Notes under the pieces: generated by a model
What the model was told of the DNA's origin: nothing
Databases searched by the model: none
What the model saw: only the letters and a program-made list of their open reading frames with translations
Position numbers and translations under genes: made by a program
NCBI RefSeq assembly: GCF_017114995.1
Contig: NZ_JABXKL010000020.1
Location: 1 to 64,000 of the forward strand
Length of the DNA stretch: 64,000 bases
Reading direction: 5' to 3'
From: Nostoc sp. NMS9
GTDB lineage: Bacteria; Cyanobacteriota; Cyanobacteriia; Cyanobacteriales; Nostocaceae
In this document: positions 1-64,000 of the stretch, in pieces
Layout: every line of letters starts with the position of its first letter
Numbering within the stretch: the stretch's first letter is position 1

Positions 1-15
1 AATGCGCCTTGTAAG

Positions 16-660
16 CTAGTCACAAAGCAGTTTTGACTGTTTTCGGAGATGTCTAAAGTAGCGAGGATGGTTGTTTGGGTTGCGGTGTTGACCATCAATC
101 AAATCCTGTTTAACAATCTCTACAAACTCTGGATCATCTAAATGTCCCCGAAATAATCCATCTAAGGTTGAAGCAAAACGAGAAACTCCCGCAGCAAAAG
201 CAAAACCTCCAGTTCTTAAGATCCGATGAGCTTCACGCAAAGCAATAATCCGATCTGCGCGCTCAGTCAGATGATACAAAGGCCCAAGTAACAGAACAGC
301 ATCAACGCTATTATCCGCCCGATTGAGTTGCCGAGCATCTCCAACTGCCAAACTAGCTAAAGGATATTCCGGTTGAGCTTGAGACAAATGTCGGGCTTGC
401 TCTATGTGCAAAGGAACCGCATCAATGAGATGGACTTCATAGCCCTGTTGAGCAAGCCAAAAAGAATAAACGCCAGCGCCACCGCCAACATCGAAAATCA
501 CTGCGGGAGGAGGCGGTAGGTAGCGGCTAATAAGTTCTTGGCTTCGGGCTAATTCCAGCAAACCTGCACCTTTTGATAACCGGTTTTGCTCTCGACCACT
601 CGCGTAATGGATTAACGCTTCATCTCCAAGCAGATTGTTTAATTCAGATAAATCTGGCAT
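16..660 (-). CDS. class I SAM-dependent methyltransferase, probably C-terminally truncated
   Basis: The protein carries the SAM-binding glycine motif VFDVGGGAG-type (seen as IFDVGGGAGVYS) about residue 60, an acidic motif II (LIDAVPLH) and the LLLGPLYHL motif, all typical of class I methyltransferases of the UbiE/Methyltransf_11 kind; the substrate cannot be told. The ORF track starts at a TTG (678); I prefer the ATG at 660 (MPDLSEL). It overlaps the stop of the upstream DUF120 gene by 17 bases, so the two are probably co-translated. Family members usually run to about 260-270 residues, whereas this one stops near 214, with a tail (FRHLRKQSKLLCD) that does not look like the usual C-terminal strand/helix. 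A frameshift or small insertion near base 50 is possible. Confidence 0.8.
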   Translation of the reverse strand: MPDLSELNNLLGDEALIHYASGREQNRLSKGAGLLELARSQELISRYLPPPPAVIFDVGGGAGVYSFWLAQQGYEVHLIDAVPLHIEQARHLSQAQPEYPLASLAVGDARQLNRADNSVDAVLLLGPLYHLTERADRIIALREAHRILRTGGFAFAAGVSRFASTLDGLFRGHLDDPEFVEIVKQDLIDGQHRNPNNHPRYFRHLRKQSKLLCD

Positions 661-1033
661 CGTGAATCTCAACTTCAATCAAATCATTATCTTTAAGGTT
701 ATATAGCTCCCGAAGTTTCACATTGCAAGCTATCTCAATAATTGTTTTCGGATGATCTCCACTTTCGGTATTATTTTTGTCTGTTCTTAAGATAAAAGCA
801 TCTCTGCCAAATATCTGACAAGGAACAATGCTCACAGAAACAGTCCCTCCATATTCTTCCTTTTCCAGACGCATGACATTTTTCGGGAGATGGTAAGGTT
901 GATCTAACTGAATATTTAAAGTTCCAGGAAAGAATTTCATTCCCGTTTTTCTCAAGTAATATTCTTGGAGTTTCTCAATCCAGTAAGAAAAGTTTCCTAA
1001 ACCACTCACAACTTTACCTTTCAAGATTTTCAT
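644..1033 (-). CDS. DUF120 / CTP-dependent riboflavin kinase-like protein (archaeal RibK type)
   Basis: The 129-residue protein begins GKVVSGLG, has FPGTLNIQL around residues 36-44 and ends with IIEIACNVKLRELYNLKDNDLIEVEI. These are the hallmark blocks of the DUF120 cradle-loop barrel family, whose characterised archaeal members phosphorylate riboflavin to FMN using CTP. The usual glycine-rich GEGRY loop after SGLG is replaced by NFSYW, so nucleotide binding may differ. Cyanobacteria normally make FMN/FAD with the unrelated bifunctional RibF, so this is an extra, probably transferred gene. It precedes and overlaps a methyltransferase gene on the same strand. Family assignment is good; the enzymatic role is inference. 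Confidence 0.72.
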   Translation of the reverse strand: MKILKGKVVSGLGNFSYWIEKLQEYYLRKTGMKFFPGTLNIQLDQPYHLPKNVMRLEKEEYGGTVSVSIVPCQIFGRDAFILRTDKNNTESGDHPKTIIEIACNVKLRELYNLKDNDLIEVEIHDARFI

Positions 1034-1074
1034 CTATCTTTATTTGTATAAATAGGCTAGTACCGCAAGGCGGA

Positions 1075-1096
1075 AGTCAAAAGTCAAAAGTCAAAA
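1075..1096. repeat. short tandem repeat (AGTCAAA)3
   Basis: Three consecutive copies of the heptamer AGTCAAA lie upstream of the DUF120 gene. Heptameric STRR sequences between genes are characteristic of Nostoc/Anabaena genomes. Confidence 0.8.
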
Positions 1097-1258
1097 TAAT
1101 TATATTCCGAGCTTCTTGCGCCATTTGAAATGGTATGTTTATTTATGCCATGCTGTACTAGTATTTATATCTATTGAACATATTATAATGATTTGTCTCT
1201 AACTCTTTCCCCCTGCTCCCCTGCTGCCTATTTGTCTCAACCTTAAAATGAAATGGTA

Positions 1259-1867
1259 TTAGAGGGGAGTGGCACTGATACCGCATACAAAAATATCTAC
1301 ACAGGTTTCGATATAGTCCTCACAGCTATAGCTGCCTTGATTGAATTTTGCACTGCGGCATAACATTCCAGCTAATAGCATTCCTGTAAACATATCGACA
1401 GCCGGAAATGGATCGAGGTCTGCTCTGACAGTGCCTCGTTTCTGACTCGATTGCAGGTAAGCTACCAGTTTTTCGGCTAAGGGCTTGGCAGCTTCTTGAA
1501 TCACTTGTTTGGCTGCCTCTGGATGACGTTTGGCTTCTCCAATGAAGGTACGAATTAAGTCCTCCTGTGTCTCTAGCATAGTATTGTAAAGATGGGCATA
1601 CTGTTTTAAATCAATTTTGAGATCCTGTGTCCACGCTTCGGGGTGTGCAAGAGCTTCTGTCTGGAGTGCTAAGGCATTTTTCATTACTGCCCCCAGAAGT
1701 TGTTCTTTGCTAGCAAAGTGGCGAAATAAAGTCACCTCATTCACACCAGCAACACGAGCTATTTCACGGGTAGTTGCTCCTTGAACACCTAAACTGGCAA
1801 ATACCTGCAACGCGGCTTCTATCAAACGTGTACGGGTGAGAGTTGATGAACGGATAGTTTTATGCAT
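1259..1867 (-). CDS. TetR/AcrR family transcriptional regulator
   Basis: The 202-residue protein has the TetR N-terminal DNA-binding domain: residues 12-58 read RTRLIEAALQVFASLG followed by the helix-turn-helix TTREIARVAGVNEVTLFRHF. The C-terminal helical domain (AefR-like, about 75-200) would bind a ligand that cannot be deduced. It is a stand-alone gene, with no efflux pump or enzyme beside it in the same direction, so its target is unknown. Just upstream (around 1878-1885) is the palindrome AAGTACTT inside AAGTAAGTACTTGCC, a possible autoregulatory operator. Confidence 0.93.
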   Translation of the reverse strand: MHKTIRSSTLTRTRLIEAALQVFASLGVQGATTREIARVAGVNEVTLFRHFASKEQLLGAVMKNALALQTEALAHPEAWTQDLKIDLKQYAHLYNTMLETQEDLIRTFIGEAKRHPEAAKQVIQEAAKPLAEKLVAYLQSSQKRGTVRADLDPFPAVDMFTGMLLAGMLCRSAKFNQGSYSCEDYIETCVDIFVCGISATPL

Positions 1868-1874
1868 TTATGCT

Positions 1875-1892
1875 GGCAAGTACTTACTTTCA
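1875..1892. promoter_or_regulatory. possible TetR operator
   Basis: The palindrome AAGTACTT with an adjoining half-repeat (AAGTAAGTACTT on the minus strand) sits 10-25 bases upstream of the TetR start codon, where autorepressor sites are usually found. Assignment by position only. Confidence 0.25.
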
Positions 1893-1980
1893 TCATAGAT
1901 TATGTGGAAAAAGTGGTCGTAATTTGGGGAAAATATTGTTGATGCCAACATTTTTAAAATTATTGAAAATATTTACCTTC

Positions 1981-2484
1981 TCAAATTGATTTTGGTGTGG
2001 TAGCTAATGTTTTACTCATTTTAGTAACTGGAACAACTATCCCACTTCTTAAATAATGAGGTGCTTTTTGGATGGCAGTAAATCCTAGTCGTAAATAAAA
2101 CCCTTCAGCATAAAGGCTAGCAGTTGTAATTACCTTATCTATACCTTGCTCAGTTGCTTCATCGCAAAAATGTTGAACTAAAGCACGGCCAATCCCTTTA
2201 CCTTGATATTTAGGATGGACATACAACCCGATGAGTTCATCAACAATGAAACTAGCAAAACCTATAACAACATCTCCCTCGATCGCAACCCAGAAAGATT
2301 CTGCTTTCATACTCTTCAAGATATTTGAACCATCAGGTTTATCGCGGTAATTGCGCCAAGCTAAAAGTTCTTTTTGGGTGTAGAAAGTTGCAGGTAGAGC
2401 TTTGATAGCAGCAATATGAATTGCACTCAGCACCCACGCATCTGTTTCTTGGGCAGGTCGAAGAGATATTTCGTTAGCGCTCAT
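1981..2484 (-). CDS. GNAT family N-acetyltransferase
   Basis: The 167-residue protein has the acetyl-CoA binding motif A (LYVHPKYQGKGIGRALVQHF, with Q-x-x-G-x-G) around residues 89-108 and the typical N-terminal LRPAQETDA and C-terminal FYLRLGF motif B. Such proteins acetylate small molecules or protein amines; no substrate can be deduced. It is divergently oriented from the DUF442 gene and follows the TetR gene without evident operon structure. Confidence 0.9.
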   Translation of the reverse strand: MSANEISLRPAQETDAWVLSAIHIAAIKALPATFYTQKELLAWRNYRDKPDGSNILKSMKAESFWVAIEGDVVIGFASFIVDELIGLYVHPKYQGKGIGRALVQHFCDEATEQGIDKVITTASLYAEGFYLRLGFTAIQKAPHYLRSGIVVPVTKMSKTLATTPKSI

Positions 2485-2948
2485 AGGTTCAGGGCTGGCA
2501 TTCAGATTACAAGAGAAGGCAGGAGGCAGGGGGCAGGAGGCAGAAGGCAGGGGGCAGGAGGAAAGAAGTATGAATGAAAACTTTACTTCTGGGCCATCTG
2601 CCTAATTTAAAAAGAAGAATTGTTCTATTTATACCCTTGTTCACGAAAATCTTGATCCAATTGCTCTCCCAACTTGCCCAATAGCATAACTCCTGAAATA
2701 TAATCTACGGTAATTTTATCGAGGAAAAGTATAATAAGCTCTAATCAACACTAAATCTATCGATAAACCGTATATTATGGATAAAGCAATAAAAGAATCG
2801 GCTTCAAAAGACTAATTTTGAAGTAGTTAAGCAATATCTTGTGATATTTGGCTAATTTTGTTGTGTTTATTTTGAATATCTTCTCAAAGCTTGCGCCCTT
2901 AGAGTATTTAGCAAGCTGGAAGATATTAGAAAGTTAAAAGGAGTGAAT
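2485..2948. other. intergenic region with STRR tract
   Basis: About 460 bases without a convincing gene. Bases 2516-2565 hold a purine-rich heptameric repeat tract (GGGGCAG/GGAGGCAG variants). The rest is AT-rich and should contain the divergent promoters of the GNAT and DUF442 genes; no clear -35/-10 pair was singled out. Confidence 0.6.
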
Positions 2949-3434
2949 GTGATCAACGCTATACAAATTAACGAAAACTTGACAACAACAGGACAAGTCA
3001 TACCGAAACAGCTTGAGCAAGCTATTCAAGAAGGTTTTAAGTCCGTTCTCAATTTGCGATCGCCTGATGAACTAGGATTTTCCAAAGATGAGCAAAAAGT
3101 AGCGGAAGCATTGGGGCTGTATTATCAAAATGTTCCACTCAAGGTGGATCTCAAAAATTTGAATGAAGAGGTGATTACTAAAATCCTCATGACACTCGAA
3201 CAAATCCCGAAACCAGCAGTTGTGCATTGTGCCGCCGGGATGCGATCGACTGGAATTGCGCTGTTGAGTATCGCTATCCAGGAAGGATTAACACCAGAGG
3301 AAACCTTAGCTAAAGCAAAAAATCTCGGCTTTGGATTCTTTGAACACGCTGGTGTTAGTCCCCGATTGAAGCAATTATTTGTGGACTACGTTAACAAACA
3401 CGCGAAGGTAGCTTTACCTGCTAGCTGCTCTTAG
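2949..3434 (+). CDS. DUF442 / beta-lactamase-hydrolase-like phosphatase
   Basis: The protein of about 161 residues matches the DUF442 (TIGR01244) phosphatase-like family: LNLRSPDE near the N-terminus and the P-loop HCAAGMRSTG at about residues 95-103, where Cys and Arg form the phosphate-binding loop (C-x4-R as in this family). It probably hydrolyses a phosphorylated or sulfur-containing small substrate in the cytoplasm. The ORF track opens at GTG 2943, but AAAAGGAG lies directly against it. The second GTG at 2949 gives normal Shine-Dalgarno spacing and is preferred. Single gene, no operon partner. Confidence 0.82.
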   Translation: MINAIQINENLTTTGQVIPKQLEQAIQEGFKSVLNLRSPDELGFSKDEQKVAEALGLYYQNVPLKVDLKNLNEEVITKILMTLEQIPKPAVVHCAAGMRSTGIALLSIAIQEGLTPEETLAKAKNLGFGFFEHAGVSPRLKQLFVDYVNKHAKVALPASCS

Positions 3435-3720
3435 ATGTTAGTTATTTCTAATTGTTATGTCCTAATAGACTAGACGGCTGCTATACAAATCATTGAAGAA
3501 GAATTCACAAGTCAGAATCAAGACGCTCTCTACAAGACGCTGCGCGTAGTTTGTTTCTTTGCAGCGGTAGTGAGTCGCACAGAATTCAATTCTGTTAGCG
3601 GATAGCTAAGGTTTAGCCCATTCTGGCTCCTGACTCCTGAATTCTTTCTTGTGAAATTAAAAACTGCTCTTGCTGAAAGTAAACAAGAGCAGTTTTGAAT
3701 AGCAAAGCCCAAATCATAAT
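3435..3720. other. intergenic region with dispersed repeat
   Basis: This stretch contains a palindrome-rich block (CAGAATTCAATTCTGTTAGCG...AGCCCATTCTGGCTCCTGACTCCTGAATTCTT). A closely similar block recurs at about 2999-3055 of the last kilobases (62999-63053), marking it as an interspersed repeat. The 60-residue ORF called here is made of this repeat and is not considered a gene. Confidence 0.6.
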
Positions 3721-4044
3721 TTAGGCATCTTCAAGTTCAAATTGAGCCACCGTAACAGCATTAAAAGCGAAAGCTAACACTAATGGCATTGGCGACTGAA
3801 ACCAAAAGGTCAAAAGAACAGCTAGTATTGTGCCAGTTACTGCGGACATTGACCACAATCGTTCTTCAAAAGTCAGTCCTTTTTCGGCTTTAATCAATCT
3901 GAGAACATGAACTGGAATTGGTTCCGGCATTACCCCACCCGGAGGGAAAGCCCAGAAGTTGTTACGTCGCTCAACAAATAAATCTGTCCAGCCATTTTCT
4001 TGGCACCATGCCTCAATCCATTGAAGTGAGTAATGATTCATCAT
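3721..4044 (-). CDS. conserved cyanobacterial small membrane protein
   Basis: The 107-residue protein has a hydrophilic N-terminal part (QWIEAWCQENGWTDLFVERR, FWAFPPGGVMPEPIP) and a hydrophobic C-terminal half (about residues 63-103) that can form two membrane helices. I recognise it as the kind of short conserved protein found in many cyanobacteria, but no function is known to me. The start has two consecutive Met codons. It is a single gene. Confidence 0.75.
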   Translation of the reverse strand: MMNHYSLQWIEAWCQENGWTDLFVERRNNFWAFPPGGVMPEPIPVHVLRLIKAEKGLTFEERLWSMSAVTGTILAVLLTFWFQSPMPLVLAFAFNAVTVAQFELEDA

Positions 4045-4780
4045 CGGGTTTGGGAGTTCGGTTTGTGGAAGTTGTGTGCTTGGTGAATGTAAACTCTTGG
4101 AGATTCCTGAAGAACTAACTAATCGCTATAAAATTAAAGCTAATGATCGATCTTTAAGCTTTGTTAAGCAATTGAGACGCATATAATTACGCTCAAACCT
4201 TGCTTTCATTAATTAAAAGACTAACAGTTGATCGGGTTTCTTGAATTCAAAAGACAACAAACTTTACTTGAAAAATGGAAAGTCAAGAATTGTAAATCAG
4301 TCGGTAAGTATTACTGCTCAATAAAACTCTTTATATCTTGAAATTTAAATCTCCAAATGAAGAATTGTAAATAAGTCAACGAGCGTAGGCATAGCCCATA
4401 CTAAAACATTGCTTGATTCAGCTAAATTATTCCTTTAGAGTTAGGAATTTCAACTTTTATCTTCATCAAGAGCGATAGATTATGCTCCCCGTCTCTATTT
4501 TGCTAAAGCTTGCTTGATGTGAGAAATAATTTATACTCAGTCATTGCGATCGCTATTGTGTTTGATAATTATTGTTCTGATATATAACTTGAGTGCGATC
4601 GCAGATTGGCACTCTTTACCTCAAGTAGCAGGGATAATTTTGCTAAAGTAAGAAGCTTATGCTGTTTTTGCGTTACAAAATATTAAGCAACGGAAATACA
4701 CGTTTTCCAAGTCCAGTAGCAAGGCTGCGAGTCTCAATTAGTACGATCCAGTCTTGCTAATATTCAAGTGCGGTAATTAA
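4045..4780. other. intergenic region, no gene seen
   Basis: About 735 bases of AT-rich sequence with two HIP1-like cores (GCGATCGC-type) and a fragment GAGCGTAGGCATAGCCCA of the dispersed repeat family also seen near 52650 and 63010. No ORF with a plausible ribosome site or family resemblance was found. The 66-residue ORF at 3918 is antisense to the neighbouring gene. Confidence 0.55.
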
Positions 4781-5305
4781 ATGCGGCGATTGTACACTAA
4801 ATTGGCTCTCAATATCTTTTGGCGGCAAGGGTTGGCGTTCCTCCTGGGAATTATTATCTGGTGTGTGGCCGATCCAGCAGTGGCAGTAGACTGGACTCAT
4901 CCACTGTCATTTAGCAATGCAGAGTTATCAAGACGTGATTTTTCTGGACAGAGTTTGCAAGCTGCGGAGTTTTCTAACGCCAATATGGAATTGGCTAACT
5001 TTACAAACGCTGACTTACGGGGAGCAGTCATGAGCGCTTCGGTGATGACAAAAGCAAATCTCCACGGAGCGGATTTAACGAATGCAATGGTCGATCAGGT
5101 AAACTTGACTAAGGCAGATTTGAGCGATGCAGTTTTCAAAGAAGCTCTTTTGCTCCGCGCCATATTTAATGATGTAAATATAGACGGTGCAGATTTTACA
5201 GATGCAATTTTAAATAGAGCGCAAATCAAAGAACTGTGCGAAAAAGCCAGTGGTGTGAATTCCAAAACAGGCGTGCAAACTCGTGATTCTCTAGGATGTC
5301 AATGA
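4781..5305 (+). CDS. pentapeptide-repeat protein, exported (probably thylakoid lumen)
   Basis: The 174-residue protein starts with a signal peptide (hydrophobic stretch about residues 17-36 ending AVAVDW), so it is probably lumenal or periplasmic. Residues 45-150 are built of A(D/N)LxX pentapeptides (ANFTNADLRGA, ANLHGADLTNA, VNLTKADLSDA), which fold as a right-handed quadrilateral beta-helix. The end has two Cys (ELCEKASG and SLGC) that could form a disulfide. Its TGA stop overlaps the purK start as ATGA, indicating translational coupling. Molecular role unknown. Confidence 0.88.
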   Translation: MRRLYTKLALNIFWRQGLAFLLGIIIWCVADPAVAVDWTHPLSFSNAELSRRDFSGQSLQAAEFSNANMELANFTNADLRGAVMSASVMTKANLHGADLTNAMVDQVNLTKADLSDAVFKEALLLRAIFNDVNIDGADFTDAILNRAQIKELCEKASGVNSKTGVQTRDSLGCQ

Positions 5306-6468
5306 AGCGTGTTGGTGTAATTGGTGGCGGACAACTTGCCTGGATGATGGCGGATGCAGCACAGAAGCTAGGAGTAGAACTAGTAGTACAAACTCCTAGC
5401 GAACACGACCCGGCCGTGTCAATCGCCAAAGAAACTGTTTTTGCGCCAGTTGATGATGCAACTGCTACGGAAATATTAGCTCAAAAATGCGATATCATCA
5501 CCTTTGAAAACGAATTTGTGAACCTGCAAGGTTTATCTCTTTTAGCAGAGCAAGGCGTTTGTTTCCGTCCCAGATTAGAAGCTTTAGCTCCTCTTTTAGA
5601 TAAATATCATCAACGTTGCTATTTACGCAATTTGGGCTTACCAGTTCCTGAATTTTTCGCTCTTGAGGAGGTGGAAAATCTTCAATCAAAAATAGAATAT
5701 CTAGGTTTTCCAGTAGTTTTGAAATCCCGTCGTCATGGTTATGATGGTCAAGGTACTTTCATAATTCAAGATTTTGCTACTTTAGAACAAAAGTTAAGTG
5801 ATGAAACCACAACAAATACTTTAAATCAATCACTTTTCTTGTTAGAAGAATTTGTCCCATTTGAAAGAGAACTAGCAATAATTGCAGCTCGTTCTGTGGA
5901 GGGAGAAATTGTCACTTATCCAGTAGTGGAAACCCAACAAGAACAACAAGTGTGTCGGCGGGTGATTGCGCCAGCCGAGATTACGCCCAATCAAGTAGCA
6001 GAAATCCAAGCGATCGCACATACTCTATTAAATAGCCTAGAAGTAGTGGGAATTTTTGGAATTGAGCTATTTCTCGGGGCTGATGGCCAAGTTTTGGTAA
6101 ATGAAATTGCGCCCCGTACCCATAATTCTGGGCATTTTTCTCTTGACGCTTGCGAAACTTCTCAGTTTGAGCAGCATCTTCGAGCCGTTTGTGGTTTACC
6201 TTTGGGAAATCCGGCTTTGCAGGGCGCTGGCGCTGTGATGGTCAACCTACTGGGGTATGAAAATTCTCACAGCGACTACCAAAATCAGCGTCAAAAAATA
6301 GCAGAAATTCCCCAAGCGCACGTTCACTGGTATGGGAAGACAGAATCACGTCCTGGGCGAAAGTTAGGGCATGTTACTGTTTTGCTGGATAATCAGAATC
6401 GAGAATCGGCAGGTGCATACGCCAATAACATCGCCCGCACCATAGAATCTATCTGGTATCCCAGGTAA
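5302..6468 (+). CDS. purK: N5-carboxyaminoimidazole ribonucleotide synthase PurK
   Basis: PurK carboxylates aminoimidazole ribonucleotide with ATP and bicarbonate in purine biosynthesis, feeding PurE. The protein (about 388 residues, normal length) has the N-terminal VGVIGGGQLAWMM, the ATP-grasp core (VVLKSRRHGYDGQGT, LLEEFVPFERELAII) and the metal-binding NEIAPRTHNSGHFSLDAC. The track starts at ATG 5296, but ATG 5302 overlaps the upstream stop (ATGA) and has AGGA five bases before it, so I choose 5302. Linked upstream to the pentapeptide gene and downstream to 6S RNA. Confidence 0.96.
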   Translation: MKRVGVIGGGQLAWMMADAAQKLGVELVVQTPSEHDPAVSIAKETVFAPVDDATATEILAQKCDIITFENEFVNLQGLSLLAEQGVCFRPRLEALAPLLDKYHQRCYLRNLGLPVPEFFALEEVENLQSKIEYLGFPVVLKSRRHGYDGQGTFIIQDFATLEQKLSDETTTNTLNQSLFLLEEFVPFERELAIIAARSVEGEIVTYPVVETQQEQQVCRRVIAPAEITPNQVAEIQAIAHTLLNSLEVVGIFGIELFLGADGQVLVNEIAPRTHNSGHFSLDACETSQFEQHLRAVCGLPLGNPALQGAGAVMVNLLGYENSHSDYQNQRQKIAEIPQAHVHWYGKTESRPGRKLGHVTVLLDNQNRESAGAYANNIARTIESIWYPR

Positions 6469-6489
6469 ATAGATCGGAAAGTTTCGATA

Positions 6490-6522
6490 TTGAACACACA
6501 ACATCTTTTGAAAAGCTATAAT
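6490..6522 (+). promoter_or_regulatory. promoter of the 6S RNA gene
   Basis: A perfect TATAAT at 6517-6522 ends seven bases before the inferred 5' end of 6S RNA (6529). A TTGAAC at 6490-6495 resembles a -35 element, although the 21-base spacer is long, so the -35 assignment is weak. Confidence 0.6.
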
Positions 6523-6528
6523 GAGTGA

Positions 6529-6710
6529 GTTGCACTACGACGTTGGTGACTGCCATCAAGTTTTTTGATCTATGCCTTTAATGACAAGGGAGTCAACTGT
6601 TCTCGTGGCAGTATACCGGGCATGTACCCGGAAACTTTAAACGAGGAATTTAGGTTCCCACCTGGATAAACCCAGGTCATAAACTTAGGTAAAACGGCGT
6701 CGCGGTGAAC
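6529..6710 (+). ncRNA. ssaA: 6S RNA (SsaA)
   Basis: 6S RNA mimics an open promoter and sequesters RNA polymerase. The gene lies directly downstream of purK, the known cyanobacterial location as I recall it. I could pair the ends: 6529-6542 (GTTGCACTACGACG) with 6698-6710 (CGTCGCGGTGAAC) gives a long closing stem with one bulge and one mismatch. The resulting length of 182 nt matches the usual approximately 185 nt. TATAAT sits seven bases upstream and an intrinsic terminator follows at 6722. Internal hairpins (CCGGGCATGTACCCGG, ACCTGGATAAACCCAGGT) flank the central region. Confidence 0.85.
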
Positions 6711-6721
6711 TTAAAATTATT

Positions 6722-6757
6722 AGCTCCCAAAGTCAGTTAGAATTTGGGAGCTTTAAT
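6722..6757 (+). terminator. intrinsic terminator after 6S RNA
   Basis: A perfect 10-bp stem, AGCTCCCAAA (6722-6731) with TTTGGGAGCT (6743-6752), and an 11-base loop, followed by TTAATTATTT. Confidence 0.75.
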
Positions 6758-6848
6758 TATTTCAATCAGTTTAAAATAAGCGAACTGACAGCAAAGATTG
6801 CTATGTTTTTGGGAAACCTAGATACTGAGGTCTCAAGAATTAAGCCCT

Positions 6849-9800
6849 ATGGTCAGCATTCCCGGATATCACGTTAGCAAAGAACTCTACAACGGTTCTC
6901 GAACCTTGGTTTATCGTGCTAATCGAGAAACTGACCAAAAATCTGTGGTGATTAAGCTGATGAAAACTGCTTATCCCAGCTTCAGCGAATTGGTACAGTT
7001 TCGCAACCAGTTCACCATTGCCAAAAATTTGAATCTCCCTGGAATCATCCAAACCTACAGTCTGGAATCCTATCAGAACGGCTATGTGTTAGTGATGGAA
7101 GACTTTGGGGGAATTTCTCTAAAGCAGTGGCAAGACAGAGGAGAGAATAGGAGAATAGGGGAAACACCGCAAGCTCTCATTGAGTTTTTACAAGTAGCGA
7201 TCGCACTGTGCAATACATTAGATATTCTAATTCGTTATCGGATCGTTCACAAAGATATTAAACCTGCCAATATTTTAATTCATCCAGAAACTAAAGAAGT
7301 TAAGTTAATTGACTTTAGTATTGCATCTTTATTGCCACGAGAAACTCAAAGCCTCATGAGTCCTAGTGTATTAGAAGGGACACTTGGCTATTTGTCTCCA
7401 GAGCAAACTGGACGGATGAATCGGGGGATTGATTACCGTACTGATTTTTATTCTCTGGGTGTAACTTTTTACGAATTACTAACAGGGCAATTACCATTTC
7501 AATCGCACGATCCGATGGAATTGTTGCATTGTCATATTGCCAAACTTCCGCCTTTAGTACATGAGATTAATCCACAAATTGCGCCTGTACTCTCATCTAT
7601 TGTCAGCAAATTGATGGCGAAAAATGCCGAAGACCGCTATCAGAGTGCATTCGGACTGAAATATGATTTAGAAAATTGTTTGGCTCAACTCAAGGAGACG
7701 GGTAAGATTGTAAGTTTCCCAATTGCTCAACGGGATGTGTGCGATCGCTTTATTATCCCAGAAAAACTCTATGGGCGTGAGCATGAAGTTGAAACTCTGC
7801 TCAAAGCATTTGACCGCGTTAGCAACAACCAAACAGAACTAATGCTGGTGGCTGGTTTTTCTGGTATTGGTAAAACTGCTTTAGTTAACGAGGTTCACAA
7901 ACCTATTGTCCGGCAACAGGGTTACTTCATCAAAGGCAAATTTGACCAATTTAATCGTAATATTCCCTTTTCCGCTTTTGTGCAGGCATTTCGAGACTTA
8001 ATGGGACAATTACTGAGTGAAAGTGATGTCCAATTGTCAACTTGGAAAAATAAAATTTTACAAGTACTTGGCGATCAAGGGCAAGTCATTCTTGAGGTAA
8101 TTCCTGAACTAGAACAAATTATTGGTCAACAACCACCTGCAACGGAACTTTCACAGAGTGCAGCCCAGAATCGCTTCAATTTACTCTTTCAAAAGTTCAT
8201 TCAGGTATTCACCACAAAAGAACATCCATTAGTAATTTTCCTCGATGATTTGCAGTGGGCTGATTCTGCATCACTCAAATTGATGCAGTTGTTGATGAGC
8301 GAGTCAGGAAGTGGCTCTTTACTTTTAATTGGGGCTTATCGAGACAATGAAGTATCTACCGCGCATCAGTTGATATTGACTTTAGCGGAGATTCGCAAAG
8401 CCAATGCGATAATTCACAGCATTACTTTAGCTCCGTTAAGTAAAGCTAGTTTAAATCAATTGGTGGTTGATACCTTGAGTTGTTCAAGTAAAACTGCTCA
8501 ACCACTAACGCAACTCGTCTATCAAAAAACTCAAGGAAATCCATTTTTTGTAACCCACTTTCTCAAAGTATTATATGAAGATGGGCTGATTACTTTTAAT
8601 TTTGCTCAAGGTTACTGGCAATGTGATATTGCTGCTGTGAAAGCACTTGCCCTTACGGATGATGTTGTAGAATTCGTAGCGCTACAGTTGCAAAAGTTGC
8701 CAGATGCAACGCAAAATATGTTGAAATTAGCTGCATGTATTGGCAACCAGTTTGATTTGCTAACCTTAGCAATTGTTTCTGAACAATCGGAAACCGAAAC
8801 AGCAGCATCTTTATGGAAAGCTTTACAAGAAGGGTTAGTTTTACCTACTAGTGAAGTTTATAAATTTTTTCAAGATAATGAACATAATTCTGACTCAAAC
8901 CCCTTAAATTTTAATTTCCAAATCCCCACCTATAAATTTTTACACGATCGCGTGCAGCAAGCCGCCTATTCGTTGATTCCAGATGAAGAGAAACAATTTA
9001 CACATCTTAAAATTGGTCAATTACTCTTGCAAAATACGTCTATTGTTCAACAAGAGGAGCGAATTTTTGAGATTGTCAGTCAGTTAAATTGTGGAATAGC
9101 ACTAATCATCCAGCCGACTGAACGTCAACAGTTAGCTCAGTTAAATCTGAATGCCGGTCGAAAAGCGAAAGAAGCTACCGCTTATGGTGCAGCAATTCAT
9201 TACCTCAATTATGGAATGCAGTTATTGCCGATTAATAGTTGGCAAATCGCCTACGAACTGACTCGAAATTTATATGAAGAAGCCGCCGAAGCTGCCTTTC
9301 TCAACAATGAATTTGAGCAAATGGAATCTCTTATTCAGGTTGTCATCGAACAAACAACAACTTTACTAAATAGAGTGAAAGTTTATGAAGTTCAACTTCA
9401 AGCTTATCAGGTGCGGGATCAATCATTGCAAGCGATCGCCACTGGGCGTGAACTTCTCAATCAACTTGGGGTAACATTACCTGAATCAGTAACACCTTCA
9501 GACATTCAACAATATGTATTAAACACGCTCTCTACATTGGCAGGCAGAAGTATTCAGGGCTTAGTTGATTTACCATTGATGGAAAATACCAAAGCTTTGG
9601 TTGCTTTACGGATTATGGCTAGCATTGCTCCCGCCATCCACCAGAATTGCTCGTATCTGTTTCCAATTTTGGCCTGCGAAGAAGTGAATTTATCTCTTAA
9701 ATACGGCAATGCACCACTTTCTGCACCAGGGTATGCAGATTTTGGAATTGTACTTAATGCTTGTAACCAACTAGAGTCAGGCTACGAATTTGGTAAGCTA

Positions 9801-12266
9801 GCTTTAATGCTTGTAGATAGATTTCAAGCAAGATCTGTTCAAAGCATGACTATATTTAAGGTAGCTGCATTAAATCAATATAATAAACAACATATTCGCA
9901 ACTCAATAAGTTTATTACAGCAATCGCATAATATTGGATTAGAGACAGGCGATTTTTTTCATGTGATTACATCGATGATTTTCAAGTTATTCTATGTCTA
10001 TTTAAGTGGCAAAGAATTTTTAGAAATATTGCTAGCAGATATCAGAGCCTATGAGTCTAATTTTGCAAAAAATCAGCGCTTATTAAATTGGTCGAATATA
10101 GTCTGTCAAAGCATTAAAAATCTAACCGAATATAGTAATAATCCAGAGTCCCTCATTGGAGAAGATTGTCAAGAAGAACAACTTTTATCTTCTATCATCA
10201 AAGAAGACGAATTAACACCCCATATATTTTTCTTAAATAAGTTAACACTCAGTTATCTGTTTGAGAATTTTCCGGCGGCAGTTGAGAATGCTAATCAGGG
10301 AGAGCAATACCTCAACGGTGTCCCAGGAATGCTATCTGTGCCAGTCTTCTATTACTACGATTCTTTGTCCCGGCTTGCTGTCTATCCAACGGTTGAACAG
10401 TCTCAACAGGAGAAATTACTCTTGAAGGTTGGCGAAAACCAGGAAAAATTGCAGTTTCGAGCCAAATTAGCACCGATGAATTTCCAGCACAAATTTGATT
10501 TGGTGGAAGCAGAACGCCATCGGGTTTTGGGGGAAAAGATGCCAGCAATAGAATTGTACGATCGCGCCATAACTCTAGCGAAAGAAAACGAATATATCCA
10601 AGAAGAAGCCTTGAGCAATGAACTAGCTGCCAAGTTCTACCTCGAATGGGGCAAAGAAAAAATCGCCCAAGTTTATATGCAAGAAGCTTATTACTGCTAT
10701 GCTCGTTGGGGTGCTAAAGCCAAAACTGACAACCTAGAAAAACGCTATCCTCAACTCCTGGCTCCCATCTTACAAGGGCAGCATCATCGCTTTCAATTGA
10801 GTTCAACTATCGATGCATCATCATTTCTACATCAAACCATCCACACAAACCTTTCTAGCAGCATTATTTCGGAAACCCTCGATTTTACCGCCATCTTTAA
10901 AGCCTCACAAGCTCTCTCCAGTGAAATTCAATTAGAGCAATTACTCACTACCCTTTTGCAAGTGGTGATGGAAAATGCCGGGGCACAAAAAGCTGCTCTG
11001 CTTGTACTCCAACAGGGCGACTTAGTGGTTGAAGCTGTAGCTACCATCAACGAAGGAATCACTCTGGTATCTGTACCATTGTCAACCAGCGAAGGCATTC
11101 CCGTCACATTGGTGAACTATGTCAAACGCAGCTTAAAAACTGTTGTGCTGGATGATGCAACAGCACAAACTGATTTTATCGCCGACTCATATTTCATGCA
11201 GCAACAACCTAAGAGTGTGTTGTGTACGCCGATGTTAAATCAAGGTAAACTCATCGGGCTGCTATATCTAGAAAATCCGCTGACAATTGGTGCATTTACA
11301 AGCGATCGCACCGAAGTTATCCAACTGCTATGCGCTCAAGCTGCCATCTCTCTAGAAAATGCCCGTCTTTATCAAGAATCTCAAAATTATGCCCAACAGT
11401 TAGAGCGATCGCTACAAGAACTTGAGCATACCCAATTACAAATGGTGCAAAATGAAAAAATGGCAACCTTGGGTAATTTGGTTGCTGGGGTGGCACATGA
11501 AATTAATAATCCCATTGGATTTCTCAAAGGCAGCCTTAACAATGCCGAAGAGTATATTCAAGACTTACTCGCTCACATCCAATGCTACCAACAACATCAT
11601 CCCAATTCTGCGATCGCAGTCATTGAGCATGGTGAAGAAATTGACCTAGAATTCCTGACTGAAGACTTACCAAAGCTAGTAGGCTCGATGAAGGTGGCTT
11701 CAGAAAGGATCAAAGATATTAGCATTAGTCTCCGCACCTTCTCCAGAGCCGATACAACCGAAAAAGTTGCTTGTAACCTCCATGAAGGGATTGAGAGTAC
11801 GCTGTTGATTTTGAAGTATCGCCTCAAAGCTAACGAAAAACGTCCAGCAATTGAAGTCATCACTGAATACGGAAAATTACCGCCTGTTAAGTGCTTTTTA
11901 GGACAGCTAAATCAAGTATTTATGAACATCCTTGCTAACGCAATTGATGCCTTAGATACTTCCTGCGAGGGGCTTTCTTTTGCCCAAGCACAAGCCAATC
12001 ATCACCAAATACTGATTCACACCGAAGTATCCAGTGGCCAAAATATGGTGATAATTCGCATCAAAGATAACGGTCAGGGGATACCAGAGGAGGTTAGAGC
12101 AAGGATCTTCGACCACCTATTTACAACAAAAGAGGTTGGGAAAGGAACAGGATTAGGATTAGCGATCGCTCGTCAAATTGTCGAAGAAACCCATAATGGA
12201 CGGTTGAGTTGCAATTCTGTGCTTGGTGAAGGAACAGAATTTGTCATTGAGATTCCAGTATTTTAA
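6849..12266 (+). CDS. HstK-type hybrid: Ser/Thr protein kinase - AAA ATPase - GAF - histidine kinase
   Basis: A 1805-residue cytoplasmic signalling protein. Residues 6-270 are a Hanks-type kinase with Lys36 (VIKLMK), HKDIKPAN (catalytic Asp136) and DFS in place of DFG. Residues about 310-580 are an AAA/STAND-like ATPase (Walker A GFSGIGKT at 336-343, Walker B VIFLDDLQWAD near 465). A long helical region follows, then a GAF domain (about 1350-1510). At the end are a HisKA (AHEINNP, His1550) and HATPase (NILANAIDAL, DNGQGIP, GKGTGLGLAIA). This order is that of the HstK family of filamentous cyanobacteria. No receiver or REC domain is attached; the partner regulator is unknown. Single gene after the 6S RNA. 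Confidence 0.95.
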   Translation: MVSIPGYHVSKELYNGSRTLVYRANRETDQKSVVIKLMKTAYPSFSELVQFRNQFTIAKNLNLPGIIQTYSLESYQNGYVLVMEDFGGISLKQWQDRGENRRIGETPQALIEFLQVAIALCNTLDILIRYRIVHKDIKPANILIHPETKEVKLIDFSIASLLPRETQSLMSPSVLEGTLGYLSPEQTGRMNRGIDYRTDFYSLGVTFYELLTGQLPFQSHDPMELLHCHIAKLPPLVHEINPQIAPVLSSIVSKLMAKNAEDRYQSAFGLKYDLENCLAQLKETGKIVSFPIAQRDVCDRFIIPEKLYGREHEVETLLKAFDRVSNNQTELMLVAGFSGIGKTALVNEVHKPIVRQQGYFIKGKFDQFNRNIPFSAFVQAFRDLMGQLLSESDVQLSTWKNKILQVLGDQGQVILEVIPELEQIIGQQPPATELSQSAAQNRFNLLFQKFIQVFTTKEHPLVIFLDDLQWADSASLKLMQLLMSESGSGSLLLIGAYRDNEVSTAHQLILTLAEIRKANAIIHSITLAPLSKASLNQLVVDTLSCSSKTAQPLTQLVYQKTQGNPFFVTHFLKVLYEDGLITFNFAQGYWQCDIAAVKALALTDDVVEFVALQLQKLPDATQNMLKLAACIGNQFDLLTLAIVSEQSETETAASLWKALQEGLVLPTSEVYKFFQDNEHNSDSNPLNFNFQIPTYKFLHDRVQQAAYSLIPDEEKQFTHLKIGQLLLQNTSIVQQEERIFEIVSQLNCGIALIIQPTERQQLAQLNLNAGRKAKEATAYGAAIHYLNYGMQLLPINSWQIAYELTRNLYEEAAEAAFLNNEFEQMESLIQVVIEQTTTLLNRVKVYEVQLQAYQVRDQSLQAIATGRELLNQLGVTLPESVTPSDIQQYVLNTLSTLAGRSIQGLVDLPLMENTKALVALRIMASIAPAIHQNCSYLFPILACEEVNLSLKYGNAPLSAPGYADFGIVLNACNQLESGYEFGKLALMLVDRFQARSVQSMTIFKVAALNQYNKQHIRNSISLLQQSHNIGLETGDFFHVITSMIFKLFYVYLSGKEFLEILLADIRAYESNFAKNQRLLNWSNIVCQSIKNLTEYSNNPESLIGEDCQEEQLLSSIIKEDELTPHIFFLNKLTLSYLFENFPAAVENANQGEQYLNGVPGMLSVPVFYYYDSLSRLAVYPTVEQSQQEKLLLKVGENQEKLQFRAKLAPMNFQHKFDLVEAERHRVLGEKMPAIELYDRAITLAKENEYIQEEALSNELAAKFYLEWGKEKIAQVYMQEAYYCYARWGAKAKTDNLEKRYPQLLAPILQGQHHRFQLSSTIDASSFLHQTIHTNLSSSIISETLDFTAIFKASQALSSEIQLEQLLTTLLQVVMENAGAQKAALLVLQQGDLVVEAVATINEGITLVSVPLSTSEGIPVTLVNYVKRSLKTVVLDDATAQTDFIADSYFMQQQPKSVLCTPMLNQGKLIGLLYLENPLTIGAFTSDRTEVIQLLCAQAAISLENARLYQESQNYAQQLERSLQELEHTQLQMVQNEKMATLGNLVAGVAHEINNPIGFLKGSLNNAEEYIQDLLAHIQCYQQHHPNSAIAVIEHGEEIDLEFLTEDLPKLVGSMKVASERIKDISISLRTFSRADTTEKVACNLHEGIESTLLILKYRLKANEKRPAIEVITEYGKLPPVKCFLGQLNQVFMNILANAIDALDTSCEGLSFAQAQANHHQILIHTEVSSGQNMVIIRIKDNGQGIPEEVRARIFDHLFTTKEVGKGTGLGLAIARQIVEETHNGRLSCNSVLGEGTEFVIEIPVF

Positions 12267-12433
12267 GTAATTTGCGATTTTCCTCTCAATGCATAACGCT
12301 TCTAATTTTTCGGTAATGTGGAGAACAGCAATAGCATAATTCTACTAAATCTGTATAACTTGATTCTAAATGAGGTAGCGTTCAGAGTTAAAATTACACA
12401 ATTGCGTTGAATTGTGGTTAAAACTACAAAAAA

Positions 12434-13699
12434 TTGTTAAAACAACTAACTAATACCGTATTTCCAGCCTCGGTCTTCCGACTAGAGAGTGGTTTAACTT
12501 TTATTCATCAAGAAATTCCCACTACTCCTGTAGTTGTGGCGGATGTTTGGGTGCGTGCTGGAGCCAGCTTAGAGCCAAAACCGTGGTTTGGCATGGCGCA
12601 CTTTTTAGAACACATGATTTTTAAAGGTACGGCGACGCTACCCCCTGGAATGTTCGATTCCAAAGTGGAAAATCGGGGTGGCGTGAGTAATGCAGCAACA
12701 AGCTATGATTATGCTCATTATTCACTCACCACAGCTGCTACTTATTTAAAAGATACTCTTCCCTACTTGGGAGAACTACTACTCAATGCGGCAATTCCAG
12801 AAGATGAATTTAGCCGGGAACGGGATGTAGTGCTAGAGGAAATTCGCTCTTGTCAAGATGATTCCGATTGGATAGGATTTCAAGCGCTGATTCAAAGCAT
12901 CTATCCACATCATCCTTACGGACGTTCGGTGCTGGGTACTGAGCAAGAACTGATGCAGCAATCACCAGAAGCAATGCGCTGTTTTCACCACGCCCACTAT
13001 CAGCCGGAAAATATGACGGTGGTAATTGCCGGAGGTATAGCCCAGCAACCAGCTTGGGAAATGGTAAATCATTCATTTGCTGATTTTGCCGAACGCTCGA
13101 ATTGTCCGCAGTTTGAGAAAGTGACAAAGCCCGCGATCGCAGGAATTCATCGTCAAGAGTTGTGTTTACCACGCATAGAGCAAGCGCGATTGTTGATGGC
13201 GTGGCTGGTACCCGGAGTAGAAGATATTCGTACTGGCTATGGTTTAGATTTTTTGTCAGTGTTATTGGCAGAAGGGCGAACTTCGCGTTTAGTGCGCGAT
13301 TTGCGAGAAGATTTGCAATTGGTACAGGGAATTTGCAGTAGTTTTTCTCTACAACGGGAATCGAGTTTATTTACAATTACTGCTTGGTTAGAACCAGAAA
13401 ATCTGGAGGAAGTTGAGTCTTTAATTTGCACTCATTTGGATGATTTGCAGACTAAAGGAATTAGTGAACAAGAACTTGCTCGTACACGCAGACTTCTATG
13501 TAACGAGTATGCCTTTTCTACCGAAACGCCAAATCAACTTACAGGGCTTTATGGATATTACAATACCATTGCCCAAGCTGAATTAGCTGTGACATATCCC
13601 CAGCAGATTCAGTCTTTTGATGCCCAAGAATTGCAAAAATTAGCTAAACAGTATCTCTCGCCACAGAATTACGCGGTTACTGTACTTAAACCGTGTTAG
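12434..13699 (+). CDS. M16 family zinc peptidase, catalytic subunit
   Basis: The 421-residue protein has the inverted zinc motif HFLEH (about residues 56-60) within GMAHFLEHMIFKGT, and the downstream third-ligand region ERDVVLEEI. It is thus an active M16B (processing-peptidase-like) protease. The second half holds the typical LAEGRTSRLVRDLRE block. An in-frame TAA at 12419 leaves TTG 12434 as the first plausible start. The next gene is a paralog without the zinc motif; together they probably form a heterodimer, as in PqqF/mitochondrial-processing-peptidase-like bacterial pairs. Confidence 0.92.
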   Translation: MLKQLTNTVFPASVFRLESGLTFIHQEIPTTPVVVADVWVRAGASLEPKPWFGMAHFLEHMIFKGTATLPPGMFDSKVENRGGVSNAATSYDYAHYSLTTAATYLKDTLPYLGELLLNAAIPEDEFSRERDVVLEEIRSCQDDSDWIGFQALIQSIYPHHPYGRSVLGTEQELMQQSPEAMRCFHHAHYQPENMTVVIAGGIAQQPAWEMVNHSFADFAERSNCPQFEKVTKPAIAGIHRQELCLPRIEQARLLMAWLVPGVEDIRTGYGLDFLSVLLAEGRTSRLVRDLREDLQLVQGICSSFSLQRESSLFTITAWLEPENLEEVESLICTHLDDLQTKGISEQELARTRRLLCNEYAFSTETPNQLTGLYGYYNTIAQAELAVTYPQQIQSFDAQELQKLAKQYLSPQNYAVTVLKPC

Positions 13700-13703
13700 T
13701 TAT

Positions 13704-13800
13704 TGAGCATTGGGCATTGGGCATGGGGCATGGGGCATGGGGCATTAGTTTTTGACAAATGACAAATGACAAATGACAAAGGACAAAGGACAAATGACAA
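13704..13800. repeat. two adjacent heptameric STRR tracts
   Basis: 13704-13746 consists of GGGCATT/GGGCATG copies and 13753-13800 of TGACAAA/GGACAAA copies. The second tract runs into the 5' end of the next gene and creates in-frame ATG codons that are probably not the true start. Confidence 0.85.
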
Positions 13801-15065
13801 CCTTGCTACAAAAATCGCCCATCCATCGCACTGTATTGAACAATGGCCTTGTCGTGCTGGTGGCAGAAAATCCGGCTGCGGACATTATTGCAGCACGAAT
13901 CTTTGTGCGTGCCGGTAGTTGTAACGAAAATCGGGAACAAGCAGGGTTAGCACATTTGTTATCAGCAGTGATGACAAAGGGATGTGATGGACTTTCTAGC
14001 TTGGAAATTGCAGAAAAAGTTGAGTCTGTAGGGGCGAGTTTGAGTGCGGATGCTGGCACTGATTATTTCTTGCTATCTTTCAAGACGGTAACATCTGATT
14101 TTGGGGAAATTTTAACATTGGCAGGGCGGATTTTGCGATCGCCGACTTTTCCCGAAACTCAAGTCGAACTAGAACGGCGTTTAGCACTCCAAGATATTCG
14201 TTCCCAAAAAGAGCAACCGTTCAATGTCGCCTTTGAACAAATGCGGCAGGTAATGTACCAAAATCATCCCTACTCCATGTCAGTGCTGGGAGATGAAACC
14301 ACCATGAGCCGCTTAACTCGTGCAGATTTAGTGGAGTATCACCAGACTTATTTCCGTCCAGATAATGTAGTAATTAGTATTGCTGGTAGAGTCACACCCA
14401 CAGATGCAGCAGCGTTGGTGGAAGAAGTTTTTGCTGATTGGCAATCCCCATCTCAGGCACTACCAATACTGAATTTACCTGAGATTAAGGTAGAACCGCA
14501 GGTAAGACTAAAGCCAATACAGACACAACAATCAATCGTCATGCTTGGGTATTTGGGAACATCGGTGAGTTCTGTTGACTACGCCGCCCTGAAGTTGCTA
14601 TGTACCTACTTAGGAAATGGGCTTTCTAGTCGCTTGTTTGTTGAATTGCGGGAAAAACGTGGTTTAGCTTACGAAGTATCCGCCTTTTACTCCACAAGGC
14701 TATTTCCAGCGTCGTTTGTGGTTTATATGGGTACAGCACCAGAAAATACCAGCATTGCTCTAGAAGGACTGCGTACAGAAGTAGATTTGTTATGTACTAC
14801 CGAAGTATCTGAAAGCGCACTCCAAGCTGCTAAAAACAAGATCCTGGGGCAATACGCCTTGGGTAAACAAACGAACGGGCAAATTGCTCAGATATATGGT
14901 TGGTATGAAATTTTGGGCTTAGGAATTGATTTTGACACAAAGTTCCAAGAATTGATTGCGGCGGTGAGTGCTAAGGATGCGATCTCTTCAGCTTGTAAAT
15001 ATTTAAAAGAGCCTTACTTGTCTTTAGTTGGTCAAGAAGAAGCAATTAATCGCGCGATCGCGTAA
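13794..15065 (+). CDS. M16 family peptidase-like protein, non-catalytic partner
   Basis: This paralog of the preceding gene has GLAHLLSAVMTKG where an active enzyme would have HxxEH, so it cannot bind zinc in the usual way. It retains the C-terminal-half LREKRGLAYEVSAF with the R/Y residues that complete the substrate pocket of a partner subunit. It is therefore probably the regulatory half of a heterodimeric M16 protease. The track begins at ATG 13773 inside a heptamer repeat; the ATG at 13794 (MTTLLQKS), immediately before conserved sequence, is more likely. Confidence 0.9.
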   Translation: MTTLLQKSPIHRTVLNNGLVVLVAENPAADIIAARIFVRAGSCNENREQAGLAHLLSAVMTKGCDGLSSLEIAEKVESVGASLSADAGTDYFLLSFKTVTSDFGEILTLAGRILRSPTFPETQVELERRLALQDIRSQKEQPFNVAFEQMRQVMYQNHPYSMSVLGDETTMSRLTRADLVEYHQTYFRPDNVVISIAGRVTPTDAAALVEEVFADWQSPSQALPILNLPEIKVEPQVRLKPIQTQQSIVMLGYLGTSVSSVDYAALKLLCTYLGNGLSSRLFVELREKRGLAYEVSAFYSTRLFPASFVVYMGTAPENTSIALEGLRTEVDLLCTTEVSESALQAAKNKILGQYALGKQTNGQIAQIYGWYEILGLGIDFDTKFQELIAAVSAKDAISSACKYLKEPYLSLVGQEEAINRAIA

Positions 15066-15175
15066 CTGAGAATGTGCCGCAGCTACGCCCATCAGAGATA
15101 TTGTAAAATTCAGCAGCTGTTTTTTAGACCAAGCGGCTGTACCATTAGCATGAGAATATTCTGGGAGTGAATTCC

Positions 15176-16171
15176 ATGCAAAGCAGCCTGACAGCAAGTA
15201 TTTTGAGTTACTTAAAATTACTAGACCCAACTGTAAATCGCTGTAAAATGGAAAAACAGCAAAAGGATTGGTGGCCAAAGAGGTCTAAATCTTTATCAGC
15301 TATTAAAATACTCTTGTTCTTGGCTACGCCTCTGTTTATTACCTCAACGACTCTAGTATCAATAGCAGCCCCACAAAAAATTGCCCAAGTAAATCCTGGA
15401 AATAGCATCAACCGCCCTAGCCTCAAAGTTGGTAGCCAAGGCGAACGTGTGACTGAACTTCAGGCAGCTCTGAAACTTTTGGGTTTTTATTCTGGTGCAG
15501 TAGATGGCATTTTTAGTGAAAATACAGCTAATGCTGTTTCCCGATTTAAACAAGCAGCTGGCTTGAATCCAGATGGCGTTGTTGATGCCAGCACTTGGCA
15601 ACGACTTTTTCCTAATCAACCAGTAGCAGCATCAACCGCCCCTTCATCCCAGCCAAGATTTAACTCAGCTACAAATTTTCCTGTTCCAACCCAAGCTAGT
15701 AACCTCACCAACGTTGTAAATCCCAACCCCAACTCTCCCAGACAAGCTGTAACACAAGTTCCGACTAGACCAGAACCAAAACCTACCACCCCAAAAAAAG
15801 CTGTAACCCAAGTTACGAACAACCCTGAACCAAGACCTGCTACTCCCAGAAAAACTACAACTTCTAGCACAAAGAAACCGCCGAAGCGTACTACATCAAC
15901 TACTCGAACTCAGTCAAACACAACTACAAAACGAACTCCTGGTATTCAATACACCTCAGAAGGATTGCCAATTTTGCGTATAGGATTACGTGGTTCTGAA
16001 GTTGTTAAGTTGCAACAACAATTGAAAAAGCTTGGTTTCTTGAAAGGTGATGCCGATGGAGACTTTGGCGAGACAACCGAAGCAGCAGTGAAAGCTGCAC
16101 AAAAGCGCTATGGTTTAGAAGCTGACGGCGTAGTTGGTGGCTCTACCTGGGAGGTTCTTTTGCGGCGTTAA
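15176..16171 (+). CDS. peptidoglycan-binding protein with two PG_binding_1 domains
   Basis: Residues of about 45-67 form a signal or anchor helix, after which the protein is extracytoplasmic. Two PG_binding_1 domains follow (LKVGSQGERVTELQAALKLLGFY and LRIGLRGSEVVKLQQQLKKLGF, at about 85-148 and 267-334 of the track ORF). They are separated by a Pro/Thr/Lys-rich low-complexity linker of some 110 residues with the repeated unit KAVTQV. It probably binds cell-wall glycan; no catalytic domain is visible. GTG 15167 is the track start, but GGGAG eight bases before ATG 15176 supports the latter. Confidence 0.85.
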   Translation: MQSSLTASILSYLKLLDPTVNRCKMEKQQKDWWPKRSKSLSAIKILLFLATPLFITSTTLVSIAAPQKIAQVNPGNSINRPSLKVGSQGERVTELQAALKLLGFYSGAVDGIFSENTANAVSRFKQAAGLNPDGVVDASTWQRLFPNQPVAASTAPSSQPRFNSATNFPVPTQASNLTNVVNPNPNSPRQAVTQVPTRPEPKPTTPKKAVTQVTNNPEPRPATPRKTTTSSTKKPPKRTTSTTRTQSNTTTKRTPGIQYTSEGLPILRIGLRGSEVVKLQQQLKKLGFLKGDADGDFGETTEAAVKAAQKRYGLEADGVVGGSTWEVLLRR

Positions 16172-16503
16172 CCGTATCCCTACTCTTAAAACTTGGTACA
16201 TGTAGCGTCTCACCCGTCCGTAACCAGAGTTACGGGCAAAAATTCGGCGTGAAACTTCCCTACGGGACGCTACGCGAACGACAAGCTCAGTGCCAAGATG
16301 CGACTTCTCTACAAGAGGCTGCGCCAACGACAAGGCTCAGTACAAGTCAGTCGAATGCTGCCCACCGTATAAAACTAGATAATTTATTTCTTGGAAATCC
16401 CTAATCACTGAGGTTTCTCGACTTAGAGCTGATTCGTAAACAAAAGCTTAAGCCGCCATTCGCTTTACCATTAGACGAATCAATGAGCCATAAATCATTG
16501 TTT
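16172..16503. other. intergenic repeat-rich region
   Basis: Contains inverted and direct copies of cyanobacterial dispersed repeats (CCGTAACCAGAGTTACGG palindrome, TCTCTACAAGAGGCTGCGCC, ACGACAAGCTCAGT twice). No gene seen. Confidence 0.55.
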
Positions 16504-16674
16504 TGTGTGAATTTCGCGCTAGGCACCCGCTCAAAAACTGAGCTAAGAGAACTGACACTGCGCCCAAAGGCAGAATACCAAGCATTGCAAACCGTGCGAC
16601 AATAACAGCTTTCCGCTGATTGGAAAAAGCTCTATGACGCAAGAGCGGGAGTTGAGGGAACGAGCATTTTTTGA
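16504..16674 (+). pseudogene. C-terminal remnant of an IS1182-type transposase
   Basis: Read in the plus frame from 16537, the sequence gives TELRELTLRPKAEYQALQTVRQ, then a TAA at 16603, then QLSADWKKLYDARAGVEGTS. This matches my memory of the C-terminal consensus of IS1182-family DDE transposases (LTLRP...YQALQ..R..Q....WK..YA.RAGIEGT.SQ). The upstream CVNFALGTRSK looks like a decayed Cys motif with CTRSK. No ends or target duplications were found. The 64-residue minus-strand ORF at 16448 is its shadow. Confidence 0.65.
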
Positions 16675-16795
16675 CTTCGCCAATAGCATAGATTGCTCAT
16701 TTACCCTCTCTTCCAAGACTAATTCGAGTCAAGAGTGATAAATAGAGGTATTTCATTTGCTTCCGTTAGGAGCTTGACTTTTAAGACAGTCGCTT

Positions 16796-19438
16796 TTATC
16801 GTGGCACTTGCTTCCAATGTGCGATTACACCAGAAATCACCAAAGCATAATCTTGTGTGGGTTGCACAATCTTTTTTCCAACAATTTTGATTTTCCATCT
16901 TCCTGTTATGGGCGCATCAACAATGCAACCTTCGACATTATTAACACTATCTATCATGCCTCGCTCATCGAAATCATTGCCAAGATAATATCCGCCTTGA
17001 GGATTATAGACTACTAGGTTAAGATTATTGACAAGTTGACCTAGTGGTTGTTTACCTGGATAGTCGGTGTAAACTAAGGTTACTCGCAAAGGAATTGAGT
17101 TGTCGATTATCTCAAATTCGTATTGATGCTCCTTCTGACCAGACTCAAAGAAACCTTGGGTTTGATCAAAAAATTCGACGTGATAAGGTGGATTAATAAT
17201 CCGACTAAGGTTTATTCTGCCCCATCCTTGCTCATTATCTGCCCATTTTTTAGAAGATTTATGAGTATAAGAGTATTGAAAATACTCTGCTGAATGAATT
17301 AATGCTGCTTTGAGTAAAGCTGCACTCGGATTACTAATGTTCTTCTTTGTGCGAAGATATTGACGAACTAATGCCGCGCTGCCAGCAATTAAAGGAGTTG
17401 CCATAGAAGTCCCACTCATATACATATAATCTCCTTTAGCTGGTGGATAAGCAGCTTCTGAGTAATGCGTAATCTGACAGGAGCGAGTGGATAAAATGAA
17501 AGTGCCTGGCGCGATGACATCAGGCTTATAACGACCATCTTGACAAGGACCTCGACTGCTAAAGTCAGCAAATACCCCTATTGTTAAACAGTTTTTTGCC
17601 GTTCCTGGTGGCGTAATTGTTCCCTGTTGATTACCTTTATTCCCAGCAGCGAACACAATCAAAAAGTCTTTGTGTTGCCAAACAAATTCATCTAGCTGAA
17701 GACATCGGCGATTATAACACCCAAATTCACCTCCTCCCCAAGAATTAGAATGAATACGTGCGCCGTTTGTGAAAGCAAATTCAAATAATGTTTTGATGTT
17801 ACTAGGAATTCCTAGCAAATCAGAAGCGGGAGGTATCAGTTTACGTTTCAAGAATGAGTGCATTTCTTGTATCTTCCATTTGGGCGTTTGCTCAACTGCT
17901 TGAAAGATCAATTCTGCTTCAGGTGCCATTCCCTGGATAGGAGGAAGTCCGTAGTTTTGTGCCATTCTTCCGCTTCCTAATGCACTTCCTGCTACATGAG
18001 TTCCATGTCCTGAATATTTATCCGATGCTCCATCATCATCATTAGGATTATTAACTCTGTTAGAATCTGAAGGTCTGATAGGATAACTTTTAATTATCTT
18101 GACCCTTCCTTGAAAATCAGGGTGTAGTATTGCTTTTTCTCCTGTATCTAACCCTGTATCTGCAATAGCAATAATTTCTCCACTACCAGTCAATTCAGGA
18201 ATATAGTTGATGATAGAAACACCATTCGCAAGTAGGGGAACAGCAACATGATTATCAATTGTTTCGATGGTTTCTTCTTCTAACGAAATTAAACCTGGTA
18301 AACTTTTAAGAATTTCATAAGCATTAATAGGGTTACTATGACTGATTAAATCTACGACTAATTCATTAATATCAGCTTCTTCAACGACATCAATTTTCTC
18401 AGACTCTAAAGTTTTTAGAGCTTCATCACGGTCTTCTTCAGTAAAGAAACGAGCAATTAAAATACCTGGAATAAAATTGTTATTAATTTTAAGAGTTTGG
18501 GAATTTTCGACTATTTTCAGTCTTGCGTCTGCCAACATTTCTTCGGTAACTTCTACTCCTAAATCTTTTAAATATTCCTCCTGCACTCTAATAGTTGGCT
18601 CATAAGGGGTTACGCTAGCAACTTCTCTAAAATTTTTAATCTTAGTCAAAATCTCTTCACTTGGTACAGAAACAATAAGTTCTGAATCTCCTATCGGTTC
18701 TAAAATTCTTGCGCCTGTATTTCCTATTCGTTGCTTCCATTCACCGCGAACAGGAAATCTAAATTTAACGACTTGCTCTTTTTTGTAAGGCATTTTAGAT
18801 CCTCTTGAGTCTTCCGCAAGGTCTTTTGAAAGTTTTTCCACTGGATAGACATTTTTTAACTGTGTAATTATTTCTTCATTGTTAGAATCTACAGAAATAA
18901 TTACAAAAGCGCTATAAGCTTCAATTATTACTATTTCTGGCAAAAGTTGCTTAATCCGATCTTCAGAAAAGAAGACTTGATAAACTCCTGAAGTAAAGAG
19001 TTTTGCTTCAATGTTTTTTTGAACTTTTTCAACAAAGTCTTGAAATTCAGGCTCATCATATGGTAAATTATTTCTGATTGTTTGTATTAAAGATAACTCC
19101 TTTCTGCCTCCTTGAGTAAAAAACCACCATAGTGCCTGCCAAAAATCTTTAGGATCACTAGGATTTAATAACTGTGTTTTTTTCCAGATTCTTTCCAGAT
19201 AGTTCCGTAATTCACGAACTTTTTGAATTTCAGCAGCTTTGCTTGCTTTTAATTCTTGTCCTTTTTCTCCTGTACTAGCTTCATTAATTAATAACTGGAT
19301 TGATTCTATCTCTGAATTTAAAGATTGCAATTTGTCTTTTTTTAAAATAATATTCATCTCTTTGTCTCGCACAATGCTACTCAGTTCTCTATCTGCATTT
19401 TCAATACGCGATTCAACTTGCTCGATAACTGCTGACAT
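16796..19438 (-). CDS. cytosolic S8 (subtilisin-like) protease with long N-terminal regulatory region
   Basis: The protein (880 residues from ATG 19438, preceded by GGAG; the track TTG start is four codons earlier) has the full catalytic triad: Asp427 in IADTGLDTG, His481 in GHGTHVAGSA and Ser678 in SGTSMATPLIAG, with the oxyanion-hole Asn in FAAGNKG. A C-terminal beta-sandwich follows (about 755-880), as in the KP-43 type. There is no signal peptide: the N-terminus is a coiled coil (about 1-80). Residues 150-420 contain what look like three successive I9/ferredoxin-like inhibitor modules. Last gene of an operon with a receiver and a histidine kinase. Confidence 0.93.
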   Translation of the reverse strand: MSAVIEQVESRIENADRELSSIVRDKEMNIILKKDKLQSLNSEIESIQLLINEASTGEKGQELKASKAAEIQKVRELRNYLERIWKKTQLLNPSDPKDFWQALWWFFTQGGRKELSLIQTIRNNLPYDEPEFQDFVEKVQKNIEAKLFTSGVYQVFFSEDRIKQLLPEIVIIEAYSAFVIISVDSNNEEIITQLKNVYPVEKLSKDLAEDSRGSKMPYKKEQVVKFRFPVRGEWKQRIGNTGARILEPIGDSELIVSVPSEEILTKIKNFREVASVTPYEPTIRVQEEYLKDLGVEVTEEMLADARLKIVENSQTLKINNNFIPGILIARFFTEEDRDEALKTLESEKIDVVEEADINELVVDLISHSNPINAYEILKSLPGLISLEEETIETIDNHVAVPLLANGVSIINYIPELTGSGEIIAIADTGLDTGEKAILHPDFQGRVKIIKSYPIRPSDSNRVNNPNDDDGASDKYSGHGTHVAGSALGSGRMAQNYGLPPIQGMAPEAELIFQAVEQTPKWKIQEMHSFLKRKLIPPASDLLGIPSNIKTLFEFAFTNGARIHSNSWGGGEFGCYNRRCLQLDEFVWQHKDFLIVFAAGNKGNQQGTITPPGTAKNCLTIGVFADFSSRGPCQDGRYKPDVIAPGTFILSTRSCQITHYSEAAYPPAKGDYMYMSGTSMATPLIAGSAALVRQYLRTKKNISNPSAALLKAALIHSAEYFQYSYTHKSSKKWADNEQGWGRINLSRIINPPYHVEFFDQTQGFFESGQKEHQYEFEIIDNSIPLRVTLVYTDYPGKQPLGQLVNNLNLVVYNPQGGYYLGNDFDERGMIDSVNNVEGCIVDAPITGRWKIKIVGKKIVQPTQDYALVISGVIAHWKQVPR

Positions 19439-19500
19439 ATTGATCTCCAAGCAAATAGTACGAAAAAAGTTTATTTTGATGAGAAGGAAACAATCAAATA

Positions 19501-19905
19501 TTATTGCTTACTTAGAGTTTGTTGAACCTCTTCAACAAACTCAAAAGGAAGATAATCATATTTATGAATGAATCGGCTTTTATTATCTTTATTGCTTTCT
19601 TGTTCAAGCTCATCATCAGTAAAATTTGTAAAAATAATAATCGGTAAATTAGGAAAACTTTTTCTAATTTTTCTATGGAGATGAACCCCCGTTCTTAATC
19701 CATCATTAGTATCACAATCTTTAAATATGTCTTCTGGTGGCATCATCACATCTAAAATTACTAGTTGAATTTTGTCATGATTATCTTCGAGATATTTGAA
19801 AGCAGAATTAACATCTTTTTTCAAAGTGGTCTCAAATTTAGAAAGTTTTAATTCTTCAACAAAGCTAGCTATTCCTCTCTCTTCATCATCAATAAAAAGA
19901 ATCAT
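19501..19905 (-). CDS. single-domain response regulator (receiver)
   Basis: About 134 residues, one receiver domain and no output domain. The acidic pair is in LFIDDEE, the phosphoacceptor Asp is in LVILDVMMPPED (about residue 52), the Thr is in IIFTNF and the Lys in FIHKYD. An insertion after the acceptor Asp (EDIFKDCDTNDGLRTG) is longer than usual. The start is ATG 19905, with AGGAGG six bases before it, rather than the TTG of the track. It lies 22 bases after the kinase stop and 62 bases before the protease start, so it is probably the phosphorelay link between them. Confidence 0.93.
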   Translation of the reverse strand: MILFIDDEERGIASFVEELKLSKFETTLKKDVNSAFKYLEDNHDKIQLVILDVMMPPEDIFKDCDTNDGLRTGVHLHRKIRKSFPNLPIIIFTNFTDDELEQESNKDNKSRFIHKYDYLPFEFVEEVQQTLSKQ

Positions 19906-19927
19906 CAACAGCCTCCTTTACTTACAT

Positions 19928-22645
19928 TTAGTGTCTAGGAATAACTAAGTGAAATTCCGTTGGCTCAGTATTATTAGACAAAATTAAATCTCCTCCTAAT
20001 TCTCTCATTATACTTTTAGAAATAGCGAGGCCTAACCCCGATCCTGCTACATTTTTTTTGATTGCTCCAGGACAGCGAAAACCTTCTTTAAATATGTCTT
20101 TTACAAATTCATTCTCAATACCGATTCCCCAATCTTTTAATTTAATAATTATATTTTCTTTATTTTTATCATCAATATCTATATCAATTTTAAATTGATT
20201 TTTGTCATCTTTCGCATACTTTATCGAATTCATCAATAAATTATATATAACTTGGTTTATTTTTACTTTATCTGTATTAATTTCTAATCTTAAGAATCGA
20301 GGATTGACTTTACTATAGTCAATATTTTCTATGGAGAACCCGTGGTCAATTACAATCGGACGAAGTTGATTAGTCGTTTTAATAATAACATCTCTAAAAA
20401 TAAAAAATTTTTCTTTTTTAGATTTTCCAGAAATACGACCACCCATAATATATTCTAACTCTGCAACTTGGTATAAAAGTATTTCACAATCTGTCAGAAT
20501 ATCTTCTAGTTTTCTGTCAAAATGCTCTGAATTTATTTCTTCTTTACGTCTTTGAACAAAACTTGCATTACTTCTAATTCCAACAATAGGAGATCTAAAT
20601 TCATGAGTAATTTTATTAATTATTTGCGATTTTCTACGTTCAAGTGCATTAACAACAGAGTCAACAAAACTTTCTAATACTTGCACATCTCGCTCATAAA
20701 TATACTCTCTATAATCCCTTTTATAGCCTGCTTCGAGAGTTCCAATCACTTGACTTTTGAAAGGTTCAATCATAGGAATAAAAACTCTAATTAAGTCTTG
20801 ATGACCATATTTATGATATATTTGCTTATCAAAGCGTGGATCTTCAATATCTGGTACTTGAATTTTTCTGCTTTTCACAATACTAGCTTGAATATCATTA
20901 CTATCTAATGAATGGTTAGCTTCTTTTTTAAACTCTTCTAATTGATTATCTAAAATGCCAGTAATAAATTCTGTTTTTATACTATTGGTCTCGCGGTTAA
21001 CCAAGGAAATATTAACAACTTCAAATTGTAATATGTCAGTAATGCTCTTGATGACATTTTCCATAATTTGATTGTGATTTTGATGTTCGGCAATCTGCTG
21101 TTCTTTTTGACGTAGATCGCTTAACTTTTTGTCAGATTCTCGTCTATCAATCAATATCGCAGCATAACGCGCTAATAATTCGAGATACTCTTCATCAGCT
21201 TTTGAAAAAGCATTAAGTTCTGGACTTTCAATATTTAAAACCCCTAGTCTTTTTGAACCTAATTCAACCTCAGTTCCTTTTCTAACTGGGATATTTTCTA
21301 TGAATAGAGGAATGGCAATTTCCGAACGAGTATCCCGCCAATATTCTACATAAGTATCCTTCCATATAGAATCTTTTAAAACATTACCAACATTGATAGT
21401 TTTTTTGCTCTCAAGGGCTTTACCAGTAATACCTTCACCTATTTTCCATTTAGTGAGATCTTTTTTAAGAGGCCTTTTGCTTTCAATAACTTCTAACTCG
21501 CCAGTAAAGTAATTTAAGCGACTAATAGCTCCATGTCCTGAATCAAGTAAATTTATAGCACCGTCTATAAGACATTTAAAAACTTCTTTAGCTGTATCAC
21601 AATTTATCATTTCTAGCATAATTTCAGTTAGCTTTTTCAACTTCTCTCTATCTTTTAAGTTTTCCTTGGTTTTTTTATTTGTTACGGCTTTATCAAAAGA
21701 TAAAGCTGCATAGTTTGAGAAGCATTTAAACCCTTCTTTTTCTAGTTCTTTAAAAGAGCGATTTTCTGTAGTAAAAATATCCAAAATTCCAATTATTTCT
21801 CCATCATTAATCATTAATGGCGCACTCAGCATAGAAGTCCAGCCTCTTTTTTTAACTTCTCCATAATGCAGAAATTTTGTAGAAGCTCTAGTAATGTCGG
21901 ATAAATAAAAAATACCTTTTCGGCGATAAAAATCTTGCACCACATTAAAATTTTTATCCAGTTCCAGATTTTTATATTCATCATCTACTTTGCCAGCAGT
22001 AGCTAAGATTTTAAACTTTTGATGCTTTATATCTTTTTTCCAGAGAATACAAGCTGATGCCTCAAAAAGCTCACAGGCTTTTTGAGGCAATAACTGAATA
22101 AATTCATCAGGATCAACCGTCATTAACTGTTCTGATAACTTACATAAAGTTTCCAACGGTTTATAAGGATTATAATTATAATCGAGATTTTCAATAGTGA
22201 CTATTGCTCTATTAGCAAATGATTTCAACAATCCTTGTTCTTGTTTAGTCAAAGTTCCAAGTATATAAGAGAAGTGATAAATATAACCAACCACCTTACT
22301 TTCTGTTGACCACAAGGGATAACTATATACTGATTTTAAATGATACTTATCTCTAATGTTAGGATGAAGCTTTTCTTGTTTAGAAAAGACTATTTCATCC
22401 CAGAAAAGTTTTTTATTATTAATCAATCCTTCTAATTCTAGATTGTTGCTTGTACAAATCAATTGAGTAACTACTCTTGTTTCAGCATTAATAAGAGCTA
22501 TAGCAAAAGTATGACAATCGATAAATTGTTTGCCAAGTTCAGTAATTCGCTTCAACGCCTCATTTTGTGTTTTGTGCTGAAACGGAATTTCACTCATATA
22601 CTTGAAGATTTCATTTAAGTTAAATTTAGATATTTTGTCCGACAT
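19928..22645 (-). CDS. multi-GAF histidine kinase
   Basis: A 905-residue soluble sensor kinase without membrane helices. I see four GAF-like regions (about 20-155, 165-315, 335-500 and 520-665), then a HisKA dimerisation domain with ITHEFRSPIVG (His681) and a HATPase_c domain (NQVIYNLLMNSIKYA, DWGIGI, GSGLGLAIS). No chromophore-binding Cys motif was recognised, so the ligand is unknown. First gene of the kinase-receiver-subtilase operon. Base composition here is visibly AT-richer than in neighbouring genes, suggesting transfer. Confidence 0.93.
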   Translation of the reverse strand: MSDKISKFNLNEIFKYMSEIPFQHKTQNEALKRITELGKQFIDCHTFAIALINAETRVVTQLICTSNNLELEGLINNKKLFWDEIVFSKQEKLHPNIRDKYHLKSVYSYPLWSTESKVVGYIYHFSYILGTLTKQEQGLLKSFANRAIVTIENLDYNYNPYKPLETLCKLSEQLMTVDPDEFIQLLPQKACELFEASACILWKKDIKHQKFKILATAGKVDDEYKNLELDKNFNVVQDFYRRKGIFYLSDITRASTKFLHYGEVKKRGWTSMLSAPLMINDGEIIGILDIFTTENRSFKELEKEGFKCFSNYAALSFDKAVTNKKTKENLKDREKLKKLTEIMLEMINCDTAKEVFKCLIDGAINLLDSGHGAISRLNYFTGELEVIESKRPLKKDLTKWKIGEGITGKALESKKTINVGNVLKDSIWKDTYVEYWRDTRSEIAIPLFIENIPVRKGTEVELGSKRLGVLNIESPELNAFSKADEEYLELLARYAAILIDRRESDKKLSDLRQKEQQIAEHQNHNQIMENVIKSITDILQFEVVNISLVNRETNSIKTEFITGILDNQLEEFKKEANHSLDSNDIQASIVKSRKIQVPDIEDPRFDKQIYHKYGHQDLIRVFIPMIEPFKSQVIGTLEAGYKRDYREYIYERDVQVLESFVDSVVNALERRKSQIINKITHEFRSPIVGIRSNASFVQRRKEEINSEHFDRKLEDILTDCEILLYQVAELEYIMGGRISGKSKKEKFFIFRDVIIKTTNQLRPIVIDHGFSIENIDYSKVNPRFLRLEINTDKVKINQVIYNLLMNSIKYAKDDKNQFKIDIDIDDKNKENIIIKLKDWGIGIENEFVKDIFKEGFRCPGAIKKNVAGSGLGLAISKSIMRELGGDLILSNNTEPTEFHLVIPRH

Positions 22646-22761
22646 GATTCACCCGTCAATGATTACATAAGGAATATAAAAGAGAGCGATTTTTTTCGGG
22701 GGAGATAGGCAAGAATTAAGCAGGGGCTTTAAACATCTGACTTTTCACGGGATGTGGAAAG

Positions 22762-23172
22762 TCAGAATGGCCCATATCGAGAAGACTGGAAAATATAGGG
22801 ACTAAGAGGATAATCGCTTTGAAGCTTGCGGAGAGAACAAATTTCTTCAGAGTAAAGAGGATGAATAGATAGAGTGCTTTTTTTAACTCGCTTCACGTAA
22901 ATTGTGCGATCATCCCAATCTATTTGCTTCCATTGCAAAGATGCCGCCTCTGCCACGCACAATCCGTGACGGTAGCAAAGCAAAATTAGAGTTGAGTCTC
23001 GGTGAGCGTGGCGACCCTTGGATTTTTTGATATCTGACCACATCGCAGAGACTTCTTCTAGTAATAAATGTTCCCTAGTCCTGAGTTTGAAGTACTTAGG
23101 AGAGTTAGGCGACTGACGTTCTTGTTTTTCGGTTTTACCAACTTTCGGTGGTTGGACGGTTTGTGGTGTCAT
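22762..23172 (-). pseudogene. tyrosine recombinase/integrase remnant
   Basis: The 136-residue ORF resembles the N-terminal half of a small tyrosine recombinase catalytic domain of the kind common in Nostoc (LRTREHLLLEEV, TLILLCYRHGLCVAEAASLQWKQID, HPLYSEEICSLRKLQ). The first catalytic Arg, expected in RHGLRVSE, is Cys (codon TGC, one transition from CGC). The ORF stops before the HxxR and Tyr regions, so it cannot be an active recombinase. It lies directly upstream of the histidine-kinase operon on the same strand. Confidence 0.75.
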
Positions 23173-23763
23173 AACTCAACCCCCTGAAAAACTTGGGGTA
23201 TGTGAGCTAATTTTACCAACTTACGCTCCAAAGTTGGGTTTGCACATAGACATAAAAACCTAACTTTTCCCGTTAAGTCCGAAAACCCCTGCACAGAGAG
23301 AAGCAGGAGGCAAGAGGTAGAAGGAAAAGAAAATAAGAAGTTAAGAGTCTCGCGGTACAAAGATTTTATAACTCCTGCGTCCTGCCTCCTGCCCTCTGAC
23401 TTGAAAGTGCTGAGTACTGAGTAAAAATCCCAGTCCCTAGTCCCACTTTCATGCTTGGCTGTGAAACTTGTTTCATCGGGACTGCCTCCTGTCTCAAAAC
23501 CTCCACCAAAAGATAACGGGAAAAATCAGGTTTTGCGCTCAACACTATTTTTTATGAATTTAATGCGGTACATCCTGCAATACGATAAAGATATACCCAT
23601 TACAAGTATCTCTCTTGCCAGCACTGAAAAATTACATTGATTTTAGGCTGATAAAAGATGATCGCAACTTTAGGAGTCAAGCACAACACTCGATCGTGTT
23701 ACAAATCACAACTGGCAATAGTGAAATTAATTAAACTTACTGCTAATTCCTCTAAAAAAACTT
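23173..23763. other. intergenic region, no gene seen
   Basis: About 590 bases with purine-rich low-complexity stretches (23300-23335 and around 23385). The two 60-residue ORFs here lack ribosome sites and family resemblance. Confidence 0.5.
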
Positions 23764-24117
23764 ATGCAACACTTTTTATTAACTTGGCTCGGTACTGCGG
23801 TGGCGTTATTCATTACAGCTAATATCGTTCCGGGATTCTTTATCAAGAATTTTGTGACTGCCTTAATCGCAGCCTTTGTAATTGGTCTAGTTAATGCATT
23901 TATTAGACCAATTTTGCAGATTTTGACGTTTCCGATTACCTTGCTCACCTTTGGTTTATTTACATTGGTGATTAACGCCTTAGCCCTTTGGCTGGCAAGT
24001 ATCCTAACTCCTGGTTCTGGTTTTGAGATTCAGGGCTTTTTACCTGCTTTGCTAGGTTCAATTGTACTAGCAATTGTTTCTAGCATCATTAACTATTTTT
24101 TGAGAGTTGTTGACTAG
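23764..24117 (+). CDS. YvlD-like / phage-holin-superfamily four-helix membrane protein
   Basis: The 117-residue protein is almost entirely hydrophobic, with four predicted membrane helices. It has the family signature of the YvlD (DUF360) group: ANIVPGFFIKNFVTALIAAFVIGLVNAFIRPILQILTFPITLLTFG. Function in cyanobacteria is unknown. Single gene, tail-to-tail with the CbiG-like gene. Confidence 0.88.
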   Translation: MQHFLLTWLGTAVALFITANIVPGFFIKNFVTALIAAFVIGLVNAFIRPILQILTFPITLLTFGLFTLVINALALWLASILTPGSGFEIQGFLPALLGSIVLAIVSSIINYFLRVVD

Positions 24118-24121
24118 AAAA

Positions 24122-24631
24122 TTAAAGAACTTTTGTAATACTAATAATATTTAAAGCTTGGGCAACAGCAAGAGTTACCGCTCCTGGTTGCCCTTGTATT
24201 TGGAAAATTTGTTTAGGAACTAAAAATTTCACTCGCAATTCCTTTATCTTTGTAAAGGGGAAAACAGTCAAAGATGTGAGTTGAGATGCTGCAAGAATAG
24301 CAGCTGCCTCTGCTACGCTAGGTGTACCTACTCGATCGTCGGTAATTGTGGCAGGGTTGGGGACACAGACAGAGCGAAGTATTTCCGCAGAAAAGGTTTT
24401 TAAGGGCAAATTGCGGAGGCGACAAAGTTTGACTAAGCCAACTTCCGAGGCTTTAGTGTCAATGGTAGCAATACCTGCGATCGCACTTGGAAAAAGTTGA
24501 TTTTCTCGAAATACTTGCTCAATTGCCCGATCAATCAACTGCCATGATGTTCCCCGTTTACAACCGATTCCTACCCATAAAACCTGTTGTATTTGCTGTA
24601 TTTCCTTACTCAGGCTGTCAGGGTTTGACAT
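24122..24631 (-). CDS. CbiG C-terminal-domain protein (cobalamin biosynthesis)
   Basis: About 169 residues corresponding to the C-terminal domain of CbiG, the cobalt-precorrin-5A hydrolase: LWVGIGCKRGTSWQLI, IAGIATIDTKASEVGL, LPLKTFSAEIL and TPSVAEAAAIL are all recognisable. The N-terminal and middle CbiG domains are missing, as happens when they are encoded elsewhere or fused to CobJ. The start at 24631 follows eight bases after the Uma2 stop, with GGAG inside the Uma2 end; the track start overlaps Uma2. Other cobalamin genes are not in the window. Confidence 0.85.
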   Translation of the reverse strand: MSNPDSLSKEIQQIQQVLWVGIGCKRGTSWQLIDRAIEQVFRENQLFPSAIAGIATIDTKASEVGLVKLCRLRNLPLKTFSAEILRSVCVPNPATITDDRVGTPSVAEAAAILAASQLTSLTVFPFTKIKELRVKFLVPKQIFQIQGQPGAVTLAVAQALNIISITKVL

Positions 24632-24639
24632 GATTGGGT

Positions 24640-25203
24640 TTACTCCAACAGCCAACCAAATAAATCTCCCACCGTCAGCCTCAACTCACTTGCAAAATCT
24701 GGCACAAGGAGTAAAGCTTCTAATTCATCCAACATGACTGGCTGTTGATTGCGGATGTACACAAATACTGTTTGTTCTTCTGGATCAATCAGCCAACCCA
24801 TTTGTGTTTCATAATTCAGACAATGTAAAATATTTTTTGTAACTTTCGTTTGTCTTTGGTCAGGTGATAGAATCTCAATAGTCCAATCGGGGGCTGCTGA
24901 AAATAAATTTGCTACCCTGCCATTTTCTTTGCGAGGTATTCTCTCCCAGGTAAATACTGCTACATCCGGAATAATTGATCTGCCACCAAAAGTACATCGC
25001 AGTTCTGGATATGCTCGTGCAACTTTTTGGGGTTTCAAGATAGCATTAATAAAAATAATCAGTTCGCCTTGAATAGTGCTATGTTCTCCCTGTGCCATTG
25101 GTTTTTGAATAATTTCACCATTAATGTATTCACTAGCGGGCTTCGTTTCTGGTAGCATTAGAAACTCTGCTAAAGTTATGTTTTTTGATCGTATCCGTAC
25201 CAT
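24640..25203 (-). CDS. Uma2 family (DUF820) restriction-endonuclease-fold protein
   Basis: The protein has the family blocks LAEFLMLPETKPASEYINGEIIQKPM, ELRCTFGGRSIIPDVAVF and DWTIEILSPDQRQTKV with Asp/Glu residues of a PD-(D/E)XK nuclease fold. These genes occur in dozens of copies in filamentous cyanobacteria; function unknown. I choose the Met at 25203 (MVRIRSKN), just after a HIP1 site, over the track start. A paralog lies at 54730. Confidence 0.9.
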   Translation of the reverse strand: MVRIRSKNITLAEFLMLPETKPASEYINGEIIQKPMAQGEHSTIQGELIIFINAILKPQKVARAYPELRCTFGGRSIIPDVAVFTWERIPRKENGRVANLFSAAPDWTIEILSPDQRQTKVTKNILHCLNYETQMGWLIDPEEQTVFVYIRNQQPVMLDELEALLLVPDFASELRLTVGDLFGWLLE

Positions 25204-25290
25204 TTGCGATCGCCTCCAAATCCTGCAATTCTTATTAAAAAACCGCAAAGTACATAAAGAAGCTTTAACTTAACTCTTACTCTGCGTACC

Positions 25291-25365
25291 TACCCTGCGG
25301 GAAGGCGAAGCGCCTATGCGCTACCTCAGCGTCACTACCCTACGGGAAGGCGAAGCGCCTATGCG
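25291..25365. repeat. two copies of a 30-bp palindromic repeat
   Basis: TACCCTGCGGGAAGGCGAAGCGCC-type units of 30 bases at 25291-25320 and 25336-25365 differ by one base. Each contains the small hairpin GGCGAAGCGCC. They form a dispersed-repeat insertion between argS and the Uma2 gene. Confidence 0.85.
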
Positions 25366-25376
25366 TTAAAAAAATA

Positions 25377-27131
25377 TTACATCCTCTCCAATACCTGAAT
25401 TCCCAACAAAGATAATCCCAACTTCAGAGTTCTAGCAGTCAAATCACATAAAACTAAACGAGATGTTCGCTGCGGTTCCTCCGCTTGTAGTATGGGACAG
25501 CGATCGTAGAATTGGTTAAACTTCTGACTCAGTTCAAACAAATACTCGCATAAACGATTGGGCAGCAAGTCTTGCTCTACACTACTAATAACTTCATCCA
25601 GTTGAAGTAAATATTTTGCTAGCGCTAATTCTGTTTCATGCTGCAACAAAACGGCATTATTTCCCAACTCTTTAAAGTTAATATTACCCTTGCGGCTAAT
25701 CCCATAAATCCGCGCATAAACATACAGCATATAGGGCGCAGTATTACCTTTAAGATCCAGCATTTTGTCGTAGCTGAAGATGTAGTTACTGGTGCGATTT
25801 TGGCTTAAGTCTGCATACTTCACTGCACTGATTCCAACTACCCTAGCAACTTCATTAATAAATTCTTCAGTTTCTTGGCGTTCTTCTTTTTGTAATCTAG
25901 TTTTGAGGTCAGCATGGGCACGAGAAACAGCTTCATCTAATAAATCCCGTAACCGCACACTGTCCCCAAAACGAGTTTTGATTCTTTTACCATCTTCTCC
26001 TAACACCAACCCAAAAGGAACATGCACTAATTCCACATCATCAGGAATCCATCCGGCTTTGCGTGCCACTTGGAAAAATTGGGCAAAGTGGTTTCCTTGT
26101 CCAGCATCTGTTACATAAATTATCCGCTTTGCTTCATCCTGCTGAATCCGGTAACGGAGAGATGCTAAATCTGTTGTGGCGTAGTTATAACCACCATCTG
26201 ATTTCTGCACAATTAAAGGTAAGGGTTCACCTTCTCTATTTGTAAACCCTTCCAGAAAAACGCATTTTGCCCCTTGATTTTCTACCAGTAACCCAGATTT
26301 TTCTAAATCTTCCACAACTCCTGGTAGTAAGGGATTGTAAAAAGATTCGCCGCGTTCAATTAACTTGATATCCAGCAAGTCATAAATTATTTGAAACTCC
26401 TGCCGCGACTGTTCGCACAACAGTTTCCAAGCATGGAGTGTATCTTCTGCACCTGCTTGTAATCTGACGACTTCTTGGCGTGCTGTCTCTTGAAAAGCTT
26501 CATCTGTATCAAACCACAATTTGGCTTTGCGATAAAAAGAGACTAAATCACCAATATCTAAAGCATTAGCGGTGGTAAGCGCGTCTGGGTAAACTTCCCG
26601 CAGATAGGCGATTAACATGCCAAACTGCGTACCCCAATCGCCGACATGATTTAACCGCAGTACATCATGTCCTTGAAATTCTAAAATCCGGGCGATGGAA
26701 TCACCAATAATCGTCGAACGCAAGTGTCCAACGTGCATTTCTTTGGCAATATTCGGACTGGAAAAATCCACAATTTCCCGCTTCGGCGTTTTCGCGGCTG
26801 GAACTCCTAGTCTGGGATCAGCTTGAATCGCGTTGAGTTGTGCTTCTAAGTATGCTGTTTTCAGTTTCAGATTGATAAATCCCGGCCCAGCAATTTCTGG
26901 CGGTTCGCAGATTTCGGATACATCTAGTTTCTCAACGATCGCACCTGCGATCGCTCTTGGTTGCTTTCCTAACTTTTTACTCAGGGATAAAGCCACATTT
27001 ACCTGATAATCGCCAAATTTAGGATTGCTAGCAGGAACCAAAATTGGATCTACTCCAGCCAAGTCAGCGCCAAAAGCCGCGATTAAGGCCTGCTCTACGT
27101 GAGCTTTTAGTTTTTCTTGTGTAGCGTTCAT
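25377..27131 (-). CDS. argS: arginyl-tRNA synthetase
   Basis: ArgRS charges tRNA-Arg. The 584-residue protein has normal length and order: N-terminal Add-1 domain ([19 protein letters not shown]), class I HIGH motif as HVGH (133-136) in [20 protein letters not shown], the KMSKS-equivalent loop [12 protein letters not shown] and the C-terminal anticodon-binding DALR domain ending [13 protein letters not shown]. Single gene. Confidence 0.98.
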
Positions 27132-27849
27132 ATATAGATTTTATCTGTGAAAGGGGGAATGTAGCTCTGGAAAAGCTTGATTATTTTAACCTTAAAAGAT
27201 ATTCATCAAGTCTAGGCAAAGACTGTCATTTTAAGGTACAACCCCCTTAAATTGTCTCCCATCCTTGGCATAACTTCTAGATTCTGACGATACCGAAGTC
27301 GATTTTGGCAGACTACTGCTAGTTAATCAAGTCAACGAAAGCATAGTACGTAGTAAGCACTTGAGTGCTTAAAACAAAGACTAAACTTATTTACCCAGGT
27401 TTCATTGATTTGATAGATTACTACGTTTCCCAACGTAAGTACCGAGATAAACTCTGTTTGTATAGCAGCAAATAACCTTCGTCAAGCCTAAGTTGATACA
27501 CCTAACAGCGCACTACTACTTATCTACCTTATTTAAATAAAAATTATTATAGATTAAGCTTTTAGCATTTCACTATAGGAATTGCACATCTTCTTTTCAT
27601 AAAAAATAGAAATATTTCATCAATTTTTCATCATATATAAGTTTAATTACTAGGTACTAACAACAGTGTAACATCCGATTAAAAATAGTATTTTTTCAGT
27701 AAAAATACTTTAAATAAAGAGCTATTTGAATCTACTAGTAAAAGTAAACAAATAGATTGACTTCGCAGAAGTATAGCTGTTAGAAGTAAGAGACAAGCGA
27801 AGATAGATAGCTGCTACAAAAGCATTATCTAAATTGTATTTCCTACTTA
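27132..27849. other. intergenic region upstream of the DUF4114 gene
   Basis: About 720 bases of AT-rich sequence without a gene. Bases 27350-27385 hold a degenerate copy of the GTAGTAAGCACTT...AGTGCTT palindromic repeat, which is complete at 32217. Confidence 0.55.
27350..27385. repeat. partial copy of GTAGTAAGCACTT palindromic repeat
   Basis: GTAGTAAGCACTTGAGTGCTT followed by a decayed second half (AAAGACTAAAC). Compare the intact 50-bp element at 32217-32266. Confidence 0.7.
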
Positions 27850-28695
27850 ATGGCTCATAAAATGAAACTTAATTTATTCACAGCCTTGATTGCTGCTACA
27901 GCTACCTTGACCGGATTAGTTTCCAAAGTAGAAACTGCATCTGCTGCTGATTTTAATTGGAATAGTTCATGGACTCAACCAACAATATATAGTAAGTCTA
28001 AAACTGGTTTTAACGACGCTCCTTTTCAACAATTTGTCCAAGCAGAAAGTGTTGCCCTTCCAAATAGCGGACAATTTAAATTAGACCCCAGTAAATTAAA
28101 CCTAAAATACGACCACGATGTTTCTGTTTACTTTATCAATGAGGGCGCAGGTTATAGAAACCAGTTAGCCTTTGAAGCTACAGGAACTACTAACAAGTCT
28201 GGGCTGCTTTTTAATGATATTTCTTGTGAAGGGACTGGATGTGTTGGCGGCTGGGGCGGTAACGCACTAAAACTAGGTGATGGGGTCAAAGTTGGTAATG
28301 TTACCGCAGGTACTCAACTCGACTTCTGGTTAAGAGCTGATGGTTTGAACCGTGGCAACTCTGCCAATATCTTTGGTACTGACACAGCTTCTAACGCTGA
28401 CGGACTACAGCACGCAGTTGCTTATGCTTACAACAACTACATCCTCCTGGCATTTGAGGATTTATACGGTGGTTTACACGCTTCAGGAGTAGATTCTGTA
28501 ACTGGTAAGTGGAACGAAGGTTCCGATCGCGACTTTAATGATGTTGTCGTCGTTCTTGATGTCGGCGAGGCAAATGTTAAAGCGTTAATTGGCGCTACCG
28601 TTCCTGAACCATCTGTTACTCTATCAATGTTTGCGGTGGGAGCAGTTAGTATGTTTGGATTGCGCCGCCGCCGTCAAAGTCGCACTTCTCACTAA
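27850..28695 (+). CDS. DUF4114-containing PEP-CTERM exported protein
   Basis: The 281-residue protein has a signal peptide (LNLFTALIAATATLTGLVSK, cleaved near ASAADF) and a central DUF4114-like domain ending in SDRDFNDVVVVLDV, a possible calcium-binding motif. It ends in a PEP-CTERM sorting signal: VPEPS, a hydrophobic stretch and the basic tail RRRRQSR. It is expected to be processed by an exosortase and displayed or released at the outer surface; no exosortase gene is in the window. A terminator hairpin follows. The true start may be the Met at 27862. Confidence 0.88.
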   Translation: MAHKMKLNLFTALIAATATLTGLVSKVETASAADFNWNSSWTQPTIYSKSKTGFNDAPFQQFVQAESVALPNSGQFKLDPSKLNLKYDHDVSVYFINEGAGYRNQLAFEATGTTNKSGLLFNDISCEGTGCVGGWGGNALKLGDGVKVGNVTAGTQLDFWLRADGLNRGNSANIFGTDTASNADGLQHAVAYAYNNYILLAFEDLYGGLHASGVDSVTGKWNEGSDRDFNDVVVVLDVGEANVKALIGATVPEPSVTLSMFAVGAVSMFGLRRRRQSRTSH

Positions 28696-28766
28696 ACTTT
28701 GAAACGGTGCTTAATATAAGGTGTATTTAGTTTAATTGGAAAATAACAAGCGATCAATCGCATTTT

Positions 28767-28793
28767 CACCCGTACATTTATACGGGTGATTTT
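28767..28793 (+). terminator. intrinsic terminator after the DUF4114 gene
   Basis: CACCCGTA (28767-28774), a six-base loop and TACGGGTG (28781-28788), followed by ATTTTA. Perfect 8-bp stem. Confidence 0.75.
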
Positions 28794-28823
28794 ACATTTG
28801 TAGTGGCATTTATATTTTATATT

Positions 28824-30092
28824 TTATCTATTGCGATCACGTTCTAAATCATCAATCACTTTTTGCAAATACCACTCGTCTGACATCCCAGGATGGTAAT
28901 CCTGGTTTTGCTGAATCAATCGTTCGGCAATTTCCCAATATCCCCCAACCATTCGTAAAAGTCGCTGACGTAGCAGATGATATTTTTGCTTTTTTGACTC
29001 TGGACTAAATTTCTGGATTTTTTCTAGGCTACTTAAGACTTGTTGATAATTTTCCCAGTCTTCTTGTTGGCAAAAGATACTCGCCGCCCGTTGATAATCT
29101 TCCACGGCGTTTTGTATTTCTTCTAAGCAAGTATAGGCAATGCCGCGATTGTAATAAGCTTGAGCATCATCAGAATTGATTTGTAGCGCTTGGGTGTAAT
29201 CTTGAATTGCACCAAGATAATTGCCCATTGCCCGATAGACATTACCTCTGGCAATATAGACTAAGACATCTTCGGGTTGCATCTGGAGTGCTTGGTTCAG
29301 ATCAGCGATCGCACCTTGATGATCTCCCAAGACAGAACGTGCTTTACCTCGGTTGCGATAAACAATCGCATCTTGAAAATTTAGTCGTAATGCTTGATTA
29401 AAATCTGCGATCGCTTCTCGATAATTCCCGATTTTACAACGCACAACCCCACGACAGCAGTAAGCTTGGGCATCTTGCGGATCGGCTTTTAATACCCAGT
29501 TTAAATCGGCGAGTGCTTCTTGGGTATCTCCCTTTTCAGCCTTTTCTAATAATTGTGTAAAATAATCATTGGTGGATAAAATTGGTGCATTAGTGGAAGG
29601 CGATTGCTCAAGGGCAGGTAATTTTTGTGGTTGTAGCTGTTTAATTCGTTCCAATGACAGACGACAATTCTCTTTATCTTGTTGCTCTAGATATAACCCA
29701 GCAGCTTTTTTAAAGTTAGCGATCGCATCTTGAATATAACCCTGTTTGCGCCGCACCATTCCCCGCAGATTATAAGCAGCAGCATAATTGAGATTGAGAC
29801 GAATCGCACGTTCAGCATCTTCTAGCGCCCCCGGTAAATTTTTCAGCGCTACCCTAGCCAATCCCCGACAATAATATGCTTCTATACTCTCAGGATTCAG
29901 CTTCAGGGCTTCGGTATAATCTGAAACAGCTTTCAGAATTGCGCCTGAGTCATAATGTGCTAAACCCCGTTGCAAATAAGCTTCGCTAAAGTAAGGTGTC
30001 AGTTGTAAAGCATGGTTAAATTCCTCAATTGCTCCCGCGTAATCTTTTCGCCTAGCCTTTTCCAATCCTCTATTGTAGAATTCATCATTCAT
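28824..30092 (-). CDS. TPR-repeat protein
   Basis: The 422-residue protein contains about nine tetratricopeptide repeats in two blocks: about residues 4-165 (FYNRGLEKARRKDYAGAIEEFNHAL and so on) and about 185-345 (AYCCRGVVRCKIGNYREAIADFNQAL and so on). They are separated by a Gln/Pro linker, and a charged C-terminal segment follows. There is no signal peptide, so it is presumably a cytoplasmic scaffold for protein-protein contacts. No enzymatic domain is visible and the partner is unknown. Confidence 0.9.
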   Translation of the reverse strand: MNDEFYNRGLEKARRKDYAGAIEEFNHALQLTPYFSEAYLQRGLAHYDSGAILKAVSDYTEALKLNPESIEAYYCRGLARVALKNLPGALEDAERAIRLNLNYAAAYNLRGMVRRKQGYIQDAIANFKKAAGLYLEQQDKENCRLSLERIKQLQPQKLPALEQSPSTNAPILSTNDYFTQLLEKAEKGDTQEALADLNWVLKADPQDAQAYCCRGVVRCKIGNYREAIADFNQALRLNFQDAIVYRNRGKARSVLGDHQGAIADLNQALQMQPEDVLVYIARGNVYRAMGNYLGAIQDYTQALQINSDDAQAYYNRGIAYTCLEEIQNAVEDYQRAASIFCQQEDWENYQQVLSSLEKIQKFSPESKKQKYHLLRQRLLRMVGGYWEIAERLIQQNQDYHPGMSDEWYLQKVIDDLERDRNR

Positions 30093-30318
30093 GACATTTG
30101 TTTGGTTGATTCAGTTAATTGAATTCCAGCAGGCTTGTTTCGTAGCCTAATCTATGCATTCATCTTCATATTTTAAGTATATTTCATAGTTTTTGTGAAA
30201 TAAAACCAACACACTACCCTAACTTTTGATAAATGGAATATTGTACACATCCAGATTTGGGAGTTCAGTTTAGTGAAAATATCACTAATCAAATTTATTA
30301 TTACATTCAGCAGTTTGT
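30093..30318. other. intergenic/decayed sequence before the DUF711 remnant
   Basis: AT-rich region between the TPR gene and the DUF711 remnant. It may include further decayed coding sequence (for example the frame reading LEYCTHPDLGVQFSEN), but nothing recognisable. Confidence 0.35.
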
Positions 30319-30525
30319 GGCTATGGATTTTATACAGTTACGATTCCAGGTGATATCACAATAGAAAAAATTACAGCTTTATTAATTGATATGGCAACTT
30401 TAGCCATCAAGTTAGATAAACCACTATCAGCACGATTATTTCCAATTCCAAATAAAAAAGCTGGGGAAATGACTACATTCAATTCCCCATATCTCGTAGA
30501 TTGTAAAATATTTACGGTTGACTAA
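30319..30525 (+). pseudogene. C-terminal remnant of a DUF711 (UPF0210) family gene
   Basis: A 68-codon open stretch without a start reads GYGFYTVTIPGDITIEKITALLIDMATLAIKLDKPLSARLFPIPNKKAGEMTTF and then stops. The VPGDI..E.....LLD...LA..L.KPL.ARL.PIPGKKAG motif is diagnostic of the C-terminal part of DUF711 proteins, which are over 400 residues. The rest of the gene is not present upstream, so this is a fossil. It lies immediately against the end of the convergent 2OG-Fe dioxygenase gene. Confidence 0.7.
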
Positions 30526-30527
30526 AA

Positions 30528-31196
30528 TTATTCTGAAAGCAAGCTGGGAGAAGTTAGCACAAAAACATCTCTACTGCCCTGAGCATGAATCTGTGGTTTG
30601 ATAGGAGTGGTAAAGTGGAAAAAATCATGATCGTTGACTAATAAGAGTTCTCCCGGATTTAGAACTTTGCTAAACACAGGCTTTTCTTTTTTGCCAGTAT
30701 ATAGATGTGTTTCTCCACCTTGAATATTATCTCTATCTACTGAAAATATACTAATAAAATCAGTACCATCTTGATGGATACCTTCAGGTGCTGGATTACC
30801 CAAATTATCTGCCGAACAAATAGTTCTAATTTGATGAACTCCGATTTCAGCTTCAGGATGAAGTTTACAAGAATCACTAAATGCTAAGACAAGATTCTTA
30901 AAAATATCAAGTTCTATAAGTGCATCTTCTAATTCTGGAAACTCTCTTTTTATGTCACCCACTAATGGATTGTAATCTTTACTTTGAAAGAGGTAGCCAT
31001 GAGGTAATTTGATTAAATGATTTCCAGAAACTGTGAACCGAGATAATCTTCTGGAACGATAATTGCCTTTGATATAAGGGTCAATAGGCATATTACTAAA
31101 AAATGGCTTAAAACCTTCTGGATTGATTGAAGTTACTTTTCTTAGAGTAAACAGAAAAGCATATTCTAATTCCGTTGCTGTCCACACTTCTTGCAT
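30528..31196 (-). CDS. 2OG-Fe(II) dioxygenase of the DUF2257 (isoleucine-dioxygenase-like) family
   Basis: About 222 residues. HQDG (HxD) near residue 140, FHFTTPI about 55 residues later and SRDVFVLTSPS give the two-His-one-carboxylate iron site and the 2-oxoglutarate-binding Arg. Family members hydroxylate free amino acids such as isoleucine; the substrate here is unknown. The start is the Met at 31196, preceded by AAGGAGGTAAATCCT; the track's earlier ATG lies inside the ribosome site. Single gene next to a DUF711 fossil. Confidence 0.85.
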   Translation of the reverse strand: MQEVWTATELEYAFLFTLRKVTSINPEGFKPFFSNMPIDPYIKGNYRSRRLSRFTVSGNHLIKLPHGYLFQSKDYNPLVGDIKREFPELEDALIELDIFKNLVLAFSDSCKLHPEAEIGVHQIRTICSADNLGNPAPEGIHQDGTDFISIFSVDRDNIQGGETHLYTGKKEKPVFSKVLNPGELLLVNDHDFFHFTTPIKPQIHAQGSRDVFVLTSPSLLSE

Positions 31197-31436
31197 AGGA
31201 TTTACCTCCTTGCACATTGAAATTCTCCCAGTTTTTTTATGGGAGGCTTGTAATATTTAGTATATGCTACTTTTTATTACTATGTTGTCAATTTAACTAC
31301 AAAAGTTGACAATCCATGATATATAAAGTTCCTCAAATTCTGTCACAGGGCGGAGTCGCTGCTGAAAAAATTTGCAGATATGGGTTCGGTGGGTAAAAAA
31401 TTAACGTATATTTACAAGCAGCAACAAGGTTCAATA

Positions 31437-32162
31437 ATGATAGATTGGCTTTACTCTTACCCTGTTTTGTATCCCGGTATTTTGCTCAAGCGTTACAAGC
31501 GGTTTTTTGCTGACGTTCAACTTACTTCTGGCGAAATAGTGACAGCACACTGTCCCAATACAGGGCCAATGACTGGAGTATCGACTCCTCAAAGTGCGGT
31601 ACAGCTTTCCAAAAGCGATAATCTTAACCGTAAATTGGCTTACACTTTAGAACTAATTCAGGTACATGACAATGAGCCAACTTGGGTAGGCATAAATACT
31701 TTTTTGCCCAATCGGGTGGTAAAGCTAGCTTTGGCGAAATACCTTTTCCCGGAATTGGGCAACTACAGCCAAATCAAGGGCGAGGTAGTTTATGGGCTAG
31801 ATAAAAAAAGTCGAGTAGATTTTTTTTTGACGGGGAGTGATGAGGAACGCCCGATTTATTTAGAAGTGAAAAATACAACTTTGTCTGAGGGGAGATTAGC
31901 CCTATTTCCTGACACGGAGACTACAAGAGGGCAAAAGCACTTGCGAGAACTGATGGCGCTGTTACCTTTAACTCGTGCGGTGATGCTTTACTTTATCAAT
32001 CGCGGTGATTGTATCGAGTTCTCCCCTGGCGATCGCACAGATCCTGTATATGGTAAATTATTACGGGATGCGATCGCTCTCGGTTTAGAAGTCTTACCTT
32101 GCCGTTTTGACATTTCCCCCGAAGGTATCCGTTATTTGGGTTTGGCAAAACTAAAAATTTGA
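31437..32162 (+). CDS. sfsA: SfsA family DNA-binding/nuclease protein
   Basis: From the Met at 31437 the protein has about 241 residues, the normal SfsA length. It has the conserved start (YPGILLKRYKRFFADVQL), CPNTGPMTG, RKLAYTLELIQ, SRVDFFL and EVKNTTL...ALFPDTETTRGQKHLREL. SfsA was named for sugar fermentation stimulation; the fold is PD-(D/E)XK-like. The track adds 19 residues at the N-terminus that are not part of the family. Confidence 0.93.
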   Translation: MIDWLYSYPVLYPGILLKRYKRFFADVQLTSGEIVTAHCPNTGPMTGVSTPQSAVQLSKSDNLNRKLAYTLELIQVHDNEPTWVGINTFLPNRVVKLALAKYLFPELGNYSQIKGEVVYGLDKKSRVDFFLTGSDEERPIYLEVKNTTLSEGRLALFPDTETTRGQKHLRELMALLPLTRAVMLYFINRGDCIEFSPGDRTDPVYGKLLRDAIALGLEVLPCRFDISPEGIRYLGLAKLKI

Positions 32163-32216
32163 TTACATCTAATTAAGAGAAACTAGTACAATGTCTAAGT
32201 TAGTAATGAAAAGTTT

Positions 32217-32266
32217 GTAGTAAGCACTTTAGTGCTTAGAAAATTAAGGACTAAAGTCCTTACTAC
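32217..32266. repeat. 50-bp double-palindrome dispersed repeat
   Basis: GTAGTAAGCACTTTAGTGCTT and AAGGACTAAAGTCCTTACTAC: outer arms GTAGTAAG/CTTACTAC plus two internal palindromes (AAGCACTTTAGTGCTT and AAGGACTAAAGTCCTT). The geometry suggests a small non-autonomous element or a REP-like sequence. A decayed copy is at 27350. Confidence 0.85.
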
Positions 32267-32335
32267 GAACTTGATTACCCATCAATTTAAACTTGACAGA
32301 CTACTAGCAATTGCAACGTTTTTACACGTATAAAA

Positions 32336-32374
32336 CAACAAATCCATCTAGATGCTGTCTAGATGGATTTGTTG
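32336..32374. terminator. 17-bp perfect inverted repeat, probable terminator
   Basis: CAACAAATCCATCTAGA (32336-32352), loop TGCTG, then TCTAGATGGATTTGTTG (32358-32374). It lies between the convergent sfsA and fasciclin genes. No strong U-tract on either side, so termination is inferred from position and stability. Confidence 0.5.
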
Positions 32375-32409
32375 ATAGTTGATGTTTACTAAAAAACATT
32401 CAACCAGAC

Positions 32410-32471
32410 TGTAATGAAGAAACGACTATAGGTAGTCGCCACCTCAGAAATAGCGTTCGCTATTCTGAGGT
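32410..32471 (-). terminator. terminator hairpins after the fasciclin gene
   Basis: On the minus strand, just after the stop codon, a 14-bp stem with one bulge (ACCTCAGAATAGCG/CGCTATTTCTGAGGT) is followed by a second hairpin CGACTA-CCTA-TAGTCG and TTTCTTCATT. Confidence 0.6.
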
Positions 32472-32475
32472 TTGG

Positions 32476-32877
32476 TTATGCAGGAATCAAAACTGTGTCA
32501 ATGACGTGGATGACACCGTTATCAGCAGCAACATCTGCTGTTGCAACTGTTGCATCATTAATCTTAACGCCATTAGAAGCGTCAATTTTTACATCTGAAC
32601 CTTCAACTGTTTTAGCTGTCTTCAGCTTAACTACATCAGCAGCCAGTACCTTGCCTGAAACAACATGATAGGTCAAGATTTTCTTGAGCTTTGCAGGATC
32701 TTTCAGTAATGCGTCTACAGTACCTGCTGGAAGCTTGTTAAACGCTTCGTCAGTGGGTGCGAAGACGGTGAATGGTCCAGCACCTTTCAGTGTATCTACC
32801 AGACCAGCCGCTTGGATTGCTGCAACTAGTGTCTTGAAAGAACCATTGTTAGTAGCAGTGTCAATTATGTTAGCCAT
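32476..32877 (-). CDS. fasciclin (FAS1) domain protein, no signal peptide
   Basis: The 133-residue protein is a single FAS1 domain with both conserved boxes: H1-like [16 protein letters not shown] and H2-like [14 protein letters not shown], plus the central YHVVSGK. Most FAS1 proteins are exported adhesion proteins, but this one begins directly with [17 protein letters not shown] and lacks a signal peptide, a form common in cyanobacteria. A paralog is at 60832. Confidence 0.95.
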
Positions 32878-33619
32878 GTGTTTTACCTATTTCTGTGTAA
32901 CTTGTTACAAATCTAAACTATTTGTTTAATAAAATCCATCTATCATTAGGCGTATGTCAAATCAATTTTTTTATTGGTAACATAAAAGTTTATATATTTT
33001 TTTATACAAATAAAGAATTATATGTACATCGTCTAGGCGGATGAGTTATTAGCACTGCTGGATGCGCTCACGATTTTTTTTACGCAGTGCTAGAGGCGAT
33101 CGCATCCAAAGATTGTCAGGGCAGCACTTACAATACCAATAAAGTTAGCTAAATGGATGATTAAAAATATTTAGTTGGTATAAATAAAGCTTTAGATATT
33201 TAGGAGCAATCTAAAAATTTTATAGCACAATCCATACTAGATAAACAAATCAGAGCTATTTAGAGAATTTAAATATACTTGCATTAGCTTTTTGTCAGGA
33301 TTTATTGACCAAAAAAGTTGGTAATAAGCGTATTTAACTGATATTATTTCATCACTAAATACATTTCACTCGCTGTTTGTGTAATTCCACTTGGAAATAA
33401 CAAACGGGCGATCACACCAATGCTTTTAGCAATTGTGATTGGCCGGGCCGTTTATTTCCAGAATTTATGATGCGTAAGATTTACGCCAAAACCTTCTCTA
33501 ACTCCCATTTATCTATATCCTCTACCTTCTGTGTGGTTAGTATTTCTGTTGACTGTACGTAAGTCAGGTATGTCAACAATGAGACTTTTAGGTAATATTT
33601 TCCCCAAACTATAACTTTC
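32878..33619. other. intergenic region, no gene seen
   Basis: About 740 bases of AT-rich sequence between the divergent fasciclin and modA genes. One HIP1 site is at about 33097. No hairpin or conserved RNA was recognised. The 97-residue ORF at 33481 is antisense to the modA start. Confidence 0.5.
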
Positions 33620-34474
33620 ATGAACAGAAGAAGACTTATTGCTTGGATTGCTACAGCAGCTAGCAGCATGATGCTGGTAATAGGCTTGCAGTTCCTTAAT
33701 TTATCACCAGCAAGCTCTGTAACGACACTTAACGTGTATGCAGCTGTCAGTTTAACAAACGCGCTGAATGCCATTAAGACTCAGTACCAAAATGCTAACC
33801 CAGGAGTCAACGTTGTTTATACGTTTGGTGCTTCTGGTACTTTACTGAGTCAAATACAAGCAGGAGCACCAGCAGATATTTTCATTTCTGCTGCTACCAG
33901 CCAAATAGATGTATTGCAGAATTCAACCCCAAGTAAATTGGTTGCAGCTAGTCGTAAAAACGTTGTCAAAAACCGTCTAGTTTTGATTGCGCCTACCACA
34001 CCTCCCGTTAGTGCTGGTAGTGCTACTCTCACTAGTTTCAATGGTTTGACCAATGCCAACATTACTGGTATTGCCATAGGTGACTATACAGGTACTCCTC
34101 CAGTTGTGCCAGCAGGAAATTATGCCAAACAAGTTCTCACTAGCCGAGGTATTTTCACTACTCTCAGTTCTAAATTATACCGTGCTAGTAATGTGCGTAA
34201 CGTTTTAACTGCTGTTGAAAATAAAACTCTTCTAGTTGGAGGTGTAAATAAAACTATCAATGCAGGTGTTGTTTACAAAACTGATGCGGCCATTTCTAAC
34301 AAGGTAAGAGTAGTACAAACTGCCCTCACAACAGAGAGCGATTCGATTGTTTATCCACTGGGTATACTCACCAGAACTAAAGTTTTAACGACGGCACAGA
34401 GTTTTTCTAACTACTTAAGTGGTAGTACAGCTCAGAATATCTTCAAAAATACTTACGGGTTTATCCTGCCTTAA
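33620..34474 (+). CDS. modA: molybdate-type ABC transporter substrate-binding protein
   Basis: The 284-residue protein has a signal peptide (LIAWIATAASSMMLVIGLQ) and the ModA signature: LNVYAAVSLTNALNAI, VVYTFGASGTLLSQIQAGAPADIFISA and VKNRLVLIAP. It should bind molybdate or tungstate in the periplasm. It is an orphan: no ModB/ModC gene is adjacent, so the permease must be elsewhere or the ligand differs. Confidence 0.88.
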   Translation: MNRRRLIAWIATAASSMMLVIGLQFLNLSPASSVTTLNVYAAVSLTNALNAIKTQYQNANPGVNVVYTFGASGTLLSQIQAGAPADIFISAATSQIDVLQNSTPSKLVAASRKNVVKNRLVLIAPTTPPVSAGSATLTSFNGLTNANITGIAIGDYTGTPPVVPAGNYAKQVLTSRGIFTTLSSKLYRASNVRNVLTAVENKTLLVGGVNKTINAGVVYKTDAAISNKVRVVQTALTTESDSIVYPLGILTRTKVLTTAQSFSNYLSGSTAQNIFKNTYGFILP

Positions 34475-34540
34475 TCACCAGAAAGTAAATCAATCAAGTA
34501 CTCGTTGTCGTGAATTTTGAACTATTTGGAGTTATGTCTT

Positions 34541-35149
34541 GTGAAGTTCACTAAAAAACTCTCAATTATTGTTTGTGGTTTGACTACTGCTTTCCTTCAT
34601 ACTGCTGTGATTACTAATACTTATAAGTCAGCAGCACAAGCTGAAAGACAAGAACTGATTATCAACGGGGGATTTGAATACGACTCTCTTATAGATCCAA
34701 CTAATCCCGAAACTACAAATCCTAATGTTACAGGATGGGTTAAATCTGGTAATTCGACAGACACATTAGGTACTAAAATTGACAATTTTCCTAATACTGG
34801 TAAGCAAGGATTATCGCTTGGTGGATTTTCAGCCATTAGCTACATATCGCAGACTATCCCTACATTTCCTGGTCAACTCTACAAACTTACTTACTATCTT
34901 GCATCGACAGAAGAGGCACCCGATCTGAATAACAAATTTAAGGTTTTTATAGGTGGAAAAAAAGTTTCTGTTCAAAACAATACACCTTACCAAGCCTACA
35001 CAAAATACACGTTAAATTTTAGAGCAAAAGGAAGATCCACCGAAATAAAGTTTGGCTACCAAGCCAAGTATGCGTTTTTATATTTGGATGACGTGAGTGT
35101 CAAAGCTACACCTGAAATCAAGGGAAAAACTATAGGGATGACCCCGTGA
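34541..35149 (+). CDS. exported protein, paralog of the next gene, PEP-CTERM degraded
   Basis: About 202 residues from GTG 34541, the start aligned with ATG 35432 of the next gene. A signal peptide (LSIIVCGLTTAFLHTAVITN, ending SAAQA) precedes a beta-rich domain with NGGFEYD, TGWVKSG, QGLSLGGFSAISYISQTI and YLDDVSVKA, the pattern of carbohydrate-binding-like DUF642/CBM4_9 folds. Where the paralog has VPEPSTIGG, this protein has TPEIKGKTIGMTP and stops, so the anchoring helix is gone. It should be released rather than sorted. Confidence 0.8.
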   Translation: MKFTKKLSIIVCGLTTAFLHTAVITNTYKSAAQAERQELIINGGFEYDSLIDPTNPETTNPNVTGWVKSGNSTDTLGTKIDNFPNTGKQGLSLGGFSAISYISQTIPTFPGQLYKLTYYLASTEEAPDLNNKFKVFIGGKKVSVQNNTPYQAYTKYTLNFRAKGRSTEIKFGYQAKYAFLYLDDVSVKATPEIKGKTIGMTP

Positions 35150-35431
35150 TAGATGATGGGGATGAATAAACCAAAGGTAGAAGCCTAAGCAATGTCTGGC
35201 TCAATAGTGTCAATAATGCCACTAAAATTCATCTGATTTAAAAACTCCATAATGCGTTTGTTGAGAAAAATTGCCTTGGGTGTATGAATCATTATCCACA
35301 TCTATAGCTAACTCTTATAAACCAGAAGAAAGTGTTCATTTTTATTGACACTACTGAAAGCCAGCCAGCATGGATGTAACTATCAACTTATTTTCATTGT
35401 CAAAATTTAGAATTATTTGGAGTCAAGTTTC

Positions 35432-36085
35432 ATGAATTTAACTAAAAAACTCTCAATTATTGTTTTTAGTTTTACTACTACCTTAATTAGTACTGCTGTG
35501 ATTACTAATATTTATAATACAGCAGCACAAGCGGCAGAACTTGTTAAAAACGGAAGCTTTGAACTCGATCCCCTCGTAGATCCTAACAATCCCAACGCTA
35601 CAAATCCGAATATTACAGACTGGACTAAGTCTGGCGATCCGATGGATATATCAGGGATAAGAATAAGCAATTTTCCTCAGCATAATAGTGGTAATCAGGG
35701 CTTATCACTTAGTGGATTTATAGGTCTTAGCTACGTATCACAGACACTTTCTACACAACCTGGTCAGAAATACGAACTTAGTTACTATTTAGCATCTATA
35801 GATGAGGCCCCTAACCTTGATAATCAATTTCAGACATTTGTAGGTGGAAATAAGCTTTTTGATCAAAAAGACATTTCTTTTCAACTATACACGCAATATA
35901 AGTTCAATTTCACGGCAGATGCATCATCCACAGAGTTAAAGTTTGGGAATTGGGATAAATATGAATTCTTATACTTGGATAATGTGAGTGTAAAACCTGT
36001 GCCTGAGCCATCAACTATTGGAGGAATAGCAGTTACTGCTGGTTTATTGGGAATATGGCTGAAGAAAAAGAAAGCAATTAGCTAG
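35432..36085 (+). CDS. PEP-CTERM exported protein with carbohydrate-binding-like domain
   Basis: About 217 residues from ATG 35432 (GGAG nine bases upstream; the track TTG is not used). Signal peptide (IVFSFTTTLISTAVI to AAQA), a domain with NGSFELD, ITDWTKSGD, QGLSLSGFIGLSYVSQTL and YLDNVSVKP, then PVPEPSTIGGIAVTAGLLGIWLKKKKA, a complete PEP-CTERM signal. It is a tandem duplicate of the preceding gene (about 280 bases apart), with similar upstream sequence. Confidence 0.87.
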   Translation: MNLTKKLSIIVFSFTTTLISTAVITNIYNTAAQAAELVKNGSFELDPLVDPNNPNATNPNITDWTKSGDPMDISGIRISNFPQHNSGNQGLSLSGFIGLSYVSQTLSTQPGQKYELSYYLASIDEAPNLDNQFQTFVGGNKLFDQKDISFQLYTQYKFNFTADASSTELKFGNWDKYEFLYLDNVSVKPVPEPSTIGGIAVTAGLLGIWLKKKKAIS

Positions 36086-36128
36086 AAAGAACAGCCCTTT
36101 TTTTACCTTTTGGAAAAGAACAGATCAT

Positions 36129-36167
36129 AAATCCCTCAAACTACTGTGCGGTAGTTATGAGGGATTT
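36129..36167 (+). terminator. long hairpin after the PEP-CTERM gene
   Basis: AAATCCCTCAAACTAC pairs with GTAGTTATGAGGGATTT (16 bp, one bulged A), loop TGTGCG. Position suggests termination of the PEP-CTERM transcript, though only a weak U-rich tail (CTCATCTTCT) follows. Confidence 0.55.
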
Positions 36168-36255
36168 GCTCATCTTCTACTAAAAGTTATTCACTGAATT
36201 CCACCAACTATTCATTTTTGTCTTACCTCAAGTCCCTTAGTCAAAAATGTAGTTA

Positions 36256-36909
36256 TTACTCAAGTTTGTCAATAAAAGCGGAACACTGCTCATATTGAGT
36301 ATTAGGGCATGAGTGTACAATTTCCCTTATTGAATGAAAAGCATCCGAAAACTCTATTTTAAAATCTGGATTTACCCCCATAAGGTAGAGATGAAAATTT
36401 GTTGGTTTTTTCTTGGCTATTTCTTGAGCAATGTTCTGAATTTGTTTGATTGTTGACTTGTCATTGGTTCCTTCACTGACAATAAATGCATGTAACTCTT
36501 GCTTTTCATTAATCAATCCCTTGACTCGATTGATTGCTTGAATCAAGGCTTGATCGTCAGAGCGGATTACTTGCAAATCTTTTTCAATATCTCGAAGAGA
36601 TCCTTGTGAGGATACACCATAGATATTAGATATCTGCCGATCTTTCAGAATATCTACATTCATGGGATATTCTAAATTGGTACGAGAAAATTTGTCGTTT
36701 ATGTCCGTTACAAAGTTTACTGCTTTTTCGGTCTTGAGTTCATAAGCAATGTAGACCTGTATCTGGGGTTTGGATTGCGATGAAATAAAGCTTAATTTAG
36801 TAAGTCCAAACAAAGAAATTACACTACTGAAAATACCTACTTTAATCATCACATTTTTAGTAATAAAATTATTAAAGTTGCTTTCTCTATTCCGTGATTT
36901 TCTGTTCAT
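36256..36909 (-). CDS. unknown membrane-anchored protein
   Basis: I do not recognise this gene. From ATG 36909 (AAGAGG seven bases upstream) it encodes about 217 residues with one N-terminal membrane segment (VMIKVGIFSSVISLFGLTKLSF). The domain behind it has alternating strands and helices: QIQVYIAYEL, LQVIRSDDQALIQAINRVKG, ELHAFIVSEGTND, FHLYLMGVNP. The pattern resembles a degenerate vWA/Rossmann fold but lacks the DxSxS metal site. Two C-terminal Cys are present. The track extends 63 codons upstream through non-conserved AT-rich sequence. It follows the 394-residue unknown gene on the same strand. Confidence 0.6.
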   Translation of the reverse strand: MNRKSRNRESNFNNFITKNVMIKVGIFSSVISLFGLTKLSFISSQSKPQIQVYIAYELKTEKAVNFVTDINDKFSRTNLEYPMNVDILKDRQISNIYGVSSQGSLRDIEKDLQVIRSDDQALIQAINRVKGLINEKQELHAFIVSEGTNDKSTIKQIQNIAQEIAKKKPTNFHLYLMGVNPDFKIEFSDAFHSIREIVHSCPNTQYEQCSAFIDKLE

Positions 36910-37118
36910 ATTTAACCTCTTAATAGTTCTAGTCATGTACCGATTACTGAAAGTTTTTGGTAAATTTTCCGAAATTATTGTTAGAATAAAAAGTATCTTC
37001 AAGATACCTTCTGTAATAGAGTTGTCACCTAATAAGATGCATTCTAAAACCCTTAACTTATGAATCTTTAAAGTTAATAAAATGTTATTAAGCGACAAGT
37101 CTAATGCTCAAAGCGCAG

Positions 37119-38303
37119 CTAATTTATCTGCTCTTGCGGTTTTTTATGTCCATTGCTGGATAAGGGATAATTTTGAATTTGCTGAGAAGAGCTAGATTCT
37201 AGAGATTTAAAGGATGTTTTCATTAAATATGCCCAGCGTTCATACTCCAACCGAGCATTTTCTTTTGCCTCGGAAAGTAACTCTTGCTGTTTTATCAGTT
37301 CCTCTTGAAGTTCCTCCACTCTCTTATCAGTAGCTTCAATTTTTCTCTTATGCAGTTCGTTGTTCACAGCTATCTTAAAATCTTCTTGAGGGTTAAGGAT
37401 ATCTTTTAGATGGTCATTCAGTTCTTGCACCTTTAATTCTTGTTCATGTAAATGCGAAGCCTCTTCTAATCCTGTAGTCCATGCCAGAGCAATATTTGCT
37501 GTTGCAGAAAGAGCAGATGCCCCAAATGTTGCTATTTGATAGATAGTTTGCTTGGCTAAACTTGTTTGAAGAATACTTATTAATCCTGGAAAGGCAAAGC
37601 AAGTTTCCAAGATAATGAAGCCTAGTCCAATCCATAATGTTCTATCACCTTCTATAAATCGTAGCCACCAAGCAACTGTTTCAAAGCTGGTTGCATCCTC
37701 AGAAATAGGTTGAACAGTAAATTGTTTACTGCGTTTTCCTAAAGATGACATTGTTGCTTTAATGGATAATGTAATACCCACAGCAGCAGATAGATTCAAT
37801 GCTGCAATTGGATATTGAAAAGCTTTTAAACGTTTTAGCTCTACATCAGAATGCTTGTTTAGCCCCAAAAAAAGTGAGTAAGAAAGCCCAAATACTAACA
37901 GCCAATGCCACCAAGGTCTTTTGTAGGGTACAAGCTTAGAGAGGCGTTCATATTCCTCTCTTCGCAAAGGTTGTATAGCACTTTCTGCTGCATATTTCTC
38001 TTTTCCTAAAAGTGTGATTTCTTGTTCCAGAGATTCAATTTTATCAGATAGTTTCTTAGCATTTTCAGATGCTGGTACTACACTTGCACCCCATTGCATT
38101 AATAGCATGGGATTTTGGTCTTGCAAGGTTTCTATTGTCGGTTTGTAGAAATTATCTGCAAAGATATTTTCTCTGGAGACATTACCTTCATGAAAACCAA
38201 TTTTCGGCGTATCAAACCAATTAATCTGTTTATTTTCTTTAGAAGCACTGCTTCCAGATCGCTGACTGAGAGAATTAATAAAATTGCTAAGTAATTGCAG
38301 CAT
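37119..38303 (-). CDS. unknown multi-helix membrane protein with coiled coils
   Basis: I do not recognise this 394-residue protein. Residues about 80-110 and 295-370 are charged, heptad-like coiled coils (KLSDKIESLEQEITLLGKEK, RVEELQEELIKQQELLSEAKE). Between them are about four hydrophobic segments (WWHWLLVFGLSYSLFLGL, YPIAALNLSAAVGITLSI, LWIGLGFIILETCFAF, YQIATFGASALSATANIALAW). The topology resembles a membrane scaffold with cytoplasmic arms. It precedes the other unknown membrane gene and the two may act together. Confidence 0.7.
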   Translation of the reverse strand: MLQLLSNFINSLSQRSGSSASKENKQINWFDTPKIGFHEGNVSRENIFADNFYKPTIETLQDQNPMLLMQWGASVVPASENAKKLSDKIESLEQEITLLGKEKYAAESAIQPLRREEYERLSKLVPYKRPWWHWLLVFGLSYSLFLGLNKHSDVELKRLKAFQYPIAALNLSAAVGITLSIKATMSSLGKRSKQFTVQPISEDATSFETVAWWLRFIEGDRTLWIGLGFIILETCFAFPGLISILQTSLAKQTIYQIATFGASALSATANIALAWTTGLEEASHLHEQELKVQELNDHLKDILNPQEDFKIAVNNELHKRKIEATDKRVEELQEELIKQQELLSEAKENARLEYERWAYLMKTSFKSLESSSSQQIQNYPLSSNGHKKPQEQIN

Positions 38304-38755
38304 ATTTTTAGATACGGGAAATAACGCAACAATTACTACAACAAAACGTAATAGAACAATTACGGGAAAAGTATGTAAAAAATTGAATAAATATAACTAT
38401 ACGAAAATTTACACTCCTTAACTTTTAGCGATAACAAGCCGATCTTAAGGAATGATAAAGAGACTACAAAGTAGACTAGATAAGAATAATAGTACGTATA
38501 CTCTAGTGAAAATTGGGTGGTTTTTGGGTTGTGTTGCAAAACCTCTATTAAGGGCAGATAGCTGGATTATTTGCATCTCTAAAGTACTTTCGGACTATGT
38601 TGCACTTTTTATGCATTTCGGCTCAATCTTCAGTTCATCAGACTTAGTTGTTTGCCTAAATGCATTGGATATGCTCGAAGGTGTTGGAAGTCTAAGATAT
38701 CCCGTTCTGCAAGGATATATTCATTTTTTAGTTGGAAACGGTATAACCTGGTTTC

Positions 38756-41641
38756 TTAGAAACAAGAAGCAGGAGTAAGCCAGGAACTATGAGGCAAAGC
38801 TGTCGGCGCATCAGCCGTGAGTACAACTTCACCTTTAGTATTTCTCACCCACCCTTGCGCTTCCACAATTGGCGCTGGACTGGAACTATTTGCCTGATTT
38901 GAAACATTTGTACTAGAGTGGTTTTCGCCTTTTGGGTTGAGAGTTACCCAATCTAGTTGAACTGCATCAGGAGTGAGGGGTTCGGTTCTGGGATTCGGTG
39001 GTAAGCCACCGCGTCCGGCGATCGTAAAACTACTTTGATTTTGTGCTGTACGCACCTGACAGACTTGCGACACTTGAGTATTGACTGGTACGGCTGGTAA
39101 GTTAATTAATCCTCGATAAGGGTCAACATTGAGTGTGTTAATTTCTACAATGCCGCTTAAATCAGGTCTTGTTTGGGAAATTGCTGTAATATCATTTGTC
39201 TGAAGTTTACGCGGGTCTGGGTCTGGATCATTAGGGCGCAACCTTTTAAGGTCTTCGCTAGTTAGTGAGGCAATTCCAAAAATCTTAGTAGCGTTGATTT
39301 TGACTATTCCCCCATTACCATTGTAGGCATTGGCAGTGATGTCGCTGTTTTCATTTGGTTTAGCGGCGATAAAGCCGTCAGGGGCATTAATAGTGATATT
39401 ACCACCATTTCCACCCTGTTGATTAGTGCCTGCGGTAGCAGATATCTGGCTGTTGCCGCTTAGTAACAGTAAATCTAGGTCGTAGAGTGTAATATCACCG
39501 CCATTACCAGATGCGGTTTCAGCAGTGATTTCCCCTCGATTGTCTAAGCGAATGAAAGGAGATCGTACCTGAAGCTTGCCTGCACTCCCTGACCCTTGAG
39601 AGCGAACAAACAAGCCACTGTTAAGAGACTCATCCTCAACGAGACCCCCAACACTTCGGACAAGCCGTTTGAAAGGAGCACTGCCAGATATAGTCACCCT
39701 ATCAGTAGCATTAACTGTGATATCACCTGCAAAACCACTGCTGCCTGTAAAAGCATTGGCAAGGATTTGTCCACCATTAACTGCTTCCAAAGTATTCGCG
39801 TTCACCGTGATATTGCCAGCATTTCCCTTACCTAGAGTGCGGGCATCTACAACCCCATTGTCTGCTACCCGGAAAGCATTGGTCTTAATAATGATGTTTC
39901 CTCCCTGACCCCCTTGAGTGGTACGTGAAAATAATCCACTTGCCGTTCTATAATTAATGTCAACTCCAAAAATGTTAACAGCATCAGAAGCATTAACTTC
40001 TATCTCTCCACCTTTTCCTTGACCAAAAGAAGCACTAGATATTTGTGCGCCATTTCCTACAATTAACTGCCTAGTAATAATTTTTAAGTCTCCGGCATTG
40101 CCAAACTTTTCTGTTTGAGTAGATAAAAAACTAGGGATTTGCTGCCTTTTGGATGATATTCCTGTTCCTTGTAATTCCACCAAATCACTAGCAGCCACAA
40201 ATAAATTTCCTCCCTTTCCTTGACCACGACTAGCAGTTAATACTTGCGCCCCATTCTGGACACTCAAGCGTCTGGTATTAATTGTCAAGTCTCCAGCATC
40301 TCCTGCACCGTAAGTTTGAGAGAACAAGCCGCTATCAGCACCAATTAGTTCCACAGAATCGGTGGCGGTTACAGTCAAATTTCCCCCCTGTCCCTCGCCT
40401 GAAGTAGAAGTTGATACTTGCGCTCCATTCTGAGAACTTAACCTTCGAGTGGTAATTCTCAAGTTTCCAGCATTTCCAGCACCTAGAGTTTGAGTGAACA
40501 AGCCGCTTGTTGTTCCTGCTAGTTCCACAGACTCCGAGGCGCGAACGGTAAGCTTTCCCCCCTGTCCCGTCTTACCTAAGCTATTAACTCTGATAAATGA
40601 GTCATCCCCTTGGATATTCAACTGTCTAGTTTCAATCGTCACATCTCCTCCGGTTACAGTTGCTGTTGATAAAATATCGGCTTTAATCCGCGAACCCTCA
40701 GTGAGAGTCACCGCCTTTGTTGTGTGGACAAGCACCTCTCCGCCTGGCTCTGTACCTGTTGTATCGGCAAAAATCCGTGAGCCTTGAGTTAGAGCCAAAT
40801 TATTGCTCTGAATCTGAACATCACCACCGCTAGCACCAGTAACAGCGACATACGCTTTGTCTTTCAATCCAATATCGCCAAAATAATTGACAGAGGCGTA
40901 CCCCAGTACCCAATCGTTATCTTTCTGGTTCAAGCTCACTTCTTCAACACCAGCCACACTACCTAGCTCAATCCGTCCTCCTGGAGCTGCCAAATTCGCT
41001 TGATTTAAAGCTGCTCGTTCACCTCCCTGCAACGTTACATCACCACCCACGAGTGCTAAAGTTTTACCAGGTTGCACATTTAGGTCAGATCCTTCTACAC
41101 GAATCTCTCCTGCTGTTCCCTCAAATTGCAAGCCAATGGGAACATTTACTGTTAGCAGAGGTGTGTTTTGGGGAGGAAACGCGCTAAAAAGAGCGCCATC
41201 TGCAAATTTGAGGCGGTTTGCTGTAGTTGCGATGAAAGAACCCTTAATGTCCAATTGGGCATTAGGCCCAAAAATAATTCCATTGGGATTGAGAAAAAAT
41301 AAGTTAGCAGAACCATTGGCTTTAATCAAACCGTTAATAAGAGAAGCAGAACTACCTGTGACGCGGCTGATGATATTTTGAACATCTAAAGCGTTGTTGA
41401 AGTAAGCCTGACTGCCAACGGGTACAGAAAACTGCTCAAAACTGTGGAATAGATTACTTCCAGCTCGAGTTCCTCCTTCAATAATTCCGGTATTCTCCTT
41501 GAATGTGGAATTATTGGGTAAAGTCCTATCAGGCGTAATTTGAGCAAAGGCGCAATCCCAAGCATTGACGTATGCGCCACTAATAGCTAAAGAAATCATT
41601 AGCCTTAAAAGCCAGCACGAACCGCGTAAGTTTTCAGTCAT
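38756..41641 (-). CDS. TpsA-like filamentous haemagglutinin N-terminal domain protein
   Basis: About 961 residues from ATG 41641 (GGGA nine bases upstream). A signal peptide ends near AFAQITPD. Residues about 40-165 are the two-partner-secretion domain (NLFHSFEQFSVPVGSQAYFNN, INGLIKANGSANLFFLNPNGIIFGPNAQLDIKGSFIATTA). The remainder is a right-handed beta-helix of repeated GGN(L/I)TV and N(A)GDLTI(N)TRRLS units. It should be exported through a TpsB/Omp85 pore, which is not in the window. The C-terminus (WLTPASCF) is the usual cyanobacterial ending. Confidence 0.92.
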   Translation of the reverse strand: MTENLRGSCWLLRLMISLAISGAYVNAWDCAFAQITPDRTLPNNSTFKENTGIIEGGTRAGSNLFHSFEQFSVPVGSQAYFNNALDVQNIISRVTGSSASLINGLIKANGSANLFFLNPNGIIFGPNAQLDIKGSFIATTANRLKFADGALFSAFPPQNTPLLTVNVPIGLQFEGTAGEIRVEGSDLNVQPGKTLALVGGDVTLQGGERAALNQANLAAPGGRIELGSVAGVEEVSLNQKDNDWVLGYASVNYFGDIGLKDKAYVAVTGASGGDVQIQSNNLALTQGSRIFADTTGTEPGGEVLVHTTKAVTLTEGSRIKADILSTATVTGGDVTIETRQLNIQGDDSFIRVNSLGKTGQGGKLTVRASESVELAGTTSGLFTQTLGAGNAGNLRITTRRLSSQNGAQVSTSTSGEGQGGNLTVTATDSVELIGADSGLFSQTYGAGDAGDLTINTRRLSVQNGAQVLTASRGQGKGGNLFVAASDLVELQGTGISSKRQQIPSFLSTQTEKFGNAGDLKIITRQLIVGNGAQISSASFGQGKGGEIEVNASDAVNIFGVDINYRTASGLFSRTTQGGQGGNIIIKTNAFRVADNGVVDARTLGKGNAGNITVNANTLEAVNGGQILANAFTGSSGFAGDITVNATDRVTISGSAPFKRLVRSVGGLVEDESLNSGLFVRSQGSGSAGKLQVRSPFIRLDNRGEITAETASGNGGDITLYDLDLLLLSGNSQISATAGTNQQGGNGGNITINAPDGFIAAKPNENSDITANAYNGNGGIVKINATKIFGIASLTSEDLKRLRPNDPDPDPRKLQTNDITAISQTRPDLSGIVEINTLNVDPYRGLINLPAVPVNTQVSQVCQVRTAQNQSSFTIAGRGGLPPNPRTEPLTPDAVQLDWVTLNPKGENHSSTNVSNQANSSSPAPIVEAQGWVRNTKGEVVLTADAPTALPHSSWLTPASCF

Positions 41642-41820
41642 TTGATGAATTTCCCTTAACAACAGAAATAATCAGGGATTTTTGTGCTGTTTGGACAGCA
41701 TAAATTATAAAGTTTTGTGAAGAAATAGCACAATTGGCAGAAAAATTTATGCTGCAACTTGGGTTATTAAACAGAGGTGATTATTACCTCTAAGGAAAAA
41801 CAATCAATTGGGTAATTACT

Positions 41821-42147
41821 ATGCATCATTCCTTGAAAATAAAAATCCTGGATTTAGACCATGTTGAATCAATTGTTGAGCAGGACATTACAGATGTGGA
41901 GGCTGAAAAAATTGTAGGAGGATCGTCATTTATAGAAGGAACAGTATGCGATCCCAATGACCTTTACTGTCTAATGAATGTACCTGTTATAAAAGACGAT
42001 CCTCTTCCTCCGTGTGCTCAGGCTTTTCCCGATAATGAGACTAGATTTACGGAAATCGCATCTAAATTATCCTTGACAAAAACTTCAATTAATGTATTAA
42101 CAGAAAAACTAGATTTATCGCTTGGTTTAAGTAAGTCGGCGTTATAA
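41821..42147 (+). CDS. small protein with double-glycine leader-like motif (candidate RiPP/bacteriocin precursor)
   Basis: The 108-residue ORF starts with an acidic, helical leader-like segment ending DVEAEKIVGG at residues about 33-36, followed by SSFIEGT and a region with three Cys (CDPNDLYC, PPCAQ). The E-x-I-V-G-G ending resembles double-glycine leaders cleaved by C39-peptidase ABC exporters. No modification enzyme or exporter is adjacent, and the C-terminal 40 residues look helical and not core-like. An AAGGA lies upstream. Real gene likely; function inferred only. Confidence 0.5.
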   Translation: MHHSLKIKILDLDHVESIVEQDITDVEAEKIVGGSSFIEGTVCDPNDLYCLMNVPVIKDDPLPPCAQAFPDNETRFTEIASKLSLTKTSINVLTEKLDLSLGLSKSAL

Positions 42148-42193
42148 AATCAACTATCTAAGGAAATTAAAGGACAATATAGTCGTTTTTTAA

Positions 42194-42232
42194 CCCTTAA
42201 GTGGCTGCAGAGCAAAACTTAACACTTAAGGG
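42194..42232 (+). terminator. possible terminator hairpin
   Basis: CCCTTAAGTG (42194-42203) pairs perfectly with CACTTAAGGG (42223-42232) across a 19-base loop, 47 bases after the small ORF. No U-tract, so weak. Confidence 0.35.
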
Positions 42233-42380
42233 AGTTTGAGAGATTTGAATACGATTGGCTTTGCTACTGCTCGGCGATCGCTCTAGCTCCTGCACAATAG
42301 AATAATAAGCATTCCAGCAATCCTTTGGCGGACATTTTATTCTTTAAAAGCGGCCACTTTATTCTTTAAACCACAATTTT

Positions 42381-42710
42381 TTGGAAATTGGCTCTAGTCG
42401 CCATTGTTTTTGCTGTAGTAGCGATGTCCAATACTACCTTGCTTACTTCCAAGCCCGTCAAGCTGCGAAAATAGCCACTTATCGAATGCAACAGCTTGCC
42501 CTTTTGGGAGCAAAAACTGAGCGGATTGCTACCGTGAATTCTCAAGGTTTAAGTCACCTGGTGAATCCTGACTATGTTGCAGCTGCAACGGAGATGCTGA
42601 ATACAAACGCACGCGATCGCTTGGCATTAGAAGAACTAGCAGCTTGTGTTGGCTTATCTTCACAAGCAACAATTAGACTGCTTGAAGCCAGTAATTTGAA
42701 CAATGAGTAG
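42381..42710 (+). pseudogene. hypothetical protein, probably frameshifted at its N-terminus
   Basis: Residues 25-109 of the track ORF look like a genuine soluble protein (AAKIATYRMQQLALLGAKTERIATVNSQGLSHLVNPDYVAAA and so on, ending LEELAACVGLSSQATIRLLEAS). The first 20 residues are Cys-rich and implausible. In another frame the same bases read FWKLALVAIVFAVVAMSN, a good membrane helix, implying a frameshift near 42430. There is no good start codon. It overlaps the downstream permease fragment by ATGAGTAG. Family not recognised. Confidence 0.5.
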
Positions 42711-42949
42711 ATCGGTTCCCTCACCAGCCAGAGGATTGTTGTCATTCCTAATATTTCCCGTTGCGGGTTTAATTGTGGGATTGCTAATTCTTTTGATTTG
42801 TCTAATTTTCAGCGTCTCATTTGGCGCAGCAGATATTCCTCTGCATCAGAGCAGACGCTATCATGAGACAAATTTTTCATAATTTCTGCCAAACGTGTGC
42901 TTAATTAGTGCAGCATTTTCTGGTGCAGCAGTAGCAACTGCGGCAACAA
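42703..42949 (+). pseudogene. FecCD-type permease remnant
   Basis: An ORF from ATG 42703 (59 codons) reads LLSFLIFPVAGLIVGLLILLICLIFSVSFGAADIPL, the start of a FecCD-family siderophore/haem/cobalamin permease (typically LLLLLLLLSLSLGAADIPL). It is lost after IPL. A further stretch around 42885-42950 reads [19 protein letters not shown], like an internal or C-terminal piece of the same family. About 85% of the gene is missing. Confidence 0.65.
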
Positions 42950-43615
42950 TTGGATTTATTACGGGGTTTAGCAAGATTATTAAAACCTCGTGTTGGCACA
43001 ATTTATTTAGATACAACAGATATATTTAAGCTATCAACAAAAGAGGTTGCTAAAAAATTAGGAATTCTTACCCAAGGCCCCGTTGCACCAGAAGGATTAA
43101 CAGTTCGAGATTTGGTAGCTTGTGGAAGATTTCCTTATCAAAACTGGTTGCAGCAGTGGACAAAAGAAGATGAAAGATTAATAGAACTAGCATTAGAAAC
43201 TACTGGGATTAAATACTTAGCAGAACGCGAGTTAGATACTCTTTCTGGTGGACAGCGACAACGTGCTTGGATTGCAATGGCATTAGCTCAAGATACGGAT
43301 ATTTTATTGTTAGATGAACCAACTACTTTTTTAGATTTGGCGCACCAAATAGAAGTTTTAGATTTATTGTATGATTTGAACCAAAACCAGGGAAGAACGA
43401 TTGTCATGGTGTTACATGATTTGAATCATGCCTGTCGTTATGCTGATTATTTGGTAGCGGTGAAAGAAGGTCAAATTTTTGCTGTTGGCGAACCTAATTT
43501 GGCGATCACTGAGAAGATGGTAAGGGAGGTGTTTGGATTGGAATGTCGGGTTATCCCAGACCCGGTTTCCGGTACACCGATGTGTATACCAGTGGGAAGA
43601 AAGGGGAGAAAATAG
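42950..43615 (+). pseudogene. FecE-type ABC ATPase lacking Walker A
   Basis: The 221-residue ORF begins with [19 protein letters not shown], which in intact siderophore ABC ATPases follows directly after GPNGCGKST. The Walker A motif and everything before it are absent. The rest is well preserved: Q-loop ILTQGP, signature [17 protein letters not shown], Walker [13 protein letters not shown] and H-loop [15 protein letters not shown]. Without Walker A it cannot bind ATP normally. The joint lies directly after the permease fragment, so one deletion probably removed most of the permease and the ATPase N-terminus. Confidence 0.82.
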
Positions 43616-43902
43616 AAATAAATAAAAACCTTACATGGCACAATACAGTTCAGTTAAGCATTTCTTCCTTCTCGTCTTGCAGAGTAGGGAATAAGTTTTC
43701 TTACTAGCAGCGAGCAAAAAACATCTCGCAAATATGTAATGCTCTCTTCTGAAATTAAATTGCTATATTGATTGCAGATATTTAATACAGTGGAGAGCGA
43801 TCGCCTTTGATGTGGATTGTGAATATCTCCAAGATATTACAGCGGTTTTTAAGTAATTGAACTACACTACTCCCTAGTCCCCATCTCAGTTGTAGTCTAA
43901 AA

Positions 43903-45966
43903 TCATTTTCTTGTAATCAACCCTCTAGATTGCTCCACTAGGCGAATAAACTCACCCCGATAGCCCTCCTGGTCTTCCCCCTTCCCTTGAGTTGCCAATT
44001 TCATCACCAAATCATAACTAGCATCCCCCTTATACTCAGAGTCACGCAGCACCATCCCAAAGGTAGCTACCGCAGCAGCAAATCTCAGGTTTGTGGAGGG
44101 TATCTGGTCGGTTCTCAAATCATTATCTTGGATGGTTTGAGTAATTAGTTGACTGGTGCTGTCCTGGGGCAACTTATAGCGCAGTTTCACCTGCATCAAC
44201 TCATTACCAGCAGCATCCGAGACAGTTTCACCAGAACGCTGATACCGCAAAGGATCTATCTCTGGGAGTTTCACATCGCTTTTCGTGCCAGTAGGAATTA
44301 TTTCATAAAGCGCTGTCACAGAATGACCAGCCCCAATATCCCCTGCATCTTTCTTGTCGTCATTGAAATCCTGGTTTTGCAGCAGGCGGTTTTCGTAACC
44401 AATCAAGCGATATGCCTGAACTTTCGCCGGATTAAACTCCACCTGAATTTTCACATCCTTGGCAATAGTAAACAGAGTTCCCCTGAGATCGTTAACTAAA
44501 ACCTTTTTGGCTTCCAATAGGGTATCGATGTAAGCGTAGTTGCCGTTACCCTTATCAGCTAGTTGCTCCATTTTCCCGTCCTTATAATTGCCGGTGCCAA
44601 ATCCCAACACCGTCAGGAAAATTCCCTGATCTCGCTTTTGTTCAATTAATCGCGTCAGGTCGCCATCACTAGAAACCCCGACGTTAAAATCTCCATCAGT
44701 AGCTAAAATTACTCTGTTATTACCAGACTTGAGGAAGCTTTGTTTGGCTATTTTGTAAGCTAATTCAATACCCTGGCCGCCAGCAGTCGAGCCTCCAGCC
44801 TCTAAGCGGTCAATCGCCGCCAGAATTGTTGATTTTTGACTACCAGGAGTAGCAGGTAAAACCAATCCAGCATTCCCAGCATAGACTACCAAACTTACCC
44901 GGTCTTCAGGACGCAGTTTATTCACCAGCAATTTGAGTGACTGTTGCACTAAGGGTAATTTGTTCGGGTCATCCATAGAACCGGAGACATCAATCAGAAA
45001 TACTAGGTTGCTGGGTGGTAAGGTTTCGCTCTCTAGGCGTTTACCTTGCAAACCCACCTGTACCAGCTTGTGTTGAGGATTCCAGGGAGCAGCAGCAACT
45101 TCAGTGGTGACGGAAAAAGGGCGTTCGCTTTTTGGTTGGGGATAATTGTAAGTAAAATAATTGATCAATTCCTCAATTCGCACTGCATCCTTGGGTGGTA
45201 ATTCCCCTTGAGTAATAAACCGTCGCACGTTGCTGTAAGATGCTGTATCTACATCAATGGAAAAGGTGGAAAGAGGATCATTACTAACACGATGAAAGGG
45301 ATTATCTTCAATCCGGTTATAGTTTTCTGTATTGAATCTGTTATCTGTTTGTGGTTCCGGGGCAACCCTTCCAATACTGCCACGAGTTTGGAGTTTAGGC
45401 ATATTCGCGCGGTTAACAACTTGATCCTGCACAGATGAGCCAGACGGAATATTAAGGGGTAGGGCTGTGGGTAAAGGTTGAGTCTTTTGGGTAGACTCAG
45501 TTTGAGTCCGTTCTCTGGTAGTCGGAGTGATGGGACTACGAGCTTCCAATTCATCTATCGGACTTTTTAAGGTTGCTAACTCCGGTGCAAATTCTGACTG
45601 CAAGCGTTGCAGAATTTTCATATCTGCTGGGGTAACTATCTTGGGATCAGTCGCTATTAGCTCATTGCTGCGATTCACACAGGCATTCAAGACTGTGGCA
45701 AACTCAGTCCGGGTTACAGGAAGAGTGCCAAAATTTTGGACGGGAACGACACAACTATACTGTTGTACCAATGCCTGGAGTGCTTGGTAGTCAGGGTGAT
45801 TGGGTAGAATAGAAGTTTTTGGGGTAGAACTGGCAGGAGTCTGATTGGCTGGAACCGCAACCGTAGCAGACTGGCGTAAAATCGCAATTCCTACTGACGG
45901 TATCAATAAAAACAATATTACAATACTGACTCGCTGCCACATTTTGGACGGAATCGGGTAAGACAT
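43903..45966 (-). CDS. vWA-domain protein of the YfbK/DUF3520 type with an SLH-like N-terminal segment
   Basis: The 687-residue protein has an N-terminal membrane/signal segment (VSIVILFLLIPSVGIAIL) and an S-layer-homology-like stretch (HPDYQALQALVQQYSCVVPV and PVTRTEFATVLNACVN, about 53-95). A Gln/Thr-rich linker follows, then FSIDVDTASYSNVRRFI typical of YfbK proteins. The vWA domain has an intact MIDAS (FLIDVSGSMDD, then STAGGQG and ATDGDFN). The C-terminal DUF3520-like part ends FIRLVEQSRGLI. It is presumably periplasmic and metal-dependent in binding; the ligand is unknown. Single gene. Confidence 0.88.
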   Translation of the reverse strand: MSYPIPSKMWQRVSIVILFLLIPSVGIAILRQSATVAVPANQTPASSTPKTSILPNHPDYQALQALVQQYSCVVPVQNFGTLPVTRTEFATVLNACVNRSNELIATDPKIVTPADMKILQRLQSEFAPELATLKSPIDELEARSPITPTTRERTQTESTQKTQPLPTALPLNIPSGSSVQDQVVNRANMPKLQTRGSIGRVAPEPQTDNRFNTENYNRIEDNPFHRVSNDPLSTFSIDVDTASYSNVRRFITQGELPPKDAVRIEELINYFTYNYPQPKSERPFSVTTEVAAAPWNPQHKLVQVGLQGKRLESETLPPSNLVFLIDVSGSMDDPNKLPLVQQSLKLLVNKLRPEDRVSLVVYAGNAGLVLPATPGSQKSTILAAIDRLEAGGSTAGGQGIELAYKIAKQSFLKSGNNRVILATDGDFNVGVSSDGDLTRLIEQKRDQGIFLTVLGFGTGNYKDGKMEQLADKGNGNYAYIDTLLEAKKVLVNDLRGTLFTIAKDVKIQVEFNPAKVQAYRLIGYENRLLQNQDFNDDKKDAGDIGAGHSVTALYEIIPTGTKSDVKLPEIDPLRYQRSGETVSDAAGNELMQVKLRYKLPQDSTSQLITQTIQDNDLRTDQIPSTNLRFAAAVATFGMVLRDSEYKGDASYDLVMKLATQGKGEDQEGYRGEFIRLVEQSRGLITRK

Positions 45967-46291
45967 GGCTAAATCCTCACACTAAATTTTTTCTGTCACA
46001 TTTGACTATTTACCTAGAATAGTCCTGAGCAGCTTGGGATTTGATAACCGTTTCAGTTTTGGTAACTGTAATTTATACAACACTAACCATTGCCATCTAG
46101 CATTAGGGAATATCACAGTGTTTGTTGGTATCGGCTCAAAAATCTGGGTTAAGTAAATTACTCAGTCGCTTAACTCCAGATACTCATTTGTGACAAAGTT
46201 GGCGTGAAGTTTGATGAAGTTGTATTAGAGTTAGGAAACATCAGAAATCGGGCAACCTGGAAATAAAGTTTTACCCGATAAATAAAAACTA
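45967..46291. other. intergenic region, no gene seen
   Basis: A 325-base region between divergent genes. It should contain both promoters; no motif stands out. Confidence 0.5.
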
Positions 46292-47140
46292 ATGGATAAA
46301 CAGCAAGTTATAAAACTGCTAATTGGTGATTTGACTTGGCAACGGCTGGTTAAATCTTTAATCTTTATCTATCTATTTTTTGCTGTATTTGTATATTTTC
46401 GGGCAGATAGCATGATTTTTCTGTCTCAACCTTCTAGCTATCAGGATGATCCAACAATTCTGAAGTTAAGGAGTGGGGAAAATACGAATATCTCAGCTAC
46501 ATACTTATTGAACAATCAAGCTAAATATACTATTCTTTATTCTCATGGTAATTCTGAAGATTTAGGAGATATCAAACAGATCCTAGAAAAATTACACGCA
46601 TGGGGTTTTAGTGTCTTTGCTTTTGATTATCGCGGTTATGGTACGAGTCAAGGAAAATCGACAGAAAGTCATGCATACGAAGATATTAATAGCGCTTACA
46701 ATTATTTGACCCAAAATTTAAAAATTCCACCTGAAAGAATTATAGTTTTGGGGCGTTCGGTTGGCGGTGGTTCTGCGGTAAATTTAGCAACGCAGAAACC
46801 AGTAGCTGGTTTAATTATTGAAAGCTCGTTTATTTCCGCTTTTCAAGTAATAGTACCTTTTCGGATTTTACCTTTTGATAAGTTTCCCAATCTGGATAAT
46901 ATAAAAAAAGTCAAATGTCCGATATTGGTAATTCATGGAAAAGCAGATAACATAATTCCCTTTACTCATGGAGAAAAGTTGTTTAATGCTGCAACATCCC
47001 CAAAACTTTATTTGTGGGTTGAAGAGGCAAATCATAACGATTTATTCTCGATAGCTGAAGAAAAGTATCGTCAAACTTTGCAGGAGTTCACTAACCTTGT
47101 CAAGGCAAATCAGCAATTATCCCGTCCCAGTAATTCGTAA
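46292..47140 (+). CDS. alpha/beta hydrolase, membrane-anchored (ABHD13/BEM46-like)
   Basis: The 282-residue protein has an N-terminal membrane helix (SLIFIYLFFAVFVYF) and an alpha/beta-hydrolase domain with oxyanion region YSHGNSEDLGD, nucleophile elbow GRSVGGGSA (Ser156), Asp219 in HGKADNIIPF and His248 in EANHNDLF. All triad members are present. Proteins of this type are serine esterases or thioesterases of unknown substrate. Single gene upstream of the amylase. Confidence 0.9.
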   Translation: MDKQQVIKLLIGDLTWQRLVKSLIFIYLFFAVFVYFRADSMIFLSQPSSYQDDPTILKLRSGENTNISATYLLNNQAKYTILYSHGNSEDLGDIKQILEKLHAWGFSVFAFDYRGYGTSQGKSTESHAYEDINSAYNYLTQNLKIPPERIIVLGRSVGGGSAVNLATQKPVAGLIIESSFISAFQVIVPFRILPFDKFPNLDNIKKVKCPILVIHGKADNIIPFTHGEKLFNAATSPKLYLWVEEANHNDLFSIAEEKYRQTLQEFTNLVKANQQLSRPSNS

Positions 47141-47276
47141 TTGCTCTTTGTGAAGTCGTCATTGAAACCTAAATAAATTCGGATGAAGTTAGGAGGTGTG
47201 ACAAAAGTAACATATCCTAGCATCAGAGATTTCTGACAGAAATCTGTAAAATCAAAGATTCTACAAAGGCGATCGC

Positions 47277-48734
47277 ATGACCAACGGCGTAATAATGCAG
47301 TATTACCATTGGTACATCTCCAATGATGGTACATTATGGGACAAGCTGGATAAAACAGCCAATGAGCTAGCTGATACAGGCTTCACTGCCTTATGGCTGC
47401 CGCCAGCTTATAAGGGTAGTGGTGGAACATGGGATGTTGGATACGCAGTCTACGATTTGTTTGATCTGGGTGAGTTCGATCAAAAAAATACTGTTCGGAC
47501 AAAATATGGAACACGTGAGCAATACTTAAGGGCGATTAAAACGGCACAGCGTGCAGGTATACAAATATATGCCGATGTGGTTTTCAACCACAAAGATGGT
47601 GGGGATGAAATAGAACGCATCTCGGCCCAAGAAATGGATTGGAATGACCGCAACCGTCCAGTCAGCGATTGGTACGAAATTGGAGCTTATACAAAGTTCA
47701 ATTTTGCTGGTCGTGGAGATAAGTACTCTAGTATGAAATGGTATTGGTGGTGCTTTGATTCATTATCATACAACGTAGATACCAAAAATGCAGAGAAGCT
47801 CTACCGCCTTAAAGATAAACATTTTGAGACGGAAGTTAGCCACGAACACGGCAATTACGATTATTTAATGGCGAACGACCTGGATACAGGTAATGACCTC
47901 GTGCGCGGTGAGTTGATGTACTGGGGGCGTTGGTTTGTTGACACCACAGGTGTAGATGGCTTTCGCATTGACGCTGTTAAACATATTCGCTCCACTTTTT
48001 TCCGTGATTGGTTAAATCACCTGCGAGTTCATTTTGGTGGGCGGGAACTGTTTAGCGTTGGTGAGTACTGGTCTCAAGATATCGATGCTTTACACGGTTA
48101 TATTGCCTCTAGTGATGGGCGCTTGTCGTTATTTGATGTGCCTCTACATTTCAAATTTCACCAAGCTAGTCGCCAGGGCAGTAGTTTCGATTTGCGATCG
48201 ATTTTTGATAGAACCCTAGTTAAAGAACAACCTGCCCTAGCTGTTACCTTTGTTGAAAACCATGATACCCAACCTTGTCAATCCCTAGAGTCGCCTGTTG
48301 AACCTTGGTTTAAGCCCTTAGCCTATGCACTAATCTTACTGCGTCACGAAGGCTATCCTTGCGTTTTCTATGCAGATTATTATGGGGCACAATATCAAGA
48401 TAAAGGACGTGATAATACCCTTTACTCTCACCGTTTTTTGATTGACAAGTTCTTGAAGGCGCGTAGGGAATACGGTTTTGGCGACCAGCATGATTACTTT
48501 GACCATCCCAATACTATCGGTTGGACGCGCTTGGGTACTAGGGAACATCCGGGTGCAATGGCTGTGGTGCTGACCAATAGCGCACCAGGGAACAAGTGGA
48601 TGAATGTGTTCCGACCCAATCAGGAATTTTACGATGCTACGGGACATATAAACAATATCATTCACACCAATAACGACGGATGGGGAAATTTTCCATGTCC
48701 TGGTGGTTCAATATCGGTCTGGCTGCAAAAATAG
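47277..48734 (+). CDS. cytoplasmic alpha-amylase, GH13
   Basis: The 485-residue enzyme starts MTNGVIMQYYHWY, as in bacterial liquefying-type alpha-amylases (GH13_5), without a signal peptide. It contains DVVFNHK (about 100-106), the nucleophile Asp232 in GFRIDAVKH, the acid/base Glu263 in SVGEYW and Asp330 in VENHDTQ, with spacing like that of Bacillus licheniformis amylase. It would hydrolyse internal alpha-1,4 bonds of glycogen-type glucans in the cell. A strong terminator follows. Confidence 0.95.
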   Translation: MTNGVIMQYYHWYISNDGTLWDKLDKTANELADTGFTALWLPPAYKGSGGTWDVGYAVYDLFDLGEFDQKNTVRTKYGTREQYLRAIKTAQRAGIQIYADVVFNHKDGGDEIERISAQEMDWNDRNRPVSDWYEIGAYTKFNFAGRGDKYSSMKWYWWCFDSLSYNVDTKNAEKLYRLKDKHFETEVSHEHGNYDYLMANDLDTGNDLVRGELMYWGRWFVDTTGVDGFRIDAVKHIRSTFFRDWLNHLRVHFGGRELFSVGEYWSQDIDALHGYIASSDGRLSLFDVPLHFKFHQASRQGSSFDLRSIFDRTLVKEQPALAVTFVENHDTQPCQSLESPVEPWFKPLAYALILLRHEGYPCVFYADYYGAQYQDKGRDNTLYSHRFLIDKFLKARREYGFGDQHDYFDHPNTIGWTRLGTREHPGAMAVVLTNSAPGNKWMNVFRPNQEFYDATGHINNIIHTNNDGWGNFPCPGGSISVWLQK

Positions 48735-48755
48735 TTTGAATAGAAAACTAAGGTT

Positions 48756-48799
48756 AAAGAGGTAGATAGTAAGGAGTTTTTTCCACTATCTACCTCTTT
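48756..48799 (+). terminator. strong hairpin terminator after the amylase gene
   Basis: AAAGAGGTAGATAGT (48756-48770) and ACTATCTACCTCTTT (48785-48799) form a perfect 15-bp stem, 21 bases after the stop codon. Confidence 0.75.
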
Positions 48800-48987
48800 G
48801 ACAATAGTATTCAACGTAGAATGGAGCAAAATTTTCAATAGAATTACGGAATTGAGATGACATCGCTTGAAGTCATAATCATCAGGACACAAACTGACTG
48901 CGTTCACTGAACTTTTTGCTTGACCAACTCCAAGCAAGAAATCTTAAAACAGCCAAATAATTAAAGCTATTAAGGAGATAAATTAAG

Positions 48988-49116
48988 ATGAGCGAGAATA
49001 ATAACCCACAACCCAAAACAAAAAAACAACCTCCTAATACAATAGGAAAACCACCTAAGACTGAATTTATTAACTCCGAACAACAACCTACAAAATCAGA
49101 ATTATCAGAGAAATAA
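48988..49116 (+). CDS. small hydrophilic protein (42 residues), not in the ORF track
   Basis: An ATG preceded by TAAGGAGATAAATTAAG opens a 42-codon frame encoding a Pro/Asn/Gln/Lys-rich peptide (MSENNNPQPKTKKQPPNT to TKSELSEK). The Shine-Dalgarno match is among the best in the window and the composition is that of a disordered protein, not of random intergenic AT-rich DNA. No family recognised. A terminator at 49314 could serve it. Confidence 0.55.
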   Translation: MSENNNPQPKTKKQPPNTIGKPPKTEFINSEQQPTKSELSEK

Positions 49117-49177
49117 TTCCTTTTACCCCAACATTTTATTTATAACTCAATACGCTTGGTAGATAATTGGTATTTTA

Positions 49178-49197
49178 AGACGCGATTTATCGCGTCT
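49178..49197. repeat. GACGCGAT palindrome of a dispersed Nostoc repeat
   Basis: AGACGCGAT-TT-ATCGCGTCT is a perfect 9-bp palindrome followed by CTACATGAGG; related TCTCTACAAG-type sequences occur near 3530 and 16310. Confidence 0.65.
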
Positions 49198-49313
49198 CTA
49201 CATGAGGATTTTGGAATTATCTTGTATTGATTTATAACTAAAAAACGAATTCTAGTGTAGAAACCAATAAGAAACTAGAAATCTGACGGAAATATTCACT
49301 TGCTGCTAGATTT

Positions 49314-49340
49314 TGGGAACCATTGGTTCCCATTTTTTTT
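49314..49340 (+). terminator. intrinsic terminator
   Basis: TGGGAACC-ATT-GGTTCCCA stem followed by eight T residues on the plus strand. It would end transcripts from the small ORF at 48988 or readthrough from the amylase. Confidence 0.8.
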
Positions 49341-49366
49341 CATCTTTAATCCCATCGCTTATTGAT

Positions 49367-50764
49367 TCATTCATTTGATAAGGGTAGGCAAATAGTGAAA
49401 CAAGTTCTGCCTGACTGCGATTCAAATGAAAGCGTACCGTGATGGCGATTTTCTACAATCCGGCGAACTGTTTCTAAACCGAGTCCTGAACCATGCCCCA
49501 CTGATTTGGTGGTGAAAAAAGGTTCAAAAATGCGGGTTTTAATTTCAGGTGGAATTCCATTACCAGAATCGATGATGTCAATATGGGCAAAGCGATCGCA
49601 ATGATGTGTTGTAATTTCCAGCAGTCCTTTTCCATCCATTGCATCAATGGCGTTGTCAATTAAGTTCGTCCACACCTGATTGAGTTCACTGCCATAGGCA
49701 AGGATTTTTGGAAGACTTCGATCGTAATTGCGTTGCACTTGGACACCGCACTTGAGTTTATGAGCAAACAATCGCAAGGTATCTTCCAAGCCTTGATGTA
49801 TATTTACTTCTTGCTGAGTGCCTTGATCGAGGTAAGAATAAGACTTCATCGCTTGCACAAGTTCGGAAATCCTCTCAGATCCTCGCAAACCATGTTTAAT
49901 CATCGACATGACTTCAAAGGAAAGCGCTAGCCAGTGCAATCCCATTTCTCGCAATTCCGTGTCGTCGTTGCGCCAACGTTCCATGAGTTGCTCTAGGGTT
50001 TCAACCTCAACACTACCTTCCGCTAAAGGTTCTGCTAATTTCCATGCTTGGTTTACACCATAGTTTTCTAACCATTCCAGCAATATGTCTTCGCGATCGC
50101 TTAGTGTCACCGGATCTAGGCGATTATTCAAAATCGCATCATAGCCTAGATCGCGTACTCTCAACCAGTGTTGAGTATGGGCTTCGTCAACATTGCGTTG
50201 CCCATAAACTAAGTTCATTCGTTGTAACTCTAGGATGGCGGCTGGCATTTCTCTTAAAGTCCGAACCAGGGCTGCGGCTGGGTTGTTGAGTTCATGAGCT
50301 AGACCGGCGGCAAGTGTCCCTAAAGCTGCCATCTTTTCTCGCCCACGAATGAAAGACTCTAGCCCTCGGACACGACCTTGCATAATTCGGAAGACCATCC
50401 GCTCAAAATCACGACATTCATGCAGCAGTTTACGGAAGTCTTCTCCCTTCATTTCATAAAGGTGGCAATTTGTGAATGCCCGCATTGTCACAGGTGCAGG
50501 TTCATCTGTGAGTACTGGAATTTCACCAAAAAAGGATGGGGCTTCGTGTTGCCCGATGGGAATTTCCACTCCTTCACTGCGGCGGGTGATGTTGATTTTA
50601 CCTTTGACTAAGATAAATAAGCGACATACAGGGTCTCCCTCATGAGACAACACTTCTCCGGCAGAAAGTTCAACTGTTTGAGTGCGATCGCAAACCCACT
50701 GCAATCGCTCTTTGGGAAGTTGTTGAAATGGGTCTAAGTTGATTAATTCCTCAACACATAACAT
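49367..50764 (-). CDS. histidine kinase with N-terminal cyclic-nucleotide-binding domain
   Basis: The 465-residue protein (ATG 50764, with AAGGAGG seven bases before it; the track starts one codon earlier at TTG) has a cNMP-binding/Crp-like domain (about 10-125: LSAGEVLSHEGDPVCRLFILVKG, PSFFGEIPVLTDEPAPVTMRA). A HisKA-type region follows (AAGLAHELNNPAAAL, His157), then a HATPase (NQVWTNLIDNAIDAM, DSGNGIP, GHGSGLGLETV). The RAF sequence that normally contacts the cyclic phosphate is present only loosely (PAPVTMRA), so ligand specificity is uncertain. Orphan kinase without an adjacent regulator. Confidence 0.93.
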   Translation of the reverse strand: MLCVEELINLDPFQQLPKERLQWVCDRTQTVELSAGEVLSHEGDPVCRLFILVKGKINITRRSEGVEIPIGQHEAPSFFGEIPVLTDEPAPVTMRAFTNCHLYEMKGEDFRKLLHECRDFERMVFRIMQGRVRGLESFIRGREKMAALGTLAAGLAHELNNPAAALVRTLREMPAAILELQRMNLVYGQRNVDEAHTQHWLRVRDLGYDAILNNRLDPVTLSDREDILLEWLENYGVNQAWKLAEPLAEGSVEVETLEQLMERWRNDDTELREMGLHWLALSFEVMSMIKHGLRGSERISELVQAMKSYSYLDQGTQQEVNIHQGLEDTLRLFAHKLKCGVQVQRNYDRSLPKILAYGSELNQVWTNLIDNAIDAMDGKGLLEITTHHCDRFAHIDIIDSGNGIPPEIKTRIFEPFFTTKSVGHGSGLGLETVRRIVENRHHGTLSFESQSGRTCFTICLPLSNE

Positions 50765-50802
50765 CAATTAACCTCCTTGAGGGGGCAGGGGGGATAATAC
50801 CA

Positions 50803-50834
50803 ATTCAAAATTCAAAATTCAAAATTCAAAATTA
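50803..50834. repeat. tandem octamer ATTCAAAA
   Basis: Four to five copies of ATTCAAAA directly upstream of the cNMP-kinase gene. Confidence 0.8.
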
Positions 50835-51041
50835 AGAAAGCCTGACAGAACAAAGGTTTGGGAGTATGTATCTGTCGCATTTTTTTTTCAAATTGGTATA
50901 AGAAAGTAGGGTTATACAGGTGTGTTTTCCTATGGAGAATTTTGGCTTAATATAGTTGAAGAAGACTTTAGTCTCAGTTTATCAGAATTTGCGGAAAACC
51001 CGATTCGTCTATACGGTGGGGATAAATAGCGGTCTGATAGC

Positions 51042-52118
51042 TCAAAATTTATTAAACCCAGCAGAACGACGATAAAGTAACCAGATAAACAGGGGTGAAC
51101 CCAGCAAGGCAGTGACGGAACCTACTGGTAGTTCTACTGCTCCTAGTCTAGAGAGTAAATCTGCAAAAGTGAGTAACCATGCACCTGCAAGGGCGGAAAG
51201 TGGTAAAACAAAGCGATGATCTGTACCAACAATGAGGCGGACACCATGAGGAACAACAAGACCAACAAATCCAACCAAGCCACTGATGCTGACTGCACCT
51301 GCGGCTAATAGAGTGGCGACACCACCAATTAACAGGCGCGATCGCGTCAACGAAAGCCCTAAACTCACAGCTATATCATCTCCCAAAGCCAGTATGTTTA
51401 GCGATCGCCCCAGCAAGCATCCCCCGATCAATGCAACGATGATATAAGGGCCAGTCGTAGCAATTTCTTGCCAACCCCGTCCATTAAGACTACCAACTAG
51501 GAAACTGAGCGCAATTTGAATTTGCCCATCTTCAGCTAAAAGCAGCAATGTACTTTGTACAGCACCAAATAAAGAACTCACCGCCACTCCGCCTAAAATC
51601 AACCGCTCAACAGAAATTCCCGACCCCGAACGACCCAGTAAAATAACGATCCCGGCAGTTAAAATTGCTCCCATCCATGCTGCTAAAGGAATTGCGATCG
51701 GGAATATTTGGCACACAATCATCAGAATTACAAGTAGTCCCGCACCCGCTGAAATGCCCAAAATAAATGGATCGGCAAGACTATTACGTAACATTCCTTG
51801 CAGCAACGCTCCTGACATTCCCAAAGCTGCGCCGACAATGATTGCAGCAGTAATGCGTGGGAGACGTAAATCCCAGAGAATTGTCTGTTTAACCGGATCG
51901 CCTTTGTGGAGAATGGCTTGCCAAAATTCCGACATATTTAAAGGTACTGCTCCTTGAGAAAGGGACAGTGCTAGTGTTACCACCAGTGCTGTACCAAAGA
52001 GTAAAACAGCCCAAAATACGCGGTGTTCAGTAAAAATTTTCTGAAATGTCTGAAATGGTCTAATCAAATTTAGATATGTATTTTTTTTAAATATAATCCG
52101 TACCAAACAAAGCTGCAT
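51042..52118 (-). CDS. FecCD-family ABC transporter permease
   Basis: The 358-residue protein is a full-length FecCD/BtuC permease with about nine hydrophobic helices: LSLSQGAVPLNMSEF, LRLPRITAAIIVGAALGMSGALLQGMLRNSLADPFILG, GSLNGRGW and GFVGLVVPHGVRLIVG. It would translocate a siderophore-iron, haem or cobalamin. No binding protein or ATPase is adjacent; the only related genes in the window are the broken ones at 42703-43615. It may rely on components elsewhere. Confidence 0.92.
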   Translation of the reverse strand: MQLCLVRIIFKKNTYLNLIRPFQTFQKIFTEHRVFWAVLLFGTALVVTLALSLSQGAVPLNMSEFWQAILHKGDPVKQTILWDLRLPRITAAIIVGAALGMSGALLQGMLRNSLADPFILGISAGAGLLVILMIVCQIFPIAIPLAAWMGAILTAGIVILLGRSGSGISVERLILGGVAVSSLFGAVQSTLLLLAEDGQIQIALSFLVGSLNGRGWQEIATTGPYIIVALIGGCLLGRSLNILALGDDIAVSLGLSLTRSRLLIGGVATLLAAGAVSISGLVGFVGLVVPHGVRLIVGTDHRFVLPLSALAGAWLLTFADLLSRLGAVELPVGSVTALLGSPLFIWLLYRRSAGFNKF

Positions 52119-52161
52119 TTAAAGATAGCTTCTCGATGAGAGAGGAGGAATCTAAAAATTT

Positions 52162-52374
52162 GATCCTCAGAAGGTGGACGTTGACCCTCAGAAGCTCAAT
52201 GTTGACCTTCAGAAGGTGAAAGTTGACCCTCAGAAGCTCAATGTTGACCCTCAGAAGGTGAAAGTTGACACTCAGAAGCTCAATGTTGACCCTCAGAAGG
52301 TGAAAGTTGACCCTCAGAAGCTCAATGTTGACCTTCAGAAGGTGGACGTTGACACTCAGAAGCTCAATTTTTAA
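52162..52374 (+). repeat. 21/42-bp tandem repeat encoding an in-frame VDPQKLN/VDPQKVK heptapeptide array
   Basis: The unit GTTGACCCTCAGAAGCTCAAT alternates with a variant ending GGTGAAA, giving about ten 21-bp units. The frame is open throughout (track ORF 52174-52374, GTG start, 66 residues), with mostly synonymous-looking CCT/CTT/ACT changes at one codon. GAGAGGAGG lies 25 bases upstream of the GTG, too far for a normal start. It could be a small repetitive protein or simply a non-coding STRR of multiple-of-three period. Confidence 0.75.
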
Positions 52375-52410
52375 GTTTTAACTCCCTCCTCTTGCCCTGT
52401 GCCCGTGCCC

Positions 52411-52608
52411 CTACATTAGTTCTAGTCCACCTTGATAGCCAATCACAATACGTCCACCATCCTTGAGGATGTGGATTTCTATCTGGTCGCTAGCCCAAGT
52501 AATCTGGTCTTGGAAAGCCGGGTTTAACACCCGAATCCGTTGATTGCTAGAAGTCTGAGTTACACACGCTATATCAATACTTTCAAGGATTTCTTGAATA
52601 CCTGCTAT
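52411..52608 (-). pseudogene. unidentified gene remnant
   Basis: The minus strand holds an open frame without a start codon (in-frame TGA immediately before). It reads IQEILESIDIACVTQTSSNQRIRVLNPAFQDQITWASDQIEIHILKDGGRIVIGYQGG, a composition that looks like real protein. A related ATG lies one base out of frame (about 52612), suggesting a frameshifted or truncated gene. Family not recognised. Confidence 0.4.
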
Positions 52609-52920
52609 TCATTTGCTACTCAACTCAGCCATTTTTACCCTGATTTTTAGCGTAGGCGTAGCCTGCCGCAGGCATCGCAAGCAGCAATTTTGCTACTCAT
52701 TTTGTGCCCGCTCCAGAGGCGGAAGGTAAACATGCAGCATTTATCACATTTATCAGGGGTAGCGTGATCTTACCGTCCCACTTCCCACAATGGAAAATCA
52801 ACTTTTTCGGATCATGTATCAAGCTTTGGTAGAAATTGCTACAGCCAACACTTTCTTTAATGAGAGCAAGAAAATGAGGGGTTTTCAAACTTGATAAAAT
52901 TTCAGTTACCCTGAATAATC
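52609..52920. other. intergenic region with dispersed repeat fragment
   Basis: Contains TTAGCGTAGGCGTAGCCTGCCGCAGGCATCGCAAGCAGC, an instance of the genome-dispersed palindrome family. No convincing gene; the 63-residue minus-strand ORF has no ribosome site. Confidence 0.5.
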
Positions 52921-53035
52921 ACAGATAAAGCAGCTTTGGCATCTTCTGTGCGAGAGAATACAGATAAAGCAGCTTTGGCATCTTCGTGCGAGAGAATACA
53001 GATAAAGCAGCTTTGGCATCTTCGTGCGAGAGAAT
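52921..53035. repeat. three tandem copies of a 38-39-bp unit
   Basis: ACAGATAAAGCAGCTTTGGC-ATCTTCGTGCGAGAGAAT repeats at 52921-52959, 52960-52997 and 52998-53035, nearly identical and directly abutting, ending 11 bases before the Hsp70-like start codon. There are no spacers, so this is not a CRISPR. Confidence 0.92.
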
Positions 53036-53046
53036 AAATATAAAAT

Positions 53047-54645
53047 ATGGCGATCGCAATCGATTTTGGTACTAGCAACACAGTTATTGCTCGTTGGAAC
53101 CCTGTAACCCAGCAGCCAGAAACCCTGACTCTACCAGGTTTATCAATTAAACAAAGTCTCAATCCGCCACTTATTCCTAGCTTGGTTTATGTCGAAGACG
53201 CAACCCAAAATAAAGTCTTAGTAGGACAACAAGTACGCGATCGCGGTTTTGATCTCAAAGGCGAAATGCGATTTTTCCGCAGCTTCAAACGCGGTATTGG
53301 TGCAGATATTCAAGGTTTCTTACCCGAATTAGATGGGCAAATTGTCACCTTTGAACAAGTAGGGCAATGGTTCCTTACTCAAGTAATTGAAGAACTAGCA
53401 CCTTTGGAAGGTGGGTTAGATTCTCTTGTGTTAACCGTACCTGTAGACAGTTTTGAAGCCTATCGTCACTGGTTGGGAAAAGTTTGTCAAGCCCTTCCCG
53501 TCGAACAAGTGCGAATGCTAGATGAACCCACAGCCGCCGCCCTGGGTTATGGCTTGGCAGATCAAGAAATTCTTTTGGTGATTGACTTTGGTGGCGGTAC
53601 TTTGGATTTGTCCCTTGTCCGGTTGGATCGAGGTGTCCAAGCAACCACCAAACCACTCGGATTTATCCTCAAGTGGGGTAATAAGTCCTTGGCTGAAGAT
53701 TCAAAACAAAAAGTCAAAACTGCCCGTGTACTGGCGAAAGCTGGGCAAAATCTGGGCGGTACTGATATTGATAACTGGTTAGTAGATTACTTTGCCAAAA
53801 CTCAAGAATTGGCGGTAAGTCCTTTGACAACAAGATTGGCAGAACGGGTAAAAATTCAGCTATCGACCCAAAACCAAGCTAGTGAAGTTTATTTTGATGA
53901 TGAGACATTTGAAAGCTATGAACTGGAACTAAACCGCGACACTTTTGATAATATCCTTAAAGAACACGCATTTTTTGAATTATTGGATGAGTCGATGACG
54001 ACATTGTTGCAACAAGCAAAACGGCAAGGGATAGAACTTCCAGATATTAATGCAGTTTTGTTAGTTGGTGGCACAGTGCAATTGCCAGCAGTGCAGACAT
54101 GGATCAAACAGTATTTTGAGCCAGAAAAAATCCGTTGCGAACGTCCCTTTGAAGCGATCGCTCAAGGTGCATTACAGTTAGCACAAGGGATACAAATCAA
54201 AGACTTTCTCTACCATAGTTATGGTATCCGCTACTGGGATCGCCGCAATCAGCGTCACAAATGGCATTCTTTAATTAAAGCTGGACAAGCATATCCGATG
54301 AGTCAGCCAGTGGAATTAGTCTTAGGCGCTTCTGTAGAAAATCAGCCCAGCATTGAATTAATTATGGGAGAATTGGGAGCAGATACAGCTAGTACTGAAG
54401 TTTATTTTGATGGCGATCGTTTAATTACTCGCCGTCTAGACAATAGTGAAACCAGCGTCAAACCTCTCAACGATCAAGAAGGCGCGAGGACAATTGCCCA
54501 ACTGACACCAACCGGATATCCTGGAAGCGATCGGATCAAAATTCTCTTTCAAGTTGATGAACAACGCTTTTTACGAATCACCGTTGAAGACTTATTAACA
54601 AATGACACACTTTTGGAGAATCAACTTGTGGCACAGTTGAGTTAG
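53047..54645 (+). CDS. Hsp70/DnaK-like ATPase with shortened C-terminus
   Basis: The 532-residue protein has the Hsp70 ATPase signatures: phosphate-1 IAIDFGTSNTVIARW, DEPTAAALGYG, phosphate-2 VIDFGGGTLDLSLVRL and adenosine VLLVGGTVQLPAVQTWI. The substrate-binding half is only about 170 residues and lacks the helical lid of DnaK, so it is a divergent Hsp70 relative of the type common in cyanobacteria. Its leader consists of three tandem repeats. Single gene. Confidence 0.92.
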   Translation: MAIAIDFGTSNTVIARWNPVTQQPETLTLPGLSIKQSLNPPLIPSLVYVEDATQNKVLVGQQVRDRGFDLKGEMRFFRSFKRGIGADIQGFLPELDGQIVTFEQVGQWFLTQVIEELAPLEGGLDSLVLTVPVDSFEAYRHWLGKVCQALPVEQVRMLDEPTAAALGYGLADQEILLVIDFGGGTLDLSLVRLDRGVQATTKPLGFILKWGNKSLAEDSKQKVKTARVLAKAGQNLGGTDIDNWLVDYFAKTQELAVSPLTTRLAERVKIQLSTQNQASEVYFDDETFESYELELNRDTFDNILKEHAFFELLDESMTTLLQQAKRQGIELPDINAVLLVGGTVQLPAVQTWIKQYFEPEKIRCERPFEAIAQGALQLAQGIQIKDFLYHSYGIRYWDRRNQRHKWHSLIKAGQAYPMSQPVELVLGASVENQPSIELIMGELGADTASTEVYFDGDRLITRRLDNSETSVKPLNDQEGARTIAQLTPTGYPGSDRIKILFQVDEQRFLRITVEDLLTNDTLLENQLVAQLS

Positions 54646-54729
54646 TCAACTAAAAGGATTCAAAAGTGGGATAACGCAATCGTCGAAATTGCGGATGTTG
54701 CGCCTTACTAAGGTCAATTGATGTTACCG

Positions 54730-55299
54730 TTACACCTTACGAACCATTTTTAACCATCCAAAAACTTGATTGACAGTTAATGCAAGTTCAATTTCTGGTA
54801 ATACAGGCAAAAAATCTTCTCTCTGGAGTAGCACTGGCTGCTGCTCCGGTAGAAATACCAAAATACTGAGGTCATCAGGGTCAAGAAACCATCCTAGACG
54901 ACTGCCATACTTCAGACAGTGAAGAATGTTCCCAATTACTTTGTTAGGTTTTTGTTCTGGCGAGAGAATCTCAATCGTCCAGTCTGGTGAAAGTTCAAAA
55001 TTATCAGGTACTTCATCGTCAACTGTGAACGGTATGCGTTCCCACAGAAATACAGCTACATCAGGTACAATTGAGCGTTCCCCAAAGCTACACCGTAATT
55101 CGGGAAACCCATAGGCAATCTTCTGATTCTCTGTGACTTCATTGATAACAGCACAGAGTTTAACTTGTAAGCGGCTGTGTCTCCCTTTTGGCATTGGCTT
55201 TTGAATAATCTCTCCGTTAATATATTCACTGGCAGGCTTTGTTTCTGGGAGCTTCAGAAACTCTTCCAATGTGAGAGGTTGAGTAATTATGACGCTCAT
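54730..55299 (-). CDS. Uma2 family (DUF820) protein
   Basis: A 189-residue paralog of the gene at 24640, sharing LEEFLKLPETKPASEYINGEIIQKPM, ELRCSFGERSIVPDVAVFLWERIPF and DWTIEILSPEQKPNKVIGNILHCLKYGS. PD-(D/E)XK nuclease-fold family of unknown role. Single gene. Confidence 0.9.
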   Translation of the reverse strand: MSVIITQPLTLEEFLKLPETKPASEYINGEIIQKPMPKGRHSRLQVKLCAVINEVTENQKIAYGFPELRCSFGERSIVPDVAVFLWERIPFTVDDEVPDNFELSPDWTIEILSPEQKPNKVIGNILHCLKYGSRLGWFLDPDDLSILVFLPEQQPVLLQREDFLPVLPEIELALTVNQVFGWLKMVRKV

Positions 55300-55423
55300 A
55301 GCTCCTGAATCCCTTGAAGATTGTTTTTAGTCTAGCAAGATGTATAGACAGGTGCTTAACTTTGTGAACACACCCGTCTATACATCAAAGGAAAAATTGC
55401 AGATATTGATTACGAATTACCGA

Positions 55424-55948
55424 TTATTTCCTCACTACTACTAAAGTTCCTGTTGAAGCCCAGTTGTAAAGATTACGAGCTTGTTTAACAGGTAAATTTA
55501 CGCAACCGTGACTGACTGGAGTCCCAAAACGGTTATGCCAATAAGCGCCGTGAATGGCATACCCTCTATAGAAATACATTGTGTAAGGAACATCAGGAAT
55601 GTTGTAGCCTCTGCCTCGCATCCGGTGAGTGCGATACTTAGAATTAATCCGAAATCTACCTATAGGTGTAGGAGTCGATCGCTTACCTCCAGAAATGCGG
55701 TATGAATGAACAAGTTTATGACCTTCCCATGCACGTAAACGTTGCTCTGACAAATCAATTTCAATCCAGCGAGGTTGGCTAATATTATTAGTGCTGTTTT
55801 GATCGACTGACGTGGCTGTTGCTGTAGTCGAGTTGGGTATACCTGTTAGCGGTGATGACCAAGAGAATAAAGTCACCACCATCAGCGCCACACCTGTACA
55901 AAAAGTTCCTGAAGAACGAATCCCACCACGGCGAATCCAAGTTTGCAT
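55424..55948 (-). CDS. L,D-transpeptidase (YkuD), exported
   Basis: The 174-residue protein has an N-terminal signal/anchor ([15 protein letters not shown]) and a YkuD domain starting [15 protein letters not shown]. The catalytic site is [21 protein letters not shown], with Cys149 and His133/His147. It would cross-link peptidoglycan by 3-3 bonds or attach proteins to it. It has the same architecture as the next gene at 56452, and the two are tandem paralogs. Confidence 0.94.
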
Positions 55949-56451
55949 TATGCCTCATCTTCTAAACTACGCAAAAATCATCAAGTGAAGTAATTTTCCA
56001 GAAAATTACAAATTTCCAGATCGACTACTTGCTTTCTATGGAGGATTTACGCAATTCATCCGTTAATGCTTCTCAAGACAAGTCCTAAGTTAATCTGCAT
56101 CCAATTTGCACATTTGTCATTTGTCCATAATTAAATGATGAGTCTTAACTAGTGACTAATGACCAATGACTAATTACAAAGGACAATTTTTACAAAAATC
56201 TGTCATTTAAATGCTTAAATACAAACTTTCCCCAAATTTATATTTGCATTTGTAATTTCATACAGGAATTGTCAGGATTTCCGCTTATTTTTTGGGCAAA
56301 TCGTTAAATGCCCTTTTCTAGATTTTATTCCAAGTTCAGTAATTCCGACTCCGAAGATTCCCAGCATAAAATATTGCTGGGAATCACTTAATTGTCTTGA
56401 TTTGTTGTTATTTATAATTTTACCTAAATTGCTTTTTGGCTGCTTCACCTA
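55949..56451. other. intergenic region between the transpeptidases
   Basis: About 500 bases without a gene. 56110-56190 holds a degenerate heptamer tract (TGACTAATGACCAATGAC-type); a hairpin lies at 56356-56385. Confidence 0.6.
56356..56385 (-). terminator. 11-bp perfect hairpin after the upstream transpeptidase
   Basis: GATTCCCAGCA (56356-56366), eight-base loop, TGCTGGGAATC (56375-56385), 67 bases past the stop of the 56452 gene. No U-tract, so termination is inferred from position. Confidence 0.45.
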
Positions 56452-56988
56452 CTATTTATGAATGACTATTGGTGTCCCTACTGATGCCCACTCGAATAGC
56501 CATTTTGCATGTTTAGGTGCGATATTCACACAGCCGTGGCTCACTGGAGTACCAAATCTCTTATGCCAATAAGCTCCGTGAATAGCGTAATTACCTTGGT
56601 AAAACATCGCATAAGGAACGTTGGGAACATTGTAGTTTTCTCCCTGCATCCGCGTAGTTTTGAACTTGGATTGAACCTTAAAAGTACCAACAAGAGTAGG
56701 AGTGGCTTTTTTCCCAGAGGAAATAGCACTTCCATAAACCACTTTGTCACCTTGCCAAGCTATTAATCTTTGCTTTGAAAGATCAATTTGAATCCAGCGC
56801 TGATTTGATTGTTGTAATGTCTGGATTTTTTGTGCAATTACTTGATTTTTGGAATTCGCCCAAACTTCACTGGTTCCAGTATTAGTAAAAACACTTAAGG
56901 ACAGTGCTGTACCAGTAAGGAGTATTTGTAAGCGACGCACCCAGTCAGGAGAATTTTGTCTTTTCATTTTAGATACACTCACACTCAA
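56452..56988 (-). CDS. L,D-transpeptidase (YkuD), exported
   Basis: The 178-residue paralog of the gene at 55424: N-terminal hydrophobic signal (LQILLTGTALSLSVFTNTG), WIQIDLSKQRLIAWQGDKVVYGSAISSGKK and catalytic [19 protein letters not shown] with Cys153 and His137/His151. The start may be the Met at 56967 (MKRQNSPDW). Likely a recent duplicate with a distinct promoter, since 500 bases separate the two. Confidence 0.93.
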   Translation of the reverse strand: MSVSVSKMKRQNSPDWVRRLQILLTGTALSLSVFTNTGTSEVWANSKNQVIAQKIQTLQQSNQRWIQIDLSKQRLIAWQGDKVVYGSAISSGKKATPTLVGTFKVQSKFKTTRMQGENYNVPNVPYAMFYQGNYAIHGAYWHKRFGTPVSHGCVNIAPKHAKWLFEWASVGTPIVIHK

Positions 56989-57080
56989 ATCATCGGGTCT
57001 TGAGAAACTTATCAGGTTTCACCTTTATTTCCCTATCTATTACTTTAATAGACGTGAATGTTTGATGATTTGATTCTAAG

Positions 57081-57713
57081 TTAACCTAACTGTTGCATTA
57101 GGTTTTTTGCCTGAGTTGCGATCGCTGACCAATTTCCCTCTGTGACAAGCTTTTGGGGAAATAATTCTCCGCTCAAACCGACAGCGATCGCTCCAGCTTG
57201 CAAAAATTCTTTGGCATTTTTTAGAGTCACGCCGCCAGTAGGAATTAAGGGAATCTCACCCAGCGGTCCTTGCAAACTTTTGATATAGTTAGTCCCTCCC
57301 ACTGCTTGCACGGGAAACACTTTTACACAACTAGCACCTTGACTCCAGGCGGTAACAATTTCTGTAGGAGTCAGCGCTCCTGGTATGATAGGCACATTGT
57401 TTTCTTGTGCTGCTTTAATCATTGCCGAATCAACGTGGGGTGTGAAGAGGAATTGCGCCCCAGAGGCGATCGCATCTTGTAACTGCTGCACATTAAATAG
57501 CGTACCAGTGCCAACGATACAGGCTGGTAATTCCGACCGTAGTTGACTGATTAATTCCCCAGCCCGATCGCTATTCCAGGTAATCTCAATTAGCTGCATT
57601 CCCCCAGATGCTACAGCCATTGCCATTTGCTGCCCCAATTCGATTTTAGGGGCACGGATAACTGCGATCGCTCGGTGTTTTTCCAACTGTGATAACCAAA
57701 TTTGATTAGGCAT
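57081..57713 (-). CDS. eda: KDPG/KHG aldolase
   Basis: The enzyme cleaves 2-keto-3-deoxy-6-phosphogluconate to pyruvate and glyceraldehyde-3-phosphate (Entner-Doudoroff) and acts on 4-hydroxy-2-oxoglutarate. The 210-residue protein has the Schiff-base Lys131 in GASCVKVFPVQAVGG, the catalytic Glu43 in LIEITWNSDRA, TGTLFNVQQLQDAIASGAQFLFTP and IPTGGVTLKNAKEFL. The usual Arg in EITxRT is replaced (WNSDR), a variation seen in cyanobacterial homologs as far as I know. Single gene. Confidence 0.9.
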   Translation of the reverse strand: MPNQIWLSQLEKHRAIAVIRAPKIELGQQMAMAVASGGMQLIEITWNSDRAGELISQLRSELPACIVGTGTLFNVQQLQDAIASGAQFLFTPHVDSAMIKAAQENNVPIIPGALTPTEIVTAWSQGASCVKVFPVQAVGGTNYIKSLQGPLGEIPLIPTGGVTLKNAKEFLQAGAIAVGLSGELFPQKLVTEGNWSAIATQAKNLMQQLG

Positions 57714-57828
57714 TTTGACTAGAGATTGGGGACTGGGAGTAGGGATTGGGACTAGAGAATAGTTTTCTCTCTAAAGTATTGAAGGGATTCAAAAAGGTAA
57801 AATTATAAAGAATCGTTACAACATAATC

Positions 57829-58509
57829 ATGTCAGCTATCCAAACAACTGTAGTTCTTGCTATGACGGCCGATGGAAAAATTAGCGCCGTAGATCCGAAA
57901 GCGCCTCGTGAACCCGATGTAGTCGATCAAGCACACTTGGAATATCAAGCCTCCCTTGCCGATCTATTGCTGGTAGGAGCAGGGACAATTCGGGCTGAGG
58001 GGGGAACCTTTACAATTCGCGATCCCGAACTGTTGGCAGCACGTGAGGTTCGGGGTCAATCTCCCCAGCCGATTACTTGCGTTGTTTCAGCTTCCCTTAA
58101 CTTATCGCCGGACTTGCCTTTTTTGAGTCAGGACATTGAGCGATGGATATTTACCACACGGACTGGTTTGCAGCGCAGTTCTGATACAACAACCTTGCAA
58201 AAACTGGCTGAATTAATTGATTTGGGAGATACAGACCTGGACTGGGATCGGGCCTACACCTTGATAGCAGAGCGGGGTCTTCACAAAGTCGTTGCTTTGG
58301 GAGGTGGCTCTTTAACAGCTGCTCTAGTTCAGGCAGGGCGAATTGACGATTGGTGGTTGACCATTTGGCCAGTAATTTATGGAGGAAAGCACGCCCCTAG
58401 CCCAGTGGAGGGAGAGGGTTTTGTCCCCAATACTGCTCCTCATCTCCAACTCATTGAAACTCGTCAGGTTGGAAGTGATTTATTTTTACATTACCGCACG
58501 GTCAAGTGA
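57829..58509 (+). CDS. RibD C-terminal-domain (dihydrofolate-reductase-like) protein
   Basis: The 226-residue protein has the RibD_C fold pattern: TTVVLAMTADGKIS, ADLLLVGAGTIRAEGGTF, PITCVVSASLNL and the C-terminal GLHKVVALGGGSLTAALVQAGRIDDWWLTIWPVIYGG. It is a NADPH-dependent reductase of the pyrimidine-reductase superfamily. No deaminase domain is attached, and no other riboflavin genes adjoin, so its substrate is uncertain. Confidence 0.88.
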   Translation: MSAIQTTVVLAMTADGKISAVDPKAPREPDVVDQAHLEYQASLADLLLVGAGTIRAEGGTFTIRDPELLAAREVRGQSPQPITCVVSASLNLSPDLPFLSQDIERWIFTTRTGLQRSSDTTTLQKLAELIDLGDTDLDWDRAYTLIAERGLHKVVALGGGSLTAALVQAGRIDDWWLTIWPVIYGGKHAPSPVEGEGFVPNTAPHLQLIETRQVGSDLFLHYRTVK

Positions 58510-58633
58510 AAACGCGCTGCCAGAATTAAGCACTATGATCCTTGATATTAAAAAGCAGCGGAAGAGGGGTACTTTTGCCCACAATTCCACTCAGTTTGTA
58601 CCTTTTACCCTGCCCCTTGCCTCCTGCCTCTCA

Positions 58634-58990
<357 letters not shown>

Positions 58991-59164
58991 CTACCTACTT
59001 ATCTGCTAGAGATTTTATATTAAGTCCACCTAATCACTCATCATTGACAAAATTTGATGGTGCGGGTACACCCCAATTTACTGTTCGTTTAGGTTTTTTC
59101 AGGTAAAGCTATGAAAAAACCTGCTAATCTTTTAAAAAGACTAGCAGGTATGGCTTATCATCAA

Positions 59165-59238
59165 TCGGAGCGGCGGGATTCGAACCCACGACCTCCACTA
59201 CCCCAAAGTGGCGCGCTACCAAGCTGCGCTACGCCCCG
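59165..59238 (-). tRNA. trnP-GGG: tRNA-Pro (anticodon GGG)
   Basis: A 74-base cloverleaf on the minus strand: acceptor CGGGGCG/CGCTCCG with discriminator A, D-arm GCGCAGCTTGGTAGCGC, anticodon stem-loop CCACT-TTGGGGT-AGTGG (anticodon GGG) and T-arm GTGGGTTCGAATCCCGC. CCA is not encoded. The 5' CGG start is characteristic of bacterial tRNA-Pro. Confidence 0.97.
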
Positions 59239-59288
59239 GTCAGAATTCCTATCATATAACAAAACTCTAGGATAATCAAGAGGCAATT

Positions 59289-59654
59289 TTAAAAAACCTT
59301 AAGCATCCCACTAGCTTGCAGTAAATCTGGAACAGCAGAAGCATTCCATTTACCTTCTACACATCGCCCTGTATTCAAGATGAAGCGCAGACTGTAATCA
59401 TGAGGATAGCCTTCCACTTCCATCCATAATAAATCGCTTTCGGCTTCACAAGTAATTTTTTCCTCTTCCATCAATTCAGTTACGAGTTGCTTCATGGTGT
59501 CTGCTAGCTGTGCTAGTAGACGACAAAAATCATTTAACTCGGCTTCGGTTAACTCAATTGCCCAATCATCTGTACCGACTAAACCTTTAAACTCAGGTGT
59601 ATCGGGGTTCCAGCCAATACGCCAACCCGATCCAGTTTTGACAAGGCGTTCCAT
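59289..59654 (-). CDS. DUF1818 family protein
   Basis: The 121-residue protein matches the cyanobacterial DUF1818 family in my memory: ERLVKTGSGWRIGWNP, DWAIELTEAELNDFCRLL and NTGRCVEGKWNASAVPDLL. Function unknown, soluble and conserved with photosynthetic organisms. It lies between tRNA-Pro and an unknown lumenal-type protein, all on one strand. Confidence 0.85.
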   Translation of the reverse strand: MERLVKTGSGWRIGWNPDTPEFKGLVGTDDWAIELTEAELNDFCRLLAQLADTMKQLVTELMEEEKITCEAESDLLWMEVEGYPHDYSLRFILNTGRCVEGKWNASAVPDLLQASGMLKVF

Positions 59655-59668
59655 AGTTTAGTTTTTTA

Positions 59669-59711
59669 AACGCAGAGGTACGCAGAGGTTTAACGCAGAG
59701 GGGCGCAAAGG
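59669..59711. repeat. AACGCAGAGGTACGCAGAGG repeat tract
   Basis: Three degenerate copies of ACGCAGAGGT separate the DUF1818 gene from its upstream neighbour; a familiar dispersed STRR of Nostoc. Confidence 0.8.
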
Positions 59712-59719
59712 AAAATTGA

Positions 59720-60370
59720 TCATTTTAGTAGTTCGGCACCTCCTCGTTGTGGTGGCTGTGGGGTAGTTGATGTAGTTGGACTGGGTGCGGTGTTGGAGTT
59801 AGGGGGTACGGTGTTTTGGGAAGTAGGATTAAATATATTGACTAAGACTTGTACTAGGGCATCTCGTTGGCTGTGGGTGAGGCTTTTGATAGCTTTGCGA
59901 TCGCCTTCTATGGGATTTTCCCGTAGTGCATCATTTCCTGGATAGGTAGTATCATACATAATTTCATTTGCACCCAGGTAATCAGCTAAAGTCAGCTTCC
60001 AATCTAAGCGATAAATGGGGGCCCGCCCTTTGGTATAAATGTGATATCTAATTAGACGATTTGCTAAGGTATTGTTTTCGGCAACTTTCCCATTTTCTTT
60101 GCTGATATACTTATTTTCCCGTGGAAAATCTGGCAATTGCTGATAAACTATCTGCCAAACATCGCTAGGAGTGATTGTCTGGGCATCAGCAGGTTGGATA
60201 CTAAATAAATTTCTATGTATTGATTTATCCGCCCCGGAACCTAAAATAATTACACCCATTACCATTAATAAGGTAAGCAGTAGTGGTGTTAGCGGATAAC
60301 TAAGGTTGAGCCAGCGCAAAGTTGCGAGTTTTGAGAAAATTGATTTAAACAGAAATTTTTTCTCTTTCAT
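59720..60370 (-). CDS. conserved hypothetical protein with membrane anchor
   Basis: The 216-residue protein has one N-terminal membrane helix (LTPLLLTLLMVMGVIILG). A domain with DVWQIVYQQLPDFPRENKYISKENGKVAENNTLANRLIRYH, RLDWKLTLADYLGANE and NDALRENPIEGDRKAI follows, then a Pro/Thr/Ser-rich low-complexity tail. I recognise the type as a conserved cyanobacterial protein but know no function. It follows rpoZ (74 bases) and may be co-transcribed. Confidence 0.8.
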   Translation of the reverse strand: MKEKKFLFKSIFSKLATLRWLNLSYPLTPLLLTLLMVMGVIILGSGADKSIHRNLFSIQPADAQTITPSDVWQIVYQQLPDFPRENKYISKENGKVAENNTLANRLIRYHIYTKGRAPIYRLDWKLTLADYLGANEIMYDTTYPGNDALRENPIEGDRKAIKSLTHSQRDALVQVLVNIFNPTSQNTVPPNSNTAPSPTTSTTPQPPQRGGAELLK

Positions 60371-60444
60371 AGAACAATATTTTGGGCTTGCTGAGTGAAA
60401 ATATGAATTTGCCTGATTCAGAATTCACCACTCAGCACTCTATC

Positions 60445-60681
60445 TTATAGTTCGCCGATAATTTCTGGTTGAGTCAATTCATCGGACATTTCGATAATTG
60501 CCCTTAGTACTGGCTTCATCATCGCATCTTCGTTGCTTTCAAAGTCTTCGTAACGCCGACGTTTAGCACGATTTGCTACCTGAACCGTAATGCGATAACG
60601 ATTTGAGGCTGCACTAATCAGATCCTCAGCCCGGTGCATAATCTGAGATTGAGTTGTCTCGAACTTAGAACGCTTTAGCAT
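60445..60681 (-). CDS. rpoZ: RNA polymerase omega subunit
   Basis: The 78-residue protein reads [32 protein letters not shown], the cyanobacterial omega signature, with a short acidic C-terminus ([12 protein letters not shown]). It assists RNA polymerase assembly and, in cyanobacteria, primary sigma factor recruitment. Confidence 0.95.
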
Positions 60682-60831
60682 AATCAGTGGTTCTTAGGGT
60701 CATTCTCCAGTGTAACAGCACTAAATCAGTCTACTGCTGTCTGTTAAATCGCCAGCAACCTCTCTATTGATAGAGGCTAAGATATTTTAGTAACTTTATA
60801 AGTAACTTGTAGTATTAAATAACGCACCCTC

Positions 60832-61251
60832 ATGGCTGACCTTGTGGAAACTGCGATCGCAGCGGGTAATTTCAATACCCTAATAAAGGCTGCTAAAGCT
60901 GTAAATTTCATCGAAACTTTGAAAAGCCCTGGTTCTTTCACACTCTTTGCACCGACTGACGAAGCTTTTGCTAATCTGCCAGAGGGAACTTTAGACTCGC
61001 TACTGCAAGATATTCCCAAGCTCCAGAAAATTGTGGCGTATCATATCGCTAGTGGGGATGTTAGGTCTGATGATTTGGTACAGATTAATGAGGCAGAGAC
61101 GCTTGAGGGGTCAATTGTAGCCATTGAATCTGCCGACGGTAAATTTAAGGTAAATAACGCCAATGTCCTGAAAACAGATATTTTAACAGACAATGGCGTG
61201 ATCCATATCATTGATGCGGTGTTGATGCCTGCAATGGTGGCAGGAAAGTAA
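60832..61251 (+). CDS. fasciclin (FAS1) domain protein, no signal peptide
   Basis: The 139-residue protein is a single FAS1 domain ([57 protein letters not shown]) without a signal peptide, like the paralog at 32476. Single gene, divergent from rpoZ. Confidence 0.95.
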   Translation: MADLVETAIAAGNFNTLIKAAKAVNFIETLKSPGSFTLFAPTDEAFANLPEGTLDSLLQDIPKLQKIVAYHIASGDVRSDDLVQINEAETLEGSIVAIESADGKFKVNNANVLKTDILTDNGVIHIIDAVLMPAMVAGK

Positions 61252-61263
61252 TTTATGGGATGT

Positions 61264-61287
61264 GGGGCATTGGGCATTGGGCATTGG
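61264..61287. repeat. GGGCATT heptamer repeat
   Basis: Three tandem copies of GGGCATT after the fasciclin gene, the same motif as at 13704. Confidence 0.8.
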
Positions 61288-61317
61288 TATTCTCCTTATC
61301 CCCTTGTCCCCCACTCC

Positions 61318-62790
61318 CTACTCGCTACCCCCCACTCCCAGAATGCAGCCACTGCGTGCGGGAACAGTCAATGACAACTGTTGAGTTTCTCCTTTACTAT
61401 TCCACTCAACTTCAGCATTACCATATAAAAGTTTGTTGGGTTGAGTACGCAAAGTGGCGACATCTGCATTTGCTGTTGCCGAACTTGTACCAGCGTTGAT
61501 GGCAATTATTAATTCCTCTGTCCCTAGAGTTCGCGCAAAGATATAAAGTTGCCCTTGAGCAAAGAGAACTTGGTAATCACCTGTACGCAAGGCTGGGTAA
61601 GTGTGGCGGAGGGCAATTAACTGGCGGTGAGTATTGAAAATTTCTTGATTCCAGTTAGTCTCTAAAGGAAAACTACGACGTGAGTCTGGGTCTATTGCTC
61701 CAGGTAAGCCAACTTCATCACCATAGTAGATGCTGGAGGCACCGGGAAAGGTGAGCAACAGTAGAGTTGACAATTCTATACTGGCGATATCGCCGCCTGC
61801 AATGGTCATCAATCGGGCTGTATCGTGACTTGCAAGCAAATTGAGTTGAGTTAGCTGAATTTCCCAAGGGTAAAGTTGCAGTACTTCTTGGATTTTGGTG
61901 GCGTACTCGGCAGCAAATAAGGGTGGGTAGGGTTGATAGTCGCGGCTTTGGACTTGTTCTAAGACTACGCGATCGCCTGCTGCAAAGGCAATTGTTGGCC
62001 CAGCAAATAAATAATTCATCACGCCGTCAAATTGCGTCCCATCTAGCCACTCACGTGAATCTCCCCAGACTTCGCCCACAATATAAGCTTCGGGATTGAC
62101 TGCCTTAACGCGATCGCGAAATTCCTGCCAAAAACCAGGAGTTTTGATTTCAAATGGTACATCCAATCGCCAACCATCAATGCCGAATTTAATCCAATAT
62201 TCGGCAATTTCCATAATATATTCTCGTACTTCTGGATTATCGTGGTTAAATTCTGGCAAGGCACGATTTCCCCCCCAACCCACGTAGTTGGCAGGAAATT
62301 CCCCATTATATGGTGAAAGGGGCCAACCTTCTATTTTGAACCAATTTACCCAAGGTGAATGGGGGCCATTTTCTAAAACGTCGTGGAAAAAGAAAAAGCC
62401 CCGGCTGGAATGGTTAAACACCCCATCCAGAACAACTTTGATATTCCGTTGATGGGCTGCATCAAGCAATTCCTTAAAAGCTTCGTTGCCCCCTAACATC
62501 GGGTCAACTTGATAATAATCGTGGGTATGATAGCGATGATTGCTAGCGGATTGAAAAATGGGTGTGAAGTAAATCGCGTTAATCCCTAAATTCTGGATGT
62601 AGTCTAAATCCTCCATGATGCCCCATAAATCCCCGCCTTTATAGCCTTGGAGGGTTGGCATAGAGTCCCAATCTTCCCAACGGGCTTCCTGCAATAACCG
62701 TTTGCGCGGCTGTTTGCTTCTGGCAAAACGATCTGGGAAGATTTGGTAGAAAACAGCGTGCTTCACCCAGTCTGGTGTTTGAATTTGCAT
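61318..62790 (-). CDS. GH13 alpha-glucosidase/cyclomaltodextrinase-like enzyme
   Basis: The 490-residue cytosolic enzyme has VFYQIFPDRFARS, DGVFNHSSRGFFFF, the nucleophile Asp210 in GWRLDVPFE, acid/base Glu240 in IVGEVWGDS and Asp323 in ASHDTARLM. The FPDRF start and the VPxE sequence are those of neopullulanase/cyclomaltodextrinase-type (GH13_20-like) enzymes. It would cleave maltodextrins or pullulan-like bonds in the cell. The N-terminal starch-binding domain of typical neopullulanases is absent. Confidence 0.92.
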   Translation of the reverse strand: MQIQTPDWVKHAVFYQIFPDRFARSKQPRKRLLQEARWEDWDSMPTLQGYKGGDLWGIMEDLDYIQNLGINAIYFTPIFQSASNHRYHTHDYYQVDPMLGGNEAFKELLDAAHQRNIKVVLDGVFNHSSRGFFFFHDVLENGPHSPWVNWFKIEGWPLSPYNGEFPANYVGWGGNRALPEFNHDNPEVREYIMEIAEYWIKFGIDGWRLDVPFEIKTPGFWQEFRDRVKAVNPEAYIVGEVWGDSREWLDGTQFDGVMNYLFAGPTIAFAAGDRVVLEQVQSRDYQPYPPLFAAEYATKIQEVLQLYPWEIQLTQLNLLASHDTARLMTIAGGDIASIELSTLLLLTFPGASSIYYGDEVGLPGAIDPDSRRSFPLETNWNQEIFNTHRQLIALRHTYPALRTGDYQVLFAQGQLYIFARTLGTEELIIAINAGTSSATANADVATLRTQPNKLLYGNAEVEWNSKGETQQLSLTVPARSGCILGVGGSE

Positions 62791-63455
62791 GAATAACTTT
62801 TTGTATGTTTAGAAGCGATCGTTGCAAATATTAGCTTCTTTATGGCTCTTACTTATGATAGAGAATCTGTCATTTCTCAGTATTCATTAGCGATTTAGGC
62901 TTTTTCATGCTGTTTTATACGCAAATGTTATCAGTCTTAACTATTTTGTTTTAGTTTTTAACAATTCAACAAGATAGACTTGCCACTGATGCATTCTGAC
63001 TCCTGTTAGCGCAGCGGGGCGTAGCCCATTCTGACTACTGAATTCTTCTTTGATAAATTTATTTATTACTTAATTATTCTTAATTTTATTTTTTTCACTT
63101 TGTCCGTAATGATTTAGGCAGACAATGGATTAGTTTAATAGCTTCATAAAAATTACCTGTTACCTTAGATTTCGGTAATTCTTAGATGCAACCGATCAAA
63201 GATGTCTCAGGAACCACAGAAAATCACTATGAGGGATACGTAATTTAAGAATATGAGTTATGAATTAGCAATTGTCTTAGGAATAACTCTTACCTCCTAA
63301 GCTTATTTGATGTTATCTATAAAATAAATAGATAACTATAGTCGCATCAAATAATCAAAGCTAAAAAACTGCATACTCTGCGTTAATGCTAGAGCGACTT
63401 ATCCTGCTAGAACTACTACTTTGTTGACAGCAAATAAATTGAGTTTGAGGTAAAA
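62791..63455. other. intergenic region with dispersed repeat
   Basis: About 665 bases without a gene. 62999-63053 (GTTAGCGCAGCGGGGCGTAGCCCATTCTGAC and so on) is a second copy of the repeat at 3590-3650. An inverted repeat TTATCTAT/ATAGATAA lies at about 63312-63335 in the leader of the subtilase gene. Confidence 0.6.
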
Positions 63456-64000
63456 ATGAGACACGAAAAACTTTCTCCTGGACTACTTTTGGCATATCAA
63501 GACTATCAAAATGAAGGAGATCAAGCTTTAGTTACACATAAGCGATCGCTTGGCATCATTGCCCATAAAAGCCCGGTCAAGCCCACTAAGAGCGTCGTTT
63601 TTATCTACTGCGACCCCAATGCAGACTTAAGTTATTTATCACAATATAATATTGAAGTCAATCAAAACTCTGGGAGTGTGCGGACAGCTTTCTTACCCAT
63701 AGAGAGTCTAGATGTCTTATCTGAAGAAGATGTGATTCAGCGGATTAAGCCATCACGCAAACTCCATTTGAGGATGGACACTGCAATGGGAACAGTCAAA
63801 CTGCCGGAATTCAAGAATCAAACCGGACTGACTGGAAAAGGAGTAATTATCGGGATTATAGACAGTGGCATCGATCCGAAACACCCCGCTTTTGCTGGAC
63901 GAATTTTACACATTTGGGATCAAACATTGCCAGGGCCAGGAGTCACAGAAGGCGGCTATGGGGCTGAATTTACGGGAGCGCAACTGACAGTTTCTCAAGA
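63456..64000 (+). CDS. S8 subtilisin-like protease, N-terminal part (cut by window end)
   Basis: From ATG 63456 (GAGG seven bases upstream) the frame is open to the window edge and is missing from the ORF track for that reason. It has a prodomain-like region (LSPGLLLAYQDYQ, SVVFIYCDPNADLSYLSQYNIEVN, VRTAFLPIESLDVLS) and then the catalytic Asp motif GLTGKGVIIGIIDSGIDPKHPAF at about residues 126-148. No signal peptide is visible, so it should be cytosolic, as in the subtilase at 16796. His and Ser motifs lie beyond the window. Confidence 0.88.
   Translation, partial: MRHEKLSPGLLLAYQDYQNEGDQALVTHKRSLGIIAHKSPVKPTKSVVFIYCDPNADLSYLSQYNIEVNQNSGSVRTAFLPIESLDVLSEEDVIQRIKPSRKLHLRMDTAMGTVKLPEFKNQTGLTGKGVIIGIIDSGIDPKHPAFAGRILHIWDQTLPGPGVTEGGYGAEFTGAQLTVSQ

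Follow-up and report, generated by a model that had tools for sequence, protein, structure and literature searches.

A mobile and modular two-component system, in which a phosphorelay activates interchangeable effectors through a common N-terminal domain, probably for conflict or programmed proteolysis, is the reading we favor (probability about 0.55) for three genes found in the filamentous cyanobacterium Nostoc sp. NMS9. These genes lie in a stretch of 64,000 nucleotides (contig NZ_JABXKL010000020.1, positions 1 to 64,000), hereafter called the window, and encode a histidine kinase (HK), a lone receiver and a subtilase of the S8 family that begins with a helical domain, hereafter abbreviated as N-domain (table 1). 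The three-gene cassette is horizontally acquired and mobile; its constant parts are the kinase, the receiver and the N-domain, while its variable part is the enzyme.

Composition of the cassette

The original prediction described three closely packed genes on one strand, with a kinase devoid of membrane helices, a receiver devoid of output domain and a cytosolic protease having an intact triad. The coordinates proved correct on re-checking, with gaps of 22 bases between HK and receiver and of 62 bases between receiver and S8. The scan for consensus promoters gave results at or near chance (24 promoter-like sites vs. 22.6 expected) and that for terminators was likewise uninformative, so that the putative co-transcription of the three genes is deduced from their spacing and conservation.

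The kinase is indeed soluble, since its top hydropathy over 19 residues is 1.32, a value indicating no membrane helix. Both the H-box (HEFRSP) and the G2 box (GSGLGL) of the kinase are intact, thereby providing the phospho-acceptor histidine and the ATP-binding boxes of two-component kinases; the Pfam match to HATPase_c reaches 60.6 bits, while that to HisKA remains under the cut-off, yet with an alignment that spans H681. The receiver has no output domain and possesses the DD/D/T/K residues of two-component receivers, of which D6, D7, D52 and K115 are invariant in 12 loci. In another genome (G172, L047 8569-8949), the intact receiver is separated from the kinase by a second receiver copy, which is shortened by a premature stop.

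Table 1. Features of the cassette and its surroundings in the window
Feature	Position	Strand	Remarks
S8 subtilase, 880 aa	16796..19438	-	ATG at 19438; no signal peptide or TM helix
N-domain of S8, residues ~1-146	19000..19438	-	All-helical; no Pfam match; common to CHAT-type and nSTAND1-type loci
Three tandem beta-alpha-beta-beta-alpha-beta units, residues ~152-202, 221-278 and 326-388	18194..18990	-	Read as triple propeptide/I9-like prosegment (model, moderate confidence)
KP-43/SubHal-like catalytic domain and C-terminal beta domain	16796..18193	-	Triad D427, H478, S678, plus N600 (M=1)
Site of 37-codon in-frame absence	17560..17580	-	Window copy alone
Lone receiver, 134 aa	19501..19905	-	ATG at 19905; acidic pair D6/D7, phospho-acceptor D52, K115; family motif GLRTG
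Soluble histidine kinase, 905 aa	19928..22645	-	Four GAF, HisKA and HATPase; H681 codon near 20605
Truncated tyrosine recombinase, 136 aa	22762..23172	-	Next to kinase
Insertion	16420..23530	.	Approximate extent

The S8 protein matches Pfam PF00082 with 164 bits and the structure 1wmd with 239.6 bits, which together with its triad places it in the KP-43-like family; indeed, KP-43 and SubHal are the nearest solved structures to its catalytic and C-terminal parts (E 5.6e-70, residues 415-867). The match with these proteases stops short of the N-domain and prosegment, and the window protein differs from them also in having no signal peptide. Foldseek recovers KP-43, SubHal and ProN-Tk-SP with the model of the window protein, but this model is of low confidence. 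In AlphaFold models of both the window protein and its Tolypothrix homologue (L012), the helical N-domain is followed by three ferredoxin-like units ahead of the catalytic domain, a region of moderate confidence in which the last strand of the third unit is not seen in the L012 model. On the basis of these three tandem propeptide-like domains we read the S8 protein as a zymogen, which is probably inhibited intramolecularly.

Most of what had been claimed for the protease is sustained by its D, H, N and S motifs together with the lack of signal peptide or membrane helix, but a segment of 37 residues is missing from its catalytic domain between NCLTIG and FSSRGP, with KNCLTIGV directly joined to FADFSSRGP. 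This absence may weaken or abolish the activity of the window protease, or else be an assembly error. In the AlphaFold models the catalytic domain has low confidence in the window protein and the full-length L012 homologue alike, the alignment being too shallow. It is conceivable, if not the more probable case, that the cassette is decaying in Nostoc sp. NMS9, its protease being inactivated by the missing segment so that only kinase and receiver might still work. Such a decay, which would be compatible with our preferred explanation for the family, is consistent with the retention of the segment in all nine homologues and with the truncation of the adjacent recombinase, whereas the three open frames and the intact triad of S8 argue against it.

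Mobility and distribution of the cassette

The genes flanking the cassette are ~100-340 bp apart in five congeners, which makes the cassette an insertion measuring about 7.1-7.4 kb; it is absent at the equivalent site in all five congeners examined, three of which provided the empty-site sequences. The GC content of the kinase (30.5%) and receiver (28.6%) genes contrasts with the 43-44% of the genes in the left flank, and kinase genes are AT-rich with respect to their surroundings at other loci as well. A relative of the truncated recombinase in a congener has 210 aa and retains the C-terminal catalytic part with RHG..Y. (Relatives of this recombinase are located elsewhere in congeners, next to an ORF that resembles a transposase by eye). 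Searches of plasmids produced partial matches alone, none reaching 80% protein coverage, and those of viral contigs found no relative of the N-domain.

Scanning species genomes for the S8 protein led to five loci. The order of HK, receiver and then S8 is found in Tolypothrix (L012), in two Crocosphaera MAGs (L013 and L014, which are the same locus) and in a Chloracidobacterium MAG (L015), while whole-genome searches added further loci in G609, G569 and G611, two in G412 and one, cut by the contig end, in G652. Overall, the order is present in ten loci with short gaps or overlaps between genes, in cyanobacteria and one acidobacterium, that is, in two phyla. The neighborhood that had been described from a single sequence is therefore conserved in other genera and another phylum, and its arrangement is not due to chance.

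It had also been anticipated that the proposed coupling would fail if homologues of the protease occurred mostly without the kinase and receiver. This is not the case, since HK and receiver adjoin every N-domain-bearing S8 having readable flanks, namely those of the window, L012, L013, L015, L044, L045, L048, L050 and L051 (L046 was left out of this comparison because its contig is cut inside the S8 gene). Given this constant association, a phosphorelay with non-transcriptional output is the best reading of the system. The only S8 gene without HK and receiver neighbors, that of an Aminicenantes genome (L016), encodes a protein that begins at the prosegment and has no N-domain; no receiver precedes it within the 458 bp that its short contig covers upstream, nor did we find in its genome a kinase of the HK family of the cassette at E <= 1e-40.

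The same association emerges from genome counts. The profile of the N-domain matches 12 of the 391 genomes of the order and that of the receiver family 11, all 11 being shared between the two profiles with the genes adjacent (hypergeometric p 1.7e-20, ignoring relatedness). The twelfth N-domain match (G008) is fragmentary and lies where a contig ends, in a genome where a kinase of the HK family of the cassette was searched for and not found. In samples of Acidobacteriota, receiver searches retrieved just the L015 locus and two more distant sets of kinase and receiver genes in the Aminicenantes genome. These other kinase-receiver pairs (L061 8015-12717 and L062 188-4097) are followed by a small protein that, as judged by eye, seems to have membrane helices close to its N-terminus.

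Exchange of effectors behind the N-domain

No part other than the N-domain is found in all three kinds of third gene, S8, nSTAND1 (E 1.2e-10) and CHAT-type, in the manner of conflict systems in which one adaptor domain is combined with different effectors. In G172 it is fused to nSTAND1 (E 1.8e-97). The third gene of G357 contains an N-domain with 35% identity to that of the window over 140 aa (E 1e-19), and its C-terminal extension has no Pfam match and looks Ig-like by eye; next to it lie the genes of a CHAT caspase-like protease (Pfam E 3.5e-15, motifs ACH and INACEAG) and then of a Pepco protein (E 2.6e-16). One of the S8 proteins of G412 carries HEAT repeats at its end. A phylogenetic tree of the kinase shows the CHAT locus of G357 nested among S8 loci, together with the window and G652 (support 99/97), a topology indicating that S8 and CHAT effectors have been exchanged behind closely related kinases. 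The original prediction of a phosphorelay having a protease as output is supported in part, as a non-transcriptional phosphorelay is the best reading but the protease is not the defining part of a system where CHAT and nSTAND1 are found behind the same HK, receiver and N-domain.

Comparison of the equivalent loci of G611 and Crocosphaera reveals identities of 85% for HK, 77% for the receiver, 86% for the prosegment and 76% for the catalytic part, vs. 25% for the N-domain, the second half of which is still alignable. The N-domain is thus at once what the loci share and what varies most among them. Its extensive replacement, with HK, receiver and prosegment kept, is not obviously predicted by a pure role in docking the receiver.

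Proposed mechanism and relationships with known systems

We infer a contact between receiver and N-domain, an activation of the effector and a biological role along the following lines. The soluble, GAF-rich kinase would sense a cytosolic signal and phosphorylate the lone receiver, which in its phosphorylated form would act on the N-domain heading the third protein. The N-domain would serve as the adaptor, and whichever enzyme it carries or recruits would then be released: here the S8 protease, putatively held inactive by its three propeptide-like domains, elsewhere the CHAT protease or the nSTAND1 NTPase. The output would be a destructive or switching enzyme that is turned on rather than transcription, and the evidence suggests that the cassette is a plug-in module controlling destructive enzymes instead of an ordinary pair regulating genes.

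The Detocs system is composed of the kinase DtcA, the lone receiver DtcB and the receiver-effector DtcC. It resembles the cassette in that kinase and lone receiver control a non-transcriptional effector, as we propose here, but the effector of the cassette bears the different N-domain and no fused receiver; a Pfam search for Response_reg in the S8, nSTAND1 and CHAT-type third genes gave no match. Another single-domain receiver, CpdR of Caulobacter, controls the ATP-dependent housekeeping protease ClpXP. The lone receiver would similarly be tied to intracellular proteolysis in the cassette, where the putative partner is instead an operon-encoded, zymogen-like S8 protease. An S8 peptidase is also present in the anti-phage system IetAS (IteS), where it is connected with defense. 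However, the window protein scores 36.9 bits against the IteS cut-off of 900 and Pfam finds no adjacent AAA ATPase in the cassette or its immediate neighbors. (An AAA_23/SMC-like ATPase gene is located one gene past the G609 cassette, L044 2021-4090, and a second S8 subtilase gene, positionally separate from the cassette, starts at the right end of the window, contig 63834-65159). PADLOC matches do not support a role in defense, since those of the receiver to SduA and PDC-M60 are equalled or surpassed by an unrelated ordinary receiver (1.4e-9); its matches of S8 to IetS and 'subtilase' cover the S8 domain alone.

The cassette shares with NTP-dependent conflict systems, which are frequent in multicellular prokaryotes, the use of a small adaptor domain on interchangeable effectors that include peptidases (PMC7159879; PMC8195603). 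Conflict systems with effector-associated domains have been reported to contain receivers but no histidine kinase among their effectors (PMC7159879), and receivers are described as acting without kinases (PMC8195603), whereas a cognate kinase and receiver form the constant core of the Nostoc cassette. Searches of open-access literature found no description of the cassette. Tentatively, with chances that we consider somewhat short of even, it may represent an undescribed mobile class of conflict systems in which a His-Asp phosphorelay, and not an NTPase switch or second messenger, triggers death-type effectors (S8 zymogen, CHAT and nSTAND1) via one shared helical adaptor.

The effector type, patchiness and mobility point to conflict, abortive infection or cell death as the most likely setting, even if no neighboring established defense system has been shown. 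GAF sensors often bind small ligands, and the kinase is soluble while the protease looks self-inhibited in the models; these properties would also suit a system for stress adaptation, in which the cue read by the kinase would be of metabolic or redox nature and the protease would trim particular host proteins, leaving the cell alive and invaders untouched. We regard this alternative as unlikely, because a sparse spread (about 3% of genomes), an insertion with a recombinase remnant and the swap with CHAT and nSTAND1 better fit an accessory conflict module than a housekeeping function. That the three genes are simply neighbors, with kinase and receiver signaling elsewhere and the third gene as co-transcribed cargo, is quite improbable: the receiver-effector contact is one that we infer and the N-domain is exchangeable while the receiver stays similar, but adjacency is held over two phyla and one N-domain is found on three effector types.

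If our preferred reading of a modular phosphorelay is true, two-component signaling would reach beyond transcription and directly govern proteases and caspase-like enzymes, with a concrete chain of receiver, adaptor and protease, and the kinase, receiver and N-domain would offer a handle for finding further effectors.
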